A DNA stretch of 64,000 nt from an uncultured Clostridia bacterium (lineage in GTDB: Bacteria > Bacillota > Clostridia > Christensenellales > Borkfalkiaceae), in assembly GCA_947174415.1 (NCBI GenBank), contig CAMWIW010000003.1, positions 1-64,000 of the forward strand. Direction: 5' to 3'. Of the stretch, positions 1-64,000 are shown in pieces (position 1 is the first letter of the stretch; every line of letters starts with the position of its first letter). The notes beneath the pieces were generated by a model, which was not told where the DNA came from, ran no database searches, and was given only the letters and a program-made list of their open reading frames with translations. Both the position numbers and the translations under genes were made by a program.

Positions 1-60
1 TTTTTTTTTTTTTTTGCCCCCCCCCCCCCCTTCCCACACTTCCATTTGGGGGGCCCGCTT
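1..60. other. Homopolymer-rich contig-end sequence
   Basis: A run of 15 T, then G and about 16 C, then short T, C and G runs (six G followed by CCC). There is no coding signal, and the composition is unlike anything else in the window. It most likely marks an assembly edge or sequencing artefact rather than a biological element. Confidence 0.6.
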
Positions 61-100
61 TTTTGTTTAATAATACTATATTTAAAAATAATAATTTTTG

Positions 101-126
101 GCGGCGCGGGCAATTGCCCGCGCCGC
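101..126. terminator. 26-bp perfect palindrome after the DUF2207 gene
   Basis: GCGGCGCGGGCAA is followed directly by its exact reverse complement. It lies 38 bases beyond the stop codon of the minus-strand DUF2207 gene, so it is probably that operon's terminator. On the minus strand the stem is followed by CAAAAATTATTATTTTTA rather than a clean U-run, so termination may be imperfect. The same stem sequence recurs in the terminator near 60.05 kb. Confidence 0.55.
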
Positions 127-163
127 TTTGCGTTTGGCTTGTGAATTGCATTAAAAGCAACGC

Positions 164-2089
164 TTATCTGCCGCGGAAACCGCCACCGCCGTGTCCGCCG
201 CCTACGTGTCCGCCACCGCCGTGGAAACCGCCAAATCCGGACGACCCTGAGGACGAGGGGCGAGAAACCATATTGGAAGTCATATGGGACATCGATACGC
301 GCATAATCGAATTTAACACATAGAAATTCATAAGAGTTTGCGTCGTTGAGCAAGTTGCCCATTGAGGAGGCTGAACGGTGATATCCTTGAACTTGTTTTC
401 CCACTTGTCTGATACGCCCAAAATCTGAGCGTAAGGCAACACGTGATAGTAGAACTGCGGGTCGTCTTCAAGCATCTTTTCGAGTTGGTCTATTTCGGCA
501 AGTTCTATAAACTGCTTAAAGCCGACTATATCGTTGAGCTGCTCGGTGTATTTTTTCGTTCTGGTTATTATAATAACCGAAGATGCGACGGTCGCGCAGG
601 TTACCAAGCAAAGCAAAATTTTCGGAATAACTCCGATTATAAATGACGGCACGAGCAATGTATAAAACAGTGTCGTCAATGCGCTTATGCCTAACACGGC
701 GCAGATAAAACCTATCTTTGTGCCTTTCTTGGATTTGAATTTATTGTTTACAATACCCATAGAGAAAACGTAAACGAACATAAGGGGTACTAAGGCAATA
801 AAGGGTGCGATAACCAGATAGTGCAACGAAATTTGAGTAATGGCAAGAATTAACGGCGTAATGCCAAGCATTAATCCCGATACAAGAGCAATTATCCATG
901 AGAGAATAACGCTTTTTCTTTCGTAAAGTTCTTTCGTTTGTTCGTTGACCATTTTTGTAACTTTGTCAACGGTGCGGTAGAATTTGTATTTTAAAAGGCT
1001 CGGTTTTATAGCGTCCTGACCGTTAAATAACTCGGCAAACATTATCTGTTCGTAAGCGGGCGCGTCTTGCGGCAACGCCTTGACTATCCGAATAATGGAA
1101 GGGTCTTTCTGGTCGTCCAGATTTATCATTAAATACCCTTTATCCGCCCAGTAGAAAATCATTGAAGTTATATCTTCGGAATCGATTTTGCCGTCAATCA
1201 GCTTGCCCATTAAAAGGGGGTTCATTTTGTCGGGTGCTTCGAAGTTAACGACGGGAGTAATGGTGCGTTTATTAAAACAAAGGAATTTTAACGCAATTAC
1301 TAATAACAGAATTACAGCCACGACGATAATGAACCAATACGGGGTAATGTCGAAGTAAGTCGTCAGCGCGCCCTCTTCAAACGTAAGTTTAAATGTAACG
1401 CCTTCGTTGTATGCAAGCGGCTTGTTATTAAGCGTTAAAACCGTTCTTCCGTCCCCGTTTTGTGAAGTGGAAAAACTCTCTTCGGTTTCGCTTAAAACCT
1501 TTCCGACTACACATTTTCCGCTTAAATAACCGTCAGGAAGGATAAGCGTTACGGTTGCGCTTTTAATATCGCAATATGATTCTCTGTCCACGCCGATTGC
1601 GTTCAGATAGAGAATATTTGCGCCTTCTTGCGCTTTTGTAAGGCAGTAGTCGTAATTTATCAGATAAGTGTGGGTTTCGTTCGTCTTTTTAGTGTAATCG
1701 CCGATATCCACGGTTATATATTGGTTACTTGCATCGTCGTTTATTGAATCAACGTCAAAGTAAACCGTACGTTCAGTTCCGTTTACAAGTTCTGCAACCC
1801 TAACGTTTTTAACTATTTCGCCTGCATTTACCGGTATGCTTTTAACAAAACCCGTACTTTCTCTGCCTGTAAATGTTATTTCCAACTTTTCGGTAACACT
1901 GATTTCGCGGTTACTTTTAATATCGTACGTTACGTCGTAGTTTTCAAAGTAAAAAGAATATCTGTAAAGGTTTGGGTAAATTTCTGCGCTTGCGGTCTTT
2001 ACCGTGCCAAAGCCTACGGCAAGGCATAAAACCGTCAAAATAAGCATAACAAGCGCGATAAAATAAGGCTGTGATTTTAACTTTTTCAT
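164..2089 (-). CDS. DUF2207 family membrane protein with Gly/His-rich tail
   Basis: Predicted membrane protein of the DUF2207 (YciQ-like) family, 641 residues; biochemical role unknown. An N-terminal signal or anchor segment (residues about 10-34, ending TASAE) precedes an extracellular beta-rich region to about residue 245. A TM segment follows (WFIIVVAVILLLVIALKFL), then a cytoplasmic region with 'MIFYWADKGYLMINL', then a TM cluster around 400-510. The C-terminus is low complexity, SSSGSSGFGGFHGGGGH and onward, typical of this family. It is the last gene of a Nudix-lemA-DUF2207 unit and starts 57 bases after lemA. LemA and DUF2207 or TPM-type proteins are commonly neighbours, suggesting a shared envelope function; that is inference. 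Confidence 0.85.
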   Translation of the reverse strand: MKKLKSQPYFIALVMLILTVLCLAVGFGTVKTASAEIYPNLYRYSFYFENYDVTYDIKSNREISVTEKLEITFTGRESTGFVKSIPVNAGEIVKNVRVAELVNGTERTVYFDVDSINDDASNQYITVDIGDYTKKTNETHTYLINYDYCLTKAQEGANILYLNAIGVDRESYCDIKSATVTLILPDGYLSGKCVVGKVLSETEESFSTSQNGDGRTVLTLNNKPLAYNEGVTFKLTFEEGALTTYFDITPYWFIIVVAVILLLVIALKFLCFNKRTITPVVNFEAPDKMNPLLMGKLIDGKIDSEDITSMIFYWADKGYLMINLDDQKDPSIIRIVKALPQDAPAYEQIMFAELFNGQDAIKPSLLKYKFYRTVDKVTKMVNEQTKELYERKSVILSWIIALVSGLMLGITPLILAITQISLHYLVIAPFIALVPLMFVYVFSMGIVNNKFKSKKGTKIGFICAVLGISALTTLFYTLLVPSFIIGVIPKILLCLVTCATVASSVIIITRTKKYTEQLNDIVGFKQFIELAEIDQLEKMLEDDPQFYYHVLPYAQILGVSDKWENKFKDITVQPPQWATCSTTQTLMNFYVLNSIMRVSMSHMTSNMVSRPSSSGSSGFGGFHGGGGHVGGGHGGGGFRGR

Positions 2090-2146
2090 ATTATCCCTTT
2101 CACGAAGTAACGGCGCAACCGCGCCGTTACCGAAATAAAAATAATT

Positions 2147-2728
2147 TTAGAATTGTACTTTAACGTTCTGTCTTTCTTCGGGCGCGTCAACCGTGAAGTA
2201 ATCGCGCTGGCTCAATTTCATAGCTTTTGCAATTATGAGAGAGGGGAAGGATTTTATCTTTTTATTCAGTTCCCTTACGCATGCATTGTAATATTTTCTC
2301 GCTTGTACAAGCTCGTTTTCAATGTTTTTAAGTTGAGCTTGTAAATCAAGGAAGTTGGTGTTCGCTTTTAACTCGGGATAGTTTTCGGTAACCCTTCTGA
2401 ACCCTTGTAAAACGGTGGTCAATTCTCTGTCTGCCGCAATCTTTTCGCTTACGGTGGTTGCACTCATAGCCTGAGCGCGCGCTTGCGTTACCTTGGTAAA
2501 GGTTTCGCTTTCGTGTTTGGTATAGCCTTTAACCGTTTCGACAAGGTTGGGTATAAGGTCGTATCTCTTTTTCAGATACACGTCAATTGTGGAAAACGCA
2601 TCGTCTCCGTTTGCGCCTAAGCTTACGAATTTATTGTAAGTCGCAATCGCCCAAATAATGATAATCAGGACGAGGGCAACGGCAACGCCTATGCCAATCC
2701 AACCGCCGGTTTCAATAAGTAATTTCAT
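2147..2728 (-). CDS. lemA: LemA family protein
   Basis: LemA-family membrane protein, 193 residues. One N-terminal TM segment (about residues 9-28, IGVAVALVLIIIIWAIATYN) is followed by the family's helical domain, with the hallmark stretch 'YLKKRYDLIPNLVETVKGY' at about residues 52-70 and 'AYPEL'-like 'ENYPELKAN'. The usual topology is a short external N-terminus with a cytoplasmic helical bundle; function is not established. A good SD (GAGGT) sits 7 bases before the ATG. The gene starts 9 bases after the Nudix stop, so the two are cotranscribed. Confidence 0.9.
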   Translation of the reverse strand: MKLLIETGGWIGIGVAVALVLIIIIWAIATYNKFVSLGANGDDAFSTIDVYLKKRYDLIPNLVETVKGYTKHESETFTKVTQARAQAMSATTVSEKIAADRELTTVLQGFRRVTENYPELKANTNFLDLQAQLKNIENELVQARKYYNACVRELNKKIKSFPSLIIAKAMKLSQRDYFTVDAPEERQNVKVQF

Positions 2729-2737
2729 TTTTTTACC

Positions 2738-3232
2738 TCACTTAAAATTTTTAATTTCAGCCAAAGCGCTCTTTAAAAACGCTTCCGCAGTCGAGTCTTT
2801 TTTTATCGCTTCCAAAGCTGCGTCAAAGTCAAACCATTTAACTTCCTCAATTTCCTTTTCGTCAATTACAGGTTCGCCTTCCTCAGCCATCGATAGATAG
2901 CCAAGCATTAAAACGTTCTTCGGCTCGTGGTAGCGGGACGACATATATTTGTACTTAACGGTGTTGAGCTTCGTTTCTTCCTTAAACTCACGCGTTACGG
3001 CTTTTTCCGCAGTCTCGCCTTTTTTAACGTAACCCGCAAACAATATATAATCTTCTTGACCTTTGTGTTTAGCCAAAAGAATTTTATCTTTACTTCTGTT
3101 GGTAACAACCATACTTACGGCTGTTGCAAATTGCGCAAATCTGAACTGTCCGCAAGTTTTGCAATAGGGAACTAACCCCTCGCCGCTTGCAAACATAAGC
3201 GTTAATTTTTCTCCGCATTCCGTGCAAAACAT
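2738..3232 (-). CDS. Nudix hydrolase with N-terminal zinc ribbon (NudC-like)
   Basis: Likely nucleoside-diphosphate-linked pyrophosphohydrolase, 164 residues. Cys3-x2-Cys6 and Cys24-x2-Cys27 form a zinc ribbon as in NADH pyrophosphatases. The Nudix box runs from G67 (GYVKKGETAEKAVTREFKEE) with the REFKEE core intact; the conserved glycine near its end is Lys. The SQPWPFP motif typical of NudC is replaced by 'SSRYHEPKN', so NADH specificity is doubtful. It is first in the operon with lemA and DUF2207. An SD (AAGGAGGAA) precedes the start and a promoter lies about 45 bases upstream. Confidence 0.85.
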   Translation of the reverse strand: MFCTECGEKLTLMFASGEGLVPYCKTCGQFRFAQFATAVSMVVTNRSKDKILLAKHKGQEDYILFAGYVKKGETAEKAVTREFKEETKLNTVKYKYMSSRYHEPKNVLMLGYLSMAEEGEPVIDEKEIEEVKWFDFDAALEAIKKDSTAEAFLKSALAEIKNFK

Positions 3233-3276
3233 AATTTCCTCCTTATCGCGAATAAACGCATCTTATTCAATTAACT

Positions 3277-3305
3277 ATTATACAGCATTATTCCTGAATT
3301 TTCAA
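3277..3305 (-). promoter_or_regulatory. Sigma-A promoter for nudix-lemA-DUF2207
   Basis: On the minus strand TTGAAA, 17 bases, TATAAT. Placement and spacing are right for the minus-strand operon starting at 3232. Confidence 0.7.
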
Positions 3306-3332
3306 CAGGTTCACGCAAATTTAACAAATTTA

Positions 3333-3361
3333 TTGACTTTGTACTACCTATAATATATAAT
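3333..3361 (+). promoter_or_regulatory. Sigma-A promoter for the UDPGP gene
   Basis: TTGACT, 17 bases, TATAAT on the plus strand, followed by an AT-rich leader of about 48 bases and an AAGG ribosome site. It is back to back with the promoter of the minus-strand operon. Confidence 0.75.
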
Positions 3362-3415
3362 AAAAACATTAAATTTTAACAAACTTTTATAAAAATTTCA
3401 CCATAAGGTTTTAAT

Positions 3416-4630
3416 ATGGATTACGAAAGGGCAAAAATTTATTTGGAAGAGCGCGGGCAACAGCATCTTTTAAAATACTACGGCGAACTGTCCGAAGAGG
3501 AGAGGGCGCAACTTTTAAAGGATATTGAAAACACCAACTTTTCCATAATAAAAAAGCTTAATAAAACGCCTAAAAAAATAGGTAAAATAACGCCCGTAAA
3601 CGCCGTTACGGTTCAGGATATTAAGCGCCGCAGACTTCAATTCGAGAGTGTTGGACTTAATATGTTGCACGAAGGTAAGGTTGCCGCCGTGCTTCTTGCG
3701 GGCGGGCAAGGTTCGCGCCTCGGCTACGACGGTCCGAAAGGCACTTTCAATATTGGCGTTACGCGTGAGCTGTCTATATTCGAGCTTCAAATGAATAATA
3801 TCTTTTCCGTCGTTAAAAAGACGGGCAGATATTTCCATCTGTTCATTATGACCAGCGTGCAGAACAACGAAGAAACCGTACAGTTTTTTAAGGACCGTAA
3901 ATTCTTCGGCTATCCTAACGATTTAATTCACTTCTTCATTCAGGACGTCGCTCCGACTTGCGATTTTGACGGAAAGATATTCCTTGACAGAAAAAACCGA
4001 GTTTCGCTTGCGCCCAACGGTAACGGCGGGTGGTATTCGTCCCTTGTCAACAGTGGACTTGCGAGGGTAATGGAACACGAAAATATAGAGTGGCTCAACG
4101 TATACGGAGTTGACAACGTTTTACAGAAAATCTGCGACCCGTCGTTCATAGGCGCAACCGTTTTAAAGCAATGCCGTTGCGGCGCGAAAGTCGTTTCGAA
4201 AACGTGCCCCGAAGAAAAGGTCGGCGTAATGTGCAACGAGGACGGAAAGCCTACGGTTTTGGAATATTTCGAAATTCCAGAACATCTTAAAAGCAAAACA
4301 AGAAAGGGTGAGCTCGTTTACCGTTTCGGCGTAACGCTGAACTATCTGTTCAACGTGCACGATTTGAACCTTACACTCTCGGGCAGGCTGCCTTACCACC
4401 TTGCGGAAAAAGCTATTCCGCATATGGAGGACGGAGAGAGAGTAGTACCCAATCAGCCCTGCGGATATAAGCTCGAAACGCTTATCGTGGATATGGTTAA
4501 ATTTATGGACAGTTGTCTTGCCTACGAGGTCGAACGTGAAAAAGAGTTTGCGCCCGTAAAGAATTTATCGGGTACGGACAGCGTAGACACGGCAAGGGAA
4601 CTTCTCGCTAAAAACGGTATTACTTTATAG
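3416..4630 (+). CDS. UTP-dependent sugar-1-phosphate uridylyltransferase (UDPGP family)
   Basis: Nucleotidyltransferase of the eukaryote-like UDPGP/UAP family, 404 residues, forming a UDP-sugar (UDP-N-acetylhexosamine or UDP-glucose) from UTP and a sugar 1-phosphate. The nucleotide-binding signature LAGGQGSRLG is at residues 94-103, followed by GPKGTFNIG; 'GNGGWYSSL' is the second family motif. The helical N-terminus (residues 1-70) is typical. Sugar specificity cannot be read from sequence alone. It has its own promoter. The downstream protease gene starts 36 bases after the stop with its own SD. Confidence 0.85.
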   Translation: MDYERAKIYLEERGQQHLLKYYGELSEEERAQLLKDIENTNFSIIKKLNKTPKKIGKITPVNAVTVQDIKRRRLQFESVGLNMLHEGKVAAVLLAGGQGSRLGYDGPKGTFNIGVTRELSIFELQMNNIFSVVKKTGRYFHLFIMTSVQNNEETVQFFKDRKFFGYPNDLIHFFIQDVAPTCDFDGKIFLDRKNRVSLAPNGNGGWYSSLVNSGLARVMEHENIEWLNVYGVDNVLQKICDPSFIGATVLKQCRCGAKVVSKTCPEEKVGVMCNEDGKPTVLEYFEIPEHLKSKTRKGELVYRFGVTLNYLFNVHDLNLTLSGRLPYHLAEKAIPHMEDGERVVPNQPCGYKLETLIVDMVKFMDSCLAYEVEREKEFAPVKNLSGTDSVDTARELLAKNGITL

Positions 4631-4666
4631 CTTTTTAAAGATAATAAATATAAATTAAGGAAATTT

Positions 4667-6040
4667 ATGAAAAAATTTTTCGCAGTGATTGCGGCAACGT
4701 TTTTGTTTGCCACGGTTCTATTTTGCGGCTGCTCGCTCCCGTTCACAAACGGAGTTGACGGCAGGGACGGAAAGGACGGCACTAACGCTTCGGTTTACGA
4801 TTATTACGAATTTGCCAAAACTATTCCGGGCAATGAGAATATGACCAAGGAAGAATTTTTAGAAAAGTATCTTGGCTATTCTTCGTCTGAGATTGAAGAA
4901 GCGTTAAACTTGCAAGCAAGCATTAACCGTTCTATGCGCTCGGCTGTTGCAATCGCCGCACAGTTCAACGGCGGCGGTATTTCGCTCGGCTCGGGCGTAA
5001 TCGTAGATTTGGATAAGGAGAAAGGCGACGCTTACGTTCTTACGAACTGCCACGTCGTTTACAACGACGCAGCGTACGGTTCTCACTATGCGGGCACGGT
5101 TTATCTTTATCTTTACGGACAGGATACAGACTACAACGACGAAACAAACAGGTTTAATGCAACCGTTATAGGCGCGTCTATAACCTACGACGTCGCACTG
5201 TTAAAGGTTACGGGCAGCGAGCTTTTGAAAAACAGCGTGGCGGAGGCGGCGGAGTTCGCTACGGACGACGATATTTATCTCGGTGAGCAAGTTTATACCG
5301 TCGGCAATGCCGAAGGTTACGGAATTTCCGTAACGCGCGGAATTGTTTCGCGGGACAGAGAAGTTATTCCCATTAATATGTCTGAATTGAATTCAGGTTC
5401 GAGCAGGTATTTAAGATACTACACGGTTATGCGCACGGATGCGGCAATAAACGAGGGTAACTCGGGCGGTGCGCTTTTCAACGGCGAAGGTAAAATCGTT
5501 GCGCTTGTAAATTCCAAATCCTCCGATTCCGAGGACGCAAACGGTTTCATGATTGACGACGTTGACGGAATGAGCTACGCGATACCGGCAAGCACGGTAA
5601 AGCGTCTTTACCCTCTTATGAAAGAGAGTTACGAAAATAACGGCTTTAACTCTTCAAATCCGAAGCTGTCCCGTGCTCACTTCGTTGTAAAAGAGGACTT
5701 CACCAAATCAGTAATCGACGCAGGCAACTATACCAAAAATTTGGAAGTAACCGCCACGGGCAGCGCCGCAACTTGGAATTCGGAAAAGAATGTTTTGGTG
5801 TTTAACGAAAAAGTCAGCGTCCTCAAGGACTGTTACGGACTTAAAGCGGGTGATTTAATTACGCATATAAAGATTACTAACGGTGAAAATGTAGTAGAGG
5901 ACAGACCCGTAGACCGTCTTTACCATTTGCAGGATACTTTACTTTCGGCGCGTGAGGGATATTCGATAGAAATTACCGTCAAACGCGGCGGTGAAACGGT
6001 AACAGTTCCCACGCAGATAACTTTCTCGCAATTCGATTAA
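4667..6040 (+). CDS. HtrA-like serine protease lipoprotein with collagen-like spacer
   Basis: Exported trypsin-like (S1C/DegP type) serine protease, 457 residues. A signal peptide ends in LFCGC (lipidation probably at Cys22), followed by collagen-like GxY triplets (GVDGRDGKDG) and a helical linker. The catalytic triad is visible: His129 in TNCHVV, Asp175 in TYDVALLK, Ser266 in NEGNSGGAL. A C-terminal PDZ-like region includes 'GLKAGDLITHIKI'. The architecture suggests envelope protein quality control on the outer face of the membrane. The SD is AAGGAA. A strong hairpin follows the stop. Confidence 0.88.
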   Translation: MKKFFAVIAATFLFATVLFCGCSLPFTNGVDGRDGKDGTNASVYDYYEFAKTIPGNENMTKEEFLEKYLGYSSSEIEEALNLQASINRSMRSAVAIAAQFNGGGISLGSGVIVDLDKEKGDAYVLTNCHVVYNDAAYGSHYAGTVYLYLYGQDTDYNDETNRFNATVIGASITYDVALLKVTGSELLKNSVAEAAEFATDDDIYLGEQVYTVGNAEGYGISVTRGIVSRDREVIPINMSELNSGSSRYLRYYTVMRTDAAINEGNSGGALFNGEGKIVALVNSKSSDSEDANGFMIDDVDGMSYAIPASTVKRLYPLMKESYENNGFNSSNPKLSRAHFVVKEDFTKSVIDAGNYTKNLEVTATGSAATWNSEKNVLVFNEKVSVLKDCYGLKAGDLITHIKITNGENVVEDRPVDRLYHLQDTLLSAREGYSIEITVKRGGETVTVPTQITFSQFD

Positions 6041-6050
6041 TAAACTAAAA

Positions 6051-6078
6051 CCCCTCGGCAATTTGCCGAGGGGTATTT
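6051..6078. terminator. Bidirectional terminator between the protease gene and metA
   Basis: CCCCTCGGCAA and TTGCCGAGGGG form an 11-bp stem, with TATTTTTATT on the plus side and AGTTTTA-like sequence on the minus side. It serves two convergent genes. Confidence 0.85.
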
Positions 6079-7005
6079 TTATTCTGCGTCGATAGCGGTA
6101 ATATCGTAAGGCGTAACCTGATAGACGTAATAGTTAAGCCAATTTATGTAGAAGAGGTTTGCCGACGAAGTCCAGTTCATTTTGACTTCCGTCATATCCT
6201 TGTCCGCAAAATAGTTGGCGGGCGGCTTTATATCGAGCCCTGCGGCTTCGTCGCGCTCGTACTCGTTTTTCAGAGTGTATCTGTCGTATTCCATATGTCC
6301 CGTTACGAATACTTGTCTGTTGTCCGTACTCTTGATTATAGACGCGCCCGCCTTTTTGGAATAGGCGAGAATTTTCAGTCCGCTAATATGTAGAATGTCC
6401 TTTGCGTAAATAATCGTGTGCCGTGAGTGCGGCATATGGAATTCGTCCGAAATTCCCCGCATAAGCGGTTCGGCTACGCCGTCGCGTATGCGCTGATGCG
6501 CGAATATCCCGAAGCACTTTTCCTTTAAGGGGTGCTTTTTTATTCCGTAAAAATGGTAAAGCGCAGCTTGCGCGCCCCAGCAGATAAAAATGGTAGAAGT
6601 TACGTTGCTCTTCGTCCATTCGAAAATTTCTTCTAGCTCTTTCCAATAGGCGACCTTTTCAAACGGCATATTTTCAAGCGGTGCGCCCGTTATTATCATA
6701 CCGTCGAACTTCTGACCTTTTACTTCGTCAAACGTCTTGTAAAATCTGTCTAAATGGCTCTTATCAACGTGCGTAGACTTGTAGGAAGAGGTATTTATAA
6801 GCGTAACGTTTACTTGTAACGGCGAGTTGGAAAGCAGCCGCATAAACTGTGTTTCGGTAGTTTCTTTCGTCGGCATAAGGTTTAAAATCGCAATTTCGAT
6901 AGGTCGGATATTCTGCGCAACCGCCCGTTCCTTATCCATAACGAAAATTCTCTCGCCCGTCAAAATCTTGTATGCGGGTATGTCTTTGTCAATAACTATG
7001 GGCAT
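6079..7005 (-). CDS. metAA: Homoserine O-acetyltransferase (MetA family)
   Basis: Acylates homoserine for methionine synthesis; 308 residues, the normal MetA length. The catalytic Cys142 is in FICWGAQ, and the His of the catalytic dyad with the family glutamate is in 'VTGHMEYD'. Residue 111, which sets acyl-CoA choice in this family, is Glu (TGAPLE), the residue found in acetyl-CoA-specific enzymes; succinyl-specific E. coli MetA has Gly. The gene lies 4 bases after metY, whose enzyme uses O-acetylhomoserine, which supports acetyl specificity. The unit is secG-rnr-smpB-metY-metA. Confidence 0.92.
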   Translation of the reverse strand: MPIVIDKDIPAYKILTGERIFVMDKERAVAQNIRPIEIAILNLMPTKETTETQFMRLLSNSPLQVNVTLINTSSYKSTHVDKSHLDRFYKTFDEVKGQKFDGMIITGAPLENMPFEKVAYWKELEEIFEWTKSNVTSTIFICWGAQAALYHFYGIKKHPLKEKCFGIFAHQRIRDGVAEPLMRGISDEFHMPHSRHTIIYAKDILHISGLKILAYSKKAGASIIKSTDNRQVFVTGHMEYDRYTLKNEYERDEAAGLDIKPPANYFADKDMTEVKMNWTSSANLFYINWLNYYVYQVTPYDITAIDAE

Positions 7006-7009
7006 AACT

Positions 7010-8281
7010 TTAAACCTTTTTCAATGCTTGCTCTAAGTCGGCAATAATATCCTCGGGGTTCTCTATCCCGACCGAAAGCCTGACCAAATTGTGCGGAACG
7101 CCCGCAGCCTTCAAGTCCTCTTCCGAAAGCTGCCTGTGCGTTGTCGAAGCGGGGTGAAGAACACAGCTTCTTACGTCGGCAACGTGCGTTTCTTGCGTGA
7201 TAAGCTGCAACGCTTCCATAAACGTTGCGCACTTTTCAGCACTGCCCTTTATGCCGAAACTCAACATTCCTCCTTGTCCGTCAGGCATATACTTCATTGC
7301 AAGTTTATGGTACTTGTTGTCGGAAAGAGAAGGGTGGTTAATCCACTCGATTTTAGGGTGTCCGTTAAGATATGCGGCAACTTTTTTCGCATTTGAACTG
7401 TGTCTCTCCATTCTGAGCGCCAGCGTGTCGCAGCCTATGTAGGATATAAATCCGTTCTGCGGGCTCATAATCGCCCCGAAATCGCGTATCATCTGCGCGC
7501 GGCATTTCGTTCCGAAAGCAACGGGCAAGCTTGCGTAAATAAGTCCGTGGTAGCTTTCGTCGGGTTCGTTGAATGAAGGATAGCGTTTGTTTCCCTTAAA
7601 ATCAAAGTTTCCCAAATCCACGATAACTCCGCCCAACGCCGCCGCGTGCCCGTCGAGATATTTCGATGACGAGTGAATAACGAGGTTCGCGCCCCATTCT
7701 TTTGGACGGCAAAGTATAGGCGTTGCAAGGGTATTGTCAACGGCAAATAAAACGCCGTGTTTTTTCGCAATCTTCGCAATCTTTTCGAAATCCAAAACTA
7801 CGATAGAGGGGTTTGCAACCGTTTCGGTAAAAATCATTTTGGTTTTACCGTCAATAAGTTTCTCGATTTCTTCGGCTGTAGCGTCGGGGTCGAAAAATCT
7901 GCACTCTATCCCAAGCTTTGGTAAAGTGGTGGAAAACAGATTGTAAGTTCCGCCGTACACCGCGGAAGAGGACAAAATATTATCACCCGAGCCTGCAACC
8001 GTGAAAACGGCAAGGGAAGTGGCGGACATGCCCGAAGCGCAACCTATCGCGCAGACTCCGCCTTCGAGCGCGGCAACTTTTCCTTCGAACGCCGCAACCG
8101 TCGGGTTTGCAAGACGGGAATAAAAGTACCCGTCGCTTTTTAAATCGAAAAGGTCGGCCATTTCCTGCGTTTTGGGATAGAAATAGGTAGTGGATTGAGT
8201 TATGGGCGGTATTCTCGCCTCGCCCGATTTGGGCGAATACCCCGCCTGTACGCAAAGTGTGTCTAATTTATAGTTTTTCAT
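7010..8281 (-). CDS. metY: O-acetylhomoserine sulfhydrylase (PLP enzyme)
   Basis: Cys/Met-metabolism PLP enzyme of the O-acetylhomoserine aminocarboxypropyltransferase type, 423 residues from the ATG at 8281. The ORF-track start is 37 codons upstream and lies inside smpB; the chosen ATG has an AGAGG SD and is one base past the smpB stop. Family motifs: YSRLANPT near the N-terminus, GCASGMSAT for cofactor binding, and 'SSSKYLDGH' with the PLP lysine. It converts O-acetylhomoserine and sulfide to homocysteine. Its pairing with acetyl-type MetA gives the direct sulfhydrylation route. Confidence 0.92.
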   Translation of the reverse strand: MKNYKLDTLCVQAGYSPKSGEARIPPITQSTTYFYPKTQEMADLFDLKSDGYFYSRLANPTVAAFEGKVAALEGGVCAIGCASGMSATSLAVFTVAGSGDNILSSSAVYGGTYNLFSTTLPKLGIECRFFDPDATAEEIEKLIDGKTKMIFTETVANPSIVVLDFEKIAKIAKKHGVLFAVDNTLATPILCRPKEWGANLVIHSSSKYLDGHAAALGGVIVDLGNFDFKGNKRYPSFNEPDESYHGLIYASLPVAFGTKCRAQMIRDFGAIMSPQNGFISYIGCDTLALRMERHSSNAKKVAAYLNGHPKIEWINHPSLSDNKYHKLAMKYMPDGQGGMLSFGIKGSAEKCATFMEALQLITQETHVADVRSCVLHPASTTHRQLSEEDLKAAGVPHNLVRLSVGIENPEDIIADLEQALKKV

Positions 8282-8282
8282 T

Positions 8283-8735
8283 TTAACCTCTGTAATTCTT
8301 AATTTCTCTATCCAAAGCGCGCTTTTGGTCTCTTTCGGCAATGGTACGCTTTTTGTCGTAGTTTTGCTTGCCCTTGCAAAGCGCAATTTCAACCTTTACG
8401 AGCGCACCCGAAAAATACAGCGCAAGCGGAACGATAGTAAACCCCTTTTCGTTCACCTTTCCCGCAAGGCGCGCGATTTCGGCTTTGTGCATTAAAAGCT
8501 TTCTGTCCCTTTTGCTGTCCTTCGAAGAGAACGCTCCTGCCTTGTCATAAACGGGGATATGCAGATTTTTAAGCGTAAGCTCTCCGCCGCGCAGAAGGCA
8601 AAAGCTGTCCTTTAAATTGCAGTTGCCTTGCCTGAGCTGCTTAACTTCCGCGCCTTCCAAAACTATTCCCGCCTCGTATTTTTCCAGAACGAAATATTCG
8701 TAAAGGGCGTACTTGTTGTAAGCAATCTGTTGCAT
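8283..8735 (-). CDS. smpB: SsrA-binding protein SmpB
   Basis: tmRNA-binding protein needed for trans-translation, 150 residues. Recognisable SmpB features are the start 'NKYALYEYFVLEKYEAGI', 'LEGAEVKQLRQGNCNLKDS', and a basic C-terminal tail 'KKRTIAERDQKRALDREIK'. It sits immediately downstream of rnr, the usual Firmicutes order; RNase R and SmpB act together on stalled mRNAs. It is followed after one base by metY. Confidence 0.95.
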   Translation of the reverse strand: MQQIAYNKYALYEYFVLEKYEAGIVLEGAEVKQLRQGNCNLKDSFCLLRGGELTLKNLHIPVYDKAGAFSSKDSKRDRKLLMHKAEIARLAGKVNEKGFTIVPLALYFSGALVKVEIALCKGKQNYDKKRTIAERDQKRALDREIKNYRG

Positions 8736-8775
8736 AAATCAATTATACCTTCATAATCGTTAAATGGCAAATTTT

Positions 8776-10674
8776 TCAAACGGCAAGTTTGAAAAGAACC
8801 CTCATTCTGCCAAGGTCGCAGTCGGCAACTTTAACTCTTATCTTTTCGCCGAGTTTAAACGAGTTTCTTGACCCCGCCAAGGTAAACTTTTCCTCGTAAT
8901 AAGTATAGGCGTCTTTCGGCAAGTCTTCTAAGGGTATAAGTCCCTCCACGGTGTTGTCTAGCTCAGCAAAAATCCCGAACGCCGTAACGCCCGAAATAAC
9001 CGCGTCGTATTCCTCGCCCAACCTTTCTGCCATATAGTAAAGCTTGTATAAGTCGTCAACCTTTCTTTCACATTCGTCGGCAACGCGTTCCCGCGCGGAA
9101 CAGTCCACGCCCGCGTCGTGGGCAAAGCTTACAAGCTTATCGCATTTATCGCCGCCTAAAACCGCCTTTATAGCGCGGTGCACGAATAAATCGGGATAGC
9201 GGCGAATGGGGGAAGTAAAGTGGCAGTAACACTCCGAAGCCAGCCCGAAATGCCCGCGGTTTTCTTCCGAATACCTCGCCTTTTGCATAGAACGCAGCAT
9301 AACCTTATTCACAACCGAATAAAACGGCTTGTCCTCAACCGATTTCAAAATCTCCTGAAAATTCAAAGGCTGCAAATCTTCGGTATCGTATTTTGCCTTA
9401 ACTCCCAAATCACGCAAAAACGCGAAAAAGACGTTCGCCTTTTCGGGTGCGGGCTGCTCGTGTATACGGTAAAGGCAGGGCGCGCCCTTCTTTTCCAAGA
9501 ACTCGGCAACCGCCTCGTTTGCGGAAATCATAAACTGCTCTATTATTCGCTGCGAGACAGTGCGCTCTGCGGGCGGAATAACTATTTCGCCCTTGTCGTT
9601 TACGTAAATATGCGCCTCTTTAACGTCAAGATTTACGCTTCCGAGCCTTTCGCGCCTCCGCTCCATTGCGAGACAAAGTGCTTTCATATCCGCAACCGTT
9701 TCAATCAAATCTGGATACTTTCGGTTATCGCCCTCGCAAACCGCGGTAATTTCAGTGTAGGTGGTACGGTGGCGGCTCTTTATCACGCTTTTGCACACCT
9801 TATAATCGAGCCTATCGCCCTCAGGGGTAAAGGTCATAACGCAGCTTAAAGCGTATCTTTCTTCGCCCTCGTTTAACGAGCAAGCGCCGTTTGAAAGTTC
9901 TTTCGGCAGCATAGGCAGAACGCGGTCGGGGAAATATACGCTCGTTCCTCGCCCGTACGCGTCGTTATCCAACGCCGTGCCCGCCTTAACGTAATGGCTC
10001 ACGTCGGCGATATGCACGCCGAGAACGAAATTTTTGCCCTTTCGCTCCAAGGAAACGCCGTCGTCAATGTCCCGCGTGTCCTCGCCGTCAATGGTGATAA
10101 TAAGCTTATCCCTGTAATCTTCCCGCCCGTTTAAAGTAATTTTTTCTTTGGCTGCTTGTTGTGCTTCGTTTAAAACGGGCTCTGGGAATTCTTCTTCTAA
10201 GTTGTAAGAGCGGATAATCGAAAGCTCTTCGGCTTCGAGTTCGCCGCTCTCGCCCAGAACTTCGAGAATTTCGCCGCCCGGTGCTTTGTTCTTGGGGTAC
10301 GAGGTGATTTTGCAAACGACTTTTTCACCGTTTCTTGCCCCGTGCGAAGAGGATAGGGGTATAAAAATTTCGGGCTGTTTGGGATTGTCGGGGTAAACGC
10401 AGGCGCGGTTTCTCTCGCGCTCGAAAGTGCCGATAAATATCTCGCTTCCGCGCTCTAAAATTTTAATTATATACGCTTCGTCCCGAGTTCCGTAAGAATG
10501 CGCCGCAAGTACTTTGTCGCCGTGGAAAGCACCGTTGACGGAATGGCGGGGCACGAAAAAATCGTGTCCGTAGCTTTCGTCGTCGGGAATAATAAAAGCA
10601 TAGCCCTTGTCGCTGCCCTGCACAGTGCCTGTAAACTTTTTATCTTTTTTATTTTTTAAATATCTCTTGTCCAT
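8776..10674 (-). CDS. rnr: Ribonuclease R
   Basis: 3'-5' exoribonuclease of the RNase II/R family, 632 residues (somewhat short for RNase R). Order: cold-shock-like OB domains (GTVQGSDKGYAFIIPD near the start), the RNB catalytic domain with the acidic cluster 'DGEDTRDIDDG' around residue 200, 'HFTSPIRRYPDL' near residue 490, and a C-terminal S1 domain (ISGVTAFGIFAELDNTVEG). The basic tail seen in many RNase R proteins is missing. Gene order secG-rnr-smpB is conserved in Gram-positives. Confidence 0.95.
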   Translation of the reverse strand: MDKRYLKNKKDKKFTGTVQGSDKGYAFIIPDDESYGHDFFVPRHSVNGAFHGDKVLAAHSYGTRDEAYIIKILERGSEIFIGTFERERNRACVYPDNPKQPEIFIPLSSSHGARNGEKVVCKITSYPKNKAPGGEILEVLGESGELEAEELSIIRSYNLEEEFPEPVLNEAQQAAKEKITLNGREDYRDKLIITIDGEDTRDIDDGVSLERKGKNFVLGVHIADVSHYVKAGTALDNDAYGRGTSVYFPDRVLPMLPKELSNGACSLNEGEERYALSCVMTFTPEGDRLDYKVCKSVIKSRHRTTYTEITAVCEGDNRKYPDLIETVADMKALCLAMERRRERLGSVNLDVKEAHIYVNDKGEIVIPPAERTVSQRIIEQFMISANEAVAEFLEKKGAPCLYRIHEQPAPEKANVFFAFLRDLGVKAKYDTEDLQPLNFQEILKSVEDKPFYSVVNKVMLRSMQKARYSEENRGHFGLASECYCHFTSPIRRYPDLFVHRAIKAVLGGDKCDKLVSFAHDAGVDCSARERVADECERKVDDLYKLYYMAERLGEEYDAVISGVTAFGIFAELDNTVEGLIPLEDLPKDAYTYYEEKFTLAGSRNSFKLGEKIRVKVADCDLGRMRVLFKLAV

Positions 10675-10687
10675 ATGTATTAAAATC

Positions 10688-10708
10688 GGCGGCTAAAAAT
10701 TAGCCGCC
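10688..10708 (-). terminator. Stem-loop between secG and rnr
   Basis: GGCGGCTAA and TTAGCCGCC form a 9-bp perfect stem with a 3-base loop, followed on the minus strand by GATTTTAATA. It could be a partial terminator that lowers rnr expression relative to secG, or an mRNA processing hairpin. Confidence 0.5.
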
Positions 10709-10730
10709 TTCGTAATTTCTGTTTATTCTG

Positions 10731-11036
10731 TTAAGGTGCTATTATCTGTACGATATAAGCAACAACGGAGAGAACGCCGATAACACCCAAAACAATCCAA
10801 GACCACTTTTTAAGCTTGCTTTCAATCGAGCGGCCTCTGTTTTTGCCGTAGAAGGTTTCGCTTGAAGCGGTTATGCCCTGAATACCGTCGGAATTGCTCT
10901 TCTGGAATAAAACCAAAATAATTGCGAAAAGCGCCGCAAGGAATACTACCACAAGGCAGATTATCATTATAGTCCAGTAAACGGCTTGTTCGGTCGCGTT
11001 CATGCCCGCGTCAGCCAATAAATTAGCTAAAAACAT
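10731..11036 (-). CDS. secG: Preprotein translocase subunit SecG
   Basis: Small SecYEG subunit, 101 residues, with two TM helices (YWTIMIICLVVVFLAALFAI and IVLGVIGVLSVVAYIVQII) linked by the family loop 'LFQKSNSDGIQG'. The ORF track starts at a TTG at 11048; I prefer the ATG at 11036, which has GAGGT at proper distance. First gene of the secG-rnr-smpB-metY-metA unit. Confidence 0.93.
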   Translation of the reverse strand: MFLANLLADAGMNATEQAVYWTIMIICLVVVFLAALFAIILVLFQKSNSDGIQGITASSETFYGKNRGRSIESKLKKWSWIVLGVIGVLSVVAYIVQIIAP

Positions 11037-11065
11037 ATTTAACCTCAAATTGAATTTACCGAATA

Positions 11066-11094
11066 ATTATAACACACCGCTTTGTCTTTTTCAA
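11066..11094 (-). promoter_or_regulatory. Sigma-A promoter for secG operon
   Basis: Minus strand TTGAAA, 17 bases, TATAAT, ending 30 bases before the secG ATG. Confidence 0.75.
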
Positions 11095-11121
11095 TCAAAA
11101 ACGCATTGAATTTCAAATTTT

Positions 11122-12138
11122 TTATTCCGAATTTTGGTCTGTTTCCTTATTTTCCGTAATTTCGTCAATTTCTTTGGGTTTAGGCTTTCGTTCTCCGAAT
11201 TTATTTATCACGAAAATTCCAAGACATACGAGTGCAAGGGCGGGCAGAGTGAACCAGCTTAAACTTTTATCCGTTTCGTACGGGTTTAAAAGGGAGAATA
11301 CCGCGCCGAATATGGGGTTGGTACTTTTGAATACCGCGACTTTGGAAACGGGGTTATAGCGTAATAGCACGCCTTGCAAAGTAAACGCACACGCCGATAA
11401 AAATGCAAGATACAACAGCATAAACGCCGCCCCGACGTCTATATGCGGAATAGTTCCGCCAAAGCTCGCGCCTATGATTATAAGGATAATTCCGCCTAAA
11501 AAGAATTGATATCCGCAAAGCGCGGTGGTGTCCTCGTGCTTGGAAAAAATCTTCACGAGCCCCGCAGCAACCGCTGACGACAGCCCCGAAAATATGACGA
11601 AGCCCTCGCCGAGTATCGAAAACGAAAACGAGAAATCTCCGCCTATATTTATGAGAATTACGCCGCCGAAGCCCAAAACGCAGCCTATAAGCTTAATGAG
11701 GTTGAATTTTTCGGTGCGGAATAAAAAGCAAGCCGCAATAATAGTGAAGAACACGCCCAAGCCGTTTAAAACGGAAGCCTTAACGCCCGCAGTGTTTGCA
11801 AGCCCTATATAGAAAAAAGTGTATTGCAGTACGGTCTGAAAAAGACTGACAAGCCCTACGCGCCATAAATTTTTCGGTTTCGGGAATAGGAATTTCCGCT
11901 TTATAATGCAGCCGAAAATTATTACGAGAACACCCGCAAGCGTGAACCTCGTCCCCGCAAACAGCATAAGAGACGGCACGCTTTTTGTATCGATTTCAAA
12001 GAGCTTATAGCCGATTTTAACGCAAGGGAAAGCGCTGCCCCATAAAAGACAGCAAAAAATTGCACATATGCACACTATATAGGTTTTAGAAAAGAATTTC
12101 TCTTTGTCTTTTATAAGCACGCTATTATTATATTTCAA
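11122..12138 (-). CDS. EamA/DMT family transporter
   Basis: Drug/metabolite transporter superfamily protein, 338 residues, with about ten hydrophobic helices in two EamA repeats: the first from 'CICAIFCCLLWGSAFPCVKIG', the second from about residue 178 (GEGFVIFSGLSSAVAAGLV). The substrate is unknown. The C-terminal tail is charged (ERKPKPKEIDEITENKE). The only available start in the right place is a TTG at 12138, without a clear SD, so the start is uncertain. It is probably transcribed separately from secG, which has its own promoter. Confidence 0.85.
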   Translation of the reverse strand: MKYNNSVLIKDKEKFFSKTYIVCICAIFCCLLWGSAFPCVKIGYKLFEIDTKSVPSLMLFAGTRFTLAGVLVIIFGCIIKRKFLFPKPKNLWRVGLVSLFQTVLQYTFFYIGLANTAGVKASVLNGLGVFFTIIAACFLFRTEKFNLIKLIGCVLGFGGVILINIGGDFSFSFSILGEGFVIFSGLSSAVAAGLVKIFSKHEDTTALCGYQFFLGGIILIIIGASFGGTIPHIDVGAAFMLLYLAFLSACAFTLQGVLLRYNPVSKVAVFKSTNPIFGAVFSLLNPYETDKSLSWFTLPALALVCLGIFVINKFGERKPKPKEIDEITENKETDQNSE

Positions 12139-12192
12139 ATCACAAAATATGGCAATTAAAAAACCGCTTGGATTTCGTTTAACTTAAAATGC

Positions 12193-12221
12193 TTGACTTG
12201 TAACTGCCGCATACCTATAAT
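12193..12221 (+). promoter_or_regulatory. Consensus sigma-A promoter with no downstream gene
   Basis: TTGACT, 17 bases, TATAAT on the plus strand in a region with no plus-strand ORF. A terminator follows about 70 bases later, defining an isolated transcription unit. Confidence 0.7.
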
Positions 12222-12227
12222 TGAACT

Positions 12228-12320
12228 GTGCTTGTTTCATAATAAATTTTTGTTTTTTGAATTGTATTAAAATTTTTTTGAACAAGCAGGGCGCAGCGGA
12301 TTATTCCGCCGCGCCTTTTT
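12228..12320 (+). ncRNA. Candidate small RNA, about 93 nt
   Basis: Defined by a near-consensus promoter upstream and an intrinsic terminator at the 3' end. The 5' end (GCTTGTT, about 12231) can pair with AACAAGC at 12281-12287, closing a loop of A/U-rich sequence, and the GC-rich terminator hairpin follows directly. No reading frame of meaningful length is present. I do not recognise a known RNA family. It lies between the EamA gene (transcribed away) and gpmI (convergent). Confidence 0.5.
12290..12320 (+). terminator. Intrinsic terminator of the small-RNA candidate
   Basis: GGCGCAGCGGA pairs with TCCGCCGCGCC (one mismatch) around a 4-base loop, followed by TTTTT. Confidence 0.75.
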
Positions 12321-12356
12321 GATATGGCTTATTCAGTAATCTTTGTAAAAATAACA

Positions 12357-12392
12357 AAACCGCGGCGAACAAAACGTCCGCCGCGGTTTTTT
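12357..12392. terminator. Bidirectional terminator downstream of gpmI
   Basis: AAACCGCGGCG and CGCCGCGGTTT form an 11-bp perfect stem with an 11-base loop; T-runs appear on either strand. It terminates gpmI on the minus strand and backs up the small RNA on the plus strand. Confidence 0.85.
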
Positions 12393-12405
12393 GAATTTGT
12401 ATTAT

Positions 12406-13962
12406 TTACTTAATAAGGCTCTTCCCCGTCATTTCTTTGGGTACGGGTAAGCCCATAACCGTCAAAAGGGTGGGTGCAAGGTCCGCAAGCACGCCGTCGG
12501 TGCGCAGAGTTGCGCTCTTGTATTCGTTGCTGACCAAAACCACGGGTACGGGATTAGTGGTGTGCGCCGTGAAAGGTGCGCCGTCCTCTGTTAAAAGCTT
12601 GTCGGCGTTGCCGTGGTCGGCTGTTAAAAGCGCACTGCCGCCCATTTCGAGAATTTTATCTGTAACTTTCTTTACACATTCGTCAACAGTGCCAACAGCT
12701 TTCACCGCCGCGGGAATTATTCCCGTGTGCCCTACCATATCGCAATTTGCAAAGTTCAGAATCATAACGTCGAATTTTCCGCTGTCAAGCTCTTCGATAA
12801 CCTTGTCGGTTACAAGGTAAGCGCTCATTTCGGGCTGCAAATCGTAGGTCGCAACTTTCGGTGAGGGGATAAGGTCGCGCTGTTCGCCTTCGTTCGGTGT
12901 TTCCACTCCGCCGTTAAAGAAAAACGTTACGTGCGCGTATTTTTCGGTTTCGGCAATTCGCAGTTGTTTCTTGCCGAGCTTTGCAAGATATTCGCCCAAG
13001 GTGTTGGTTAAACTCGTCTTGGGGAAGGCAATTTCAAGCCCCTTGAACTCACTGTCGTAAACCGTAAAGCAAACGTAGGTAGGGTCAAGATAGCCCGTTT
13101 TTCTCTCGAACGCCGTGCCCTTAGGTACGGTGAAATCCTTTTGCGAAACTGCACGCGTAATCTGTCTTGCGCGGTCGGGGCGGAAGTTAAAGCATATTAC
13201 GCTGTCGCCCTTTTCCAAAAGTCCGACGGGCTTTCCGTTTTCGTAAATTTTAGTGGGCTTAATGAATTCGTCGGTTACGCCCTCTTTATAGCTCTCTTCA
13301 ACCGCCGCCACGGGGTCGGTTACCTGTGCGCCCGTGCCAAGCGTAAGCATATCGTAAGCAAGCTCAATTCTGTCCCAATTGTTATCGCGGTCCATTGCAT
13401 AGTATCTGCCGCAAACCGAAGCAACTTTGCCGATACCGATTTTATTCATTTCGGCTTGCAGACCGCGAATAAAATCCGCGCCGGAGGTGGGGGAAACGTC
13501 CCTGCCGTCCATAAAACAGTGAACGAAAACTTCACTGAGTCCGCGCATTTTAGCCATTTTCAAAAGCGCGTAAATATGGGTAACGTGGCTGTGAACGCCG
13601 CCGTCGGATAAAAGTCCGTAAAGATGCAGCTTTTTGCCGCCTCTTTTTGCGTTGTCCATTGCCTTGATAAGGGCGGGGTTCTCGAAGAAATCCCCGTCTG
13701 AAATGGCTTTGGTTATCTTCGTCAGGTCCTGATAAACAATTCGTCCTGCTCCCATATTAAGGTGTCCGACTTCGCTGTTACCCATCTGTCCGTCGGGCAG
13801 TCCTACGCACATTCCGCTTGCGCCGAGAGTGGCGGAGGGGTACTCGTGAATAAGCTGTTTAACGTTCTTACTGCCGTTAAGATATATCGCGTTACCGTCG
13901 CCGTCGGGTGCAAGCCCGTATCCGTCCATAATAATTATCGCATAAGGAATTTTTTTTGCCAT
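12406..13962 (-). CDS. gpmI: 2,3-bisphosphoglycerate-independent phosphoglycerate mutase
   Basis: Interconverts 3- and 2-phosphoglycerate using two Mn ions; 518 residues, usual length. N-terminal metal site 'IMDGYGLAPDGDGNAI', catalytic-serine region 'GQMGNSEVGHLNMGAGR', the 'FMDGRDVSP' and 'GRYYAMDRDNNWDR' motifs of the transferase domain, and the C-terminal phosphatase-type metal motif 'LLTADHGNAD'. The SD is GGAGC. Last gene of pgk-tpiA-gpmI. Confidence 0.97.
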   Translation of the reverse strand: MAKKIPYAIIIMDGYGLAPDGDGNAIYLNGSKNVKQLIHEYPSATLGASGMCVGLPDGQMGNSEVGHLNMGAGRIVYQDLTKITKAISDGDFFENPALIKAMDNAKRGGKKLHLYGLLSDGGVHSHVTHIYALLKMAKMRGLSEVFVHCFMDGRDVSPTSGADFIRGLQAEMNKIGIGKVASVCGRYYAMDRDNNWDRIELAYDMLTLGTGAQVTDPVAAVEESYKEGVTDEFIKPTKIYENGKPVGLLEKGDSVICFNFRPDRARQITRAVSQKDFTVPKGTAFERKTGYLDPTYVCFTVYDSEFKGLEIAFPKTSLTNTLGEYLAKLGKKQLRIAETEKYAHVTFFFNGGVETPNEGEQRDLIPSPKVATYDLQPEMSAYLVTDKVIEELDSGKFDVMILNFANCDMVGHTGIIPAAVKAVGTVDECVKKVTDKILEMGGSALLTADHGNADKLLTEDGAPFTAHTTNPVPVVLVSNEYKSATLRTDGVLADLAPTLLTVMGLPVPKEMTGKSLIK

Positions 13963-14035
13963 GTTTGCTCCTTGTATTTATAAACAGCGTTGCTGATTTT
14001 CATATCTCCGCCGTTGGATATTGCAGTTGGGTTTG

Positions 14036-14782
14036 TTATTTATCAAAATTTACTATCGTTGCAAAGTCAATCTTTAACGACGCGCCGCCTATAAGTCCGC
14101 CGTCAATGTCAGGTTGAGCCATGAGCCCTTTGCAGTTCTTCGCGTTCATGCTGCCGCCGTACTGAATGATTACCTTTTTAGCACTTTTAGTATCGAACAG
14201 CTTTGCAAGCTTCTTGCGTATGAAAGCAATGGTTTCTTGCGCTTGCTCGTCTGTTGCGGTCTTGCCTGTGCCGATTGCCCAAACCGGTTCGTATGCAATA
14301 ACGACTTTGGTAATATCTTCAACGCCGTTAAGTCCGTCAGTAAGCTGCTTAGTAAGCACCTTTTCGGTTTCGCCGTTCTCGCGCTCTTCAAGCGTTTCGC
14401 CGACGCAGACGATAGGGGTTATGTCGTTTGCAAGCGCCGCCAAAGTACGCTTGTTTACACCCTCGTCGGTCTCGCCGAAGTACTGCCGTCTTTCGCTGTG
14501 CCCAATAATAGCGTACTTAACGCCGTATTCTTTAAGCTGTTCGCAAGAGATTTCACCAGTATACGCGCCCGAAGCCGCCCAGTGTACGTTCTGCGCGCCG
14601 ATTTTAATTTTAGAACCCTTAGCCGCCTTAACCATAGCGGGTATCAATATTGCGGGAACGCACAGCGCAACGTTGCATTTTGCTTCTTTCACAAGGGGCT
14701 TTAACTGCGCAATAAGTTCCTTGCCGCTATCCGCAGTCATATTCATTTTCCAGTTGCCTGCAATAAAAGGTTTTCTTGCCAT
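14036..14782 (-). CDS. tpiA: Triosephosphate isomerase
   Basis: Interconverts dihydroxyacetone phosphate and glyceraldehyde 3-phosphate; 248 residues. 'GNWKMN' carries the substrate-binding Asn and Lys, 'IIGHSERR' the catalytic His, and 'AYEPVWAIGTG' the catalytic Glu and loop 6; 'GGLIGGASL' is the phosphate-binding C-terminus. The SD is AAGGAGAA. It lies between pgk and gpmI. Confidence 0.97.
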   Translation of the reverse strand: MARKPFIAGNWKMNMTADSGKELIAQLKPLVKEAKCNVALCVPAILIPAMVKAAKGSKIKIGAQNVHWAASGAYTGEISCEQLKEYGVKYAIIGHSERRQYFGETDEGVNKRTLAALANDITPIVCVGETLEERENGETEKVLTKQLTDGLNGVEDITKVVIAYEPVWAIGTGKTATDEQAQETIAFIRKKLAKLFDTKSAKKVIIQYGGSMNAKNCKGLMAQPDIDGGLIGGASLKIDFATIVNFDK

Positions 14783-14813
14783 AATTTCTCCTTAAATTTT
14801 CAATAGACCCCAA

Positions 14814-14840
14814 TATATCCCCCAAATAACGGGGGATATA
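14814..14840. promoter_or_regulatory. Stem-loop between pgk and tpiA
   Basis: TATATCCCCC and GGGGGATATA form a 10-bp perfect stem with a 7-base loop. No U-run follows on the minus strand, so it is more likely an mRNA processing or stabilising element inside the glycolytic operon than a terminator. Confidence 0.5.
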
Positions 14841-14854
14841 CTGTAAATTTGTAT

Positions 14855-16165
14855 TTATTGTTTCTCGTTCAAGCAAGCGATGCCGGGGAGGACTTTGCCT
14901 TCAAAAAGTTCAAGCGATGCGCCGCCGCCCGTGGAGATGTGGGTTACCTTATCTGCAAATCCGAGCTGTTGAACCGCTGCCGCGCTGTCGCCGCCGCCGA
15001 TAATGGTGGTGCACTTGCCGTAGACGTCAGCGAGTGCTTGCGCAACCGCTATAGTGCCCTTTGCAAGAGTGGGGTTCTCAAACACGCCCATAGGTCCGTT
15101 CCAGATAACAGATTTAGCCGAAGCAACTTTATCTGCGTAAAGCTTTCTCGTCTTTTCGCCGATATCCATACCCATTTTGTCTGCGGGAATTTTATCGGAA
15201 GGAACGGTTTCGGTTTCTATAGCTGCGTCGATGGGCTCGGGGAAGTGAGTTGTAACAACCGTGTCGATAGGTAAAAGAAGTTCCTTGCCGGCTTTTTCAG
15301 CCTTTGCCATCATTTCTTTGCAGTATTCGATTTTCTCTTCGTCAAGAAGGGAAGTGCCAACCTCGTAGCCCTTTGCTTTCAGGAACGTGTATGCCATTCC
15401 GCCGCCGATAATAAGCGTGTCGCACTTTTCCAAAAGATTTGAAATAACGTTCAGCTTGTCTGCAACTTTCGCTCCGCCCAAAATTGCAACGAAGGGGCGT
15501 TTGGGGTTCTCAAGCGTGTCAGCCATAACCTCGAGCTCTTTTTCAATAAGGAAACCGCATACCGCGGTTTTAACAATGCCGTACTCAACGATAGCGGCGG
15601 TAGAGGCGTGAGAACGGTGCGCCGTGCCGAACGCGTCGTTTACGTAAACGTCAGCGTTGTAAGCAAGCTCTTTGCAGAAGCCTTCGTCCTTTTTCTCTTC
15701 TTCCCAATGGAAACGGAGATTTTCCAAAAGCACTGCTTCGCCATTCTTCAATGCATCGCGTTTAGCTTTCGCGTCCTTGCCGATAACGTCGGTTGCGAAC
15801 GTAACCTTTCCGCCCAAAAGCTCGTTAAGTCGTTTTGCAACGGGTGCAAGAGTGAGCTTTTTGGGCTCGTCTTTCTTTGCCTTCTCAATAAGAGCCTCTT
15901 TCGTGGTTTCTCCGGCGTCAACCTTCTTCAAATCCTTTTTATTAAGCTTGACTTCCGCCGAAAAAATGGAGTGGGGCTTGCCCATATGCGAGCAAAGCGT
16001 TACCCTTGCGCCTGCGTCGAGCAAATATTTTATAGTGGGCAACGCGCCTTGAATTCTGTTTTCGTCAGATATAACGCCGTCTTTCATCGGTACGTTAAAG
16101 TCGCAACGCACCAAAACGTTTTTACCTTTGAGGTCTTTTAAATCCTTAACGGACATTTTGTTCAT
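14855..16165 (-). CDS. pgk: Phosphoglycerate kinase
   Basis: Makes ATP from 1,3-bisphosphoglycerate; 436 residues, about 40 longer than most bacterial PGKs. The signatures are present: '[14 protein letters not shown]', 'LCSHMGKP', '[10 protein letters not shown]', and the C-terminal nucleotide motif '[11 protein letters not shown]'. The extra length sits mainly after SHMGKP (about residues 66-105), a lysine-rich insert where ordinary PGKs have a short loop leading to 'LAPVAKRL'. First gene of the operon, with SD AGGAG and a consensus promoter upstream. Confidence 0.96.
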
Positions 16166-16201
16166 AGTTAAAAAATCTCCTTTAAATTTTATTCACAAAA
16201 T

Positions 16202-16230
16202 ATTATAGTAATTTTTTTATCGATTGTCAA
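16202..16230 (-). promoter_or_regulatory. Perfect-consensus promoter for pgk-tpiA-gpmI
   Basis: Minus strand TTGACA, 17 bases, TATAAT: both hexamers match consensus exactly, fitting highly expressed glycolytic genes. Confidence 0.85.
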
Positions 16231-16267
16231 TGAAATGGAGTGAAAATTACTTATAGCGAAAAAACTG

Positions 16268-16296
16268 TTGTATAACCTTGCAAAATATGTTATAAT
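16268..16296 (+). promoter_or_regulatory. Sigma-A promoter for tyrA
   Basis: TTGTAT, 17 bases, TATAAT, 29 bases before the tyrA ATG; divergent from the pgk promoter. Confidence 0.65.
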
Positions 16297-16325
16297 TCTT
16301 AGCAAGAGTTAAAAAAGGTGAAAAA

Positions 16326-17177
16326 ATGAAAATCTGCGTTGCGGGGCTTGGCATAATGGGCGGCTCTTTATGTATGGCGTTAAAACGGGCAGGGTACGCC
16401 GTGGACGGTTGGGATATTTCTTCATTCCCCCCCGAATATGCCTTAAATAACGGTATAATTGACGGTATAGCGAACGGATTTGAAAAATACGATTTCGTGT
16501 TTGTGGCAATGCCTTTTAAGGCTACGGTTGACTTCATTTTAGACAATACTTTCAAAAAAGGTGCAATTGTAAGCGATATTTGCGGTGTGAAAAAACCGAT
16601 TGAGGCGGCAATATGCTTGAAATACCGCAATTTTTCATACGTCGGCTGTCATCCTATGGCGGGAAAGGAAGTGAGCGGAATAGAGAACGCTTGCGCCGGC
16701 CTTTTTGACGGTAGGAGTATGGTTATAACGAGCAATGCCGATACCGATGCGGCGGCTTTGGATACTCTCCGCAGACTGACTAAGGATATGGGATTTGGAT
16801 ATTTGATAGAATGCTCTGCGGAAATTCACGACCGAAAAATCGCCTACACCTCGCAACTTGCACACGTCGTTTCCAACGCCTACGTAAAGGACGGGGATTT
16901 GGACGATTGCCTCGGCTTTACGGGCGGCAGCTTTCAGGACATGACGAGAATTGCGGGTGTGGACGAGAACGTCTGGGCTGCACTGTACCTTGCAAATGCG
17001 GAAAATATCACTGAAAAAATTTCTTCGTTGATTACTTCCCTTACGGAAATCAAGGACGCAATCGAGGGCGGTGAAGCTGAAAAACTTAAAAAAATACTTG
17101 CCCGCGGTCGCGAACTTTTTAACGGTAATGAAAAAAATAAAGTAAATAAAGATATTTTCGTACAAAAATTGAGGTAA
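16326..17177 (+). CDS. tyrA: Prephenate dehydrogenase
   Basis: Oxidative decarboxylation of prephenate to 4-hydroxyphenylpyruvate for tyrosine; 283 residues, so the monofunctional enzyme with no chorismate mutase or ACT domain. The NAD-binding motif 'GLGIMGGSLCMAL' is at residues 6-18; 'GCHPMAGKEVSGIENA' is the substrate-site signature. 'YTSQLAHVVSNAY' and 'GGSFQDMTRIA' are typical of the C-terminal helical domain. It is separated from the aro operon at 46.7 kb. The SD is GGTG. Confidence 0.93.
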   Translation: MKICVAGLGIMGGSLCMALKRAGYAVDGWDISSFPPEYALNNGIIDGIANGFEKYDFVFVAMPFKATVDFILDNTFKKGAIVSDICGVKKPIEAAICLKYRNFSYVGCHPMAGKEVSGIENACAGLFDGRSMVITSNADTDAAALDTLRRLTKDMGFGYLIECSAEIHDRKIAYTSQLAHVVSNAYVKDGDLDDCLGFTGGSFQDMTRIAGVDENVWAALYLANAENITEKISSLITSLTEIKDAIEGGEAEKLKKILARGRELFNGNEKNKVNKDIFVQKLR

Positions 17178-17218
17178 TTTTTACAAATTTATGATATAAT
17201 CATTAAAGGTGAACCAAA

Positions 17219-17578
17219 ATGAAGTGTAAAGTAATTTTAAACAACGGTAAACCCGACGGGGTATTTACCGCTAACGGCGAATTGAATATTGGCGTAGACG
17301 GCTTCGGTCTTTTCTACGATTTGGACGGCGACAAGTGCCTGTTAAGCTATGCTAAGGGTGAGTTGGTGCAGGAGCGCCGCGGTTCAGTGCCTATGCTTAT
17401 GCGCTTTAAAATGGGACAGGAAACTTCCTGCACTCTCGGAATGGGCGCTGCTTCGGGCAGTTTCCCTGTATTTACTAACAAAATAAAAATTAAAAACGAT
17501 GAAAAATCTGTTTGCGTCAAGTTAAACTATACTTGCGGCGGTGAAAACGTTACTTTGGAAATCACCGCCAAAGCATAA
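17219..17578 (+). CDS. DUF1934 family beta-barrel protein
   Basis: 119 residues, resembling the lipocalin-like DUF1934 (YwiB) family: a regular series of beta strands, 'QERRGSVPMLMRFKMGQETSCTL'-type central strands, and the 'SGSFPVFTNKI' hairpin. No signal peptide, so cytoplasmic. Function is not known. It precedes the UPF0173 hydrolase by 9 bases and has an upstream TATAAT, so the group 17.2-21.1 kb may form one transcript. Confidence 0.65.
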   Translation: MKCKVILNNGKPDGVFTANGELNIGVDGFGLFYDLDGDKCLLSYAKGELVQERRGSVPMLMRFKMGQETSCTLGMGAASGSFPVFTNKIKIKNDEKSVCVKLNYTCGGENVTLEITAKA

Positions 17579-17587
17579 GGAGATAAA

Positions 17588-18235
17588 ATGATTATTGAAT
17601 ATCTTGGTCATTCGTGTTTCAAACTAACGGAAAGTACGGGGACTTCTATCGTATGCGACCCGTATTCCGAAGATACGGTGGGTTATGAAATGCCCGAAGT
17701 TGAGGCTGACGTGGTAACCGTATCTCATCATCACAGCGACCACGATCTTATAGCGAACGTCAGCGGTAAGCCCGTTATTATAGATAAGGAAAGCAATTAC
17801 GAATTTGACGGAGTTGAAATCAATTCTATAAAGTCTTTCCACGACGCAAGCCGCGGTAAAAAACGTGGCGAAAACGTAATTTTCAAGTTCAGAATGGACG
17901 GAATAGACGTCTGCCACCTCGGCGATTTGGGCGAAAAGTGCTCTTCCGACCTTATAGAAACTCTTTTGCCCGTAAACGTTCTGTTAATACCAGTAGGCGG
18001 CACTTACACGATTGATGCCGAAATGGCTAAGGAATACGTGGACAGAATTATGCCCGATATCGTTATCCCCATGCACTACCGCACTAAGGACTGTAAGTTG
18101 GATATTGACAAGGTTGACGAATTTTTAAATCTTTTCGACGGGGAAATTATCGACGAAGTCGAAGGGAACGAGTTGGAGCTTTCCAGAACGGATTTGGGCG
18201 GAGAAACGAAAATCGTGGTTTTAAGGAGAACCTGA
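17588..18235 (+). CDS. UPF0173-type metal-dependent hydrolase
   Basis: Metallo-beta-lactamase-fold hydrolase of the UPF0173/UlaG-like group, 215 residues. Starts 'MIIEYLGHSCFKL', with the metal motif HHHSDHD at about residues 46-52, 'CHLGDLGE' and 'PMHYRT' supplying the remaining ligands. Substrate unknown. SD AAGGAG. Its stop overlaps the rho start by one base (TGATG). Confidence 0.88.
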   Translation: MIIEYLGHSCFKLTESTGTSIVCDPYSEDTVGYEMPEVEADVVTVSHHHSDHDLIANVSGKPVIIDKESNYEFDGVEINSIKSFHDASRGKKRGENVIFKFRMDGIDVCHLGDLGEKCSSDLIETLLPVNVLLIPVGGTYTIDAEMAKEYVDRIMPDIVIPMHYRTKDCKLDIDKVDEFLNLFDGEIIDEVEGNELELSRTDLGGETKIVVLRRT

Positions 18236-19536
18236 TGGTAAGCGAGGAAATGCTCAAAGACGTTGAACTGCGTCTTGACAAAATGACAATCTACGAGGTT
18301 CGGCAAATCGCGCGTGAAGTAAAAGCCCACGCAACCAGCGGGCAAAAAGGCACTATCATTGAAGCGATTTTGGATATCGCGCGCGGAGAGGCGGAGTTCG
18401 CCCCCGTGTCAAAACGCGGCGCTCCCCCTAAATCGGACAAGTACGACGAAAAGTTGGTTTCCGATATTTTGGGTTTAAGGGAATATTTTTCCGCATTAAA
18501 ACACGGCGAGAAAAGCGACCCTACGATGAGAGTGAACGATTCCGGATACGAATGCGGTCTGCTTTCGGAAAAGGAATACCGCGGTTACCTTGACTTTGAC
18601 GGACAGAACTGTTTTCTTCACGCCGAAGAAAAAGTTTTTATTTCCGAGTTTTTCGTAACGAGATTTTCTTTACGCATCGGCGATTTTATTGTTTGCAAGG
18701 GAAGAAAAAAGAACTTAGCCGACCTTGTTGGCGTATGTAAAATTCTGACCGTAAACGGCTTACCGGCAGAAGAAAGCGATTTCAGACGCGACTTTTCTTC
18801 ACTCACGTATTTGTATCCGTCTATGCGCGTCCGTCTTTCTTGCGGATTAGACGCGGCATTGAGAATGATTGACCTTTTCGCACCGGTGGCGCTCGGTCAA
18901 AGAGGGGTGATTTCCGCCCCTGCAAACAGCGGCAAAACCACACTAATAAAATTGATTGCCCACGGAATATGTGCCAATTACCGCGATTTTGAGGTAATAA
19001 TTCTAACCCTTGGCGCACGCCCCGAAGAGATAACCGAATTTTCAAAATCAAGCGATAAGGTAACTTATTTTTACACCTCTTTCGATAAGTCCGACGAAGA
19101 GAATTTATCCCGTGCAACTCTTGCATTCGAGTACGCTAAACGGCTTGTCGAGCTTCATAAAAACGCAATCGTTCTCGTGGACGGATTATATGAAAATATT
19201 CCCACAGAACAAATCAAGAATTTTCTTTCTTGTGCAATTAACGCCGAGGAGGGCGGTTCTTTAACCGTGCTTGCCTCAATGCCGCAAGAGTTTAATTATG
19301 CGGGCGTTGCTAATATGGTCGTTAACCTTTCGCCCGTTCTTGCGGCGCAAAGGATTTATCCCGCAATCGATATTTTAAAGACTTATTCGGGCAGGGAAGA
19401 AGTGCTTTTAAACGAAGAGGAAATAAAGCTGTCGCATAAGCTTCGCGCAAAGCTTGCGCAAGGTTCGGCAGCCGAAGAAATAATTAAGCTTTTCAAAGAG
19501 ACAGAAAACAACGAAGAGCTTGCAAAACTTATATAA
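18235..19536 (+). CDS. rho: Transcription termination factor Rho
   Basis: ATP-dependent RNA helicase that ends transcription; 433 residues. Rho-N helical domain (MTIYEVRQIAREVKAHATSG), an OB-fold RNA-binding domain (FLHAEEKVFISEFFVTRFSL), and the RecA-like motor with Walker A 'PANSGKTTLI' and Walker B 'AIVLVDGLYE'. It lacks the long charged insert of many Firmicutes Rho proteins and is fairly divergent. The context is unusual: it is coupled upstream to an UPF0173 gene and runs directly into obgE. Confidence 0.88.
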   Translation: MVSEEMLKDVELRLDKMTIYEVRQIAREVKAHATSGQKGTIIEAILDIARGEAEFAPVSKRGAPPKSDKYDEKLVSDILGLREYFSALKHGEKSDPTMRVNDSGYECGLLSEKEYRGYLDFDGQNCFLHAEEKVFISEFFVTRFSLRIGDFIVCKGRKKNLADLVGVCKILTVNGLPAEESDFRRDFSSLTYLYPSMRVRLSCGLDAALRMIDLFAPVALGQRGVISAPANSGKTTLIKLIAHGICANYRDFEVIILTLGARPEEITEFSKSSDKVTYFYTSFDKSDEENLSRATLAFEYAKRLVELHKNAIVLVDGLYENIPTEQIKNFLSCAINAEEGGSLTVLASMPQEFNYAGVANMVVNLSPVLAAQRIYPAIDILKTYSGREEVLLNEEEIKLSHKLRAKLAQGSAAEEIIKLFKETENNEELAKLI

Positions 19537-19537
19537 A

Positions 19538-20818
19538 ATGGCTGATAAAAATTTATTTACCGACAGAGTAAAGATTACAATTAAATCGGGCGACGGCGGG
19601 GACGGAATGAATTCGTTCAAGTCCTTTAAGGGCAAACCCGCTTGCGGACCGGACGGCGGCGACGGCGGAAACGGCGGAAACGTCTATATTCAGGCGGACG
19701 GCAGCGTTAGCGACTTGCTGTCCTTTCGTTATACGAGCAAATATTTTGCCGGCGACGGTGAGAGAGGGGGCTCGAATAAGTGTTTCGGCAAGTTTGGGCA
19801 AGACGTGGTTATCAAAGTCCCCTTAGGCACGGTCGTAAAGGACTTTGAAAGCGGAGCTGTCATAGCCGATATGTTTGAGGACGGAGAAAAAAAACTCATT
19901 CAGGAGGGCGGAAGAGGGGGTAAAGGTAACGTTCGGTTTACGACTTCGCGCCGCCATGCCCCTAATTTTGCACAGAAAGGTGAAAAAACCGAGCCGCACG
20001 TTCTTGTATTAGAGCTAAAAGTGATAGCCGATGTGGGCATAATAGGCTTTCCTAACGTTGGCAAGTCCACCCTTCTATCGAAAATATCGGCGGCAAAACC
20101 CAAAATTGCAAATTATCACTTTACGACCCTTTCGCCGAATTTAGGCGTCGTTAAATATTACGACAATTCTTTCGTTGCTGCGGACATTCCAGGGCTTATC
20201 GAGGGCGCTGCGGACGGCGCAGGGCTTGGGCACGATTTTCTGCGCCATATCGAAAGAACGCGCATGCTCGTTCACGTCATAGATATTTCGGGAACTGAAG
20301 GGCGCGACCCCGTTGAAGATTTTAAAAAGATTAATCTTGAATTAAAGGGTTATTCGGAAAAATTAGCGGCCTTGCCGCAGATAATCGCGCTTAATAAATG
20401 CGACGTTTTCGGCGCGGAAGAGAACGCAAAAATCTTTAAGAAAAAGTACGGTAAAAAGTATAAAATCTGCCCGATAACCGCAGTCAGCGGCGAGGGTACG
20501 GAAGAGCTTATTTCAAGCATATTCGGCACTCTATCGTCGTTGCCGGCCGTTTCCCGTATGGAAATTGACGAAGATTTCACGTACCGCAAAAGCGGCAATC
20601 TGGGCTTCGAAATCTATTTGGACGGAGACGTCTATGTGGTCGTCGGCGACCTTGTGGATATGCTTTGCAGAAACGTGGTTTTAAACGACCCCGACTCAAT
20701 GGCGTACTTCCAAAAAATAATCCGCGAAAAGGGCGTAATTTCAAAACTGAAAGAAATGGGCATAAAGGAAAACGACACCGTTTCAATCGGCGACGTTGAA
20801 TTCGATTTTATACCTTAG
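19538..20818 (+). CDS. obgE: GTPase ObgE/CgtA
   Basis: Ribosome-assembly and stress GTPase, 426 residues from the ATG at 19538, one base after the rho stop (the ORF track starts six codons earlier, inside rho). Glycine-rich Obg fold (GDGGDGMNSF, GGNGGNVYIQAD, GGRGGKGN), G domain with 'GFPNVGKSTLLS', 'DIPGLIEGAADG' and 'NKCD', and a C-terminal OCT domain from about residue 345. No separate SD is visible, so translation is probably coupled to rho. The usual upstream rplU-rpmA pair is absent. Confidence 0.95.
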   Translation: MADKNLFTDRVKITIKSGDGGDGMNSFKSFKGKPACGPDGGDGGNGGNVYIQADGSVSDLLSFRYTSKYFAGDGERGGSNKCFGKFGQDVVIKVPLGTVVKDFESGAVIADMFEDGEKKLIQEGGRGGKGNVRFTTSRRHAPNFAQKGEKTEPHVLVLELKVIADVGIIGFPNVGKSTLLSKISAAKPKIANYHFTTLSPNLGVVKYYDNSFVAADIPGLIEGAADGAGLGHDFLRHIERTRMLVHVIDISGTEGRDPVEDFKKINLELKGYSEKLAALPQIIALNKCDVFGAEENAKIFKKKYGKKYKICPITAVSGEGTEELISSIFGTLSSLPAVSRMEIDEDFTYRKSGNLGFEIYLDGDVYVVVGDLVDMLCRNVVLNDPDSMAYFQKIIREKGVISKLKEMGIKENDTVSIGDVEFDFIP

Positions 20819-20823
20819 GAGAA

Positions 20824-21123
20824 ATGATGTTAACTTCAAAACAGCGTAGTAAATTAAAAAGCCTTGCCGCAAACATTACCCCGATTGGGCAAGTCGGCAA
20901 GGAAGGGATAGGGGAAAATATGCTTGCAAGCTTTTCCGACTGTCTTGAAAAGCGCGAGCTTATAAAAATCAATATTTTGGAAAATGCAGACGGTGAACCG
21001 CAAGAGATCGGCCGAGAGCTCGCAGCAAAGCTTTCTGCAGAGTGCGTAATCGTAATAGGCAGAAAGGCGGTATTATACCGCCCCTCGAAACGTAAAGATA
21101 TTGAGCATATTAAACTCAATTAA
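20824..21123 (+). CDS. yhbY: YhbY/CRS1 domain RNA-binding protein
   Basis: Ribosome-associated RNA-binding protein of the YhbY (CRM domain) family, 99 residues, with 'KQRSKLKSLAANITPIGQVGKEG' and 'GRKAVLYRPS'. Thought to act in pre-50S assembly. It follows obgE by 5 bases with SD AGGAG, as in other Firmicutes. Its last 8 bases overlap the convergent membrane-protein gene. Confidence 0.92.
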   Translation: MMLTSKQRSKLKSLAANITPIGQVGKEGIGENMLASFSDCLEKRELIKINILENADGEPQEIGRELAAKLSAECVIVIGRKAVLYRPSKRKDIEHIKLN

Positions 21124-21856
21124 ACACCAAAGCCACAGCAGAAAGAATAATCATTATTCCGCCGCTCACAATATAGTATATGGGAAAAAAGGTGAAGTAG
21201 CTTAGTGCAAGAAGCGCAGCGCCCGACCAAAACAGCGGCGCGCAAAGTTTTCTTGAAAAGCGCAGCTTAATACGCTTAAATAAATTCGGCTTTTTTGCTT
21301 CTTCGTAAACGTACTTTTCAGGCAAAAGCTCGTTCTTTTTTAAAGAAGAAAACACTTCGTCTATTCCTGCAATATCTATTGAAAAGTTGCTTGCGAGTAT
21401 TGCTGCTTCGGCTGAACATTTAACGCAGTAAATTTTCTTTTCGCCATCGCATTTAAACTTGATTATGCGCGCGACGTCGTCCTCTGTCAACGGCTGCATT
21501 TTAAAGTTGAAAAAATACGATACACCCCCACATATGACCCGTTTTCCGCGTATTTTGGCGTCATCTCCCAAACATTTTTTAAAAAGAGTTTTCACGTCTT
21601 CGTCGCGGGATAAAGACAGATGCAATGCAAGAAGTTTCTTTTGCTTTTCGTCTTTGGATAAAAGTAGGGATTTACTTTGTTTTCCGCTTATGTAAAGATA
21701 CGCAAGAGTGCCGAAAAGCACCCCGCCCAATACACCGAAGACAAGCCCTATAACCGCGCTTTTGGTATAGAACCTGATAGCCGTAAAAAACAGTAGAAAC
21801 GCGCATACGGCAGCAAACAAAGTATCTAAAATCAAGGGTAAATTCAATCTTCTCAT
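21116..21856 (-). CDS. Hypothetical membrane protein
   Basis: Unrecognised protein of 246 residues from the ATG at 21856; the longer ORF-track start would run into nadD. Two N-terminal TM helices (about residues 6-23 and 28-52), a soluble middle of about 120 residues with 'CVKCSAEAAILASNFSIDI', and two TM helices at the C-terminus. Single gene on the minus strand inside a plus-strand block, with a weak SD, convergently overlapping yhbY by 8 bases. No function can be assigned. Confidence 0.65.
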   Translation of the reverse strand: MRRLNLPLILDTLFAAVCAFLLFFTAIRFYTKSAVIGLVFGVLGGVLFGTLAYLYISGKQSKSLLLSKDEKQKKLLALHLSLSRDEDVKTLFKKCLGDDAKIRGKRVICGGVSYFFNFKMQPLTEDDVARIIKFKCDGEKKIYCVKCSAEAAILASNFSIDIAGIDEVFSSLKKNELLPEKYVYEEAKKPNLFKRIKLRFSRKLCAPLFWSGAALLALSYFTFFPIYYIVSGGIMIILSAVALVFN

Positions 21857-21892
21857 ATTCAAATTATTGCCGCGATTTTTAGTAAATAAACT

Positions 21893-23023
21893 ATGAAAAT
21901 AGCACTTTACGGCGGGGCTTTCAATCCCGTTCATTTGGAACATCTTAATATTGTTCTTGCCGCCAAAGAGCGGTTGGGGCTTGACAAAATTATAGTTATT
22001 CCCACCAATATTTCACCCCACAAGAAAGGCGAGCTTTGCGCCAGAGGTAAAGACAGGCTTAAGATGTGCCGGCTTGCCTTTGAAGGCGTCCAAGGAGTTG
22101 AGGTTTCCGACGTGGAATTGAAGCGCGGCGGCGTAAGCTATTCTTACGTAACCTGCCGCCATTTCAAGAAAATTTACAGCGAGGACGAGCTTTACTTTAT
22201 TATCGGCGCGGATATGCTTAAATCGTTCGAATTCTGGAAAGAACCCGAAGAAATATTAAAGTGCGCAACCCTTGCAGTTTGCGCCCGCGAGAATGAGGAA
22301 GAGCTCACTGCGTTAATAAAGAAGTTTCAAAAGCACTTTAAAAAGGATATCGTTAATTTCGGTTACGTCGGAAAACCCGTGAGCTCAACCCGTGTAAGAA
22401 CTCTTGCCGCTTTGGGCGAGGATACGGCAGGATTAGTTTCCGAAAGCGTGCGACTCTATATCCGCAAACACAGAATTTACGAAATCCCCGAGATTTCAGG
22501 CGTAAGAAAATATCTTACTGACTCGCGTTGGCAACATACCGTGCGTGTAGCCGTTCTTGTAGCGGAGTACAGGCGTGCAGCAGGCGTTTACGAATTTGAC
22601 GCAATCACCGCGGCGGCTCTGCACGACTGCGCAAAATATATTGCGCCTGACGCGGCCGAGCTTAAAAAATTCGTTCCCCCCAAGGGCGTGCCTGAGCCCG
22701 TTATGCATCAATACAGCGGAGCGTTCGTTGCGGAGCATACGTTCGGTGTTAAGGACGAGGTGATTTTGAACGCAATCCGCTACCACACGAGCGGCAGAGA
22801 GAATATGTCAAACCTTGAAAAACTGATATTTCTTGCCGATTTGTTGGAAGAAGGCAGGGATTTCGAAGGTGCTGACGCGCTAAGGGCGAAGTTAAAGGAC
22901 GGGTTAGACTGTTGTCTTATTGCAGCTCTCGAACACCAGATTAATTATTTGAAATCTACGGGCGAGCCCGTTTATCCGCTGACGGAACGGGCTTATAAAT
23001 ATCTGAAAGAGGTAATTTTATGA
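21893..23023 (+). CDS. nadD: NadD-YqeK fusion: nicotinate-nucleotide adenylyltransferase plus HD hydrolase
   Basis: 376-residue fusion of two usually adjacent genes. Residues 1-195: NadD, making deamido-NAD, with 'GGAFNPVHLEH' (the ATP-binding HxxH), 'IIGADML' and 'SSTRVR'. Residues about 200-376: YqeK-type HD domain, with 'HTVRVAVLVAE', 'AALHDCAKY' and 'YHTSG' metal ligands; YqeK proteins hydrolyse diadenosine tetraphosphate. The frame is continuous without an internal start typical of a separate gene. RsfS overlaps the end by 4 bases, preserving the common nadD-yqeK-rsfS order. Confidence 0.93.
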   Translation: MKIALYGGAFNPVHLEHLNIVLAAKERLGLDKIIVIPTNISPHKKGELCARGKDRLKMCRLAFEGVQGVEVSDVELKRGGVSYSYVTCRHFKKIYSEDELYFIIGADMLKSFEFWKEPEEILKCATLAVCARENEEELTALIKKFQKHFKKDIVNFGYVGKPVSSTRVRTLAALGEDTAGLVSESVRLYIRKHRIYEIPEISGVRKYLTDSRWQHTVRVAVLVAEYRRAAGVYEFDAITAAALHDCAKYIAPDAAELKKFVPPKGVPEPVMHQYSGAFVAEHTFGVKDEVILNAIRYHTSGRENMSNLEKLIFLADLLEEGRDFEGADALRAKLKDGLDCCLIAALEHQINYLKSTGEPVYPLTERAYKYLKEVIL

Positions 23024-23370
23024 CGAGCAAAGAAAAAGCGCTATTAATTTGTGAATATTTATCGTCCAAAAAGGCGAAAGGAATAGTTTATATCGCGGTT
23101 GAACATAAGACCAGCCTTTGCGACTATTTCGTGGTTGCGGGCGGTTCTTCAAAGACGCAGGTTAAATCTTTGGGTGAAAATCTCGAAGAGCTTTTGGAGA
23201 AACAGCACGGCTTGATACCCCGCCGCCGCGAAGGCGTGCGCGAGGGTAGGTGGGCTGTTTTGGACTATGCCGACGTTATCGTGCATATTTTCGGCGACGA
23301 AGAGCGCGATTTTTATAACCTTGAACGCCTTTGGGAAGACGGGGAAAACCTTGTAAGATACGAAGATTAA
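23020..23370 (+). CDS. rsfS: Ribosome silencing factor RsfS
   Basis: Binds uL14 and blocks subunit joining under starvation; 116 residues, normal size. Family sequence 'CDYFVVAGGSSKTQVKSLGENLEE' and 'WAVLDYADVIVHIF'. ATGA overlap with nadD-yqeK implies translational coupling. A very stable terminator follows. Confidence 0.95.
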   Translation: MTSKEKALLICEYLSSKKAKGIVYIAVEHKTSLCDYFVVAGGSSKTQVKSLGENLEELLEKQHGLIPRRREGVREGRWAVLDYADVIVHIFGDEERDFYNLERLWEDGENLVRYED

Positions 23371-23384
23371 CTTAATCAAATTGA

Positions 23385-23430
23385 ACGGGCGCGCGCCTTA
23401 ATTTAAGGCGCGCGCCCGTATTTCATTTTT
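23385..23430. terminator. Bidirectional terminator with 16-bp perfect stem
   Basis: ACGGGCGCGCGCCTTA, loop ATT, then the exact complement, followed by ATTTCATTTTTT. It separates rsfS (plus) from the convergent small membrane-protein gene. Confidence 0.9.
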
Positions 23431-23650
23431 TAAACTCTATTTCTTTGGGTTCTGAATAGTTTGCTTTTCTTGCCCGTTTCTTTTCAACTATGTAATAGAC
23501 GGGCTCGGTTTTGGGGGGAGGCGGTTTTTTTTCTTCAACGGCGGGCGGCTTTTTTAAGGTAGTTATTCCAAGGTACGCAAGTTTAATGACGACAATCAGA
23601 ATAAAACAAAAAATAAAAGTCAAAAACAAATATAAAATCCCCATAAACAT
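23423..23650 (-). CDS. Small single-pass membrane protein
   Basis: 75 residues: a hydrophobic N-terminal helix (about residues 4-28, YLFLTFIFCFILIVVIKL) followed by a proline-rich and basic tail (KKPPPPKTEP, EKKRARKANYSE). Function unknown; no homology recognised. The start may be the second Met. Its position between two terminator-flanked units and the clear membrane-plus-charged-tail design favour a real gene. Confidence 0.5.
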   Translation of the reverse strand: MFMGILYLFLTFIFCFILIVVIKLAYLGITTLKKPPAVEEKKPPPPKTEPVYYIVEKKRARKANYSEPKEIEFKK

Positions 23651-23725
23651 GATTACATTTTACCAACCGTAAGAAACAGTAATTTGTAAAATTTTATCCG
23701 TTTATGTTGGAAAAAGGGAAAGATT

Positions 23726-24490
23726 ATGGATAACTCAACTACAACGGCAAATACGCCCGTCTCTCAAAGTGAAAAACTTCTTTATTCTCAGTTCAGGCGC
23801 AAAATCAACGCCGAAGCAGCCCGCTCACAAATCAAAAAATTGGAATACGACTTGGCAAACGTCAAAGCGGGGGTGAACGTTCTTAAAAGCGCTTGTGCCG
23901 ACGCAAACTCTTTGGAGCTTGGCGCAGTGTGCGTTCTTCCAAGCTTTGTAAGAAACTGCTCGGTCTTTCTCGGAATGCAAAGAAAGTGCGGGTTGGTTGC
24001 GTGCATAAGTTCGCCCCACGGCGGCGACGCAACGCCCATAAAAGTTAAAGCCGTCAAGCGCGCTATAAACGACGGCGCTGACGAAGTAGAGGTAACCGCA
24101 CCCGTTGCGCACATTCGGGACGGAAATTTTTCTTACGTCAAAAAGGAATTTAAAAAACTGAAAAAAGCGGTCAAGCACAAGTCGCTCAGAATAGATTTGG
24201 AGAGCAATCTTTTATCTCACGAAGAAGTCGTTCGCGTGTGCAACATAGCCGCCGATTGCGGAGTTAATTCAATAAAGACGGGTTCGAGCGCGCTTTCAAG
24301 CGGAAACGAAATCGAACGCATAACTGAGATTAAATCTGCCGTAAAAGACAAATGTACTATAAAGGCGGAGGGGGTGGCAACCGTCTTGGAAATGTCAAGC
24401 GCGATAGATATGGGCGCAAGCGTAATAGGTAGTAAAAACGCTGCCGACGTAGCCCGCGCAATACTCACCGCAGCTGAGACCGAATTTTAA
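23726..24490 (+). CDS. deoC: Deoxyribose-phosphate aldolase family protein (DeoC-like)
   Basis: TIM-barrel aldolase of the DeoC family, 254 residues, expected to cleave 2-deoxyribose 5-phosphate. Both lysines align with the E. coli pair: the Schiff-base Lys in 'SIKTGSS' and the second in 'TIKAEGVAT'. The Asp of the catalytic triad, normally in GADEIDMV, is Glu here (GADEVEVTAP), and the surrounding strand diverges. So it is either a divergent DeoC or a related aldolase with altered specificity. SD AAAGGGAAAG. Monocistronic with its own terminator. Confidence 0.8.
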   Translation: MDNSTTTANTPVSQSEKLLYSQFRRKINAEAARSQIKKLEYDLANVKAGVNVLKSACADANSLELGAVCVLPSFVRNCSVFLGMQRKCGLVACISSPHGGDATPIKVKAVKRAINDGADEVEVTAPVAHIRDGNFSYVKKEFKKLKKAVKHKSLRIDLESNLLSHEEVVRVCNIAADCGVNSIKTGSSALSSGNEIERITEIKSAVKDKCTIKAEGVATVLEMSSAIDMGASVIGSKNAADVARAILTAAETEF

Positions 24491-24508
24491 TTAAAAATAA
24501 ATCTTAAA

Positions 24509-24545
24509 AAAACTCTTGGACGGTTCAATCCAAGAGTTTTCTTAA
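24509..24545. terminator. Terminator between deoC and DUF3781 gene
   Basis: AAAACTCTTGGA and TCCAAGAGTTTT form a 12-bp perfect stem with an 8-base loop; usable in both directions by the convergent genes. Confidence 0.85.
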
Positions 24546-24546
24546 T

Positions 24547-24783
24547 TTATGTAATCTTATGTGCGGTTATTATCGTGTAACTGTAAGCGTTGATAGTGAT
24601 AATTATATCTTCGATTTCACAATACCAATTTTTTCCTTGTCTGTAAATTCTGCAACCCTTGTTTAAGACCTTTTGCTTACAATGTTCGACAACGTTATCC
24701 GTATCTAATTTAAGGTTCTTTTTTATTCTTGCAATTCCCATTTCGGTAGTGTGAACCTTATCTATATTTTCAAGTAAATCCAT
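24547..24783 (-). CDS. DUF3781 family protein
   Basis: 78 residues from the ATG at 24783. The ORF track extends to a TTG at 24855 inside the helicase gene, which has no SD and is less likely. The core 'LLENIDKVHTTEMGIARIKKN' plus 'GKNWYCEIEDIIITINAYSYTIITAHK' matches the DUF3781 family. Function unknown. It starts 17 bases after the helicase stop, probably the same transcript. Confidence 0.75.
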   Translation of the reverse strand: MDLLENIDKVHTTEMGIARIKKNLKLDTDNVVEHCKQKVLNKGCRIYRQGKNWYCEIEDIIITINAYSYTIITAHKIT

Positions 24784-24800
24784 TAAGTCGTCTCGCGCTT

Positions 24801-26015
24801 TTATCTCACTATAACCAACCGTTTTTTTGCTCGGGTTATTGCAGTGTACAGCCAACGGTGTTTGTCTTCTTTAAAGCAAAAGCTTTCGTCAAAGACAACC
24901 ACGCCGTTAAACTCGCTGCCTTGCGCTTTGTGGCACGAAATGCAGTAACCGTACTCAAATCTGTTCAGCGTCTCCGCGCCTACGATTTCCCCTTTATTAT
25001 TGAATTTAGGGAAGTAATCGCCCCGCTTATATCTGAAATTTCCGTCCTCGAAGTTACCCGTATCGAACCTTACCACTTCGGGGCACAGCTCGTTTGTAAA
25101 GTCGGGCAAAAATTGCATAAAGCCTATATGGTCCTTTAAATCGTAAAACGGGTCAACGACAGTGCCGATAATTCCGTTAATCAAATTAAATCTTTTTTCC
25201 GCGTCGATAAACTTTTCCCAATTATTCTGTATGCATATTAGCTTTTCGCCGCTTTTAGGCATTCCCTCAAAGCCGATAAGTCTTCTGACTTCTTCGTTTA
25301 TCTGCGCCCTCGTGCTGTTCGTGCCGCAAATAATCTGGTCGGCTTTCATAAGATAATTTTGCCGCCGTTCACCTGTAAAAGTTCTTCTGTCAACGACGAG
25401 CGCGCTATCGCCGAACTTGCCCAATGGCAAAGGCCGACCTTCGCGTGCTGCCTGTGAAAGCATAATTACGGGGTTATCCCGTTCGTGCCGCACTATGGTT
25501 TTTAACGTGTAATCGGGTGCGGTTAAAAATCCGTTCAAGCCCTCTACGGGCGGTAGCTGAGCGTTGTCTCCGCAAATCAAAAGCTTCACGCCAAAGCCCG
25601 CCAAATCAAGCAATAGCTCGTCCGAAACCATTGACGCCTCGTCCAAGACTATTAATTTTATGCTTTTATCAATGCTTTCGCGCCGCGTAAACCTCAACTT
25701 TTCAACGGTTACTTTTTTGCCGTTTAACGAAACTTCCGTCTCTTCCAAAATAGAGCGGTAAATGAGCTTGTGCACGGTAGTTGCGGGTATACCGTTTTTA
25801 ATAAGCACCGTAGCCGCTTTTCCCGTGGGAGTAACGAATGCCGCATGTTTTTCCGCGTCAAGTCCCAAAACCTCGCAAACGGTATGCTTTAAAAGGGTGG
25901 TCTTGCCCGTGCCCGCATAGCCTGCGAGTACGAAAGTCTGCCTCGTAGAGTGCAAAAACCAATCTTTAATTAATTTGCAAGCCTCAATCTGGTCGGCAGT
26001 CAATTCTTCAAGCAT
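24801..26015 (-). CDS. RecD/Dda-like superfamily 1 DNA helicase
   Basis: 404 residues: Walker A 'AGYAGTGKTTLLK' at about residue 31, 'TPTGKAA', Walker B 'LIVLDEASMV', 'ICGDNAQLPPV' (motif III) and a UvrD-type C-terminus 'ISCHKAQGSEFNGVVV' with 'LYTAITRAKK'. The compact form lacking RecD2's N-terminal region resembles phage T4 Dda and stand-alone RecD-like helicases. A DNA metabolism role is inferred. Followed by the DUF3781 gene. Confidence 0.88.
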   Translation of the reverse strand: MLEELTADQIEACKLIKDWFLHSTRQTFVLAGYAGTGKTTLLKHTVCEVLGLDAEKHAAFVTPTGKAATVLIKNGIPATTVHKLIYRSILEETEVSLNGKKVTVEKLRFTRRESIDKSIKLIVLDEASMVSDELLLDLAGFGVKLLICGDNAQLPPVEGLNGFLTAPDYTLKTIVRHERDNPVIMLSQAAREGRPLPLGKFGDSALVVDRRTFTGERRQNYLMKADQIICGTNSTRAQINEEVRRLIGFEGMPKSGEKLICIQNNWEKFIDAEKRFNLINGIIGTVVDPFYDLKDHIGFMQFLPDFTNELCPEVVRFDTGNFEDGNFRYKRGDYFPKFNNKGEIVGAETLNRFEYGYCISCHKAQGSEFNGVVVFDESFCFKEDKHRWLYTAITRAKKRLVIVR

Positions 26016-26100
26016 AATATTATTGTATCACACAAACAAAAGTTTTGGCAAGTTTCTGTGCCGGTTAAATTAAATTTATGATTAAATATTAAAATCACTA

Positions 26101-26129
26101 TTGACTATATTGACGAATTGCGGTATAAT
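26101..26129 (+). promoter_or_regulatory. Sigma-A promoter for pgi
   Basis: TTGACT, 17 bases, TATAAT, then about 47 bases to the pgi ATG, which is preceded by GGAGG. Confidence 0.8.
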
Positions 26130-26176
26130 TTTTATCGTGGAAAAAGCTTGAAAAAGTTAAATTTTGGAGGAAAACG

Positions 26177-27613
26177 ATGGCATATAAAACCAAAGAATGG
26201 CGCAACAGCATGCGCGTAACCGTGGACTATAACTATATGATGGCTAAATCCCTCGGCGAAAAGGGCGTAACCGATTCCGACTTGAAAGGGATAAAGGGCA
26301 AGGCTGAAAAAGCTTTCGATTACGTTATGGCAAACCGCGGCAAGGACGAGCTGTATATGGGTTGGACGGAGCTTCCGTACAATCAGGACGAAATAGTTGC
26401 GGACATTCTTGCAACCGCAAAACAAGTCAGAAAGAAGTTTAAATACTTTGTTGTTTTGGGCATAGGCGGCAGCGCGCTCGGTCCTATAATGGCTTTTAAC
26501 GCTTTAAAGCATCTTCACTATAACGAGCTTCCCCCCAAGAAGCGCGGCGGTCCTAAATTCTACGTCGAAGACAACGTTGACCCCGTAAGAATGCAAGCCC
26601 TTTTGGACGTTATCGTTCCAGAAGAAACCTGCTTCAACGTAATTTCGAAATCGGGCGCAACTTCCGAGACTATGACGCAGTTCTTAATTATTGCCGACAT
26701 TCTCGAAAAGAAGGGGCTCAGCCTTCCCGAGCATATGATATTCACCACGGACGCAAGCCGCGGTAACCTCATCAAAATTGACAACAAATACGGCGGAAAA
26801 ATCAAAAAATACGTACTTCCCGACGGTGTTGGCGGCAGATTTTCCGAGCTTTGCCCCGTTGGACTTCTTCCCGCGGCGGTGCTTGGAATAGATATAAAGG
26901 GTATGCTTGCAGGCGCTGCGTATATGGACGGGCTTTGCTCCAAACCCACGGTTGCCAAAAACCCCGCGCTTGCGTGCGCCGCATTGCAGTACGTAACTAT
27001 GATGCAGGGCAAAAATATCAACGTTTTAATGCCTTATTCGGACAATTTAAAACTTATGGCGGATTGGTACTGTCAGCTTTGGGCGGAGTCCCTCGGCAAG
27101 GCGGTTGATTTTGCAGGCAATAAAGTTAACGCGGGTACGACTCCCGTAAAATCCCTCGGCGTAACAGACCAACACTCGCAGGTTCAGCTCTATATTGAAG
27201 GTCCTTACGACAAGGTTATAACCTTTATTTCTGTAACGAATTACGGCTGCGAAATGCCAATTGCGCACGGCTGTGAAGATATTCCCGACGTAGGATTCCT
27301 CGGCGGACACACAATGCAAGAGCTTATCCAAGCCGAAAACAAGGCCACAGCTTACGCACTTATGAAGGCGGGCAGAATGAACTACACCATTAACCTTCCC
27401 GAAGTAAACGCGTTCACCTTAGGTCAGCTTATGTTCCTTTTGGAGTTGCAGACGGCTTATACGGGCGCACTTCTCAATATCGATACTTATAACCAACCCG
27501 GTGTAGAAAACGGCAAGAAAGCCACTTTCGCGCTTCTCGGCAAGAAGGGCTATGAAGGACAGAAAAAGGAAATGAACGACGCGCCCGCGCTCGAAGAAAA
27601 ATATATAGTATAA
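26177..27613 (+). CDS. pgi: Glucose-6-phosphate isomerase
   Basis: Interconverts glucose 6-phosphate and fructose 6-phosphate; 478 residues. Sugar-phosphate isomerase motifs are clear: 'VVLGIGGSALGP', 'NVISKSGATSETMTQ', 'PDGVGGRFSELCPVG' and 'GVTDQHSQVQLYIEGP'. Strong SD and promoter. Separate from the pgk operon. A terminator follows 10 bases after the stop. Confidence 0.96.
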   Translation: MAYKTKEWRNSMRVTVDYNYMMAKSLGEKGVTDSDLKGIKGKAEKAFDYVMANRGKDELYMGWTELPYNQDEIVADILATAKQVRKKFKYFVVLGIGGSALGPIMAFNALKHLHYNELPPKKRGGPKFYVEDNVDPVRMQALLDVIVPEETCFNVISKSGATSETMTQFLIIADILEKKGLSLPEHMIFTTDASRGNLIKIDNKYGGKIKKYVLPDGVGGRFSELCPVGLLPAAVLGIDIKGMLAGAAYMDGLCSKPTVAKNPALACAALQYVTMMQGKNINVLMPYSDNLKLMADWYCQLWAESLGKAVDFAGNKVNAGTTPVKSLGVTDQHSQVQLYIEGPYDKVITFISVTNYGCEMPIAHGCEDIPDVGFLGGHTMQELIQAENKATAYALMKAGRMNYTINLPEVNAFTLGQLMFLLELQTAYTGALLNIDTYNQPGVENGKKATFALLGKKGYEGQKKEMNDAPALEEKYIV

Positions 27614-27623
27614 ATAGAGGAAT

Positions 27624-27649
27624 AAGGGCGGGTTTTTCCCGCCCTTTTT
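27624..27649 (+). terminator. Intrinsic terminator after pgi
   Basis: AAGGGCGGG, five T, CCCGCCCTT, then TTT. It ends only 8 bases before the next start codon. Confidence 0.85.
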
Positions 27650-27656
27650 AAATCAA

Positions 27657-28631
27657 ATGGAAATTTGGACAATTGTTCTCATAATAGTTTTAGCGGTTAT
27701 TTTAGTTCTTTTGACGCTTGCATACGCAACTTACAGAGTTGCGTTCTGGAAAAGATACGATAAGAACCCTCTTTTGAAATATTTCACTGCGGAAGATTTT
27801 AATCTTACTGCCGAGAATATCGAAATAGGCAGACTGCGCGGCGCAATCTATAAGCAAAACGAAGTAAAAAACAGAGACGAAATTGTTATTTTCGTCCACG
27901 GAATGGGTGCGGGACATATTGCCTATACCACCGAAATTGCTTACTTTTGCAACCTCGGCTATACCGTCGTTGCCGTTGACAGCTTGGGTTGCGCTCTATC
28001 AGGCGGCAAAAGAATTAACGGTATGTACGAGGGCGTGAAAACGGCGTTTGCCGCAATAGACTACACTCGCGCAAAATTCCCCGAAAAAGCGGTTTATCTC
28101 GTCGGGCACAGTTGGGGCGGGTATTCGGTTCTATGTGCTTCGGCAAGAAGAAAGGTTGAAAAAGTCGTTGCAATAAGCGCACCTAATACGCCTGTCAGAA
28201 CGCTTTACGAGGGTGCTGCAAAGTTTATTTCAAAGCCTGTTGCCGCTATCTTGTGCCCATTTTGGTGGTTTATAAATTTTCTCTTGTTTGGAGCGAACGG
28301 CAATAAAAGCGCAATTAAATGCGCCCGCAAAAACGGCACGCAAACGCTGCTAATTCACGGAGACGAGGACAAAATAGTTACGGCGTCAAAATCAGTATTC
28401 TACAAAAATTACGGAGAAAACGTAACTAAGTACCTCGCGAAAGGTAAAGCGCACAATCCTTACAATACGGTTGAAGCAGAAAAGAAATTAGCCGAACTTC
28501 AAAACAAACTTGCAACAGCCTCAAAAATGCCTGACGGCGAAAGAACGGAATGCTTTACGAACTTCGACTACGCTGCCGCCACCGAAGAGGACGAAGTGGT
28601 AATGAATGTTATTGCGGAATTTTTAATGTAA
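27657..28631 (+). CDS. Membrane-anchored alpha/beta hydrolase
   Basis: 324 residues: an N-terminal TM helix (about residues 4-27), then an alpha/beta hydrolase domain with 'VFVHGMGAG' (oxyanion region), nucleophile elbow GHSWGG, 'LIHGDEDKIV' (acid) and 'KGKAHNPY' (His). Likely an esterase, lipase or peptidase-type serine hydrolase facing one side of the membrane; substrate unknown. The ATG at 27657 follows the pgi terminator almost immediately and has no SD, so its expression must rely on readthrough or an internal promoter. Confidence 0.82.
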   Translation: MEIWTIVLIIVLAVILVLLTLAYATYRVAFWKRYDKNPLLKYFTAEDFNLTAENIEIGRLRGAIYKQNEVKNRDEIVIFVHGMGAGHIAYTTEIAYFCNLGYTVVAVDSLGCALSGGKRINGMYEGVKTAFAAIDYTRAKFPEKAVYLVGHSWGGYSVLCASARRKVEKVVAISAPNTPVRTLYEGAAKFISKPVAAILCPFWWFINFLLFGANGNKSAIKCARKNGTQTLLIHGDEDKIVTASKSVFYKNYGENVTKYLAKGKAHNPYNTVEAEKKLAELQNKLATASKMPDGERTECFTNFDYAAATEEDEVVMNVIAEFLM

Positions 28632-28676
28632 ACAAATAGCGTGGGCTTTCAAAGCCCGCGCTATTTGTTTATTTAT
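28630..28676. terminator. Long bidirectional hairpin terminator
   Basis: AAACAAATAGCGTGGGCTTT and AAAGCCCGCGCTATTTGTTT can pair along nearly 20 positions with one G-U. It sits between the hydrolase gene and the convergent Cys-rich gene. Confidence 0.85.
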
Positions 28677-28920
28677 TATCGCGTTCTTCGAGAATATTTT
28701 TGATTGTATCAATGTCGGTAACGGCTTTACTTAAAGCTTCGATAACAACACTTAATCTTATTTTTTGTTTGTATTTTGTATTATAGTTTTCACAACTATC
28801 GTGTCTGTCACAAAATTTATCAAGCTTCCAGCACCGCCCAACCTTCTCTTTGTAAAACCCGCAATACGTTTTAGAATAATACCTTGTAAAATATGCGCAC
28901 TTGGAACAGTCTTTTGCCAT
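28669..28920 (-). CDS. Cysteine-rich small protein divergent from XRE regulator
   Basis: 83 residues with six cysteines in the first half (DCSKCAYF, TYCGFY, GRCWKL, KFCDRH, DSCENY), suggesting a metal-binding or zinc-finger-like fold, then a helical C-terminus. No family recognised. It has SD AAGGAGAA and a perfect-consensus promoter whose spacer contains a dyad operator, making it a probable target of the divergent XRE protein. Confidence 0.7.
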   Translation of the reverse strand: MAKDCSKCAYFTRYYSKTYCGFYKEKVGRCWKLDKFCDRHDSCENYNTKYKQKIRLSVVIEALSKAVTDIDTIKNILEERDNK

Positions 28921-28940
28921 AAATCTTTCTCCTTAATTGT

Positions 28941-28969
28941 ATTATAACTGAGAATACTCACTTTGTCAA
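28941..28969 (-). promoter_or_regulatory. Perfect-consensus promoter of Cys-rich gene
   Basis: Minus strand TTGACA, 17 bases, TATAAT. The spacer contains the dyad TGAGTATTCTCA, so a bound repressor would cover the promoter. Confidence 0.8.
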
Positions 28970-28983
28970 TGAGTTTACTCAGT
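28948..28983. promoter_or_regulatory. Paired operator: two TGAG-type dyads
   Basis: TGAGAATACTCA and TGAGTTTACTCA, each itself a dyad, form a larger imperfect inverted repeat (ACTGAG to CTCAGT) in the intergenic region of XRE and the Cys-rich gene. This is the arrangement expected for an autoregulating XRE dimer with two sites. The binding protein is inferred from position. Confidence 0.6.
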
Positions 28984-29001
28984 TTTTGTTATTATAAATA
29001 T

Positions 29002-29205
29002 ATGATAATAGCAAAAAGAATAAAAGAAATGAGACTAGAAAAAAGATTAACGCAAAAGCAACTTGCAGAACAGGTTGGGTGTAGTTCGTCAATGGTAACC
29101 AGATGGGAAAAGGAGGAGTGCGAGCCAACGGCAAGTGCTATAGTAAAACTATCCGAAGCGTTGAATTGCACCACGGATTATCTGTTAGGAAAAAGTGATT
29201 TATAA
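29002..29205 (+). CDS. XRE family transcriptional regulator
   Basis: 67-residue HTH_3/XRE DNA-binding protein with no extra domain. The start is taken at ATG 29002 (MIIAKRIKEMRLEKRL), since the ORF-track start lies in the operator region. Helix-turn-helix: 'LTQKQLAEQVGCSSSMVTRW', then 'LSEALNCTTDYLLG'. No SD precedes the ATG, so it may be translated from a very short or absent leader. Probably represses the divergent Cys-rich gene and possibly itself. Confidence 0.85.
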   Translation: MIIAKRIKEMRLEKRLTQKQLAEQVGCSSSMVTRWEKEECEPTASAIVKLSEALNCTTDYLLGKSDL

Positions 29206-29220
29206 ATTTAGTGGGGGAAT

Positions 29221-30024
29221 ATGTTAAAAACTTTATTAATTAATTTAGCGCGCGGTCTTTTGATTAACGTTTTTGCTGCGGCGGCGTCATTCGGCATACT
29301 TTATCTTGCGTATTGGTTAAATATAGAAACGTGGCCGGAATATTTTTCTATTTACTTGCTTATGTTCATTGCAGCAGTAATCTCGGTTGCTTTAATAGTC
29401 GTACTTTTCGTGTTGGCTAAGGTTTTCAATTGGCGATTTATTTTCGGAATTGAAACTATTAAAAGATACGGGAAAGGCTATTGGCAAGACCGCATAAAAA
29501 ACAATAAGCCTTTAAAAGCGTGGAAATTGCGCACTGTACTTTTAATTCATTTGCTTCTATGTGCCGTTGCGGTCGTTGTTTTCGTGTTTACAAGAGAAAC
29601 GCTCGAAGAGCAGTTGCTCACAACAGCTTCTGATAAAATGGATGTAATAAAATTACTTTTAGCGCTTTCGGTGCTTGTTTCGGTTGCGTTCGTTCAATTT
29701 ATATATTTCGTCGCAATGCGTTCTCACTATAAAAAAGCTAAATGCAGGAAGTGCAAAAATATCTTCTGTATCGTGGACGTGGGCATTGACTACGAAAACT
29801 CAACCACAGACTTTAAGTTCGCTAACGACCACGTTTCTGTAAGTGGCTACTACTTTGACAGGGACGGACGTATGAACTTTACGGGCGGGAAGGCAGCTTC
29901 TTCAAGAAAAATTACCCACAAAGATATTTGCTACAATACTAAATGTTTGGTTTGCGGGTGCGAGTCTTACCGATATGACAGCAAGACAATTAAAGATAAT
30001 TGGGTTGAAGGCGAAAGATATTAA
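29221..30024 (+). CDS. Hypothetical four-helix membrane protein with C-terminal zinc ribbon
   Basis: 267 residues, 15 bases after the XRE stop with GGGGG before the ATG. Four predicted TM helices (about residues 10-33, 42-68, 103-123, 142-165), then a cytoplasmic domain with CRKCKNIFC and CLVCGC pairs, a split zinc ribbon separated by about 60 residues. Not recognised as a known family. Adjacent to XRE, so possibly part of the same regulated unit. Confidence 0.65.
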   Translation: MLKTLLINLARGLLINVFAAAASFGILYLAYWLNIETWPEYFSIYLLMFIAAVISVALIVVLFVLAKVFNWRFIFGIETIKRYGKGYWQDRIKNNKPLKAWKLRTVLLIHLLLCAVAVVVFVFTRETLEEQLLTTASDKMDVIKLLLALSVLVSVAFVQFIYFVAMRSHYKKAKCRKCKNIFCIVDVGIDYENSTTDFKFANDHVSVSGYYFDRDGRMNFTGGKAASSRKITHKDICYNTKCLVCGCESYRYDSKTIKDNWVEGERY

Positions 30025-30079
30025 AACAAATTTGCTATAATGAAATTACGATAAACAGTAATTGACAGATATTAGACCT

Positions 30080-30580
30080 ATGGAAAATAAATTACCATAT
30101 TCGCAAAGAAATTTTCGCGGTAAATTCAAATATTCAATGCTGTTTTTTGCAATTTTGTTAATTGTAACGGTTGCATTATGGGTTGTTACATTTAGAGGCA
30201 ATCAGTTGAGCAATATTGCAAAGTATAATAAAACAGTAGATGCCACGTTAATCAGTTATGACATAATTGATATAAAACCTTCAAATCCAACCGTCATCGA
30301 AATTATGTATCATTACAAATATGAGGACGAAAACGGTGTTGTTTATGAAGGTGATGCTCGTACTTATATTAACGACTATGAAACCGCAGATAAGGCAATA
30401 GAAAACGGGCAGACAGTAAAAATTTATATAGACGGCAAAGGAAACAGTTTTCTTGCTAATACCAATATTTCTCAAACAAAAATCATAACGATTTTGGTAT
30501 TTAGCATAATTTTAACTATCAGTACTGTTGTATTTTTTATTATATTTTTAATACCTGTAAAAAGTAAAACCGAACAATAA
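30080..30580 (+). CDS. DUF3592-like membrane protein
   Basis: 166 residues from the ATG at 30080 (the ORF track uses an upstream TTG). Two TM helices (about residues 20-38 and 132-156) flank an external beta domain with 'ATLISYDI', 'YHYKYEDENGVVYEGDA', 'GQTVKIYIDGKGN', the pattern of DUF3592 proteins. Function unknown. Low GC compared with neighbours. Followed by a clear terminator. Confidence 0.65.
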   Translation: MENKLPYSQRNFRGKFKYSMLFFAILLIVTVALWVVTFRGNQLSNIAKYNKTVDATLISYDIIDIKPSNPTVIEIMYHYKYEDENGVVYEGDARTYINDYETADKAIENGQTVKIYIDGKGNSFLANTNISQTKIITILVFSIILTISTVVFFIIFLIPVKSKTEQ

Positions 30581-30620
30581 ATTTCAATTTAGTGCACTAT
30601 TTAATTATTAAAAAAATTAT

Positions 30621-30650
30621 CCCCCGCAATTTTTGCGGGGGATTTTTAAT
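30621..30650 (+). terminator. Intrinsic terminator after the DUF3592-like gene
   Basis: CCCCCGCAA, TTT, TTGCGGGGG, then ATTTTTAAT. Confidence 0.88.
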
Positions 30651-30724
30651 GCCTTAACGCGGCAAACGCTTTTATATTATTTATTTTAGTTTGATTAGAG
30701 CTTACTTTGATTACAGATACCGCA

Positions 30725-30754
30725 AATAAGATACTTGATTAAGCGGAACGCTTA
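30725..30754. repeat. Dispersed hairpin repeat, copy A
   Basis: About 30 bases ending TTAAGCGGAACGCTTA, a 6-bp stem with a GAA loop. It overlaps the nifJ stop codon on the minus strand. Copies B and C lie upstream of dnaG at 52.5 kb. Confidence 0.6.
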
Positions 30755-33700
30755 TTCTTTGCCTGCAAGCTTCTTGTAACCGTCAAGCCTTGCTTTTGCG
30801 GACTCTTCGGTTCTCTTGAATAACTCGTTTGCAACGTCAGCACCCTGAGTTTTAACAAGCGAAGCGTATCTCGTTTCGCCCGCAAGGAATGCCTGATAAT
30901 CACCCGTAGGTTCTTTAGAATCAAGCGTGAACTTCTCGCCGTCGGGGTTGTATCTGTAAAGCTGCCAATATCCGCAGTCAACAGCTGCCTTCTGTTCAAG
31001 CTGGCTCTTCGTCATATTAATGCCGTGGTTAATGCAAGGCGCATAGCAGATTATAAGTGAAGGACCGTGATAAGCTTCAGCCTCAGTCAATGCCTTCAAA
31101 AGCTGTGCGTTGTTAGCGCCCATTGCGCACTGTGCAACGTATACGTAGCCGTAGGATTTAGCAATCATGCCCAAATCTTTTTTCTTAATTCTCTTACCTG
31201 CGGAAGCAAACTTAGCAACTGCGCCGATGTTGGTTGACTTGGAAGCCTGACCGCCCGTGTTGGAGTAAACTTCGGTATCGAGCACGAGTACGTTTACATC
31301 CTCGCCGCTTGCAAGAACGTGATCCAAACCGCCGTAGCCGATATCGTAAGCCCAACCGTCGCCGCCGAATATCCAGATTGACTTCTTAGCAAGGCAATCC
31401 TTGTCCGCGAGAATTTCTTTAACGAGTGCGGAACATTCAGCGTTGCACTTCGTGCAGCCTTCAAGCGTAGCTACGAGTTCTGCGGAAGCCTTCTTTGAAG
31501 GTTCTCTGTCCTCGAATGCTTTGAGGTAAGCGTCGCAAGCGGGTTTGCAGGTTTCGCTGATTTCAGCAAGATGCGCAACTTTTTCTTTAAGCGCGTTTCT
31601 TCTTGCGGAATATGCAAGGTTCATACCGTAGCCGAATTCCGCGTTATCTTCAAAGAGGGAGTTAGCCCAAGCAGGACCGTGTCCTTTCTTATTAGTGGTG
31701 TAAGGGCAAGTGGGGGAAGAACCGCCGTAAATCGAAGAGCAGCCCGTTGCGTTAGCTACAACCATATCTTCGCCGAAGAGCTGGGTTATAACCTTGACGT
31801 AAGGGGTTTCGCCGCAACCTGCGCACGCGCCCGAGAACTCAAACAAAGGCGTTGCAAATTGGCAGCCCTTTACGGTGTCTTTCTTGAACTTGGAAGTATC
31901 TACCTCGGGAAGGTCAACTGCGTATTCCCAATTCTTGTCTTCGCCCTTTTCAAGCGACTCGGCAAGAGGTATCATTTTGATTGCGCCGCCGTCTTTTACG
32001 GGACAAACCGTAGCGCACACGCCGCAGCCCATACAGTCAAGAGGTGAAACCTGCATCTTGTAATCGTAACCGGCAAGTCCGATTGCCGCCTTCGAGGTAA
32101 GCGTTGCGGGTCTTTCCGCGCCGCTTGCAACAAGAGCGGGTCTGAGGCATGCGTGAGGGCATACGAACGAGCAAGTGCCGCACTGTATACATTTGTCAAC
32201 GATAATTTCGGGTACGAGAACGGCAACGCCGCGCTTTTCGTATTTGGTCGTGCCCGTGGGAACGTGTCCGTCAGCGTTGAACTGTGAAGATTTAAGCTTG
32301 TCGCCTTCAAGGTAAAGGATAGGCTTAATAATTTCCTGATAGTATTTATTATCAGCGCCCTTTACCATTTCCGCGCCGCTCGTAGCCTTAGCCCACGAAG
32401 CGGGAACATCAATCTTGATAAGGTTGTCGCCGGCAGCTGAGTCGATAGCGTTATAGTTCATTTGAACGATAGCGTCGCCCTTTCTGCCGAAGGACTTCTT
32501 AGCCATATATTTCATATATTCGATGGCTTTGTCGTAGGGCATAATCTGGGGATTAACGCGGAAGAACGCAGACTGTAAAATGGTGTTGGTTCTGCCTTTA
32601 AGTCCAAGCTCGCCTGCAATCTTGATAGCGTCGATAACGTAGAGGTTAACGTGCTTCTTTGCTATATCCTGCTTAACCTTTGCGGGCAAGAACTCTTCCA
32701 AAGCCTCAACGGTTGTTGCGTTGGTGTTGATAAGGAAAGTGCCGCCTTCCTTAATGTCGCCCGTCATATCGTAACGCGTTACGTAAGAGGGGTTGGAGCA
32801 CTGAACAAAGTCCGCGCTGTCGATTAAGTATTCGGACTGAATGGGCGTGTCGCCGAAACGGAGGTGTGAAACGGTGATGCCACCCGATTTCTTCGAATCG
32901 TAGAAGAAGTACGCCTGCGCGTGTTTTTCAGTGTGGTCGCCGATTATCTTTATCGAGTTCTTGTTTGCGCCTACCGTACCGTCAGAGCCGAGACCGTAGA
33001 ATTTGCAGCTCGTCGAGCCTGCGGGAGCAGCGTCGAACTTTTCGGAGAAGTCGAGGGAGGTGTTGGTAACGTCCTCGTAAATACCGATTGTGAAGTGGTT
33101 TTTGGGTGTCTTGCTTTCAAGGTTCTTGTAAACCGCAAGTACCATCGAAGGAGTGAACTCTTTCGAACCGAGTCCGTATCTGCCGCCGATAACTTTAAGG
33201 TTAGTTACGCCTTTTTCCAACAGTGCGGAGCATACGTCAAGGTATAAAGGTTCGCCGAGCGAGCCGGGCTCTTTCGTTCTGTCGAGAACGGCAAGTCTCT
33301 TAACGCTCTTGGGAAGCGCTGCGACGAATGCGTCTGCAACGAAAGGACGGTAAAGGCGAACTTTGACAAGTCCGTATTTATGACCCATTGTGTTAAGCTT
33401 ATTAATGCTCTCTTCAATGGTTTCGCAAGCCGAACCCATACAAACGATAACGTCCGTAGCGTTCTTTGCGCCGACGTAGTCGAAAAGATGATAATTTCTG
33501 CCGCACTTTTTGGATACGACGTCCATCATTTTCTGAACGATAGCGGGGGTAGCTTCATAGTAGCTGTTTGCCGTTTCTCTGTTCTGGAAGTAAGTATCTC
33601 CGTTCTGTGCAGTACCTTTCTGAATGGGGTGTTCAGGGTTTAACGCACGGGATTTAAAGTCTGCAACGTCTGCTGAAATGCCGACTTCGTCGCAAATATC

Positions 33701-34282
33701 TCTGATTTCCTTGTAATCGTCGGCTTCGTCCCATACGTCGATTTTAGCGACTTCATGGCTTGTCCTGAAACCGTCGAAGAAATTAATGAAAGGAACTTTG
33801 GATTTTAAAGTGGAAAGGTGCGCAACCAACGCCAAATCCATAACTTCCTGTACCGAACCGTCGCAAATCATTGCAAAGCCCGTCTGGCGGCAAGCCATAA
33901 CGTCTGCATGGTCGCCGAAAATGTTCAGGGAATGTGCCGCAAGTGCGCGCGCCGAAACGTGCATAACCATAGGCATAAGCTCACCCGAAATTTTATACAT
34001 ATTGGGAATCATTAAAAGTAAACCCTGCGAAGCGGTGTATGTCGTCGTCAACGCGCCCGCGCAAAGCGAACCGTGAACAGCGCCTGCCGCGCCACCTTCA
34101 GACTGCATTTCTGCAATTCTTACCTTCTGACCCCACATGTTGGTTCTGCCTGCCGTCGCCCATTCGTCCGCAACTTCCGCCATAGGCGAAGAGGGAGTGA
34201 TGGGATAAATCGCGGCTACTTCCGAAAAGGCATACGCAACGTGGCTTGCGGCGGTATTACCGTCGATAGTCAACTTTTTCAT
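30752..34282 (-). CDS. nifJ: Pyruvate:ferredoxin (flavodoxin) oxidoreductase
   Basis: Single-chain PFOR, 1176 residues, converting pyruvate and CoA to acetyl-CoA, CO2 and reduced ferredoxin. The N-terminal pyrimidine domain starts 'TIDGNTAASHVAYAFSEVA' with 'YPITPSSPMAE'. The middle holds two 4Fe-4S motifs, 'CIQCGTCSFVCPHAC' and 'CMGCGVCATVCPV'. The C-terminal TPP domain has 'GDGWAYDIGYGGLDHV' and 'LDTEVYSNTGGQASKS'; 'CAGCGETPY' gives ligands for the proximal cluster. The start is ATG 34282 with SD GGAGG; the ORF-track TTG is one codon earlier. It marks an obligately anaerobic metabolism. The gene has its own promoter with a dyad at the transcription start. Confidence 0.97.
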   Translation of the reverse strand: MKKLTIDGNTAASHVAYAFSEVAAIYPITPSSPMAEVADEWATAGRTNMWGQKVRIAEMQSEGGAAGAVHGSLCAGALTTTYTASQGLLLMIPNMYKISGELMPMVMHVSARALAAHSLNIFGDHADVMACRQTGFAMICDGSVQEVMDLALVAHLSTLKSKVPFINFFDGFRTSHEVAKIDVWDEADDYKEIRDICDEVGISADVADFKSRALNPEHPIQKGTAQNGDTYFQNRETANSYYEATPAIVQKMMDVVSKKCGRNYHLFDYVGAKNATDVIVCMGSACETIEESINKLNTMGHKYGLVKVRLYRPFVADAFVAALPKSVKRLAVLDRTKEPGSLGEPLYLDVCSALLEKGVTNLKVIGGRYGLGSKEFTPSMVLAVYKNLESKTPKNHFTIGIYEDVTNTSLDFSEKFDAAPAGSTSCKFYGLGSDGTVGANKNSIKIIGDHTEKHAQAYFFYDSKKSGGITVSHLRFGDTPIQSEYLIDSADFVQCSNPSYVTRYDMTGDIKEGGTFLINTNATTVEALEEFLPAKVKQDIAKKHVNLYVIDAIKIAGELGLKGRTNTILQSAFFRVNPQIMPYDKAIEYMKYMAKKSFGRKGDAIVQMNYNAIDSAAGDNLIKIDVPASWAKATSGAEMVKGADNKYYQEIIKPILYLEGDKLKSSQFNADGHVPTGTTKYEKRGVAVLVPEIIVDKCIQCGTCSFVCPHACLRPALVASGAERPATLTSKAAIGLAGYDYKMQVSPLDCMGCGVCATVCPVKDGGAIKMIPLAESLEKGEDKNWEYAVDLPEVDTSKFKKDTVKGCQFATPLFEFSGACAGCGETPYVKVITQLFGEDMVVANATGCSSIYGGSSPTCPYTTNKKGHGPAWANSLFEDNAEFGYGMNLAYSARRNALKEKVAHLAEISETCKPACDAYLKAFEDREPSKKASAELVATLEGCTKCNAECSALVKEILADKDCLAKKSIWIFGGDGWAYDIGYGGLDHVLASGEDVNVLVLDTEVYSNTGGQASKSTNIGAVAKFASAGKRIKKKDLGMIAKSYGYVYVAQCAMGANNAQLLKALTEAEAYHGPSLIICYAPCINHGINMTKSQLEQKAAVDCGYWQLYRYNPDGEKFTLDSKEPTGDYQAFLAGETRYASLVKTQGADVANELFKRTEESAKARLDGYKKLAGKE

Positions 34283-34325
34283 CAAAAAACCTCCGTTTTA
34301 TATAAATAATTATTTTTAACGCTTT

Positions 34326-34342
34326 GTGTAAGTTAATTACAC
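34326..34342. promoter_or_regulatory. Candidate operator at the nifJ transcription start
   Basis: GTGTAA, 5 bases, TTACAC: a perfect 6+6 dyad placed at about +1 to +17 of the nifJ transcript. Its position fits a repressor site. It resembles but does not match the Rex and CcpA consensus spacing. Confidence 0.45.
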
Positions 34343-34349
34343 TTACATT

Positions 34350-34378
34350 ATTATAATACACGAATTTTGGCTTGTCAA
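34350..34378 (-). promoter_or_regulatory. Perfect-consensus promoter for nifJ
   Basis: Minus strand TTGACA, 17 bases, TATAAT, followed by a leader of about 60 bases. Confidence 0.85.
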
Positions 34379-34409
34379 TATCAGTATTAAATTTTAATCG
34401 TAAAAAAAG

Positions 34410-34438
34410 TTGTACAAATTAACAAATTTTGCTATAAT
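34410..34438 (+). promoter_or_regulatory. Sigma-A promoter for ecfA-ecfT-truA
   Basis: TTGTAC, 17 bases, TATAAT, 33 bases upstream of the ecfA ATG; divergent from nifJ. Confidence 0.65.
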
Positions 34439-34471
34439 CGGAATTAAGTTTATTGATTTTCAAAGGAAAGT

Positions 34472-36298
34472 ATGACGGCTGACTACATTATCGAGTGTGA
34501 AAACGTAAAATTTTCTTATCCTGACAGCGGAGTTTACGCCGTTAACGGTGTATCTTTTAAGCTGAAAAAAGGCGAGTTTTTATCCGTCATCGGACACAAC
34601 GGAAGCGGCAAGTCAACTCTTGCCCGTCTTTTAAACGGACTTTTGGAAGCCGACGCAGGAAAAATTACGGTTCTCGGTATGGACGTTGCCGAGGGCAAAA
34701 ATGCAGTTGAAATCAGAAAACACGTGGGCGTGGTTTTTCAAAACCCCGATAATCAAATGGTGGCGTCAATTGTTGAAGACGACGTGGCTTTCGGTCCGGA
34801 AAATATAGGCGTCGCCCGTGAAGAAATAGGAAACCGTATTCAGTGGGCGTTGAACGCAGTCGGTATGGAAGAATACCGTACCGCAACGCCTACAAGACTT
34901 TCAGGCGGACAAAAGCAGAGGATAGCCGTCGCGGGCGTTCTTGCGATAAAACCCGACGTTTTGATTTTGGACGAATCTACCGCAATGCTTGACCCTAAGG
35001 GCAGACGTGAGGTTATCGACGTAGTTAAAAAACTTAACAAAGAAGAGGGAATGACTATTATCCTCATTACCCACTTTATGGAAGAGGCGTTGCTCGCCGA
35101 CAGAACTATCGTAATGAACAAGGGTGAAATAGCCTTAGAGGGCACGCCCGAGGAAATATTCACAAGCGGCGAAACTCTTGAAACATTCAATCTGTCTTTA
35201 CCCAGAACCAGCGTAATTTCGGAAAATCTCCGAAAGGCGGGAATGGAAATAGACAACGTTTTACGCCCCGAAGAACTTGCCGAGGAAATCCATAAAAACT
35301 TCGTTAATCGCGGCATATATGGGGGGCAATCTTCAAAATGTCAGGAGAAACCGTTGGAAAGTAGCCACGAATGGGATATTTTGGTCAAGGACTTGACGTT
35401 CACCTATTCCAAAAAGTCTCCGTTCGCAACTAAAGCTTTAAAGGGTGTAGATCTGCAAATAGACGAGGGAGAGTTTTTCGGTATAATAGGACACACAGGC
35501 AGCGGCAAATCTACGCTTATTCAACACCTGAATGCGTTGATAAAACTGCCTCAGGCGCAGAAAAGATATAAAAAGCCAAAGGCTAAAAAAGGTCAGCCTG
35601 CCCCCGTTATTTCAAGCATATCAGTGGGGCAATTTGATTTGGGAAGCAAAAAATGCGACTTTAAATCTCTAAGAGCAAGCGTCGGTATGGTCTTTCAGTA
35701 TCCAGAGTATCAGCTCTTTGCTGAAAGCGTTTTTGCAGACGTTGCGTTCGGACTTAAAAATTTCAAGAAGGGAATTACTAAAGAAGAAACCGAAGAAGCC
35801 GTAAGACAAAGCATCGAAATAGTCGGTCTTAATTACGAAGAGGTAAAAGACAAGTCGCCCTTCGATTTATCGGGCGGACAGAAGCGCCGAGTTGCCATTG
35901 CCGGCGTAATCGTAACCAAACCTCAGATTTTAATTCTCGACGAACCCGCCGCGGGGCTTGACCCTAAGGGCAAAAACGAAATAATGGAGCTTTTGCACAA
36001 GCTTCACCGCGAATGGTGCAAAACCGTTATTATAGTTTCCCACGATATGGACGAGGTTGCGGATAACTGCACCAAAGCCTGCGTAATTGCTGAAGGTCAG
36101 GTCTTTGCGTGCGACGCGCCTTATAAAATTTTTAAACGCGCGGACGAGCTTCAAGCGCTGGGCTTGGATATTCCTCTGACTGCAAAGATCGCCGCAGTGC
36201 TTGAAAAGCAAGGTCTTGTAATTGACAGCGATTGCACCGTCGAAGATTTTTCAACGAAAGTTATAGAAGTATACGGCGGAGGTAAAACCGATGCTTAA
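34472..36298 (+). CDS. ecfA: Fused EcfA1-EcfA2 ATPase of an ECF vitamin transporter
   Basis: 608-residue tandem ABC protein providing both ATPase subunits of the energy-coupling factor module. First ABC (about 1-285): Walker A 'GHNGSGKSTLA', 'VFQNPDNQMV', signature 'LSGGQKQR', Walker B 'LILDESTAMLDP'. A linker of about 30 residues. Second ABC (about 310-608): 'GHTGSGKSTLI', 'VFQYPEYQLF', 'LSGGQKRR', 'LILDEPAAGLDP', with a 25-residue basic insert (KKPKAKKGQP) after Walker A. In most Firmicutes these are two genes. It overlaps ecfT by 8 bases. Substrate-binding S components must be encoded elsewhere. Confidence 0.93.
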   Translation: MTADYIIECENVKFSYPDSGVYAVNGVSFKLKKGEFLSVIGHNGSGKSTLARLLNGLLEADAGKITVLGMDVAEGKNAVEIRKHVGVVFQNPDNQMVASIVEDDVAFGPENIGVAREEIGNRIQWALNAVGMEEYRTATPTRLSGGQKQRIAVAGVLAIKPDVLILDESTAMLDPKGRREVIDVVKKLNKEEGMTIILITHFMEEALLADRTIVMNKGEIALEGTPEEIFTSGETLETFNLSLPRTSVISENLRKAGMEIDNVLRPEELAEEIHKNFVNRGIYGGQSSKCQEKPLESSHEWDILVKDLTFTYSKKSPFATKALKGVDLQIDEGEFFGIIGHTGSGKSTLIQHLNALIKLPQAQKRYKKPKAKKGQPAPVISSISVGQFDLGSKKCDFKSLRASVGMVFQYPEYQLFAESVFADVAFGLKNFKKGITKEETEEAVRQSIEIVGLNYEEVKDKSPFDLSGGQKRRVAIAGVIVTKPQILILDEPAAGLDPKGKNEIMELLHKLHREWCKTVIIVSHDMDEVADNCTKACVIAEGQVFACDAPYKIFKRADELQALGLDIPLTAKIAAVLEKQGLVIDSDCTVEDFSTKVIEVYGGGKTDA

Positions 36299-37136
36299 CG
36301 ACGTAACCTTCGGACAGTTCTATCCAACTCAATCTTTCGTCCACAGACTTGACCCGCGCATAAAATTGCTTGCGCTAATAGCGTTTATCGTGCTTCTTTT
36401 CGTTGCAAACAACTTTTATTCGCTGCTTGCGGTGGCGTTGGTAATATTCGTTGCAATAGCTGCGGCACGAGTTCCGTTCGGACGGGTGTTGCGCTCGGTA
36501 AAAGGAATTTTGGTGATTTTAATATTCACTGCCGTTTTGAACCTGTTTTTCCACGGCGGAGAACACGTTATATGCGAGTGGTGGATAATAAAAATCACAA
36601 GAGAGGGCATAATTTTTACCGTATTTTTTATTTTAAGGTTGTTCTTCCTCGTAATGGCGTCGTCCGTTTTGACTTTGACGACCACGCCCGTTTCACTTAC
36701 CGACGGCATAGAAAGTCTATTAAAACCTCTAAAATATATAAAATTCCCCGTGCACGAGCTTGCACTTATAATGTCTATCGCTTTGCGCTTTATACCAACG
36801 CTTATTGACGAAACTAACCGCATTATCTCCGCGCAAAAGGCGAGGGGTGCAGACTTCGAAAGCGGTAATATTTTCAAAAGAATAAAGGCGATAGTGCCTA
36901 TTTTAATACCCCTTCTGATCAGCGCTTTCAGGCGCGCCGACGAGCTCGGCGACGCTATGGACGCAAGGTGCTACTCAAGCTCTAAAAACCGCACCAAGTA
37001 CAAAAAACTCAAATTCGGTTGGCGCGACCTTGTTGCATTTTTGACCTTTGCCGCGCTAATTGCCGGTGTGGTTCTTCTCAATATCTATTGCGCAGATATT
37101 TTCCCGCAGTTCTACGAATATATAAAGTTGTCATAA
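36291..37136 (+). CDS. ecfT: ECF transporter transmembrane subunit EcfT
   Basis: Membrane scaffold linking the EcfA ATPases to exchangeable S components; 281 residues. Starts 'FGQFYPTQSFVHRLDPRIKLLA', typical of EcfT, with several TM helices and a coupling helix region 'QKARGADFESG' plus 'DELGDAMDARCYSS'; both contain the Ala-Arg-Gly or Ala-Arg-Cys motif that contacts the ATPases. Overlaps ecfA by 8 bases and truA by one (TAATG). Confidence 0.94.
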   Translation: MLNDVTFGQFYPTQSFVHRLDPRIKLLALIAFIVLLFVANNFYSLLAVALVIFVAIAAARVPFGRVLRSVKGILVILIFTAVLNLFFHGGEHVICEWWIIKITREGIIFTVFFILRLFFLVMASSVLTLTTTPVSLTDGIESLLKPLKYIKFPVHELALIMSIALRFIPTLIDETNRIISAQKARGADFESGNIFKRIKAIVPILIPLLISAFRRADELGDAMDARCYSSSKNRTKYKKLKFGWRDLVAFLTFAALIAGVVLLNIYCADIFPQFYEYIKLS

Positions 37137-37897
37137 TGAGATACGCTATTTTGCTTGCCTACGACGGTACGGATTACGGCGGTTGGCAAATTCAGAAAAA
37201 TTCAATAACCGTTCAGGAAAAGCTGGAAGAAGCGTGCGAAAAAGTCTTCGGTAAAAAAACTACCGTTACGGCAAGCGGCAGGACGGACAGCGGCGTCCAC
37301 GCGGCGGGACAGGTTTGCCATTTTGATGCGGAAACGACAATTCCCGCTGAAAAAATAGCCGATGTTTTAAACCGTTTTCTTCCGCCGGATATTGCGGTTT
37401 TAGCTTCTTCCGTTGCGCCTGAAAATTTTGACGCGAACCGCAGCGCAAAGAGAAAAACATATTGTTACAAGTTCTATTTATCGGAGAGAAGAAACCCTTT
37501 AAAGGATAGATATTCCGTGTGGGTAAAAAACCCTCTCGATATTGCGAAACTGCGGCATATATCGGGGTCTTTCGTCGGAAAACACGATTTTAAAGCTTAC
37601 TGCAAAAGCGGCTCTCAGGTAAAGACGACGGTACGGGAAGTGTTCTCCGTCGAAGTTGATGTGAAGGAAAGTTTTCTGTCCAAGGAAATAGAAATTTCGA
37701 TATGCGGCGGTGGTTTCTTATACAACATGGTCCGCACTGTTGCGGGCACTATGATTAACTACGCCGAGGGTAGTTTGAGTGAGGAAGAAATTATCCGCTC
37801 GCTGCGCGAATGCGACAGGGAAGCAGTGGGCAGAACGATGCCTGCAAAAGGTCTGACGCTTGAAAAAGTTGAGTACGGTATTCCTCTTTTCAAATGA
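37136..37897 (+). CDS. truA: tRNA pseudouridine(38-40) synthase TruA
   Basis: 253 residues from the ATG overlapping the ecfT stop; the ORF-track start is 39 codons too early. 'YDGTDYGGWQIQ' near the start, catalytic Asp in 'SGRTDSGVHA', 'GGGFLYNMVRTVAGTM' near the C-terminus. The order ecfA-ecfT-truA is widespread in Firmicutes. Confidence 0.96.
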   Translation: MRYAILLAYDGTDYGGWQIQKNSITVQEKLEEACEKVFGKKTTVTASGRTDSGVHAAGQVCHFDAETTIPAEKIADVLNRFLPPDIAVLASSVAPENFDANRSAKRKTYCYKFYLSERRNPLKDRYSVWVKNPLDIAKLRHISGSFVGKHDFKAYCKSGSQVKTTVREVFSVEVDVKESFLSKEIEISICGGGFLYNMVRTVAGTMINYAEGSLSEEEIIRSLRECDREAVGRTMPAKGLTLEKVEYGIPLFK

Positions 37898-37978
37898 ATT
37901 TTTAACGTGTTTTTCACAAACTGATTTTAATTTTAACATTTAGCACATATATAATGTTGTAACCCGATAAGGTGGATT

Positions 37979-38851
37979 ATGGATTTTTTTAAATACGCAA
38001 ACGTTGCGCAGATATTTGTAAATACAGATACGTGGTACGTCCCTTTCATAGTGGGAGGGCTGTGTTTTTTAATCGTGTTTGCTTTTCAGTCGGTCGGACT
38101 GTTTATAATATCGGGGCGAGAGGGCTATAAAAACAGATGGATGTCGTTCATTCCTTTTCTGAACACCTATTATATAGGTGTTTGCGGGCAGAAGAACAGG
38201 GTTTTTAAAAGCGTTGATACGAAAATCTTTTCGCTTATTGCCGCAATTGTAGAGGTCTTGCTCGTCGTAGGCTGCGTAGTGAGCTACGTTGCTCGTTTTC
38301 AGTTGAACGCACACGATCTGATTATTACCGACTATTCAACTAACGGCTACGGACTGAGATTTCCTATCGAAACGCTTTCAAGCAGCATAAAAAATTACCC
38401 CGAACTGTTATGGGCGGCTTGGTGCTTTGAATTCCTCGATACTTTCATTTTAAGCGTTTTGGAGTTAGCATTTCTCGTATTGCAGGTTTTCAATCTTTCG
38501 GCATTCTTCCAGACTTTTTCGGCAAAAAGATATATGCTGTTCACAATTACAAGCATTCTATTCCCCGTACAGGGAATTCTGATATTCATTCTCAGAAACA
38601 ACCGCGGAATGAACTATCGCGAATACGTTCGCAAAGAACAGGAAAGACAGTACAAAATGTATCAGCAATACCGCCAGCAACAGAATTTCGACCAAAATCC
38701 CTACAACCAAAATCCTTATTCGAGAAATCCTTACGAGGGCGAGTACGGCGGCGTCAATGCAAACGGAAGCTCCGCAAGCAGCGGTACGCCCGACGACCCG
38801 TTTTCTGAATTCGGCGGCAGCAATAACGATAACGACCCGTTTAAAAATTAA
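37979..38851 (+). CDS. Hypothetical membrane protein with NPY-repeat tail
   Basis: 290 residues, unknown function. Four predicted TM helices (about residues 21-43, 79-101, 152-172, 186-205) with a Trp-rich motif 'KNRWMSFIPFLNTYYIG' after the first. The C-terminal 70 residues are hydrophilic: a basic Gln/Tyr helix (YKMYQQYRQQQ), tandem QNPY/RNPY units, then Gly/Ser/Asn with two 'DDPF/NDPF' motifs. Its own terminator follows. Standing alone between truA and mnmE. Confidence 0.7.
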   Translation: MDFFKYANVAQIFVNTDTWYVPFIVGGLCFLIVFAFQSVGLFIISGREGYKNRWMSFIPFLNTYYIGVCGQKNRVFKSVDTKIFSLIAAIVEVLLVVGCVVSYVARFQLNAHDLIITDYSTNGYGLRFPIETLSSSIKNYPELLWAAWCFEFLDTFILSVLELAFLVLQVFNLSAFFQTFSAKRYMLFTITSILFPVQGILIFILRNNRGMNYREYVRKEQERQYKMYQQYRQQQNFDQNPYNQNPYSRNPYEGEYGGVNANGSSASSGTPDDPFSEFGGSNNDNDPFKN

Positions 38852-38858
38852 ACTGTTA

Positions 38859-38886
38859 AGAGCGCCTTTGCGGTGCTCTTTTTCTT
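38859..38886 (+). terminator. Terminator after the NPY-tail gene
   Basis: AGAGCGCC, loop TTTG(C), GGTGCTCT (one G-U) and then TTTTTCTTT. Confidence 0.78.
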
Positions 38887-38913
38887 TACATTTTTTTATG
38901 TGGGTGTTATAAT
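38885..38913 (+). promoter_or_regulatory. Sigma-A promoter for mnmE
   Basis: TTTACA, 17 bases, TATAAT, about 42 bases before the mnmE ATG; it begins where the preceding terminator ends. Confidence 0.6.
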
Positions 38914-38955
38914 TTTCTTAAAGATATATAAGTTTAAGTTATACTTTGAGGTTTT

Positions 38956-40248
38956 ATGCAGGAAAGTATTGCGGCGATTGCCACTGCGTCGGGCACGGGT
39001 GGCGTTGCGATAATCAGAATAAGCGGCGAAAATTGCCTTGATATAGCAAACAAAATTTTTACGCCGAAAAAGAATTTCAAGCCGAATTATATGTATGCAG
39101 GCAATATCGAGGGCGACGGCTTCACCGATTACGGTTTTTTGGTATATTTTAAAGCGCCTAAATCGTTCACGGGAGAGGACGTTATCGAGCTTCACTGCCA
39201 CGGCGGCGTGCAGCTTGCCCGCGGAATTTTAAAAAAGTGCCTGTCCCTCGGTGCGCGCCTTGCAGAGCGAGGCGAATTCACGAAACGCGCCTTTTTAAAC
39301 GGCAAGCTCACCCTTGCCTCAGCGGAAGGTATGGCGGATATGATTAACGCCGAAAGTCTTGCGCTTCTCCGTGCGGGAAGTATGCTTTACGGCGAAAAGC
39401 TTTCGGAAGAAGTAGTTGCCATTCAAAATTCGCTAAAAGACGTTTTAGCCGAAGTTGCAGTTGAAATCGATTATCCCGAAGAGGACGAACAGGGGCTTGA
39501 CCTCAAAAAAATAAAGACTGAAATTTTTGCACTGTATGGGGAAACGGAGCGTCTTTTGTCAAGTTATAAGTGCGGAAAAAAGATAAAAGAAGGCGTAACC
39601 GTTGCTCTCTGCGGAAAACCTAACACGGGCAAAAGCTCCCTTCTTAACGCGCTTTTGGGATATGAAAAAGCTTTGGTTTCGGCGGAAGAGGGCACTACTC
39701 GCGACGCGGTTGAAGGTGTAATCGAAATTGACGGAGTAAAGTACAATTTAATAGATACGGCAGGCATACGCGAACGCGCAGGTAGCGTGGAAAGTATGGG
39801 CATAGAGCGCGCCAAAAAGATAATAAAAAGCGCCGACGTGGTACTGTCTGTCAGCGACGGGGAGGAGAACCTGCCCGAAGAAACGAACGGCGAGGTGATA
39901 AAAGTTTTCAATAAAGCCGACTTGCGGAAGCCCGCAGGAGAGTACGATATAGCCGTTTCTGCAAAGACGGGCGAAGGCATGGACCGATTGAAAAAACTCA
40001 TTGCCGAAAGGGGTTTTGGCGACACCGCCTTAGACAAGGCGTATATAGTTGAAGAGCGGCATTATTCAGCGCTTTTAAAGGCGGCAGAGGCGTTAAAATC
40101 GGCATGTGAAAACCTTGAAATTTTAACTTTGGATATTATAGCCGTTGATTTGAAGGACGCGTGGGACGCCCTCGGCGAAATAACGGGCGAAACGGCAAAC
40201 GAAGAAATAATCTCAACCGTTTTTGCAAAATTCTGTGTGGGCAAGTAA
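38956..40248 (+). CDS. mnmE: tRNA modification GTPase MnmE
   Basis: Works with MnmG to modify wobble uridine; 430 residues, slightly short. N-terminal tetrahydrofolate domain (IAAIATASGTGGVAIIRISG), helical domain, inserted G domain with 'GKPNTGKSSLLNALLG', 'DTAGIRE', 'NKAD', and the C-terminal FCVGK with the conserved Cys. SD TGAGG. Not next to mnmG here. Confidence 0.95.
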   Translation: MQESIAAIATASGTGGVAIIRISGENCLDIANKIFTPKKNFKPNYMYAGNIEGDGFTDYGFLVYFKAPKSFTGEDVIELHCHGGVQLARGILKKCLSLGARLAERGEFTKRAFLNGKLTLASAEGMADMINAESLALLRAGSMLYGEKLSEEVVAIQNSLKDVLAEVAVEIDYPEEDEQGLDLKKIKTEIFALYGETERLLSSYKCGKKIKEGVTVALCGKPNTGKSSLLNALLGYEKALVSAEEGTTRDAVEGVIEIDGVKYNLIDTAGIRERAGSVESMGIERAKKIIKSADVVLSVSDGEENLPEETNGEVIKVFNKADLRKPAGEYDIAVSAKTGEGMDRLKKLIAERGFGDTALDKAYIVEERHYSALLKAAEALKSACENLEILTLDIIAVDLKDAWDALGEITGETANEEIISTVFAKFCVGK

Positions 40249-40301
40249 GAACAAAAAAATGCGTTAAATCAAATATATTATGGGGTCTATCGTAAAAACT
40301 T

Positions 40302-41189
40302 ATGGTAAATTTAGAGCTTTATAAGGTATTCTATACGGTTGCAAAATGCGGCTCTCTTACGAAAGCCGCGCAAGAGCTTTTTATATCTCAACCCGCGGTT
40401 TCGCAGGCGGTAAAACAGCTCGAAGGCCAACTCGGCATTTCTCTTTTTAACCGCACCCATAAGGGTATGGAGCTTTCGGCAAGCGGCGGCAAACTAATAT
40501 TCAAACAGGTTGAAGAAGCCCTCGAGCTTTTAGAAAGTGCCGAAAACAAATTGACCGAGCTTAAAACTACGGCCACCGGCACAATAAGAATAGGAGCTAC
40601 GGATTCTATTTTCTCTCACGTTCTCTCGGATAAGCTTGCGCAGTTCAACGAGAAGTACCCCGCCGTCAGGTTAGAGCTTATTTCTTCCACCTCTCCAAAT
40701 ACGGTTAACCAACTTAAAGAGGGGCGGTGCGATATAGCGTTTATCAATCTTCCGTTGGAAGATGACGACGTAAGATTTTACGGTACGGTAACCCACCTTT
40801 CCGACGTTTTCGTGGCGGGCAAAAAATATTCCGACCTTACAATGGAAGAAGTTCCATTAAAGAGATTGCAAGACTATCCGCTTTTAATGATTGAAGAGAA
40901 CACGGTTGCGCGCCGTGCGCTTTCGTCGTCCGAGGAGATTTTGGGCGTTCACTTCACGCCGGATATCGAGGTGGCGAATTGGGACTTAATGAAAAAGTTG
41001 GTTGCAAAGGGTATGGGCATTGGCTGTATTCCACGCGAATACTGCACGGCAGAGTTCGAGGGCGGCGAACTTTTCGAACTGAAAACGACGCCGACTTTAC
41101 CCGTTCGCGGTATAGGAGTAGCAATTGCAAAGCACGTTACGCTTTCGTTTGCAATGAAAGAATTTTTGGCAATGTTCGATAAAGATTAA
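40302..41189 (+). CDS. LysR family transcriptional regulator
   Basis: 295 residues: N-terminal winged HTH ('SLTKAAQELFISQPAVSQAVKQLE', residues about 18-41) and a C-terminal periplasmic-binding-like effector domain from about residue 90. No adjacent divergent target gene, so the regulon and effector cannot be guessed. It lies between mnmE and holA, both same strand. Confidence 0.9.
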   Translation: MVNLELYKVFYTVAKCGSLTKAAQELFISQPAVSQAVKQLEGQLGISLFNRTHKGMELSASGGKLIFKQVEEALELLESAENKLTELKTTATGTIRIGATDSIFSHVLSDKLAQFNEKYPAVRLELISSTSPNTVNQLKEGRCDIAFINLPLEDDDVRFYGTVTHLSDVFVAGKKYSDLTMEEVPLKRLQDYPLLMIEENTVARRALSSSEEILGVHFTPDIEVANWDLMKKLVAKGMGIGCIPREYCTAEFEGGELFELKTTPTLPVRGIGVAIAKHVTLSFAMKEFLAMFDKD

Positions 41190-41214
41190 TTCAGCGCGCC
41201 GCAAGGGTGGAACT

Positions 41215-42195
41215 ATGAAATATACAGAATTAAAATCAAGCATAGCGGAAGGGGCTAAGCAGGTCTATCTCTTAGAGGGGGACGACGCCTATTTCAGAAT
41301 GAAGGGCGAAGAGCAGATAAAGGACGCTTTTTTGGAGATGCCCGAACTCAACTTCACCTCTTTCGACGGCGAAACTTTAAAGGGCAGTGCAATAACAACC
41401 CTCGTTTCGGCAATTAAAAATTACCCTTTTATGGCTGAAAAAAGGGTTATCAAGGTAAGCGAATTTTATCCTTCCGAGAGTGAGTACGAAAATCATTTAA
41501 AAAGTCTTTTTGAAAATTTTCCGCCTTCGTCAATTCTCATTATCGTAAATTCAGGCGCAAAAAAGGGCGTTGATTTAAAGCGCAAACACTCGGTAACTTT
41601 CGTGGATTGCGGCAAAGCCGACCCCGAAACCGTTTCGAAGTGGGTATACATCACGCTCAGACGCGCGGGCGTGAATGCCTCTACCGCCTGTTGCGAAAGT
41701 ATAGCGGAGTATTGCCTATGCAATATGGCGCGTGTTTCCGTCGAGGTACAAAAGCTTATTGACTTTAAAAAGGAGGGCACGCTGACGCGCGAAGAGGTTG
41801 ACGACCTCGTTTTCAAAGACGCGGATTACAGAATTTACGAGCTTACGGGCGCAGCCGCCCGCCGCGATTTTACTAAGTTCTGTGAAATTGCCGACGAGCT
41901 ACAAAAAAAAGCGGGGGACGAAGTTTTCCTTTTAAACGGGCTTTTCAACTACTTCAAAAACCTTTTGACGATAATATCTTCGGGCGAGAACGATGCCGAA
42001 CTTTCAAGGCTTTTGAAAATGAAGGAATACGGCGTTAAAAAGAGCCGTGAACAAGCCGAAAGAATAGGTCAAAAACAACTTGAAGCTTGGGTAAATTATA
42101 TATATTCTGCGATATCGGATATGAAGTGCGGGCGTGTTACGCCTCAAAGTGCGGTGCAAACTGTCGAAAATGCAATTTTTTTCGCGGTTGGTTAA
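41215..42195 (+). CDS. holA: DNA polymerase III subunit delta
   Basis: Clamp-loader delta subunit, 326 residues, family length. The N-terminus 'VYLLEGDDAYFRMKGEEQIKDAF' and 'YPFMAEKRVIKVSEF' match HolA; C-terminal helical domain ends 'AVQTVENAIFFA'. Role: opens the beta clamp for loading. 86 bases separate it from cdaA. Confidence 0.88.
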   Translation: MKYTELKSSIAEGAKQVYLLEGDDAYFRMKGEEQIKDAFLEMPELNFTSFDGETLKGSAITTLVSAIKNYPFMAEKRVIKVSEFYPSESEYENHLKSLFENFPPSSILIIVNSGAKKGVDLKRKHSVTFVDCGKADPETVSKWVYITLRRAGVNASTACCESIAEYCLCNMARVSVEVQKLIDFKKEGTLTREEVDDLVFKDADYRIYELTGAAARRDFTKFCEIADELQKKAGDEVFLLNGLFNYFKNLLTIISSGENDAELSRLLKMKEYGVKKSREQAERIGQKQLEAWVNYIYSAISDMKCGRVTPQSAVQTVENAIFFAVG

Positions 42196-42281
42196 AATTA
42201 GTTACGCTTAAACGCTTTATTTTTTAAGTTTTTAATTATATAATATAGTTGAATTTATGTAATTATTTGTTTGGTGATACT

Positions 42282-43103
42282 ATGGGAGATATTGGAGAAA
42301 GCTTTAAAAAATTTTTTAATTCGTTTGGGCAGAATTGGTTGGGCTACTTGTTGCAGTTCATCTTAATTGCCGTTGTTTTTTATTACGTATTTAAAATTTT
42401 GATAACGAATAAGGGTGGTAAGTTCATTGCCGTCGTTACGGGCGCTATCGTAATCAGCGGTTTAGCGTTCGCTTTGACGGATAATGACAAACTCTCGCAA
42501 GAGCTTCTTATAATCGTAATTTTAATGATAGCTCTTCTCGTGTTCACCATGTTCCATACGGAGATAAAGCGCTCCCTTCTCGACTCTAACGTTAAAAAGA
42601 GCAAGAAGCAGGACAACATAACTGTAACGGGCGTTGAGCTTATAATCGAAGAAACCGTTCGCGCAGTGCAGAATATGTCCAAAAAAGATATAGGCGCGCT
42701 TATAGTTCTTTCCAACGAAAACCTGCCTGAGGGAATAATCGAAAGCGGTACGGTAGTAAATGCCGATATTACCGCCCAAATGATTGAGGCCGTTTTCTAT
42801 CCCAAAGCTCCGCTGCACGACGGTGCTATGGTAATAGAAGGTACTAAAATTTATGCGGCGGGTTGCTTCCTGCCTCTTGCACAGAGCGAAAAACTTCCCA
42901 AAGATATGGGTAGCCGCCACCGCGCGGCATTGGGCGTAACGTCCGTTGCAAGCGTAACGGCAATAGTCGTTTCTGAAGAAACGGGCATAATCTCGATTGC
43001 AAAGAACGGCGTTATAAGAAAGAAATACGCCGACGCAGCGGACATTAAAAACGCACTTTCGGAATATTATTGGTCTGATTTGACGGCGGAGGGTAAATTA
43101 TGA
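42282..43103 (+). CDS. cdaA: Diadenylate cyclase CdaA
   Basis: Membrane-bound enzyme making c-di-AMP from two ATP; 273 residues from ATG 42282 (the ORF-track TTG is 11 codons earlier). Three TM helices in the first about 95 residues, then the DAC domain with both active-site motifs: 'LHDGAM' (DGA) and 'SRHRAALG' (RHR). In most Firmicutes cdaA is followed by cdaR and glmM; here it overlaps a 35-codon gene by ATGA. A TATAAT lies about 40 bases upstream without a good -35. Confidence 0.96.
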   Translation: MGDIGESFKKFFNSFGQNWLGYLLQFILIAVVFYYVFKILITNKGGKFIAVVTGAIVISGLAFALTDNDKLSQELLIIVILMIALLVFTMFHTEIKRSLLDSNVKKSKKQDNITVTGVELIIEETVRAVQNMSKKDIGALIVLSNENLPEGIIESGTVVNADITAQMIEAVFYPKAPLHDGAMVIEGTKIYAAGCFLPLAQSEKLPKDMGSRHRAALGVTSVASVTAIVVSEETGIISIAKNGVIRKKYADAADIKNALSEYYWSDLTAEGKL

Positions 43104-43207
43104 AAAAGTTTACAAATTTCTTAGTGGGGTTGTTCACGAAACACATTCCCATTAAAATTTTAGCTATAGTGCTTGCCGTGTTCGCCGTTTTGGTACTGAA
43201 CGTGTGA
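43100..43207 (+). CDS. CdaR/YbbR-like single-TM microprotein (remnant)
   Basis: 35-codon gene, too short for the ORF track. ATGA overlap with the cdaA stop gives translational coupling. A basic N-terminus (MKKFTNFLVGLFTKH) is followed by one TM helix (IPIKILAIVLAVFAVLVLNV), the pattern of the N-terminal anchor of CdaR/YbbR proteins, after which a TGA stop replaces the several YbbR domains. The next gene follows 7 bases later with GAGGGG as SD. The position exactly where cdaR belongs supports homology to the CdaR anchor. It is either a truncated cdaR or a functional membrane microprotein. Confidence 0.6.
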   Translation: MKKFTNFLVGLFTKHIPIKILAIVLAVFAVLVLNV

Positions 43208-43214
43208 GGGGCAT

Positions 43215-44390
43215 ATGAACACAGTAAGAATTCCCGATATTCTTTTGCCCGCTGACGGAACGGATATGAGCGCTTGGGCGGTTAACGCCTGCGACCAATA
43301 TACCTCCGACTTTTCTTATTGGCAAGAGGTTGAAAGAATTACGGCAGGTAAGCCCTCGGCGTATAACTTAATATTTCCAGAGATTTATCTCAACGACGAG
43401 CCCGAAAAGCGTATCGCGCGCATCAACGAAACCATGCGCGAGTACCTTTCGGGCAGCGTTTTTAAAAAGGTTTCGGGCGGGTTTATTCTCGTTGAACGCA
43501 CTACGCCTTCGGGTACGCGCACGGGGATTGTGCTTGCGGTAGATTTGGAAGATTATTCTTACGAGAACGGTGCAAATACTCCCGTTCGTTCGACTGAGGA
43601 TACAATTCGTGAAAGAATTCCGCCTCGCGTTAAAATAAGAGAAAACGCACCGTTAGAGCTTCCGCACGTTATGCTTTTGTATAACGATGAAAAAAATACG
43701 GTTATAAACGCCGTCAAGCGCGGAAAAGTTTTGTACGATTTTGATTTGATGTGTGGCGGCGGGCATATAAAAGGTACTTTCGTAGACAATTCAAAGAGCG
43801 TTAAAAACGCGTTTTATTCTCTTGCAACAGACAAAAACGGGCTTTTATTTGCTGTTGGCGACGGTAACCATTCTCTTGCCACTGCTAAAAAATGTTGGGA
43901 GAATATAAAAACCACACTTAGCGAAAAAGAAAGGGAAAATCATCCTGCACGGTACGCTCTCGTTGAAGCGGTTAACGTCTTCGACGACGCTTTGAAGTTC
44001 GAGCCTATCCACAGATTTATAAAAACGGATAAACCGTCCGAATTTTTAACCGAAATGCAAACCTCGGGCAGCGGAAAAGCGTATATTGTAGTGAAGGGGG
44101 TAAAATCGCAAATTAATTTTAACGCGAATACTCCCGCGGGAATAAGGGAGCTTGACGCTTATATTTCGGCTTTCATTGCCAAAAACGGCGGCGAGGTAGA
44201 CTATATTCACGGCGAAGAAGATTTATTAAAGTTAACAGAGGGCGGCGGAGTAGGCGTTTTGTTGCCTTCAATCGAAAAGAGCGAATTTTTCCGTTTGATT
44301 GAAAGCGGCGGCAACTTGCCCAGAAAGACTTTTTCTATGGGCGAGGGCTACGAAAAGCGTTACTACGTTGAGGCAAAGGCGATAATTTAA
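43215..44390 (+). CDS. DUF1015 family protein
   Basis: 391 residues, cytoplasmic. The family hallmark 'AVGDGNHSLATAK' is at about residues 213-225, and the start 'LLPADGTDMSAWAVNACDQ' is typical. Biochemical function is not established; DUF1015 genes are often near serine or amino-acid biosynthesis. Located between cdaA and aspartate kinase in the long plus-strand operon, with 9 bases to the next gene. Confidence 0.85.
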   Translation: MNTVRIPDILLPADGTDMSAWAVNACDQYTSDFSYWQEVERITAGKPSAYNLIFPEIYLNDEPEKRIARINETMREYLSGSVFKKVSGGFILVERTTPSGTRTGIVLAVDLEDYSYENGANTPVRSTEDTIRERIPPRVKIRENAPLELPHVMLLYNDEKNTVINAVKRGKVLYDFDLMCGGGHIKGTFVDNSKSVKNAFYSLATDKNGLLFAVGDGNHSLATAKKCWENIKTTLSEKERENHPARYALVEAVNVFDDALKFEPIHRFIKTDKPSEFLTEMQTSGSGKAYIVVKGVKSQINFNANTPAGIRELDAYISAFIAKNGGEVDYIHGEEDLLKLTEGGGVGVLLPSIEKSEFFRLIESGGNLPRKTFSMGEGYEKRYYVEAKAII

Positions 44391-44399
44391 GGAAACTAT

Positions 44400-45719
44400 A
44401 TGTCAGTAAAGGTTTGTAAATTCGGCGGCACGTCAATGGCTGACGGCAACGTTATAAAAGGCGTTCAGAAAATAATAGAAAGCGATACCCAGCGCAAATA
44501 CGTAATTGTTTCCGCGCCGGGTAAACGGTATTCGGGTGATACCAAGGTTACGGACCTATTGTATAACTGTTTTGCCGAATTAAAAGAAAGCGGTAGCTGC
44601 AAAAACTCTTTTGCGGCAGTTCGTGCGCGCTTTGTATCAATCGTTAAAGAACTCAATATTCCGTTTGAAATAGACGCGCTTTTGGACGAAACGGAAGCCT
44701 TGATTGAAAGAGAGAAGAGCGAGGATTTCACGGCTTCGCGCGGGGAATATCTCTGCGCGCGTATCGTTGCCGCTGTTTTGGACGCAAAATTTATAGACGC
44801 CGAGGACGTTATCTACTTCAAAGAGGACGGTAATTTTGACGGCGAAAAATCGTATAAAGCAATTTCCGCAGCCGTTACGGGTGCAAAGCGTGCAGTGTTC
44901 CCCGGCTTTTACGGCAAGGGTACGGACGGCAAGGTTAAAACGTTCTCACGTGGCGGTTCGGATATTTCGGGCTCTGTTGTCGCACGGGCAGTGAACGCCA
45001 CCGTCTACGAAAATTGGACTGACGTTTCAGGTTTTCTTGCTTGCGACCCGCGCATAGTTGACAGCCCCGTCAGGATAAAAACAATCTCATACAAGGAGCT
45101 TCGCGAACTCAGTTATATGGGCGCGAACGTCCTTCACAGCGACAGTATTTTCCCGTTGCGTAAAGCGAATATCCCTATACATATAAAAAACACTTTCCGT
45201 CCCGAAGATGCGGGTACGGCAATACTACCCAGCATACGCTATACGCCGAGCGGTAATTTGGTTACGGGTGTTGCAGGCAAAAAGAATTTTACCGTTATTT
45301 TTATCGAGAAATCGCACATGAATGCGGAGGTCGGCTTTATTTGCAAGGTTTTAAACGTTCTTGCTGATGAAGAAATTCCCGTCGAGCATATTCCATCGGG
45401 CATCGATACTATGTCGTTGGTTGTGGAAAGCTGCAATCTGCCCAAAGCTAAACTTGAAAAAATCCTTGAAAACATAAAGGCGGCAGTCGCTCCCGATATA
45501 ATCCGCGTTATAGAGGACATAGCACTTATAGCTACGGTGGGACACGGCATGTCCTCATCGGTTGGTACTTCAGCAAGGCTGTTTAACGCCATTGCAAGCG
45601 CAAATATAAACATTAAAATGATTGATCAGGGTTCGAGCGAAATAAATATAATCGTCGGTGTAAAAAACGACGATTACGAAAAGTGCATACGCGCGATATA
45701 CTGCGAATTTTTTAAATAA
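44400..45719 (+). CDS. lysC: Aspartate kinase
   Basis: First step of the aspartate pathway (to lysine, threonine, methionine); 439 residues, monofunctional. 'KVCKFGGTSMADG' binds ATP; 'FSRGGSDISGSVVARA' and 'NWTDVSGF' are catalytic-domain motifs. Two ACT domains from about residue 300 suggest feedback control by an end-product amino acid. Isozyme class cannot be fixed. Its product pathway feeds the metA/metY genes at 6-8 kb. Confidence 0.94.
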   Translation: MSVKVCKFGGTSMADGNVIKGVQKIIESDTQRKYVIVSAPGKRYSGDTKVTDLLYNCFAELKESGSCKNSFAAVRARFVSIVKELNIPFEIDALLDETEALIEREKSEDFTASRGEYLCARIVAAVLDAKFIDAEDVIYFKEDGNFDGEKSYKAISAAVTGAKRAVFPGFYGKGTDGKVKTFSRGGSDISGSVVARAVNATVYENWTDVSGFLACDPRIVDSPVRIKTISYKELRELSYMGANVLHSDSIFPLRKANIPIHIKNTFRPEDAGTAILPSIRYTPSGNLVTGVAGKKNFTVIFIEKSHMNAEVGFICKVLNVLADEEIPVEHIPSGIDTMSLVVESCNLPKAKLEKILENIKAAVAPDIIRVIEDIALIATVGHGMSSSVGTSARLFNAIASANINIKMIDQGSSEINIIVGVKNDDYEKCIRAIYCEFFK

Positions 45720-45727
45720 AGCCGAAT

Positions 45728-46747
45728 ATGCCGCAAAAGAAAAAGCTAAAATTATCGCGCAGACAGATACTATATATAGTTTTGGCGGGGTTAGCGCTCG
45801 TTGCCGTACTTACGCTTATAATACTCAACGCCTATATACCCGTTAAGTATTTATCGGCTTACCTTGTCTCCAAAAACCTGAACGAACAAGGTAGAATGCG
45901 CGTTAATTTTATTGATGTGGGCAACAGCGACTGTACCGTCGTTGAATTGCCCGACGGGAAAACTCTTTTAATAGACGGTTGCGACGGAACTTATTTACAT
46001 AACTTAAAAGTTTTGAAAGAACTCAACTCGCGCGGCATAAACGATATAGATTACCTGATTTGTTCGTCGGTTGAAAACGCCGCGTGCGGCGGACTTGCTG
46101 AAATCCTGAAATATAAAAACGTAGATAAAATCTTTGCGCCTTATTGTCCCGTAACGCATATAACCGACGGCTACAAGTCATTTTGCGAAGAGGTGGAAAG
46201 GCTTGGCAAAGAAATATCTTTTTGTGAGTACGGCGCGGGCGTATTTAACGATGACGCAGATTATTATTTCTGTTTTCTGTCTCCCGATTATCACCTTTAC
46301 GAAAATGGAGAATACGCCCAACTGATTACAAACCCAACCTCTCAAAACATTAAAAACGCCTCTGCGGTAATTTGGCTTGAATGTTGCGGCGTAAGCTTTC
46401 TGTTTTTAGGCAGTACAGGACAAGCAGTCCAACAAAAGCTAATTGAAGAATACAATTTTGCGGGAATAGACGTCGGCGGACGGAAAATCGATTTGACGGC
46501 ATGCGACGTAGTGAAAATGTCCGACCACGGTTCAACGGAAGGCGCATTCGCGCCGTTTTTGGATTTAATCAAGCCCCGTACGGCAATAATCTCGGTTGGG
46601 GATAACGGTAACGGTTGTCCGACGCTCGCCGCGCTTGCAAACGCGCAAAACGTAGTTGGAAACAGTCTTTACAGAACGGACGAGCTCGGCACGGTTACAA
46701 TCGAAGTCAAAGACGGCAATTACGGAATTTTTAAGGAGAAAAAATGA
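45728..46747 (+). CDS. ComEC-like metallo-beta-lactamase-fold protein lacking metal ligands
   Basis: 339 residues: a basic N-terminus, one TM helix (about 14-37), then an MBL-fold domain related to the ComEC C-terminal domain ('VNFIDVGNSDCTVVELPDGK', 'LLIDG'). The metal motif THxHxDHxGG is replaced by SSVENAACGG (residues 113-122): His, His, Asp and His become Ser, Glu, Ala, Ala. The later GD motif is 'LGSTG'; only 'DHGS' remains. Probably a non-catalytic, membrane-anchored extracellular MBL fold. It overlaps aroC by ATGA. Confidence 0.75.
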   Translation: MPQKKKLKLSRRQILYIVLAGLALVAVLTLIILNAYIPVKYLSAYLVSKNLNEQGRMRVNFIDVGNSDCTVVELPDGKTLLIDGCDGTYLHNLKVLKELNSRGINDIDYLICSSVENAACGGLAEILKYKNVDKIFAPYCPVTHITDGYKSFCEEVERLGKEISFCEYGAGVFNDDADYYFCFLSPDYHLYENGEYAQLITNPTSQNIKNASAVIWLECCGVSFLFLGSTGQAVQQKLIEEYNFAGIDVGGRKIDLTACDVVKMSDHGSTEGAFAPFLDLIKPRTAIISVGDNGNGCPTLAALANAQNVVGNSLYRTDELGTVTIEVKDGNYGIFKEKK

Positions 46748-47868
46748 AATTAACCACTGCGGGAGAATCGCACGGCAAAGCGCTTATAGGTATTTTGGAG
46801 GGCGTGCCTTCTAACTTAAAAATCGATGAAGAAGAGATAAACCGTTATCTTGCCTTACGCCAAAGCGGTTACGGCAGAGGGGGCAGGCAGAAGATTGAAA
46901 AGGATACCGTTGAAATTATAAGCGGCGTAAGAAATAAATTTACACTCGGTAGCCCTATTTCTTTTGCGGTAAAAAATAAAGACTACGAGAATTGGCGTGA
47001 AGTTATCGCGCCTGAGGCCTGCGACACTGATAAAAGAAGGCTTACAAAAGTTCGTCCGGGGCACGCTGATCTGACAGGCGTAATCAAGTACGACCAGACC
47101 GACGCCCGCAATATTTTGGAGCGCGCAAGCGCACGGGAAACGGCTGCAAGGGTAGTTGGCGGTACGGTTACAAGGCAGTATTTAAAGGCTTTGGGAGTGG
47201 AAATTTCAGGCTACGTAAAATCTGTCGGAAACGTCGTAGACCCCCACATATATGCGTTTGAACGTCTTTCCGAGGCTAAAAAACACTCACTTTTTATGCT
47301 CGATAACGAAAAGGAGCAAGAAGCGGAAAAGCTTTTGGATAAACTCAAAGCCGACGGCGACACGGCGGGCGGAATTATAGAAATTCGCGTTAAAGGTTTA
47401 AAGAGCGGCTTCGGCAGTTGTATGCAATACTCTACAAAACTTGATGCAATTCTATGCGGCGCAATTATGAGCGTACAAGCTATTAAGGGCGTTGAAGTCG
47501 GTTTGGGCTTTGAAGCCGCTTTAAGACAAGGCAGCAAAGTTCACGACGAAATTTATTATAACGGCGGCTACTACCGAAAGACCAACAACGCGGGCGGCAT
47601 AGAGGGCGGAATGTCCAACGGGGAAGAAATCGTTCTTCGCGCCGCTATGAAACCCATTCCAACCCTTATGAGAGGTTTAAACACCGTAGATATTTCCACG
47701 AACGAACCGGCAAAAGCTGCGGGTGAGAGAAGCGACGTTGCCGCTGTATGTGCAGCCGAAATCATTCTTGAAAGCGTAGTCGCGCTTGCCCTTGCCGACG
47801 CGGTTTCCCAAAGACTTGGCGGCGATAATATGCGTGAAGTGCTGGAAAGATACCGCGCGTTGAGGTGA
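46744..47868 (+). CDS. aroC: Chorismate synthase
   Basis: Makes chorismate from EPSP using reduced FMN; 374 residues. 'GESHGKALIGILEGVP', 'RQSGYGRGGRQKIEKDT', 'RPGHADLTG' and 'RASARETAARVVGG' are family motifs. It is the first shikimate gene of an aroC-aroB-aroE-aroQ-aroK block although it catalyses the last step. Confidence 0.97.
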   Translation: MKLTTAGESHGKALIGILEGVPSNLKIDEEEINRYLALRQSGYGRGGRQKIEKDTVEIISGVRNKFTLGSPISFAVKNKDYENWREVIAPEACDTDKRRLTKVRPGHADLTGVIKYDQTDARNILERASARETAARVVGGTVTRQYLKALGVEISGYVKSVGNVVDPHIYAFERLSEAKKHSLFMLDNEKEQEAEKLLDKLKADGDTAGGIIEIRVKGLKSGFGSCMQYSTKLDAILCGAIMSVQAIKGVEVGLGFEAALRQGSKVHDEIYYNGGYYRKTNNAGGIEGGMSNGEEIVLRAAMKPIPTLMRGLNTVDISTNEPAKAAGERSDVAAVCAAEIILESVVALALADAVSQRLGGDNMREVLERYRALR

Positions 47869-47871
47869 TTT

Positions 47872-48930
47872 ATGCAGGATATTACAGTTAAGACCGCAAC
47901 CGTACAAAGCGTTATCCATTGCGGCGCGGGCGCGTTCGAAAGCTATGCTCACCGACTTAAAGAAAGACAGTTATTTATAGTTACGGATAGCACCGTCAAT
48001 AAGCTTTACAGTCATCTTTTAAATTCCGTTTTTGGTGAAAGTACCCCTAAATTCGTCATTGCAGCAGGTGAAAAAAGTAAAAACACGCGCAATCTTTTGG
48101 CAATTTTACAGAAAATGCTTGAAAGCGGCATGCACCGAAACTGCTGCGTAGTCGCATTCGGCGGCGGCGTGGTGGGAGATATTGCAGGGCTTGCCGCGGC
48201 GCTTTATATGCGCGGAGTTCACCTCGTTCAGATACCGACGACACTTTTGGCGCAGGTAGACAGCTCGGTGGGCGGAAAAACAGCCGTTGATATGGACGGC
48301 GTTAAGAACGTAATCGGTACTTTCTATCAGCCCGAAGAGGTAATAGCTGACCCGCGCTTTTTATCCACTTTGCCGAAGAGAGAGATAAGGTGCGGACTTG
48401 GAGAAATTATAAAACACGGTTTATTGAACGCCGAAATTTTCAAAAAACTTAAAGAGAACGAAAAGCGTCTTACAAACCTTGAATTCCTCGAAGAAGTAGT
48501 TTACAGTAATATCGCGCATAAAGCAAAAGTGGTAACCGAAGACGAGAAAGAAACTAACGGGCTTAGAAAAACCTTGAATTTGGGGCACACGACGGGGCAC
48601 GCACTCGAACTGTTGTACGGAAAACTTTCACACGGTGAATACGTCTTAATTGGTACTTATTACGAGCTTCAAATTGCGCGAAAGTACGGTATATGTGGGG
48701 GGCAATACGCTAAAGACGTTGAAAAACTTATCTGTAAAGTGCTTAAAAAAGTACCTTCGTTCGACGGTATAGAAAGAGCTGCCGACCTTGCCGTTCACGA
48801 TAAAAAGAACGATAGCGAGCTTATTTCCGTTATCGTCCCCAAATGCGAGGGAGAATGTGCGGAAATTAAGTTGAATAAAGAAGACTACAAGCAATATTTA
48901 AGGCAGATTTCTGATAATTTGAGGGGTTAA
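47872..48930 (+). CDS. aroB: 3-dehydroquinate synthase
   Basis: NAD- and metal-dependent cyclisation of DAHP; 352 residues. 'AFGGGVVGDIAGLAAALYMRG', 'IPTTLLAQVDSSVGGKTAVD', and metal ligands in 'LNLGHTTGHALE' and 'LSHGEYV'. SD AGGTGA. 3 bases after aroC and 1 base before aroE. Confidence 0.97.
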   Translation: MQDITVKTATVQSVIHCGAGAFESYAHRLKERQLFIVTDSTVNKLYSHLLNSVFGESTPKFVIAAGEKSKNTRNLLAILQKMLESGMHRNCCVVAFGGGVVGDIAGLAAALYMRGVHLVQIPTTLLAQVDSSVGGKTAVDMDGVKNVIGTFYQPEEVIADPRFLSTLPKREIRCGLGEIIKHGLLNAEIFKKLKENEKRLTNLEFLEEVVYSNIAHKAKVVTEDEKETNGLRKTLNLGHTTGHALELLYGKLSHGEYVLIGTYYELQIARKYGICGGQYAKDVEKLICKVLKKVPSFDGIERAADLAVHDKKNDSELISVIVPKCEGECAEIKLNKEDYKQYLRQISDNLRG

Positions 48931-48931
48931 A

Positions 48932-49738
48932 ATGACAAAGAGAAAGCTTGCGGTTATAGGCAAGGACGTTTCCAAATCCACGAGCCCGCAAATCCACAAC
49001 TTCATTTCAAGTCGTTTAAACTTAGCTGTCGAGTACAATAAAATTTCAGTTGCCGAGACCGAGTTTGAAGGGCGGATAGATGCGTTACTTGCGGCATATG
49101 ACGGGGTTAATGTAACAATTCCCTACAAATTAGCGGTTATTCCACACTTAAAAAAAGTAGAGGGCGACGCAAAAATTTTCGGTTCAGTGAATACCGTAAA
49201 CTGCGGTACGCTTACAGGGGATAATACTGACGGCTTGGGATTTATGCTTATGCTTAAAAACAGCGGCGTTACCGTCAGCGGAAAAACTGCGCTTGTTCTG
49301 GGTGCGGGCGGCGCAGGCAGAAGCGTTGCCAAAAAACTTGCAGATGCGGGCGCAAGCGTGTTCGTCTACGATAGAAACACCGAAAACTCCGCGTCTGTGG
49401 AAAAGGAGTTTCAAGGCGTGCACGCCCTGAAAGAAATAGCGGAAAAATCCTATAACTTAATAGTTAACGCGACGGGCGTGGGAATGCATAAAACCGAGGG
49501 TGTGTCTCCCGTCAGCGAAAAGCTTTTAAGCCTTTGCGAAGTTGCCGTTGATTTGATTTACGTTCCCGAAAAGAGCGAATTTCTACGCCTTGCGGAAAAA
49601 TATGGCAAAAAAATCGTTAACGGAAAAGCTATGCTTTTTTATCAGGCTTATTACGCGGACTGCATTTTCTTCGGCTTACAGCCCGACGAAGAGCAAGCCA
49701 AAAAATTATTTACCGAATTTTGCGAGGTGGAAAAATGA
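48932..49738 (+). CDS. aroE: Shikimate dehydrogenase
   Basis: NADPH-dependent reduction of 3-dehydroshikimate; 268 residues. Substrate-binding 'GKDVSKSTSPQIHN' and 'YDGVNVTIPYKLAV', 'NTDGLGF', nucleotide motif 'VLGAGGAGRSVAKKL', 'NATGVGM'. ATGA overlap with aroQ. Confidence 0.96.
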   Translation: MTKRKLAVIGKDVSKSTSPQIHNFISSRLNLAVEYNKISVAETEFEGRIDALLAAYDGVNVTIPYKLAVIPHLKKVEGDAKIFGSVNTVNCGTLTGDNTDGLGFMLMLKNSGVTVSGKTALVLGAGGAGRSVAKKLADAGASVFVYDRNTENSASVEKEFQGVHALKEIAEKSYNLIVNATGVGMHKTEGVSPVSEKLLSLCEVAVDLIYVPEKSEFLRLAEKYGKKIVNGKAMLFYQAYYADCIFFGLQPDEEQAKKLFTEFCEVEK

Positions 49739-50145
49739 AATTTTTGTTTATCAATGGCGTTAACCTGAATATGACGGGCTTGCGCGAAAAAGGCGTGTAC
49801 GGTACGGCAACGCTCGAAGAAATCAATAAAGCAATTGCCGCGCATTTCAAAAACGACAAGTGCGAGTTTTATCAAAGCAATTGTGAGGGTGATATTTGCA
49901 CTAAGCTTCAACAAGCCGACTGCGACGGAATAATTTTGAATGCGGGCGCGTTCACCCATTACAGCTACGCTATTCGCGACGCAATCGCGGCAATCAATAT
50001 CCCCGTAGTGGAAGTGCATATGTCAAACGTACACGCGCGTGAGGAGTTCCGTAGCAAATCGGTTTTGTCGGAAGTATGTAAAGGCGTAATTTGCGGCTTC
50101 GGTAAAAACAGCTATATTCTTGCTGCCGAGAGCTACAAGTTATGA
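49735..50145 (+). CDS. aroQ: Type II 3-dehydroquinate dehydratase
   Basis: 136 residues from the ATG overlapping the aroE stop. 'INGVNLNMTGLREKGVYG' contains the catalytic Arg/Tyr lid; 'LNAGAFTHYSYAIRDAI' and 'EVHMSNVHAREEFR' complete the type II (dodecameric) signature. No type I enzyme seen in the window. Confidence 0.96.
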   Translation: MKFLFINGVNLNMTGLREKGVYGTATLEEINKAIAAHFKNDKCEFYQSNCEGDICTKLQQADCDGIILNAGAFTHYSYAIRDAIAAINIPVVEVHMSNVHAREEFRSKSVLSEVCKGVICGFGKNSYILAAESYKL

Positions 50146-50636
50146 ATATAATTCTTATGGGTATGCCTGCAAGCGGCAAAACAACCGTTGCAGGTATTTT
50201 ATGCAAAGCGTTGGGAGCAGAACTCGTGGATACGGACGCACTCGTCGTTGAAAAGCACGGCGAGATTAATAAAATTTTTGAAAAGTTCGGGGAAGAGCGT
50301 TTCCGTGATCTTGAAAGTGCGGCTGTTGAATATGCTTCAAATAAACAAGACGCCGTAATATCCACAGGCGGCGGCTGCGTTCTGCGCAAGGAAAACGTAG
50401 AAAGATTGCAAAAAAGCGGTAAAATAATTTTTTTGCGCACTTCTTTAAATGAACTTTTGAAAAGAACGGAGGGCGACGGAGCTCGCCCCCTCTTAAAGGG
50501 TGAAAGGGAAGAGCGTCTTAAAAGTCTGCTTGCCGCGCGCACTCCTCTATACGAAAGTGCGGCGGACTTTACCGTCGATACGGACGGGCTTACGCCCAAG
50601 GGAATTGTAAATAAAATTACGGAGTTTTTAAAATGA
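50142..50636 (+). CDS. aroK: Shikimate kinase
   Basis: 164 residues: Walker A 'MGMPASGKTTVAG', shikimate-binding 'DTDALVVEK', 'FRDLESAAV', 'STGGGCVLRKEN', and lid 'RPLLKG'. ATGA overlaps on both sides. Confidence 0.95.
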   Translation: MNIILMGMPASGKTTVAGILCKALGAELVDTDALVVEKHGEINKIFEKFGEERFRDLESAAVEYASNKQDAVISTGGGCVLRKENVERLQKSGKIIFLRTSLNELLKRTEGDGARPLLKGEREERLKSLLAARTPLYESAADFTVDTDGLTPKGIVNKITEFLK

Positions 50637-51358
50637 AAACAGCTCTTATAACGGGCGGAACTAAGGGAATAGGCAAGGCGGTTGCTCTTGCCTTTTTGGA
50701 GCGCGGTTACGAAGTGGTTTTAAATTATTGCCACAACGAAAGAAGCGCGCTTGCCACTCAGGAAGAGTTCAATATGTTGGGCTACTGCCCAGTGCTCTTG
50801 CGTGCAGACGTTTCGGACGAGTCTCAGGTCAAGGCTATGTTTAAAGAGTTTTTCTCTATCTACGAAAAGCTCGACGTGCTCGTCAACAACGCGGGCGTAT
50901 CGCTTATAAAAGTTATTCAGGATACCACCCCGCAGGATTGGAATAAAATCTTCGACGTAAACGTAAAGGGCACGTACCTTTGTTGCCGCGAAGTAGTTGA
51001 CAAAATGATTTTTTTGGGCGGCGGGTCTATCGTTAACGTCGCGTCCGTATGGGGAGAAGTCGGCGCAAGCTGCGAGGTGGCTTATTCCGCTTCTAAAGGT
51101 GCGGTTATTGCCTTTACCAAAGCGCTTGCAAAAGAGCTTGCACCCTCAAACGTCCGCGTAAATTGCGTTTCTCCGGGCGTTATCGATACACAAATGAATT
51201 CTCACCTTTCGGGCGGGGAATTGGAAGAGCTTATCTCGTCTATCCCTATGGAACGAATAGGCACGCCCGCAGAGGTTGCGGAAGCTTGCGTGTTTCTTGC
51301 GGAGAGCTCATACGTAACGGGCGAGGTGTTGTCCGTCGGCGGCGGCTTCGGCAAATAG
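50633..51358 (+). CDS. SDR family oxidoreductase (FabG-like)
   Basis: Classical short-chain dehydrogenase, 241 residues. NAD(P) motif 'ITGGTKGIGKAV', 'NNAG', catalytic Ser-Tyr-Lys in 'VASVWGEVGASCEVAYSASKGA', and the FabG-like end 'VTGEVLSVGGGFGK'. FabG (3-oxoacyl-ACP reductase) is the common annotation, but no fab genes are nearby; as the last gene of the aro operon its substrate is open. Confidence 0.88.
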   Translation: MKTALITGGTKGIGKAVALAFLERGYEVVLNYCHNERSALATQEEFNMLGYCPVLLRADVSDESQVKAMFKEFFSIYEKLDVLVNNAGVSLIKVIQDTTPQDWNKIFDVNVKGTYLCCREVVDKMIFLGGGSIVNVASVWGEVGASCEVAYSASKGAVIAFTKALAKELAPSNVRVNCVSPGVIDTQMNSHLSGGELEELISSIPMERIGTPAEVAEACVFLAESSYVTGEVLSVGGGFGK

Positions 51359-51458
51359 AACCGCATATAGTTTTGAACTTGTAACACGTATTTTCATTAT
51401 TTTTTACAAAAAAAAGTAATTTTGAAAAAATTTTCGTATTACTTTATCGGGGGCGGAA

Positions 51459-52475
51459 ATGACTTTAAAAGACAGAACTTACGCCATAGAAGACGCGTTT
51501 TTATCACTCTATGCGTGTAAATCTAAAAATACTCTCGGCCGCGACAGGGAAGAAGAACCTTGCGCTATGCGAACCGAGTTTCAGCGCGACAGGGACAGAA
51601 TAATATACTGTAAAGCTTTCAGACGGTTAAAAAATAAGACGCAAGTCTTTTTTTCACCCGAAGGCGACCACTACATAACGCGGCTTACTCACACCTTGGA
51701 CGTATCGCAGATTGCAAGGAGCATCGCCCGTACACTTTCCCTCAACGAGGACTTGGCGGAGGCTATTGCTCTCGGGCACGATTTGGGACATACTCCTTTC
51801 GGGCACAGCGGCGAACGAATTTTGGACAAGCTCGTGCCGACGGGCTTCAAGCATAACGAACAGTCGGTAAGAGTGGTGGAAGTTCTCGAAAAGGACGGCA
51901 ACGGACTGAACCTTACCAAGGAAGTAAGGGACGGCATATTACATCACCCCAAAAGCGGAAACCCTTCAACTTTGGAAGGCAGGTGCGTTTCCCTTGCCGA
52001 CAGGGTAGCGTATATAAACCACGATTTGGACGACGCAATCCGTGCGGGAATTTTAAAGTCAAACGACATTCCAGAAGATATACGCGCAATCCTCGGCAAC
52101 TCTTCAAGAGAGAGAATTAACACCGCGATTTCCTCGATATACCGAAATTCAGTCGGTAAAAACTTCGTTAAAATGGAAGCGGAAGTTGAAGACGCGAGCG
52201 AAAGGCTACGGGAGTTTATGTTCGATAAAGTTTACTTTTCGCCGACTGCAAAAGGCGAAGAGGAAAAGGCGGAAAGAATGTTGACGGAAACGTACCGCTT
52301 TTTTGTTAAGAACCCCGACAAACTCCCCCAAGGCTATCTTAAACTTTTGGATAAATTCAGCAAAGAGCAAGTAGTTTGCGACTATCTGTCCTCTATGACC
52401 GACAGATACGCCGTATATACTTTCAACAAAATTTTCGTGCCGAAAGGCTGGACTTTTATCGACGAAGGCAACTGA
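51459..52475 (+). CDS. dgt: Deoxyguanosinetriphosphate triphosphohydrolase-like protein
   Basis: HD-domain dNTP triphosphohydrolase, 338 residues. 'FRRLKNKTQVF', 'RLTHTLDVSQIARSIAR' (His), 'ALGHDLGHTPFGHSGE' (HD) and a later Asp in 'DRVAYINHDLDDAI'. Starts with GGGGG as SD. It precedes dnaG and rpoD as in other Clostridia. Confidence 0.92.
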   Translation: MTLKDRTYAIEDAFLSLYACKSKNTLGRDREEEPCAMRTEFQRDRDRIIYCKAFRRLKNKTQVFFSPEGDHYITRLTHTLDVSQIARSIARTLSLNEDLAEAIALGHDLGHTPFGHSGERILDKLVPTGFKHNEQSVRVVEVLEKDGNGLNLTKEVRDGILHHPKSGNPSTLEGRCVSLADRVAYINHDLDDAIRAGILKSNDIPEDIRAILGNSSRERINTAISSIYRNSVGKNFVKMEAEVEDASERLREFMFDKVYFSPTAKGEEEKAERMLTETYRFFVKNPDKLPQGYLKLLDKFSKEQVVCDYLSSMTDRYAVYTFNKIFVPKGWTFIDEGN

Positions 52476-52485
52476 TTTGCCAGGC

Positions 52486-52516
52486 AATTAAGATACAAGG
52501 TTAAGCGGAACGCTTA
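52486..52516. repeat. Dispersed hairpin repeat, copy B
   Basis: Near-copy of the nifJ-end repeat, containing the identical TTAAGCGGAACGCTTA hairpin preceded by an AAGATAC tract. Lies just after dgt. A second hairpin, GACTTG-TAA-CAAGTC, follows at 52521-52535. Confidence 0.6.
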
Positions 52517-52552
52517 GTTTGACTTGTAACAAGTCGGTCAAGTGCGACGATA

Positions 52553-52583
52553 AATAAGAAACTTTGATTAAACGGAACGTTTA
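52553..52583. repeat. Dispersed hairpin repeat, copy C, ending on the dnaG start codon
   Basis: AATAAG-A-AC then TTAAACGGAACGTTTA. Compared with copies A and B, one base on each arm has changed (G to A, C to T) so that pairing is kept. The last stem base is the A of the dnaG ATG, and the GGA of the loop is the only SD-like sequence. Confidence 0.6.
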
Positions 52584-54373
52584 TGGCGGGCGAGTTAAAA
52601 GAGTTTTTAACAACTTTAAAAGAAAAACTGAATATAATAGAAGTTGCGGGAAACTACGTAAGCCTTGAACGCCGTGGCGGTAACTGGTGGGCGTGTTGCC
52701 CCTTTCACCACGAGAAAACCCCGTCTTTTGCCATTAACGAAACCGACCAGTTCTATCACTGCTTCGGTTGCGGCGAATCGGGCGACGTTATAAAGTTCGT
52801 GCAGAATATGGAGAATATCGAGTTTATGGACGCGGTTAAACTCCTTGCCGAGCGCGCCAATTTGCAAGTTCCCCAAACGGGCTTTGACAGTCAGCAAACG
52901 GTTGAATTAAAGCGTAAAAAGGACGCTATACTCAAAATTTTGAACGATTGCGCTCACTTTTACCTGAACAATCTCAACTCGGGCAAAGCCGACGCTCACG
53001 TAGAATATATATTAAAACGCCAGATACCGTCTAATATAGTCCGCAAGTTCGGATTGGGCGCAAGCCTTAACTTTTACGATTTGCCGAAATACCTTCTCTC
53101 AAAAGGTTACGACAGACAGGATATGATAGACAGCGGCGCTATCAACGAAGCGGACGGTAAGCTTCTCGACGCGCAAGGCGGCAGATTAATCTATCCGATA
53201 ATTAACGCCATGGACGAGGTTATCGCATTTGGCGGCAGAGTTCTCAAAAAGACGGATTTCGGTAAGTATAAAAACACAAAAGAAACTTTGGTTTTCAACA
53301 AAAGCAAGACCCTTTACAATATAAACCTTTTAAAAAAGTTAAAGAAAGAGCAAACTATAAATGAGGTAATTATAGTCGAAGGGTATATGGATACCCTTTC
53401 ACTGTATCAGGCGGGCTTTAAAAACGTGGTTGCAAGTATGGGCACTTCCCTCACGCAGGATCAGGCTCGGCTTTTAAAAAGATACACGGAAAACGTTTTA
53501 ATAAGCTACGACGGCGATTCCGCGGGTCAGAAAGCTAATATGCGCGGGCTTGACGTTTTAAAGAGTAACGGCTTAAACGTAAAAGTAGTTCCTTTGACCG
53601 ACGGGCTCGACCCCGACGATATGATTAAACAGAAAGGTGCGGCGGCTTATCAGCGTTGCCTTGACAACTCTTTGCCGCTCATAGATTATAAGTTAGCGTC
53701 CGTCGGACGCGGCTTCGATTTATCGAAAACGGACGATAAAAGAAAGTTCGTCCAAGAAGCGATAAAAATTATAAAAACCGCGGACAGTGCGGCAGAGCAG
53801 GAAGATTTATTAAAGTCTTTAAGCGAAAAAACGGGTATTTCATATGAAAGTCTGAACCGCGACCTACGCTCAGAGCCAAAAGTTGAAGCTCCCGTTCCAA
53901 AACCCGTGGAAAGAAAGGACAATTCCTCTATGCAGGACAGGGCGTCAAGGTTTGTAATTGCGGCGTTTCTGTTCGGCTCGAAAATCGCAAAGGGAGAGGA
54001 CATTTCACAAATCCGCTTTTTGAACGGCGTACACGATATTATCGCGAAATACATTTTTTCAAAACAGTTTTTGGAAGAAAGAATACAGCCTTCCGAACTT
54101 TTCGAGTTCTTTGACGAGGGTACGGAAGAATATACCGAACTTACTAAAATTCTTGACTATTGCGACGGCAACGCCTTACAGGGCGAAGTTGCGGCAAAAT
54201 ATTTCAAGGACTGCGTAAAAACTTTAAAAATAGCAGAAGTCAACGCCGAAATCGTCAGCGTACAGTCCCGAATAGCTAACGAAACGGACGGTGAAACGCG
54301 CAAAGTACTTACAGAAAAATTACAAACACTAATTAACAAACAGAAAAAAATCAAACGCGGAGAGCAAGAATGA
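52583..54373 (+). CDS. dnaG: DNA primase DnaG
   Basis: 596 residues. CHC2 zinc finger at the N-terminus ([21 protein letters not shown]), the RNA polymerase/Toprim core ('[15 protein letters not shown]', '[11 protein letters not shown]'), and a C-terminal helicase-interacting region. No canonical SD; the start is preceded by the repeat hairpin. ATGA overlap with rpoD: the dnaG-rpoD macromolecular synthesis unit. Confidence 0.96.
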
Positions 54374-55431
54374 ATTTAACCGAACAAAAATTAGGCGAAA
54401 TTTTAAAGCATATAATCGATACTTACGGCGCGAAAGGCTCTATTACAACCAACACGCTTTGCGATATTATGGAAAAGTATGAAACGACCCCCGCACAAAT
54501 GGACTACGTCTATAAGTCCATTGCGGAGGCAAGCATACAGATTATCGACGAGGCTGAGCGTGATAAAGAGCTTTATGAGCAAGCCCTGTCCGACATCGGT
54601 CTTGACGACCCCGTAAAGATGTATTTAAAGGACATCGGCAGAGTATCTCTTTTGTCCTCCGACGACGAGATAGAGCTTGCCCGCAGAATGCAGGAAGAGG
54701 GGGACGAGGAAGCTAAAAGGCAGCTTTCCGAGGCGAATTTAAGGCTCGTCGTTTCAATCGCAAAAAGATACGTCGGACGCGGAATGTTATTCCTTGACTT
54801 AATTCAGGAAGGCAACCTCGGACTTATGAAAGCCGTTGAAAAGTTCGACTATCAGAAAGGCTTTAAATTCTCGACCTACGCAACTTGGTGGATAAGGCAA
54901 GCTATAACGAGGGCTATTGCGGATCAGGCAAGAACTATCCGTATTCCCGTGCATATGGTTGAAACCATAAATAAGCTTACCCGCGTTTCGAGAATTTTAT
55001 TGCAAAAACTCGGCAGAGAACCGACCCCCGCGGAAATCGCAAAGGAAATGGGCATCAGCGAAGAGCGCGTTTGTGAAATTCAGAAAATCGCGCAAGACCC
55101 CGTTTCTTTGGAAACGCCTATCGGCGAGGAGGAGGACAGCCACCTCGGCGACTTCATAGAGGACGTTACGACCGCAACCCCGTCGGACAGCGTTTCGACT
55201 ACTATGCTTAAAGAAACTCTTTTGGGCGTTTTAAACAGCTTAACCCCGCGTGAAGAAAAGGTTTTGCGCCTCCGTTACGGCGTTGACGACGGCAGACCCC
55301 GCACCTTGGAAGAGGTCGGCAAGGAGTTCAACGTAACCCGTGAAAGAATAAGACAGATAGAGGCAAAGGCTTTAAGAAAGCTTCGCCACCCGTCGCGTTC
55401 CAAGCACTTGAAAGATTTCCTCGATACCTGA
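54370..55431 (+). CDS. rpoD: RNA polymerase primary sigma factor RpoD (SigA)
   Basis: Housekeeping sigma factor, 353 residues. Region 1.2 '[18 protein letters not shown]', region 2 '[19 protein letters not shown]' and '[16 protein letters not shown]', region 3 '[12 protein letters not shown]', region 4 HTH '[20 protein letters not shown]'. The abundant TTGACA-17-TATAAT promoters here are its expected targets. One-base overlap with trmK. Confidence 0.97.
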
Positions 55432-56072
55432 TGGACAGAATTAGTAAACTTTGCTCTTATCTCGACAAATGCACGACCTTTGCGGACGTTGGTTGCGACC
55501 ACGGCTACTGTACGCGCTATATGCTTAAAAACGGCTTGTGCGAAAGTGCGGTTATCACGGATATCAGCGCAAAGTGTTTGAATAAAGCCGAAAACTTGCT
55601 TTTAGGATATATAGAAAAAGGCGTCGTTTCTTCGGTCTGTTGCAACGGGCTTGAAGGCGTAAGCGAGGATACCGAGCAGGTTTTAATCGCCGGAATGGGC
55701 GGGGACGAGATATTAAGTATATTCAAAAACTCGTTTATACCACGAAACTTCGTTTTGCAACCTATGAAAAACGTTCGTGCCGTGAGGGAATATCTCTTAT
55801 CGAACTATGCGGAAATTACGTTGGACGAGCCGTTTGAAAGCGGCGGAAAGTTTTACTTCGTAATTAAGGGTAAAAGGGTTGGCGTTCCAAGCAAATACGG
55901 CGAAAGTCAGCTTGAATTCGGTTTGAATTTATTGGGTATAACCACAAAAAAATATATTTTTGCGGAAATAATTAAAAAACGCGCGTATCTTGAAAGGAAT
56001 TTAAACGAAGAAACGCGTTCGAAAATAGAAGAAGAAGTTCGTTTTATGGAGGGCGTATTGAATGAAAATTGA
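55431..56072 (+). CDS. trmK: tRNA (adenine(22)-N1)-methyltransferase TrmK
   Basis: SAM-dependent methyltransferase, 213 residues. 'FADVGCDHGYCTRYM' is the SAM motif, followed by 'VITDISAKCL' and the family 'LIAGMGGDEIL'. C-terminal helical coiled region. Position between rpoD and nif3 is the conserved Firmicutes order; it overlaps nif3 by 11 bases. Confidence 0.93.
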   Translation: MDRISKLCSYLDKCTTFADVGCDHGYCTRYMLKNGLCESAVITDISAKCLNKAENLLLGYIEKGVVSSVCCNGLEGVSEDTEQVLIAGMGGDEILSIFKNSFIPRNFVLQPMKNVRAVREYLLSNYAEITLDEPFESGGKFYFVIKGKRVGVPSKYGESQLEFGLNLLGITTKKYIFAEIIKKRAYLERNLNEETRSKIEEEVRFMEGVLNEN

Positions 56073-56850
56073 AGATATTTTCTCACTTTTGGAAAAAGAA
56101 GTCGCGCCCGTTAGTTTGTCCGACGAGTTTTGCGGCAAGTACAAGATGTACGATAACAGCGGAATAATAATAAATTGCGGCAATGAGGTTACAGGCGCGC
56201 TGTTTTCTCTCGACCTCACGGTAAAGGCGGTTGAAAGGGCAAAAACCCTCGGATTTAATCTTATAGTAACTCACCACCCCGCAATCTACGGCGGAATTTC
56301 CAAATTCGACTTAACGGCAGACCCGCAGGCGCAGGCACTTGCCGAGTGTATGAAAAACGGAATTTCGGTGATTTCCATGCACCTTAATTTCGACGGCGCG
56401 CCGCAAGGTATTGACCGTTTTCTTTGCCGTGGATTGGGCGGCGATAAAGCGGAAATCTCCGCGCCGTTATCGAACGGCGGTTACGGTAGAGTTTATCCCG
56501 TCGCGCCTACCGATTTTAAAAACTTCGTACAAAACGTAAAAAAAGAATTTTCGACGGACAGGGTTTTAGCCTACGGCGAAGATAATAAAAAAGTAAGCCG
56601 CGTCGCCTCGTTCTGCGGAGCGGGCTGCGACGAGCATAACATCGATTTTGCCGTGAACGGTAAGGCGGACGTTTTCGTATCGGCGGATATGAAGCACCAC
56701 GAAATCCTTGCCCTCACCCAAAGGGGGATTGCCGTAATAGTTCTTACGCACTACGCTTCTGAAAATTACGGTTTTGAAAAAATTTATCTTAATATCAAAG
56801 ACGGACTTAAAGTAAAGTCGGAGTATTTCACCGACGCAAGCTTGCTTTAA
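56062..56850 (+). CDS. Nif3-like dinuclear metal-binding protein (DUF34)
   Basis: 262 residues of the NIF3/DUF34 family; metal ligands in 'VTHHPAIYGG' and the C-terminal 'DMKHHEI' region with 'THYASE'. Proposed as a GTP cyclohydrolase I type 2-like protein in databases, but its activity is not settled. Overlaps the end of trmK by 11 bases. Confidence 0.9.
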   Translation: MKIEDIFSLLEKEVAPVSLSDEFCGKYKMYDNSGIIINCGNEVTGALFSLDLTVKAVERAKTLGFNLIVTHHPAIYGGISKFDLTADPQAQALAECMKNGISVISMHLNFDGAPQGIDRFLCRGLGGDKAEISAPLSNGGYGRVYPVAPTDFKNFVQNVKKEFSTDRVLAYGEDNKKVSRVASFCGAGCDEHNIDFAVNGKADVFVSADMKHHEILALTQRGIAVIVLTHYASENYGFEKIYLNIKDGLKVKSEYFTDASLL

Positions 56851-56867
56851 ATCCTAAGGAGAATAAT

Positions 56868-57569
56868 ATGACGCAGGTTGAAAAACTTTTAAAGTATCAG
56901 GAAACGGACGAAAAGCTTTTAAAGCTTGAGCGTGATTTGGGCAATTCGGACGAAAGAAAGAACTTCGTTCAGGCAAAATCGTTCCTGACGAAAGCTCCCG
57001 AAAAGCTTGACGCTTTGGAGGCAAAGGCAGTTGAACTTGCCGCCCTCGTTTCAGAGCTTAACAAAAAGTACCAGGAAATCGCGGAAACACTTTCCGATTT
57101 CGACCATATCGACGAAATGGTTGACGGCGGTGCGGATATTTCGTTCTATAAGAAAAACGTTACCCAAATATCCGACAGATTAAAGTCCATTAAGTCGGAA
57201 GTGGCTTCACTTACCAAAGCCGTTAAAGAGGCGGACGAAGAATATCAGCAAATGAAGAAAAAGACGATTGATATGCAAAAGCAGTATACGGAATCGTCTG
57301 AGGCGTACAAAAAGCTGAAAGAAAGCTTGCAAGGCGAAGCTTTAACCGTAAAAAAAGAGCTTGACGCATTACAAAAGGGCATCGAGCCCGAAGCAATGAA
57401 AAAATACGAAGTCAAGCGCAGTGAACGGATATTTCCCATTCTTTGCGCCGAAAACGGCGGAAGGTGCTCCAAGTGCGGCAGCGAGCTGTCCCTTGCCGAC
57501 AAGGAAAAAATTTCTTCGGGCAGTATAGTCGAGTGCGATAACTGCCACAGAATACTTTATAAGGGTTAG
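56868..57569 (+). CDS. Coiled-coil protein with C-terminal C4 zinc ribbon
   Basis: 233 residues: long heptad-rich coiled coil (about 30-185), then a zinc ribbon 'CSKCGSEL ... VECDNCHRIL'. This is the C4-type zinc-ribbon (DUF164-like) family that commonly follows nif3. Function unknown; possibly nucleic-acid associated. SD AAGGAGAA. Confidence 0.85.
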   Translation: MTQVEKLLKYQETDEKLLKLERDLGNSDERKNFVQAKSFLTKAPEKLDALEAKAVELAALVSELNKKYQEIAETLSDFDHIDEMVDGGADISFYKKNVTQISDRLKSIKSEVASLTKAVKEADEEYQQMKKKTIDMQKQYTESSEAYKKLKESLQGEALTVKKELDALQKGIEPEAMKKYEVKRSERIFPILCAENGGRCSKCGSELSLADKEKISSGSIVECDNCHRILYKG

Positions 57570-57605
57570 TTTTAGTGCAATTTGCACAAAAATTAAATAC
57601 AAGTA

Positions 57606-57634
57606 TTGACAAATTTCGACGTTTATGTTATCTT
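57606..57634 (+). promoter_or_regulatory. Sigma-A promoter of the structured leader
   Basis: TTGACA, 17 bases, TATCTT. Transcription should start near 57641. Confidence 0.75.
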
Positions 57635-57640
57635 ATAGTT

Positions 57641-57737
57641 CCTCTCTGACGAGGGGGCTATTCATACGGCGGTAAAGCTGTTAATAATAGGGGAAAAAGT
57701 AAACCCGTCGGAAAGTGATTCCGACGGGTTTTACTTT
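57641..57737 (+). ncRNA. Candidate riboswitch or attenuator leader
   Basis: A leader of about 97 nt. Hairpin 1: CCTCTC-TGAC-GAGGGG (57641-57656). Element 2: CTATT (57659-57663) pairing with AATAG, enclosing CGGC-GGTAAA-GCTG. Terminator: AACCCGTCGGAA / TTCCGACGGGTT followed by TTTACTTT. CTGACGAGG of hairpin 1 (57646-57654) can instead pair with CCCGTCGG of the terminator 5' arm (57704-57711), giving alternative on and off states. I do not recognise a described riboswitch class. It sits directly upstream of the SGNH hydrolase gene. Confidence 0.55.
57702..57737 (+). terminator. Terminator in the leader upstream of the SGNH gene
   Basis: 12-bp perfect stem AACCCGTCGGAA / TTCCGACGGGTT with a 5-base loop, then a T-rich tract; 16 bases before the ATG with an AAAGGAAA SD between. 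Confidence 0.88.
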
Positions 57738-57753
57738 ATCGAAAGGAAAATTT

Positions 57754-58428
57754 ATGGAATTTAAAAATAAAACGCTTGCCGTTTTCGGCGACAGTATTAT
57801 GTACGGTTCAGGTAACGACGGTTTCGGCGTTGGCGAATACCTTAAAAAAGATATGGGTTTTAAACTTATAAAATACTGCGTGGGAGGCGCAAGGGTCGGT
57901 TATTGCGAGGAAAAGAATTGGTTTATCATTCAGGTGAGAAAAGCCGTTCGGGATAATATAGTCCCTGACTATATCGTATTCGACGGGTTTACCAACGACT
58001 GTTATAAAACGGACGGCGTTAACTTTGACGTACCTCTCGGAAATATTCCGTCTGCCGTGCAAGATATTTTCGATATAACTTGGCAAGATGACTTTTCAAC
58101 TTGTTTCGAAAGTGCGGTATGCGCCTTCAAGAAATATTTCCCTAAGGCAAAAATAATATTCGTTAGACCCCACAAAATGGGGCGGAGAGAGGAAGAGGCG
58201 CAACGCATTTACGGCGAACGCGCCGTAGCACTCTGCAAAAAGCACTCCGTTGCCGTTGCAGATATTTACGAAGAAAGCGGCTTGGATACTTTTTTAGCCG
58301 AGCACCGCGACAGATACACTAATGACAGCTACAGTTGGGGTAAAGGCGATTGCACCCACCCTAACGCAATCGGATACGAAAAATTTTATATGCCGATTAT
58401 AGAGAAGAAGATTAAGGAGCTGAAATAA
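57754..58428 (+). CDS. SGNH/GDSL-type hydrolase
   Basis: 224 residues from the ATG at 57754 (the ORF-track start lies within the terminator). Block I 'VFGDSIMYGSGND' with the nucleophile Ser, block III 'DGFTND', block V 'DCTHPN' with Asp and His. No signal peptide, so cytoplasmic; probably a carbohydrate or lipid esterase, substrate unknown. It is directly under control of the structured leader, and is followed with no gap by a flavoprotein gene. Confidence 0.85.
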   Translation: MEFKNKTLAVFGDSIMYGSGNDGFGVGEYLKKDMGFKLIKYCVGGARVGYCEEKNWFIIQVRKAVRDNIVPDYIVFDGFTNDCYKTDGVNFDVPLGNIPSAVQDIFDITWQDDFSTCFESAVCAFKKYFPKAKIIFVRPHKMGRREEEAQRIYGERAVALCKKHSVAVADIYEESGLDTFLAEHRDRYTNDSYSWGKGDCTHPNAIGYEKFYMPIIEKKIKELK

Positions 58429-59052
58429 ATGAAAGTTTTATTGATAAACGGCAGTCCAAATGAGAACGGCTGTACAAATGCGGCGCTTTGCATAGTTGCG
58501 GACGAACTGAAAAAACAAGGTGTAGAGAGCGAAATAATATGGCTCGGTAACGGTCCGGTCAGAGGTTGCATAGGTTGCGGCGGCTGTAAAGCTGGCAACG
58601 GCTGCGTATTCAAAGACGACCCGTTGAACGCAATCGGCGAAAAAGTCAAGACGGCGGACGGTTACGTTTTCGGCGCGCCCGTTCACTACGCCTCGCCGAA
58701 CGGCGCAACGGTTGCAATTTTAGACCGACTGTTTTATGCCTTTGGTAAATATATGCAGTTTAAGCCCGCGGCAAGCGTGGTTTCCGCAAGACGTGCGGGC
58801 ACGACGGCGTCTTACGACGTTTTGAATAAGTACATAGGTATAAACAATATGCTGCAAGTGCCGTCAACCTATTGGAATATGGTTCACGGTAACACCCCCG
58901 AACAAGTTTTAAAGGACGAAGAAGGGGTAACTATAATGCGCGCTATCGGCAGTAATATGGCGTGGCTTTTAAAACTTTTGCAAAACGCAAAGGGCACGGA
59001 GCTTGAAAAACCCGTCGTAATCCCCAAAGTCAAAACCAATTTTATAAGATAG
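58429..59052 (+). CDS. NADPH-dependent FMN reductase / flavodoxin-family oxidoreductase
   Basis: 207 residues: FMN-binding 'LLINGSPNENGCTNAAL' and 'FGAPVHYASPNG', and a cysteine motif 'CIGCGGCKAGNGC' reminiscent of iron-sulfur flavoproteins of the same family. A redox role is inferred; partner unknown. Starts one base after the SGNH stop and is followed by a membrane-protein gene. Confidence 0.87.
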   Translation: MKVLLINGSPNENGCTNAALCIVADELKKQGVESEIIWLGNGPVRGCIGCGGCKAGNGCVFKDDPLNAIGEKVKTADGYVFGAPVHYASPNGATVAILDRLFYAFGKYMQFKPAASVVSARRAGTTASYDVLNKYIGINNMLQVPSTYWNMVHGNTPEQVLKDEEGVTIMRAIGSNMAWLLKLLQNAKGTELEKPVVIPKVKTNFIR

Positions 59053-59067
59053 GCGTACCTTTGCCAA

Positions 59068-60033
59068 ATGGAACATAAAGACGTACACTTTTATAAACTT
59101 AATATATCGAAACGGTACGGTGTTGAGGGCGCATATATCAAGATAGGGGAAACTGTCCTTTTAGGGTTTGTTTTCAGCTTGTTTTGGGCGGTCATAATAG
59201 CTGCTATAATAGTTAATTTAAACGTATTGTTCAGCGACGTACTAATTATCGTTTTTATATTTGTGTTTATCGTAATACTTTCGGTTTTAACTGCGTTTGC
59301 GTGCATAAAATTTGCGCCTATTCTGAAAAAGAGAATACACGCGCATAAACTTTTAAAAAATTGTACGCTTACAGACGGAACGGTTGTCGATTTGCAGAAA
59401 CAAAAATCGGAGCATTTGGGCACAAGCGCCGCACATCACAAAATATATTACAGGGTTTATTTAAAGTATTGCTTTCACGGATTAGACGGCGCTTTGCGTT
59501 ACGGAGAGTATATGGGCAATTACGGCGAAGTTCCGTTTTTCGTTGGTCAGAATTTAATGATTGCCTATAATGATACTGACAGCTTAATTCTGAACAAGTT
59601 TACATTATCGGACGGGGCGGACGAATTTGCGCTAGCCGAAGCCGAAAGGGAGCGAGTCGATTTTACGGGTTTAACAGGTAACTTAATTAAAGTTGACTTA
59701 TTAAAACCTATTTCTGTTGCAGATTACGACTCTTTGTTCATAAAAGCTAAAAGAAGAAAACGGTTGAAACGAATTTTGCAAGATTTTCCGCGCTTTACGA
59801 TAGGCATATGTTTTATAAAAAAGGGCACTTATCGCTATAACGCGGGGAATACTAAATATTACTGTTTTATTCAAGAAAACGGCAACAAGCGCGTAGGAGA
59901 GTGTACAGGAATATGCAACGTAAAAGACGGAGACGAAGTTACGGTTGCATACGGTAACGGCGTATCTGAAATTATATCGCATTATACTTTGAAACAGTCG
60001 TTTCCTAAACCAAGACGTAATAAATCGGTTTAA
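59068..60033 (+). CDS. Hypothetical membrane protein with DUF3592-like beta domain
   Basis: 321 residues. Two TM helices near the N-terminus (about 27-50 and 53-78), followed by a soluble domain with 'CTLTDGTVVDL', 'YYRVYLKYCFHGLDG', 'YGEYMGNYGEVPFFVGQ', a pattern like DUF3592 and like the protein at 30.1 kb. The C-terminal third is basic. Function unknown. Last gene before a strong terminator. Confidence 0.6.
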   Translation: MEHKDVHFYKLNISKRYGVEGAYIKIGETVLLGFVFSLFWAVIIAAIIVNLNVLFSDVLIIVFIFVFIVILSVLTAFACIKFAPILKKRIHAHKLLKNCTLTDGTVVDLQKQKSEHLGTSAAHHKIYYRVYLKYCFHGLDGALRYGEYMGNYGEVPFFVGQNLMIAYNDTDSLILNKFTLSDGADEFALAEAERERVDFTGLTGNLIKVDLLKPISVADYDSLFIKAKRRKRLKRILQDFPRFTIGICFIKKGTYRYNAGNTKYYCFIQENGNKRVGECTGICNVKDGDEVTVAYGNGVSEIISHYTLKQSFPKPRRNKSV

Positions 60034-60076
60034 AATAAGCGGCGCGGGCAATCAGCCCGCGCCGCTTATTTTTATT
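60032..60076. terminator. Bidirectional terminator with 18-bp stem
   Basis: AAAATAAGCGGCGCGGGC, loop AATCA, GCCCGCGCCGCTTATTTT and T-run. Shared by the convergent membrane-protein and aspS genes. The GCGGCGCGGGCAAT core is the same as at 101-126. Confidence 0.92.
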
Positions 60077-60078
60077 TG

Positions 60079-61410
60079 TTAAGGTGAAACCCTGTTTATA
60101 TCTCTCGGGAACATAGTGGCATTTCTTACATTCTTGAAGCCGAGAAGGTGCATCGTCAATCTTTCAAGACCAAGTCCCAAGCCGCCGTGAGGGGGTGCGC
60201 CGTATTTATGCAACATTAAATACGTTTCGAACTCGTCGGGATTCATACCCATTTTCTTCATTTTCGCAACTTGCTCGTTGTAATCGTGAATTCTCTGTCC
60301 GCCGCTCGTTATCTCCAAACCTCTGAACAAGAGGTCGAAAGAGAGTGTAACTTCGGGGTCTTCGGGGTCGTCCATAGTATAGAACGGACGCTTTTTCGAA
60401 AGGTAATGTGTTACAAACAAGAAGTCGGAATTAAACTGCTGCTTCGCCCACTTACCGAGGAACGCTTCTTCCTCGGGCTCGAAGTCCTTCATATCGGTAA
60501 TATTTTTCAGTTTCTTAACGCAAAGCTCTTTCGCGTCCTTGAACCGTATGCAAGGTATAGAAGTTATTTCGGGAATATCCACTTTAAGAAGTTCAACTTC
60601 GGGTGTGTATTCGGTTTTTAACAAATTCATTATATATTTAAGCGCACCGGTTTCCATATTCATAATATCGGTAAAACTCTCAATGAATCCCATTTCGAAG
60701 TCCATTGAAATGTACTCGTTCAAGTGCCTCGAAGTATCGTGGTGCTCAGCGCGGAATACGGGTGCGATTTCAAACACTCTCTCGAACACGGGAACGAGAG
60801 CCTGCTTGTAAAGCTGCGGGCTCTGCGCAAGATAAACCGTCTTGCCGAAGTAGTCTAACTTGAAAACGTTCGTGCCGCCCTCTGCGCCCGCAAAGTTGAT
60901 TTTTGGGGAGTGGATTTCGGTAAAGTTCTGACTCTGTAAGTATTCGCGGAAACCTCTTTGAATTCCTTCCTGAATTTTAAATATTGCGCGTTCCTTGGGG
61001 TTGCGCAAGGTTACGGGTCGGTTATCGAGATTGACCGAAAGGTCGCAGGTTACCTGCTTTTTCGAAATTACGACGGGCGGAATAGCGGCGGGAGAGGAGA
61101 TAATTTCAATATCGTGAATTTGCAATTCGTATCTTTCGCTTCCGTCGCGCGTTTCGCTTTTAACTACTTTGCCCGTGATTTTTGCCGAAGCCTGCTCAAC
61201 GATATTTTCGTTTAGTCTGAACTCGGAAAATTCGGGGGAATATACGCACTGAATAAGCTCGCGCGCAGTTCTGATAAGAATAAAAGCGAAGTCGGACATT
61301 TCACGGATATTGTGAATAACGCCCTTGATTTTAACGACTTTTTCTACGTTGTTTTTGAATTCAGAATAGGGGGTATAGCCATAGTCGATAACGCCCGTAA
61401 TTTCTTCCAT
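60079..61410 (-). CDS. aspS: Archaeal-type aspartyl-tRNA synthetase
   Basis: Class II synthetase, 443 residues from ATG 61410 (the ORF-track start is 19 codons upstream). It lacks the bacterial GAD insertion and matches the short archaeal/eukaryotic-type AspRS: OB anticodon domain, 'NLDNRPVTLRNP', motif 2 'FEIAPVFRAEHHDTSRHLNE', 'SGGQRIHDY', motif 3 'PPHGGLGLGLERL'. In the anticodon-binding loop His33 (GVIHNIRE) stands where discriminating archaeal enzymes have Trp, so it may charge both tRNA-Asp and tRNA-Asn. SD GAGGA. Confidence 0.9.
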   Translation of the reverse strand: MEEITGVIDYGYTPYSEFKNNVEKVVKIKGVIHNIREMSDFAFILIRTARELIQCVYSPEFSEFRLNENIVEQASAKITGKVVKSETRDGSERYELQIHDIEIISSPAAIPPVVISKKQVTCDLSVNLDNRPVTLRNPKERAIFKIQEGIQRGFREYLQSQNFTEIHSPKINFAGAEGGTNVFKLDYFGKTVYLAQSPQLYKQALVPVFERVFEIAPVFRAEHHDTSRHLNEYISMDFEMGFIESFTDIMNMETGALKYIMNLLKTEYTPEVELLKVDIPEITSIPCIRFKDAKELCVKKLKNITDMKDFEPEEEAFLGKWAKQQFNSDFLFVTHYLSKKRPFYTMDDPEDPEVTLSFDLLFRGLEITSGGQRIHDYNEQVAKMKKMGMNPDEFETYLMLHKYGAPPHGGLGLGLERLTMHLLGFKNVRNATMFPRDINRVSP

Positions 61411-61438
61411 AATTTTCCTCGGTTTATAGTTTTCTATA

Positions 61439-61467
61439 ATTTTAAGTCTTTTAGAAGCAAAAATCAA
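61439..61467 (-). promoter_or_regulatory. Sigma-A promoter for aspS
   Basis: Minus strand TTGATT, 17 bases, TAAAAT, about 28 bases upstream of the chosen aspS ATG. Confidence 0.6.
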
Positions 61468-61517
61468 GTAAATTGAAAAGCGCGGAATAATAAATTTACA
61501 ATGTAAAAAATTTCTTG

Positions 61518-61546
61518 TTGCATTTTTCTATACTTATTCTTATAAT
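61518..61546 (+). promoter_or_regulatory. Sigma-A promoter for 6S RNA
   Basis: TTGCAT, 17 bases, TATAAT; predicted start about 61554, at the 5' arm of the closing stem. Confidence 0.75.
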
Positions 61547-61553
61547 ATATATT

Positions 61554-61731
61554 GAGTCTGCGGTGTTCGTGGTATGGGAAATTCGTAATCCACAAAGTTA
61601 ATAAGGGAGCGGTTTCGTCCGCGGGAATAGTTAAGGTCTGTATTATTCGGAAAGAACGACGTTTCGCGGCGTCGCACCCACCTGCGAGAATGCGGGTTAA
61701 CACTTTTTCATATCACGGCACAGGCGGATTT
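61554..61731 (+). ncRNA. ssrS: 6S RNA (probable)
   Basis: About 178 nt in a gap of some 600 bases between aspS and the lipoprotein gene. The ends form the 6S-like closing stem: GTCTGCGGTGTTCGTG (61556) with CACGGCACAGGCGGAT (61714), interrupted by small bulges as in known 6S RNAs. Between them lie a large internal region and an apical part with several short hairpins (GAGCGG-TTTCGT-CCGC, CGACG-TTTCGCGG-CGTCG). Size, own promoter and stem sequence (GTGTTCG ... GGCA) all fit. 6S RNA sequesters sigma-A RNA polymerase in stationary phase. The assignment is from memory of the family. Confidence 0.75.
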
Positions 61732-61751
61732 GTATTTTAATAATTATTTTT

Positions 61752-61786
61752 ATACCTGCGATTTAAACGCGGGTATTTTAATTTTT
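61752..61786 (+). terminator. Terminator of the 6S RNA unit
   Basis: ATACCTGCG, loop ATTTAAA, CGCGGGTAT (one G-U) followed by TTTAATTTTT. Confidence 0.75.
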
Positions 61787-61900
61787 CAGACGCATTTTAG
61801 TGCAAAATGTCGAACCGGCCCGCATAGCGATTGTAGTTAACATATACAGGATAAAAAAAGTAATTTTCTTTCAAAAAAAGAAAAATATTATAAAACAATC

Positions 61901-61929
61901 TTGACATAAAATTTATTAGGTGATAAAAT
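61901..61929 (+). promoter_or_regulatory. Sigma-A promoter for the lipoprotein genes
   Basis: TTGACA, 17 bases, TAAAAT. The leader of about 80 nt can fold ACGGTT ... AACCGT (61954-61986) enclosing TATAAT/ATTATA-type pairs, perhaps stabilising the message. Confidence 0.75.
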
Positions 61930-62014
61930 TAGTCTGTTAATTTGGGACGGTACGGTTATAATCTTTAAAATTATAATTTTAAACCGTTTGCACAAAAAAA
62001 GAATGGAGGAAAAG

Positions 62015-63562
62015 ATGAAAAAAATCAAAAGTTTGTTGCTCGTTTGTATGGCTGCGCTGATGATGCTCGTTATTCCCTTGGCTGCCGCTTGCAATACGGA
62101 CGAATTCTCGGGATTAACGCTTGAAACAATCACGCTCAATCTCGACAACGTAAAAATGGCTTACTATCTCGGCGAGTCGTTCACGTCCGAAGGACTTGAA
62201 GTAACGGGTACTTTCAAGAATAAAGACGGCGGAACTGAAACTAAGAGTGTTACCGACAGGGTAAGCGTAGACAGCTCGGCGTTTAAAAACAATGAGTTGG
62301 GTCGTTATACGATTAACGTAAACTGTACTATTGACAGCGTAACCAAAAGTTCGTCTTACGTAGTAGGTGTGGTCAATAACGATTTGGATTTAAGAGAAGG
62401 TCTCTACGCAACTCACTCGGACGGTACGCGCGTTAAAACCATAAACATAAACGCAAATACTCCTACCGCAACGATAACCCCTACCGACGTTATAGTTAAA
62501 TCGGTTGAATTCGGTCAAGTAGGAAGCGTAATTAACGACTACGATTTAAAAGTATATAAGGAAGCTGAAGAAATTTCCTCTTATACAGATCTCGGTAGCG
62601 GCACTTATCAGATTTGGGTATCGAAAGAATCCAAGATGAAACCCGGTTATTTGCTTGAAGATTTCGTGCTTATTTATGTAGTCGAAAACGTTTCAGGCTT
62701 TAAGTGGGTAGGCGGCGAAACCTCACAGAACATCGGTATCGACGTAATTTCGAAAACTTGGACGTATCAGATAACTCACGCAACGAGTCCTAACGATCCC
62801 GTGATTCTGACAGCGGCAGACGTTTCAATTTCGCCTTTGGAAGTGCTCGAAGCGGGCTCAAACAAATATGCGGAAGTTAAATACGTTTACTACAAGGCAA
62901 ACGGTGAGAGGGTTGAACTTACAACGCGTGTTAAGTATGACGTTACCAAGGGCGAAAACCAGACTATAGAGAGACGCGCTTACAGCTATGCCGACATTAC
63001 CGGACACGTTGAAAACGACGTTCTTACTCAAGAAGACTTCACTGGAGCAAACGCATTCCTTACGAAGTTGCCCGCAGGTATCGTAACTTACCGCGACGCG
63101 AACACCGACAGCGGTATCATTCAGATAAGAGGCGAAGCGCTGCGCGTAACGTTTAAGGGTGTAGGTACGTTGGCTATTTCAGCAAGGTCTACGGGCAGTG
63201 CAAACCTTTCTTCGATAGGTGTAAAGAAAGCCAATTCGACAGATAAATATCTCACCGGTATATACACGTCAACAGACGTTCAGTTGCTTGAATACGTAGA
63301 AGGACCTATGTATCAGGTAACGGGTAACTTCTCGTTAATTACGTTCACGATTTCCGAACCCGGCGATTATATAATCTTCACCCTTGACAATAACCCCGAA
63401 GGCGACGCTATCTTTAACAGAGATACGCGTGTTAACAGCATAGTTGTAAACGACGTTTTCGACACGACTTCTACGGCAAGCATATCTTACGATAACGCTG
63501 CCGTAAGGTCGGTAGGTAAAATCGACAGCATCAACCTTTACAACGACGGTTCAAAGGATTAA
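62015..63562 (+). CDS. Exported lipoprotein with bacterial Ig-like domain
   Basis: 515 residues from the ATG with GGAGG SD; the ORF-track start is 9 codons upstream. Signal peptide ends 'PLAAACN' (likely lipidated Cys). Residues about 33-115 resemble a bacterial Ig-like (group 3) domain ('YYLGESFTSEGLEVTGTFKN'). The middle and C-terminal parts are beta-rich; residues about 330-470 look like a compact jelly-roll with 'SARSTGSANLSSIGVKK'. Surface adhesion or glycan binding is plausible but unproven. The next gene starts 16 bases later. Confidence 0.75.
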   Translation: MKKIKSLLLVCMAALMMLVIPLAAACNTDEFSGLTLETITLNLDNVKMAYYLGESFTSEGLEVTGTFKNKDGGTETKSVTDRVSVDSSAFKNNELGRYTINVNCTIDSVTKSSSYVVGVVNNDLDLREGLYATHSDGTRVKTININANTPTATITPTDVIVKSVEFGQVGSVINDYDLKVYKEAEEISSYTDLGSGTYQIWVSKESKMKPGYLLEDFVLIYVVENVSGFKWVGGETSQNIGIDVISKTWTYQITHATSPNDPVILTAADVSISPLEVLEAGSNKYAEVKYVYYKANGERVELTTRVKYDVTKGENQTIERRAYSYADITGHVENDVLTQEDFTGANAFLTKLPAGIVTYRDANTDSGIIQIRGEALRVTFKGVGTLAISARSTGSANLSSIGVKKANSTDKYLTGIYTSTDVQLLEYVEGPMYQVTGNFSLITFTISEPGDYIIFTLDNNPEGDAIFNRDTRVNSIVVNDVFDTTSTASISYDNAAVRSVGKIDSINLYNDGSKD

Positions 63563-63578
63563 TAAGGGAGGTTAAAAG

Positions 63579-64000
63579 ATGAAGAAGAATATCAAAAAAT
63601 TTCTTTCGGCAGCAGCGGTACTTGCAATTTCCGCAACCGCAGCTATTGCTGTAATTCCCGTTGCGGGATGTTCGGCAGACGAAAGCGCAGTCAGCGAAAA
63701 AGATAAATATTTGTCTGTTGACGAAAACCACAGCGCAGACGTTATTTCCACCGCAAGCGGTACTGTTCAAACAAAAAACTCAGGTAAAACCTATTACGTT
63801 ACCACCAATGGCGGAATTAATAACAGCGGTGAGAGTTGGGATCAACCCATTACATTATCGACGATACTCACAACGGAAGGGTTGCTTAAACCCGGCGACA
63901 CGGTATACGTTGCTCCCGGCAATTACGACGACGGACAAATGCGTACTATTCCCGAAACTACGCGGGGTACTTACGATAACTATATAAGAATAGTTAACGC
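63579..64000 (+). CDS. Lipoprotein with right-handed beta-helix start (partial, runs off window)
   Basis: Not in the ORF track because it has no stop in the window; at least 140 codons are open. ATG with SD GGGAGG. Signal peptide 'AIAVIPVAGC' with lipobox VAGC. Then 'GKTYYVTTNGGINNSGESW', 'PGDTVYVAPGNY', the typical opening of pectate-lyase-like/DUF1565 right-handed beta-helix proteins. A surface polysaccharide lyase or glycan-binding role is possible. Cotranscribed with the Ig-like lipoprotein. Confidence 0.8.
   Translation, partial: MKKNIKKFLSAAAVLAISATAAIAVIPVAGCSADESAVSEKDKYLSVDENHSADVISTASGTVQTKNSGKTYYVTTNGGINNSGESWDQPITLSTILTTEGLLKPGDTVYVAPGNYDDGQMRTIPETTRGTYDNYIRIVN

Follow-up and report, generated by a model that had tools for sequence, protein, structure and literature searches.

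A predicted 35-residue membrane microprotein encoded behind cdaA is a descendant of CdaR that retains only the anchor

What becomes of CdaR, the protein reported to contact the transmembrane (TM) region of the diadenylate cyclase CdaA (PMC6368335, PMC8573169, PMC8316131), when the reading frame behind cdaA is only 35 codons long? The question arose from a 64,000-nt stretch of DNA (the window) on contig 3 of a 1.59-Mb genome assembly, whose nearest named relatives among the contigs compared are Candidatus Coproplasma and uncultured Clostridia. The original prediction held that the small ORF in this window is a CdaR reduced to its membrane anchor, retained rather than decayed, and possibly a regulator of CdaA. 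The mode of action of CdaR on CdaA is itself stated to be unknown (PMC8573169).

The features of the locus are listed in Table 1. The product of cdaA has a DAC domain with DGA and RHR motifs, preceded by three N-terminal TM helices. Because its score against TIGR00159 (160 bits) is below the cut-off of 189 bits, we consider it a divergent CdaA. Direct reading of the sequence confirmed the small ORF and its overlap with cdaA: the 3' end of cdaA reads ...GGTAAATTATGA, and its TGA (43101-43103) is overlapped by the ATG of the ORF (43100). The Shine-Dalgarno (SD) sequence is strong, with a 7-nt spacer between GGAGG and the start codon, and translation of the microprotein is probably coupled to that of cdaA through the ATGA overlap. 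The encoded peptide, MKKFTNFLVGLFTKHIPIKILAIVLAVFAVLVLNV (35 codons, stop codon at 43205-43207), is hereafter called micro-CdaR. It consists of a basic start and a single hydrophobic helix with nothing YbbR-like behind it, a composition that predicts an N-in orientation according to the positive-inside rule. Only 7 nt separate its stop codon from the start of the DUF1015 gene, so no decayed remainder of cdaR can hide behind it. A phage search of the region returned no match. The sole Rfam match above the gathering score in the window was a 6S RNA (RF00013; 61552-61734, + strand; 60.3 bits).

Table 1. Features of the cdaA/micro-CdaR locus, in window coordinates.
Feature	Position	Strand	Evidence
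cdaA, membrane-bound diadenylate cyclase, 3 TM helices and DAC domain, 273 aa	42282..43103	+	PF02457, E 4.5e-39; TIGR00159 (CdaA), E 5e-47; three hydrophobic segments; DGA and RHR motifs
SD sequence GGAGGG of the microprotein, within the 3' end of cdaA	43088..43093	+	Sequence; SD-like motif before the start in 52/53 distinct microprotein cases from relatives
ATGA overlap of cdaA stop and microprotein start	43100..43103	+	Sequence; -1 overlap shared by the full-length cdaR gene in family f31
micro-CdaR, 35 aa, CdaR cut down to cytoplasmic tip and TM anchor	43100..43207	+	Conservation, profile searches, selection, profile-profile comparison
TM helix of micro-CdaR (IKILAIVLAVFAVLVLNV)	43151..43204	+	Conserved face K19, A22, I23, A26, V30, L33
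DUF1015 gene, next in the cluster; follows cdaA/micro-CdaR in most relatives	43215..44390	+	

We examined the region downstream of cdaA in 77 loci of the genus, 30 and 47 of them from two genome collections that share some genomes. A homologous ORF of 32-39 aa directly followed cdaA at all 77 loci (74 recognised by pattern and three, with a GTG start or a +15 offset, by eye), yielding 53 distinct peptides. The ATGA overlap, with the start at -1, occurred in 61/74 loci; the remaining starts were at +2 to +21 or at -11. When 38 distinct peptides were aligned, no variation was seen at M1, K19, V30 or N34 and very little at F12, T13, L21 and A22. Over 28 distinct gapless 35-codon genes, pooled pN/pS was 0.34 in frame, whereas the alternative frames gave 1.0 and 2.2. 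For the five most similar pairs, dN/dS ranged from 0 to 0.15, and diversity by codon position (0.33/0.14/0.60) was concentrated at third positions. Judged by these substitution patterns, micro-CdaR is a gene under purifying selection and not debris, and the prediction that the ORF is retained was upheld. Nor did we encounter either of the outcomes that had been named as fatal to it, as no close relative carried a full-length cdaR with a frameshift and the peptide was strongly conserved.

To relate the microprotein to CdaR, we built a profile, A1, from the micropeptides of the genus only and searched it through 297 genomes of the order. Besides microproteins, A1 matched the N-termini of long frames (417-501 aa), many with YbbR in the same frame; these included full-length CdaRs in the YbbR-bearing genomes G293 (E 7e-7), G228, G369, G208 and G374. 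A class-level A1 match in G606 (L218) was checked and is not a CdaR. For a second profile, A3, we used microproteins from other families without YbbR and from no other source; among 378 genomes across the phylum it matched 82, nearly always in frames of ~300-460 aa, and cdaA lay beside the match in all of the 15 best loci, the ones examined. According to hhalign, the two microprotein sets matched the first ~48 residues of 16 full-length CdaRs with probabilities of 97.2% and 97.0%. Scans of the micro-CdaR peptide alone against Pfam and NCBIfam gave nothing useful besides a sub-threshold match to DUF2062 (13.4 bits), which we rejected as hydrophobic chance.

Because the peptide is short and hydrophobic helices look alike, we also considered an unrelated TM microprotein of new origin beside cdaA, similar to the CdaR anchor in hydrophobicity alone. 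The profile searches returned CdaR and not arbitrary TM segments, however, and a control for mere hydrophobicity, TM1 of CdaA (alignment A5), reached hhalign probabilities of only 0.6% and 0.3%. Moreover, the anchors of the microproteins and of CdaR align almost without gaps over N15-W/I16-x-x-K19-L-x-A/S22-L-x-x-A/G26-x-x-x-W/V30, and one helix face holds the conserved positions of the table (permutation p 0.03). Position 30, a tryptophan in typical CdaR anchors, is V in the genus of the window. The gene position is likewise that of cdaR, and full-length cdaR of family f31 has the same ATGA overlap, so the start of the micro-ORF is most simply the old cdaR start. Against this evidence, an origin de novo is extremely improbable, and the predicted likeness of the helix to the CdaR anchor was borne out as homology.

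Micro-CdaR thus shares with CdaR of Firmicutes the N-terminal TM anchor pattern (a single N-in helix with the motif NWxxKLxALxxAxxLW) and an overlapping gene directly downstream of cdaA. It differs in size, 35 aa versus about 300-500 aa, which leaves no room for the extracytoplasmic YbbR domains (PF07949). We searched for these domains elsewhere, as the original prediction had suggested. The Pfam YbbR model, which was positive in B. subtilis, L. lactis and other controls, had no match in the genome of the window and none in the family, of which 151 genomes (104 of good quality) were searched; within the order, 100/297 genomes were positive. By domain content, then, micro-CdaR is not a CdaR, but it is the descendant of one, in a genome where the search found no separate YbbR protein.

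To trace this reduction, the region behind cdaA was read in ~90 genomes of the order, whose families are given as codes (the window belongs to f1). The status of this region was clean by family. Full-length CdaR is found in f11, f17, f21, f23, f27 and f31, and in f4 from YbbR matches. The anchor only, of 35-75 aa and in some cases with a longer cytoplasmic tip, is found in f1, f9, f18, f19, f20, f29 and f32. Neither CdaR nor anchor follows cdaA in f3, f6, f8, f10, f14, f16, f24 and f30, in which DUF1015 or another gene comes directly after it; in this clade CdaA can therefore do without any CdaR. In an 87-row tree of CdaA, a single branch (100/100) separates the full-length group from all other rows; to explain the three labels, 3 changes suffice, versus 38 in shuffles. 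Among the rows labelled as lacking an anchor, G319 turned out to carry a fusion, and the other 28 lie on one branch (91/88). Because one branch sets all full-length CdaRs apart, a single loss of the YbbR domains is probable. Full-length CdaR occurs widely in the phylum, so the most economical history is that YbbR was lost once while the anchor stayed, and that the anchor was then lost once.

This history bears on the proposal that the ORF is a decaying cdaR remnant, which persists only because selection against short ORFs is weak. In its favour, micro-CdaR corresponds precisely to the N-terminal end of a larger gene, and a sister clade no longer has the anchor. This proposal is nevertheless contradicted by purifying selection on the amino acid sequence and by the persistence of the anchor in seven sampled families with no YbbR left, the conserved SD and overlap, and the transfer of the anchor onto CdaA in one genus (see below). 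We consider decay very improbable. The sister clade, which dropped the anchor and kept CdaA, does indicate that a CdaA need not have the anchor in every lineage.

Several variants were observed among the genomes surveyed. In another family of the class, a short CdaR of 235 aa lies behind cdaA (L217 of G783, 1448-2155, minus strand) and is possibly an intermediate reduction. At L234 (G460), repeats such as GYPKTGGYPKS make up a long N-terminal extension of the ORF downstream of cdaA, and the match to the anchor profile lies further along; the anchor here may have acquired a cytoplasmic tail rich in Tyr and Pro. L158 and L214 (G289, family f32) encode a 75-residue microprotein with a polar tail of ~25 residues on the outer side. 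Finally, no CdaA match was found in the 7/7 sampled genomes of family f28 (G225, G248, G268, G286, G303, G317 and G329; 0.8-1.2 Mb), in which c-di-AMP synthesis may be lost or performed by another cyclase.

In 14 genomes of genus g98, family f32 (L219-L231 and L233), the anchor is fused to the N-terminus of CdaA. CdaA of G319 begins MDRTPAQNVNTKDNAFVRMMKAIFVRDLRFKILAVVIGGLLWLVTVGLGVAD..., followed by a linker of ~40 residues before TM1 and then by the usual CdaA. Hydropathy analysis identified four segments in the fusion versus three in CdaA of the window. In tblastn searches with the fusion protein, the first ~50 residues alone matched separate micro-ORFs of the sister genera (E to 2e-8); the micro-ORF behind cdaA is present in these genera and absent in all 14 fusion genomes. 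The orientation appears to fit, because the CdaR anchor ends outside, where the N-terminus of a three-helix CdaA with its DAC domain inside should be. Gene fusions of this type are a classical sign of joint action by two proteins, in this case in cis, and the topology is as expected if the anchor binds the TM region of CdaA. The fusions thereby lend indirect support to such binding by micro-CdaR, and the predicted regulatory role gains independent support from them.

The fusions also bear on a translational relay, in which the short ORF would exist to couple translation of cdaA to that of the DUF1015 gene, as the tight spacing on both sides of it in the window might suggest. In g98, the peptide now stands at the N-terminal end of CdaA, and the gene immediately after cdaA is DUF1015. 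Further, the distance between micro-CdaR and DUF1015 varies widely among relatives, and conservation is in the amino acids, not just in the start and stop. We regard a relay as exceedingly unlikely.

Taken together, the data strongly suggest that micro-CdaR tunes CdaA, and we consider the following account as a whole to be likely. In an ancestor of several families of the order, CdaR would have lost all extracytoplasmic YbbR domains and kept the cytoplasmic tip and the TM helix, with translation still beginning at the former cdaR start codon and coupled to the 3' end of cdaA. In the membrane, the helix would lie N-in/C-out, and its packing surface with the TM helices of CdaA would be a small-xxx-small face (A22, A26) with K19 and residue 30 (W or V) on its flanks. 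It would set the assembly or activity of CdaA with no outer sensing. We propose micro-CdaR as a TM subunit of CdaA because selection kept precisely the part able to contact the CdaA TM region. Expression, membrane insertion, physical contact with CdaA and an effect on c-di-AMP synthesis, with its sign, are inferred.

The contact itself was explored computationally. Within the genus, covariation of the anchor with the CdaA TM region, given the DAC domain, was weak (partial r 0.27), and a mirror-tree comparison, weak and confounded by rate, is only suggestive. The top mutual-information pairs between the two proteins involved the gap-rich columns 69-70 and were rejected as an artefact. AlphaFold2 was applied to a pseudo-chain joining in-frame cdaA and microprotein with TAA read as a residue, a modelling device that claims no read-through; the pTM was 0.46, and structural comparison of the predicted pseudo-chain placed only the DAC domain. 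Two residues of CdaA, Tyr34 (TM1, 42381-42383) and Arg97 (after TM3, 42570-42572), are conserved in the anchor-bearing lineages and variable in the anchor-less clade. They are possible contact residues; the pattern is only a pointer, because the anchor-less clade represents a single evolutionary event.

Among the closest known systems is the CdaA-CdaR-GlmM complex of B. subtilis, L. monocytogenes and S. aureus: a CdaA with three TM helices and a DAC domain, a CdaR-type anchor and glmM are all present here. The present system differs in that glmM is on another contig than the window and there is no outer sensor domain. The DHH proteins of the genome appear, from their sequence and neighbours, to be a RecJ-like protein and a 319-aa NrnA-like protein. 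Solved CdaA structures, including 9g69 (DAC with GlmM), cover only the DAC domain; none spanned the CdaA-CdaR membrane contact, including those sought with an approximate B. subtilis CdaR query. In the literature searched, largely that outside subscription journals and without the Listeria CdaR studies, no account was found of a CdaR pared down to its anchor.

Small membrane proteins such as AcrZ, KdpF and MgtS regulate a membrane enzyme or transporter. Micro-CdaR resembles them in being one short TM helix beside a larger membrane protein. Unlike these proteins, whose source is unknown, it derives from a known regulator by loss of a large outer part.

As a rival reading, the helix could be a true reduced CdaR that sets no activity, its job being limited to stabilising or localising CdaA, assisting its insertion, or binding a third membrane protein. 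Micro-CdaR has no outer domain able to sense, and even in well-studied species it is not certain in which direction CdaR regulates: in S. aureus, a ybbR insertion mutant had higher c-di-AMP (PMC11520302), and no conclusive regulatory role was found for CdaR (PMC6368335). By contrast, co-expression of B. subtilis CdaR with CdaA in E. coli is cited in PMC8316131 as having raised c-di-AMP. The comparative evidence is common to both readings and includes nothing specific against this rival, which we nonetheless consider unlikely; we favour a helix that sets the assembly or activity of CdaA.

CdaR has been reported both as an activator and as a repressor, and this natural experiment indicates which part of it matters. 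Selection has kept only the membrane helix, once fused to the enzyme, which suggests that the helix alone does the essential job of CdaR. A broader reading is that the TM anchor is the core CdaR effector, by itself assembling or switching CdaA, and that YbbR is a detachable outer sensor that the clade discarded, the anchor becoming at times a fourth TM helix of the enzyme; we see about as much reason to accept this generalization as to doubt it. The microprotein may serve as a 35-residue tool for testing the action of CdaR, with candidate contact residues at A22, A26 and K19 of the helix and perhaps Y34 and R97 of CdaA. Throughout a large group of gut bacteria, all that would survive of this regulator of c-di-AMP synthesis is a membrane helix of ~35 residues, kept by selection beside the enzyme.
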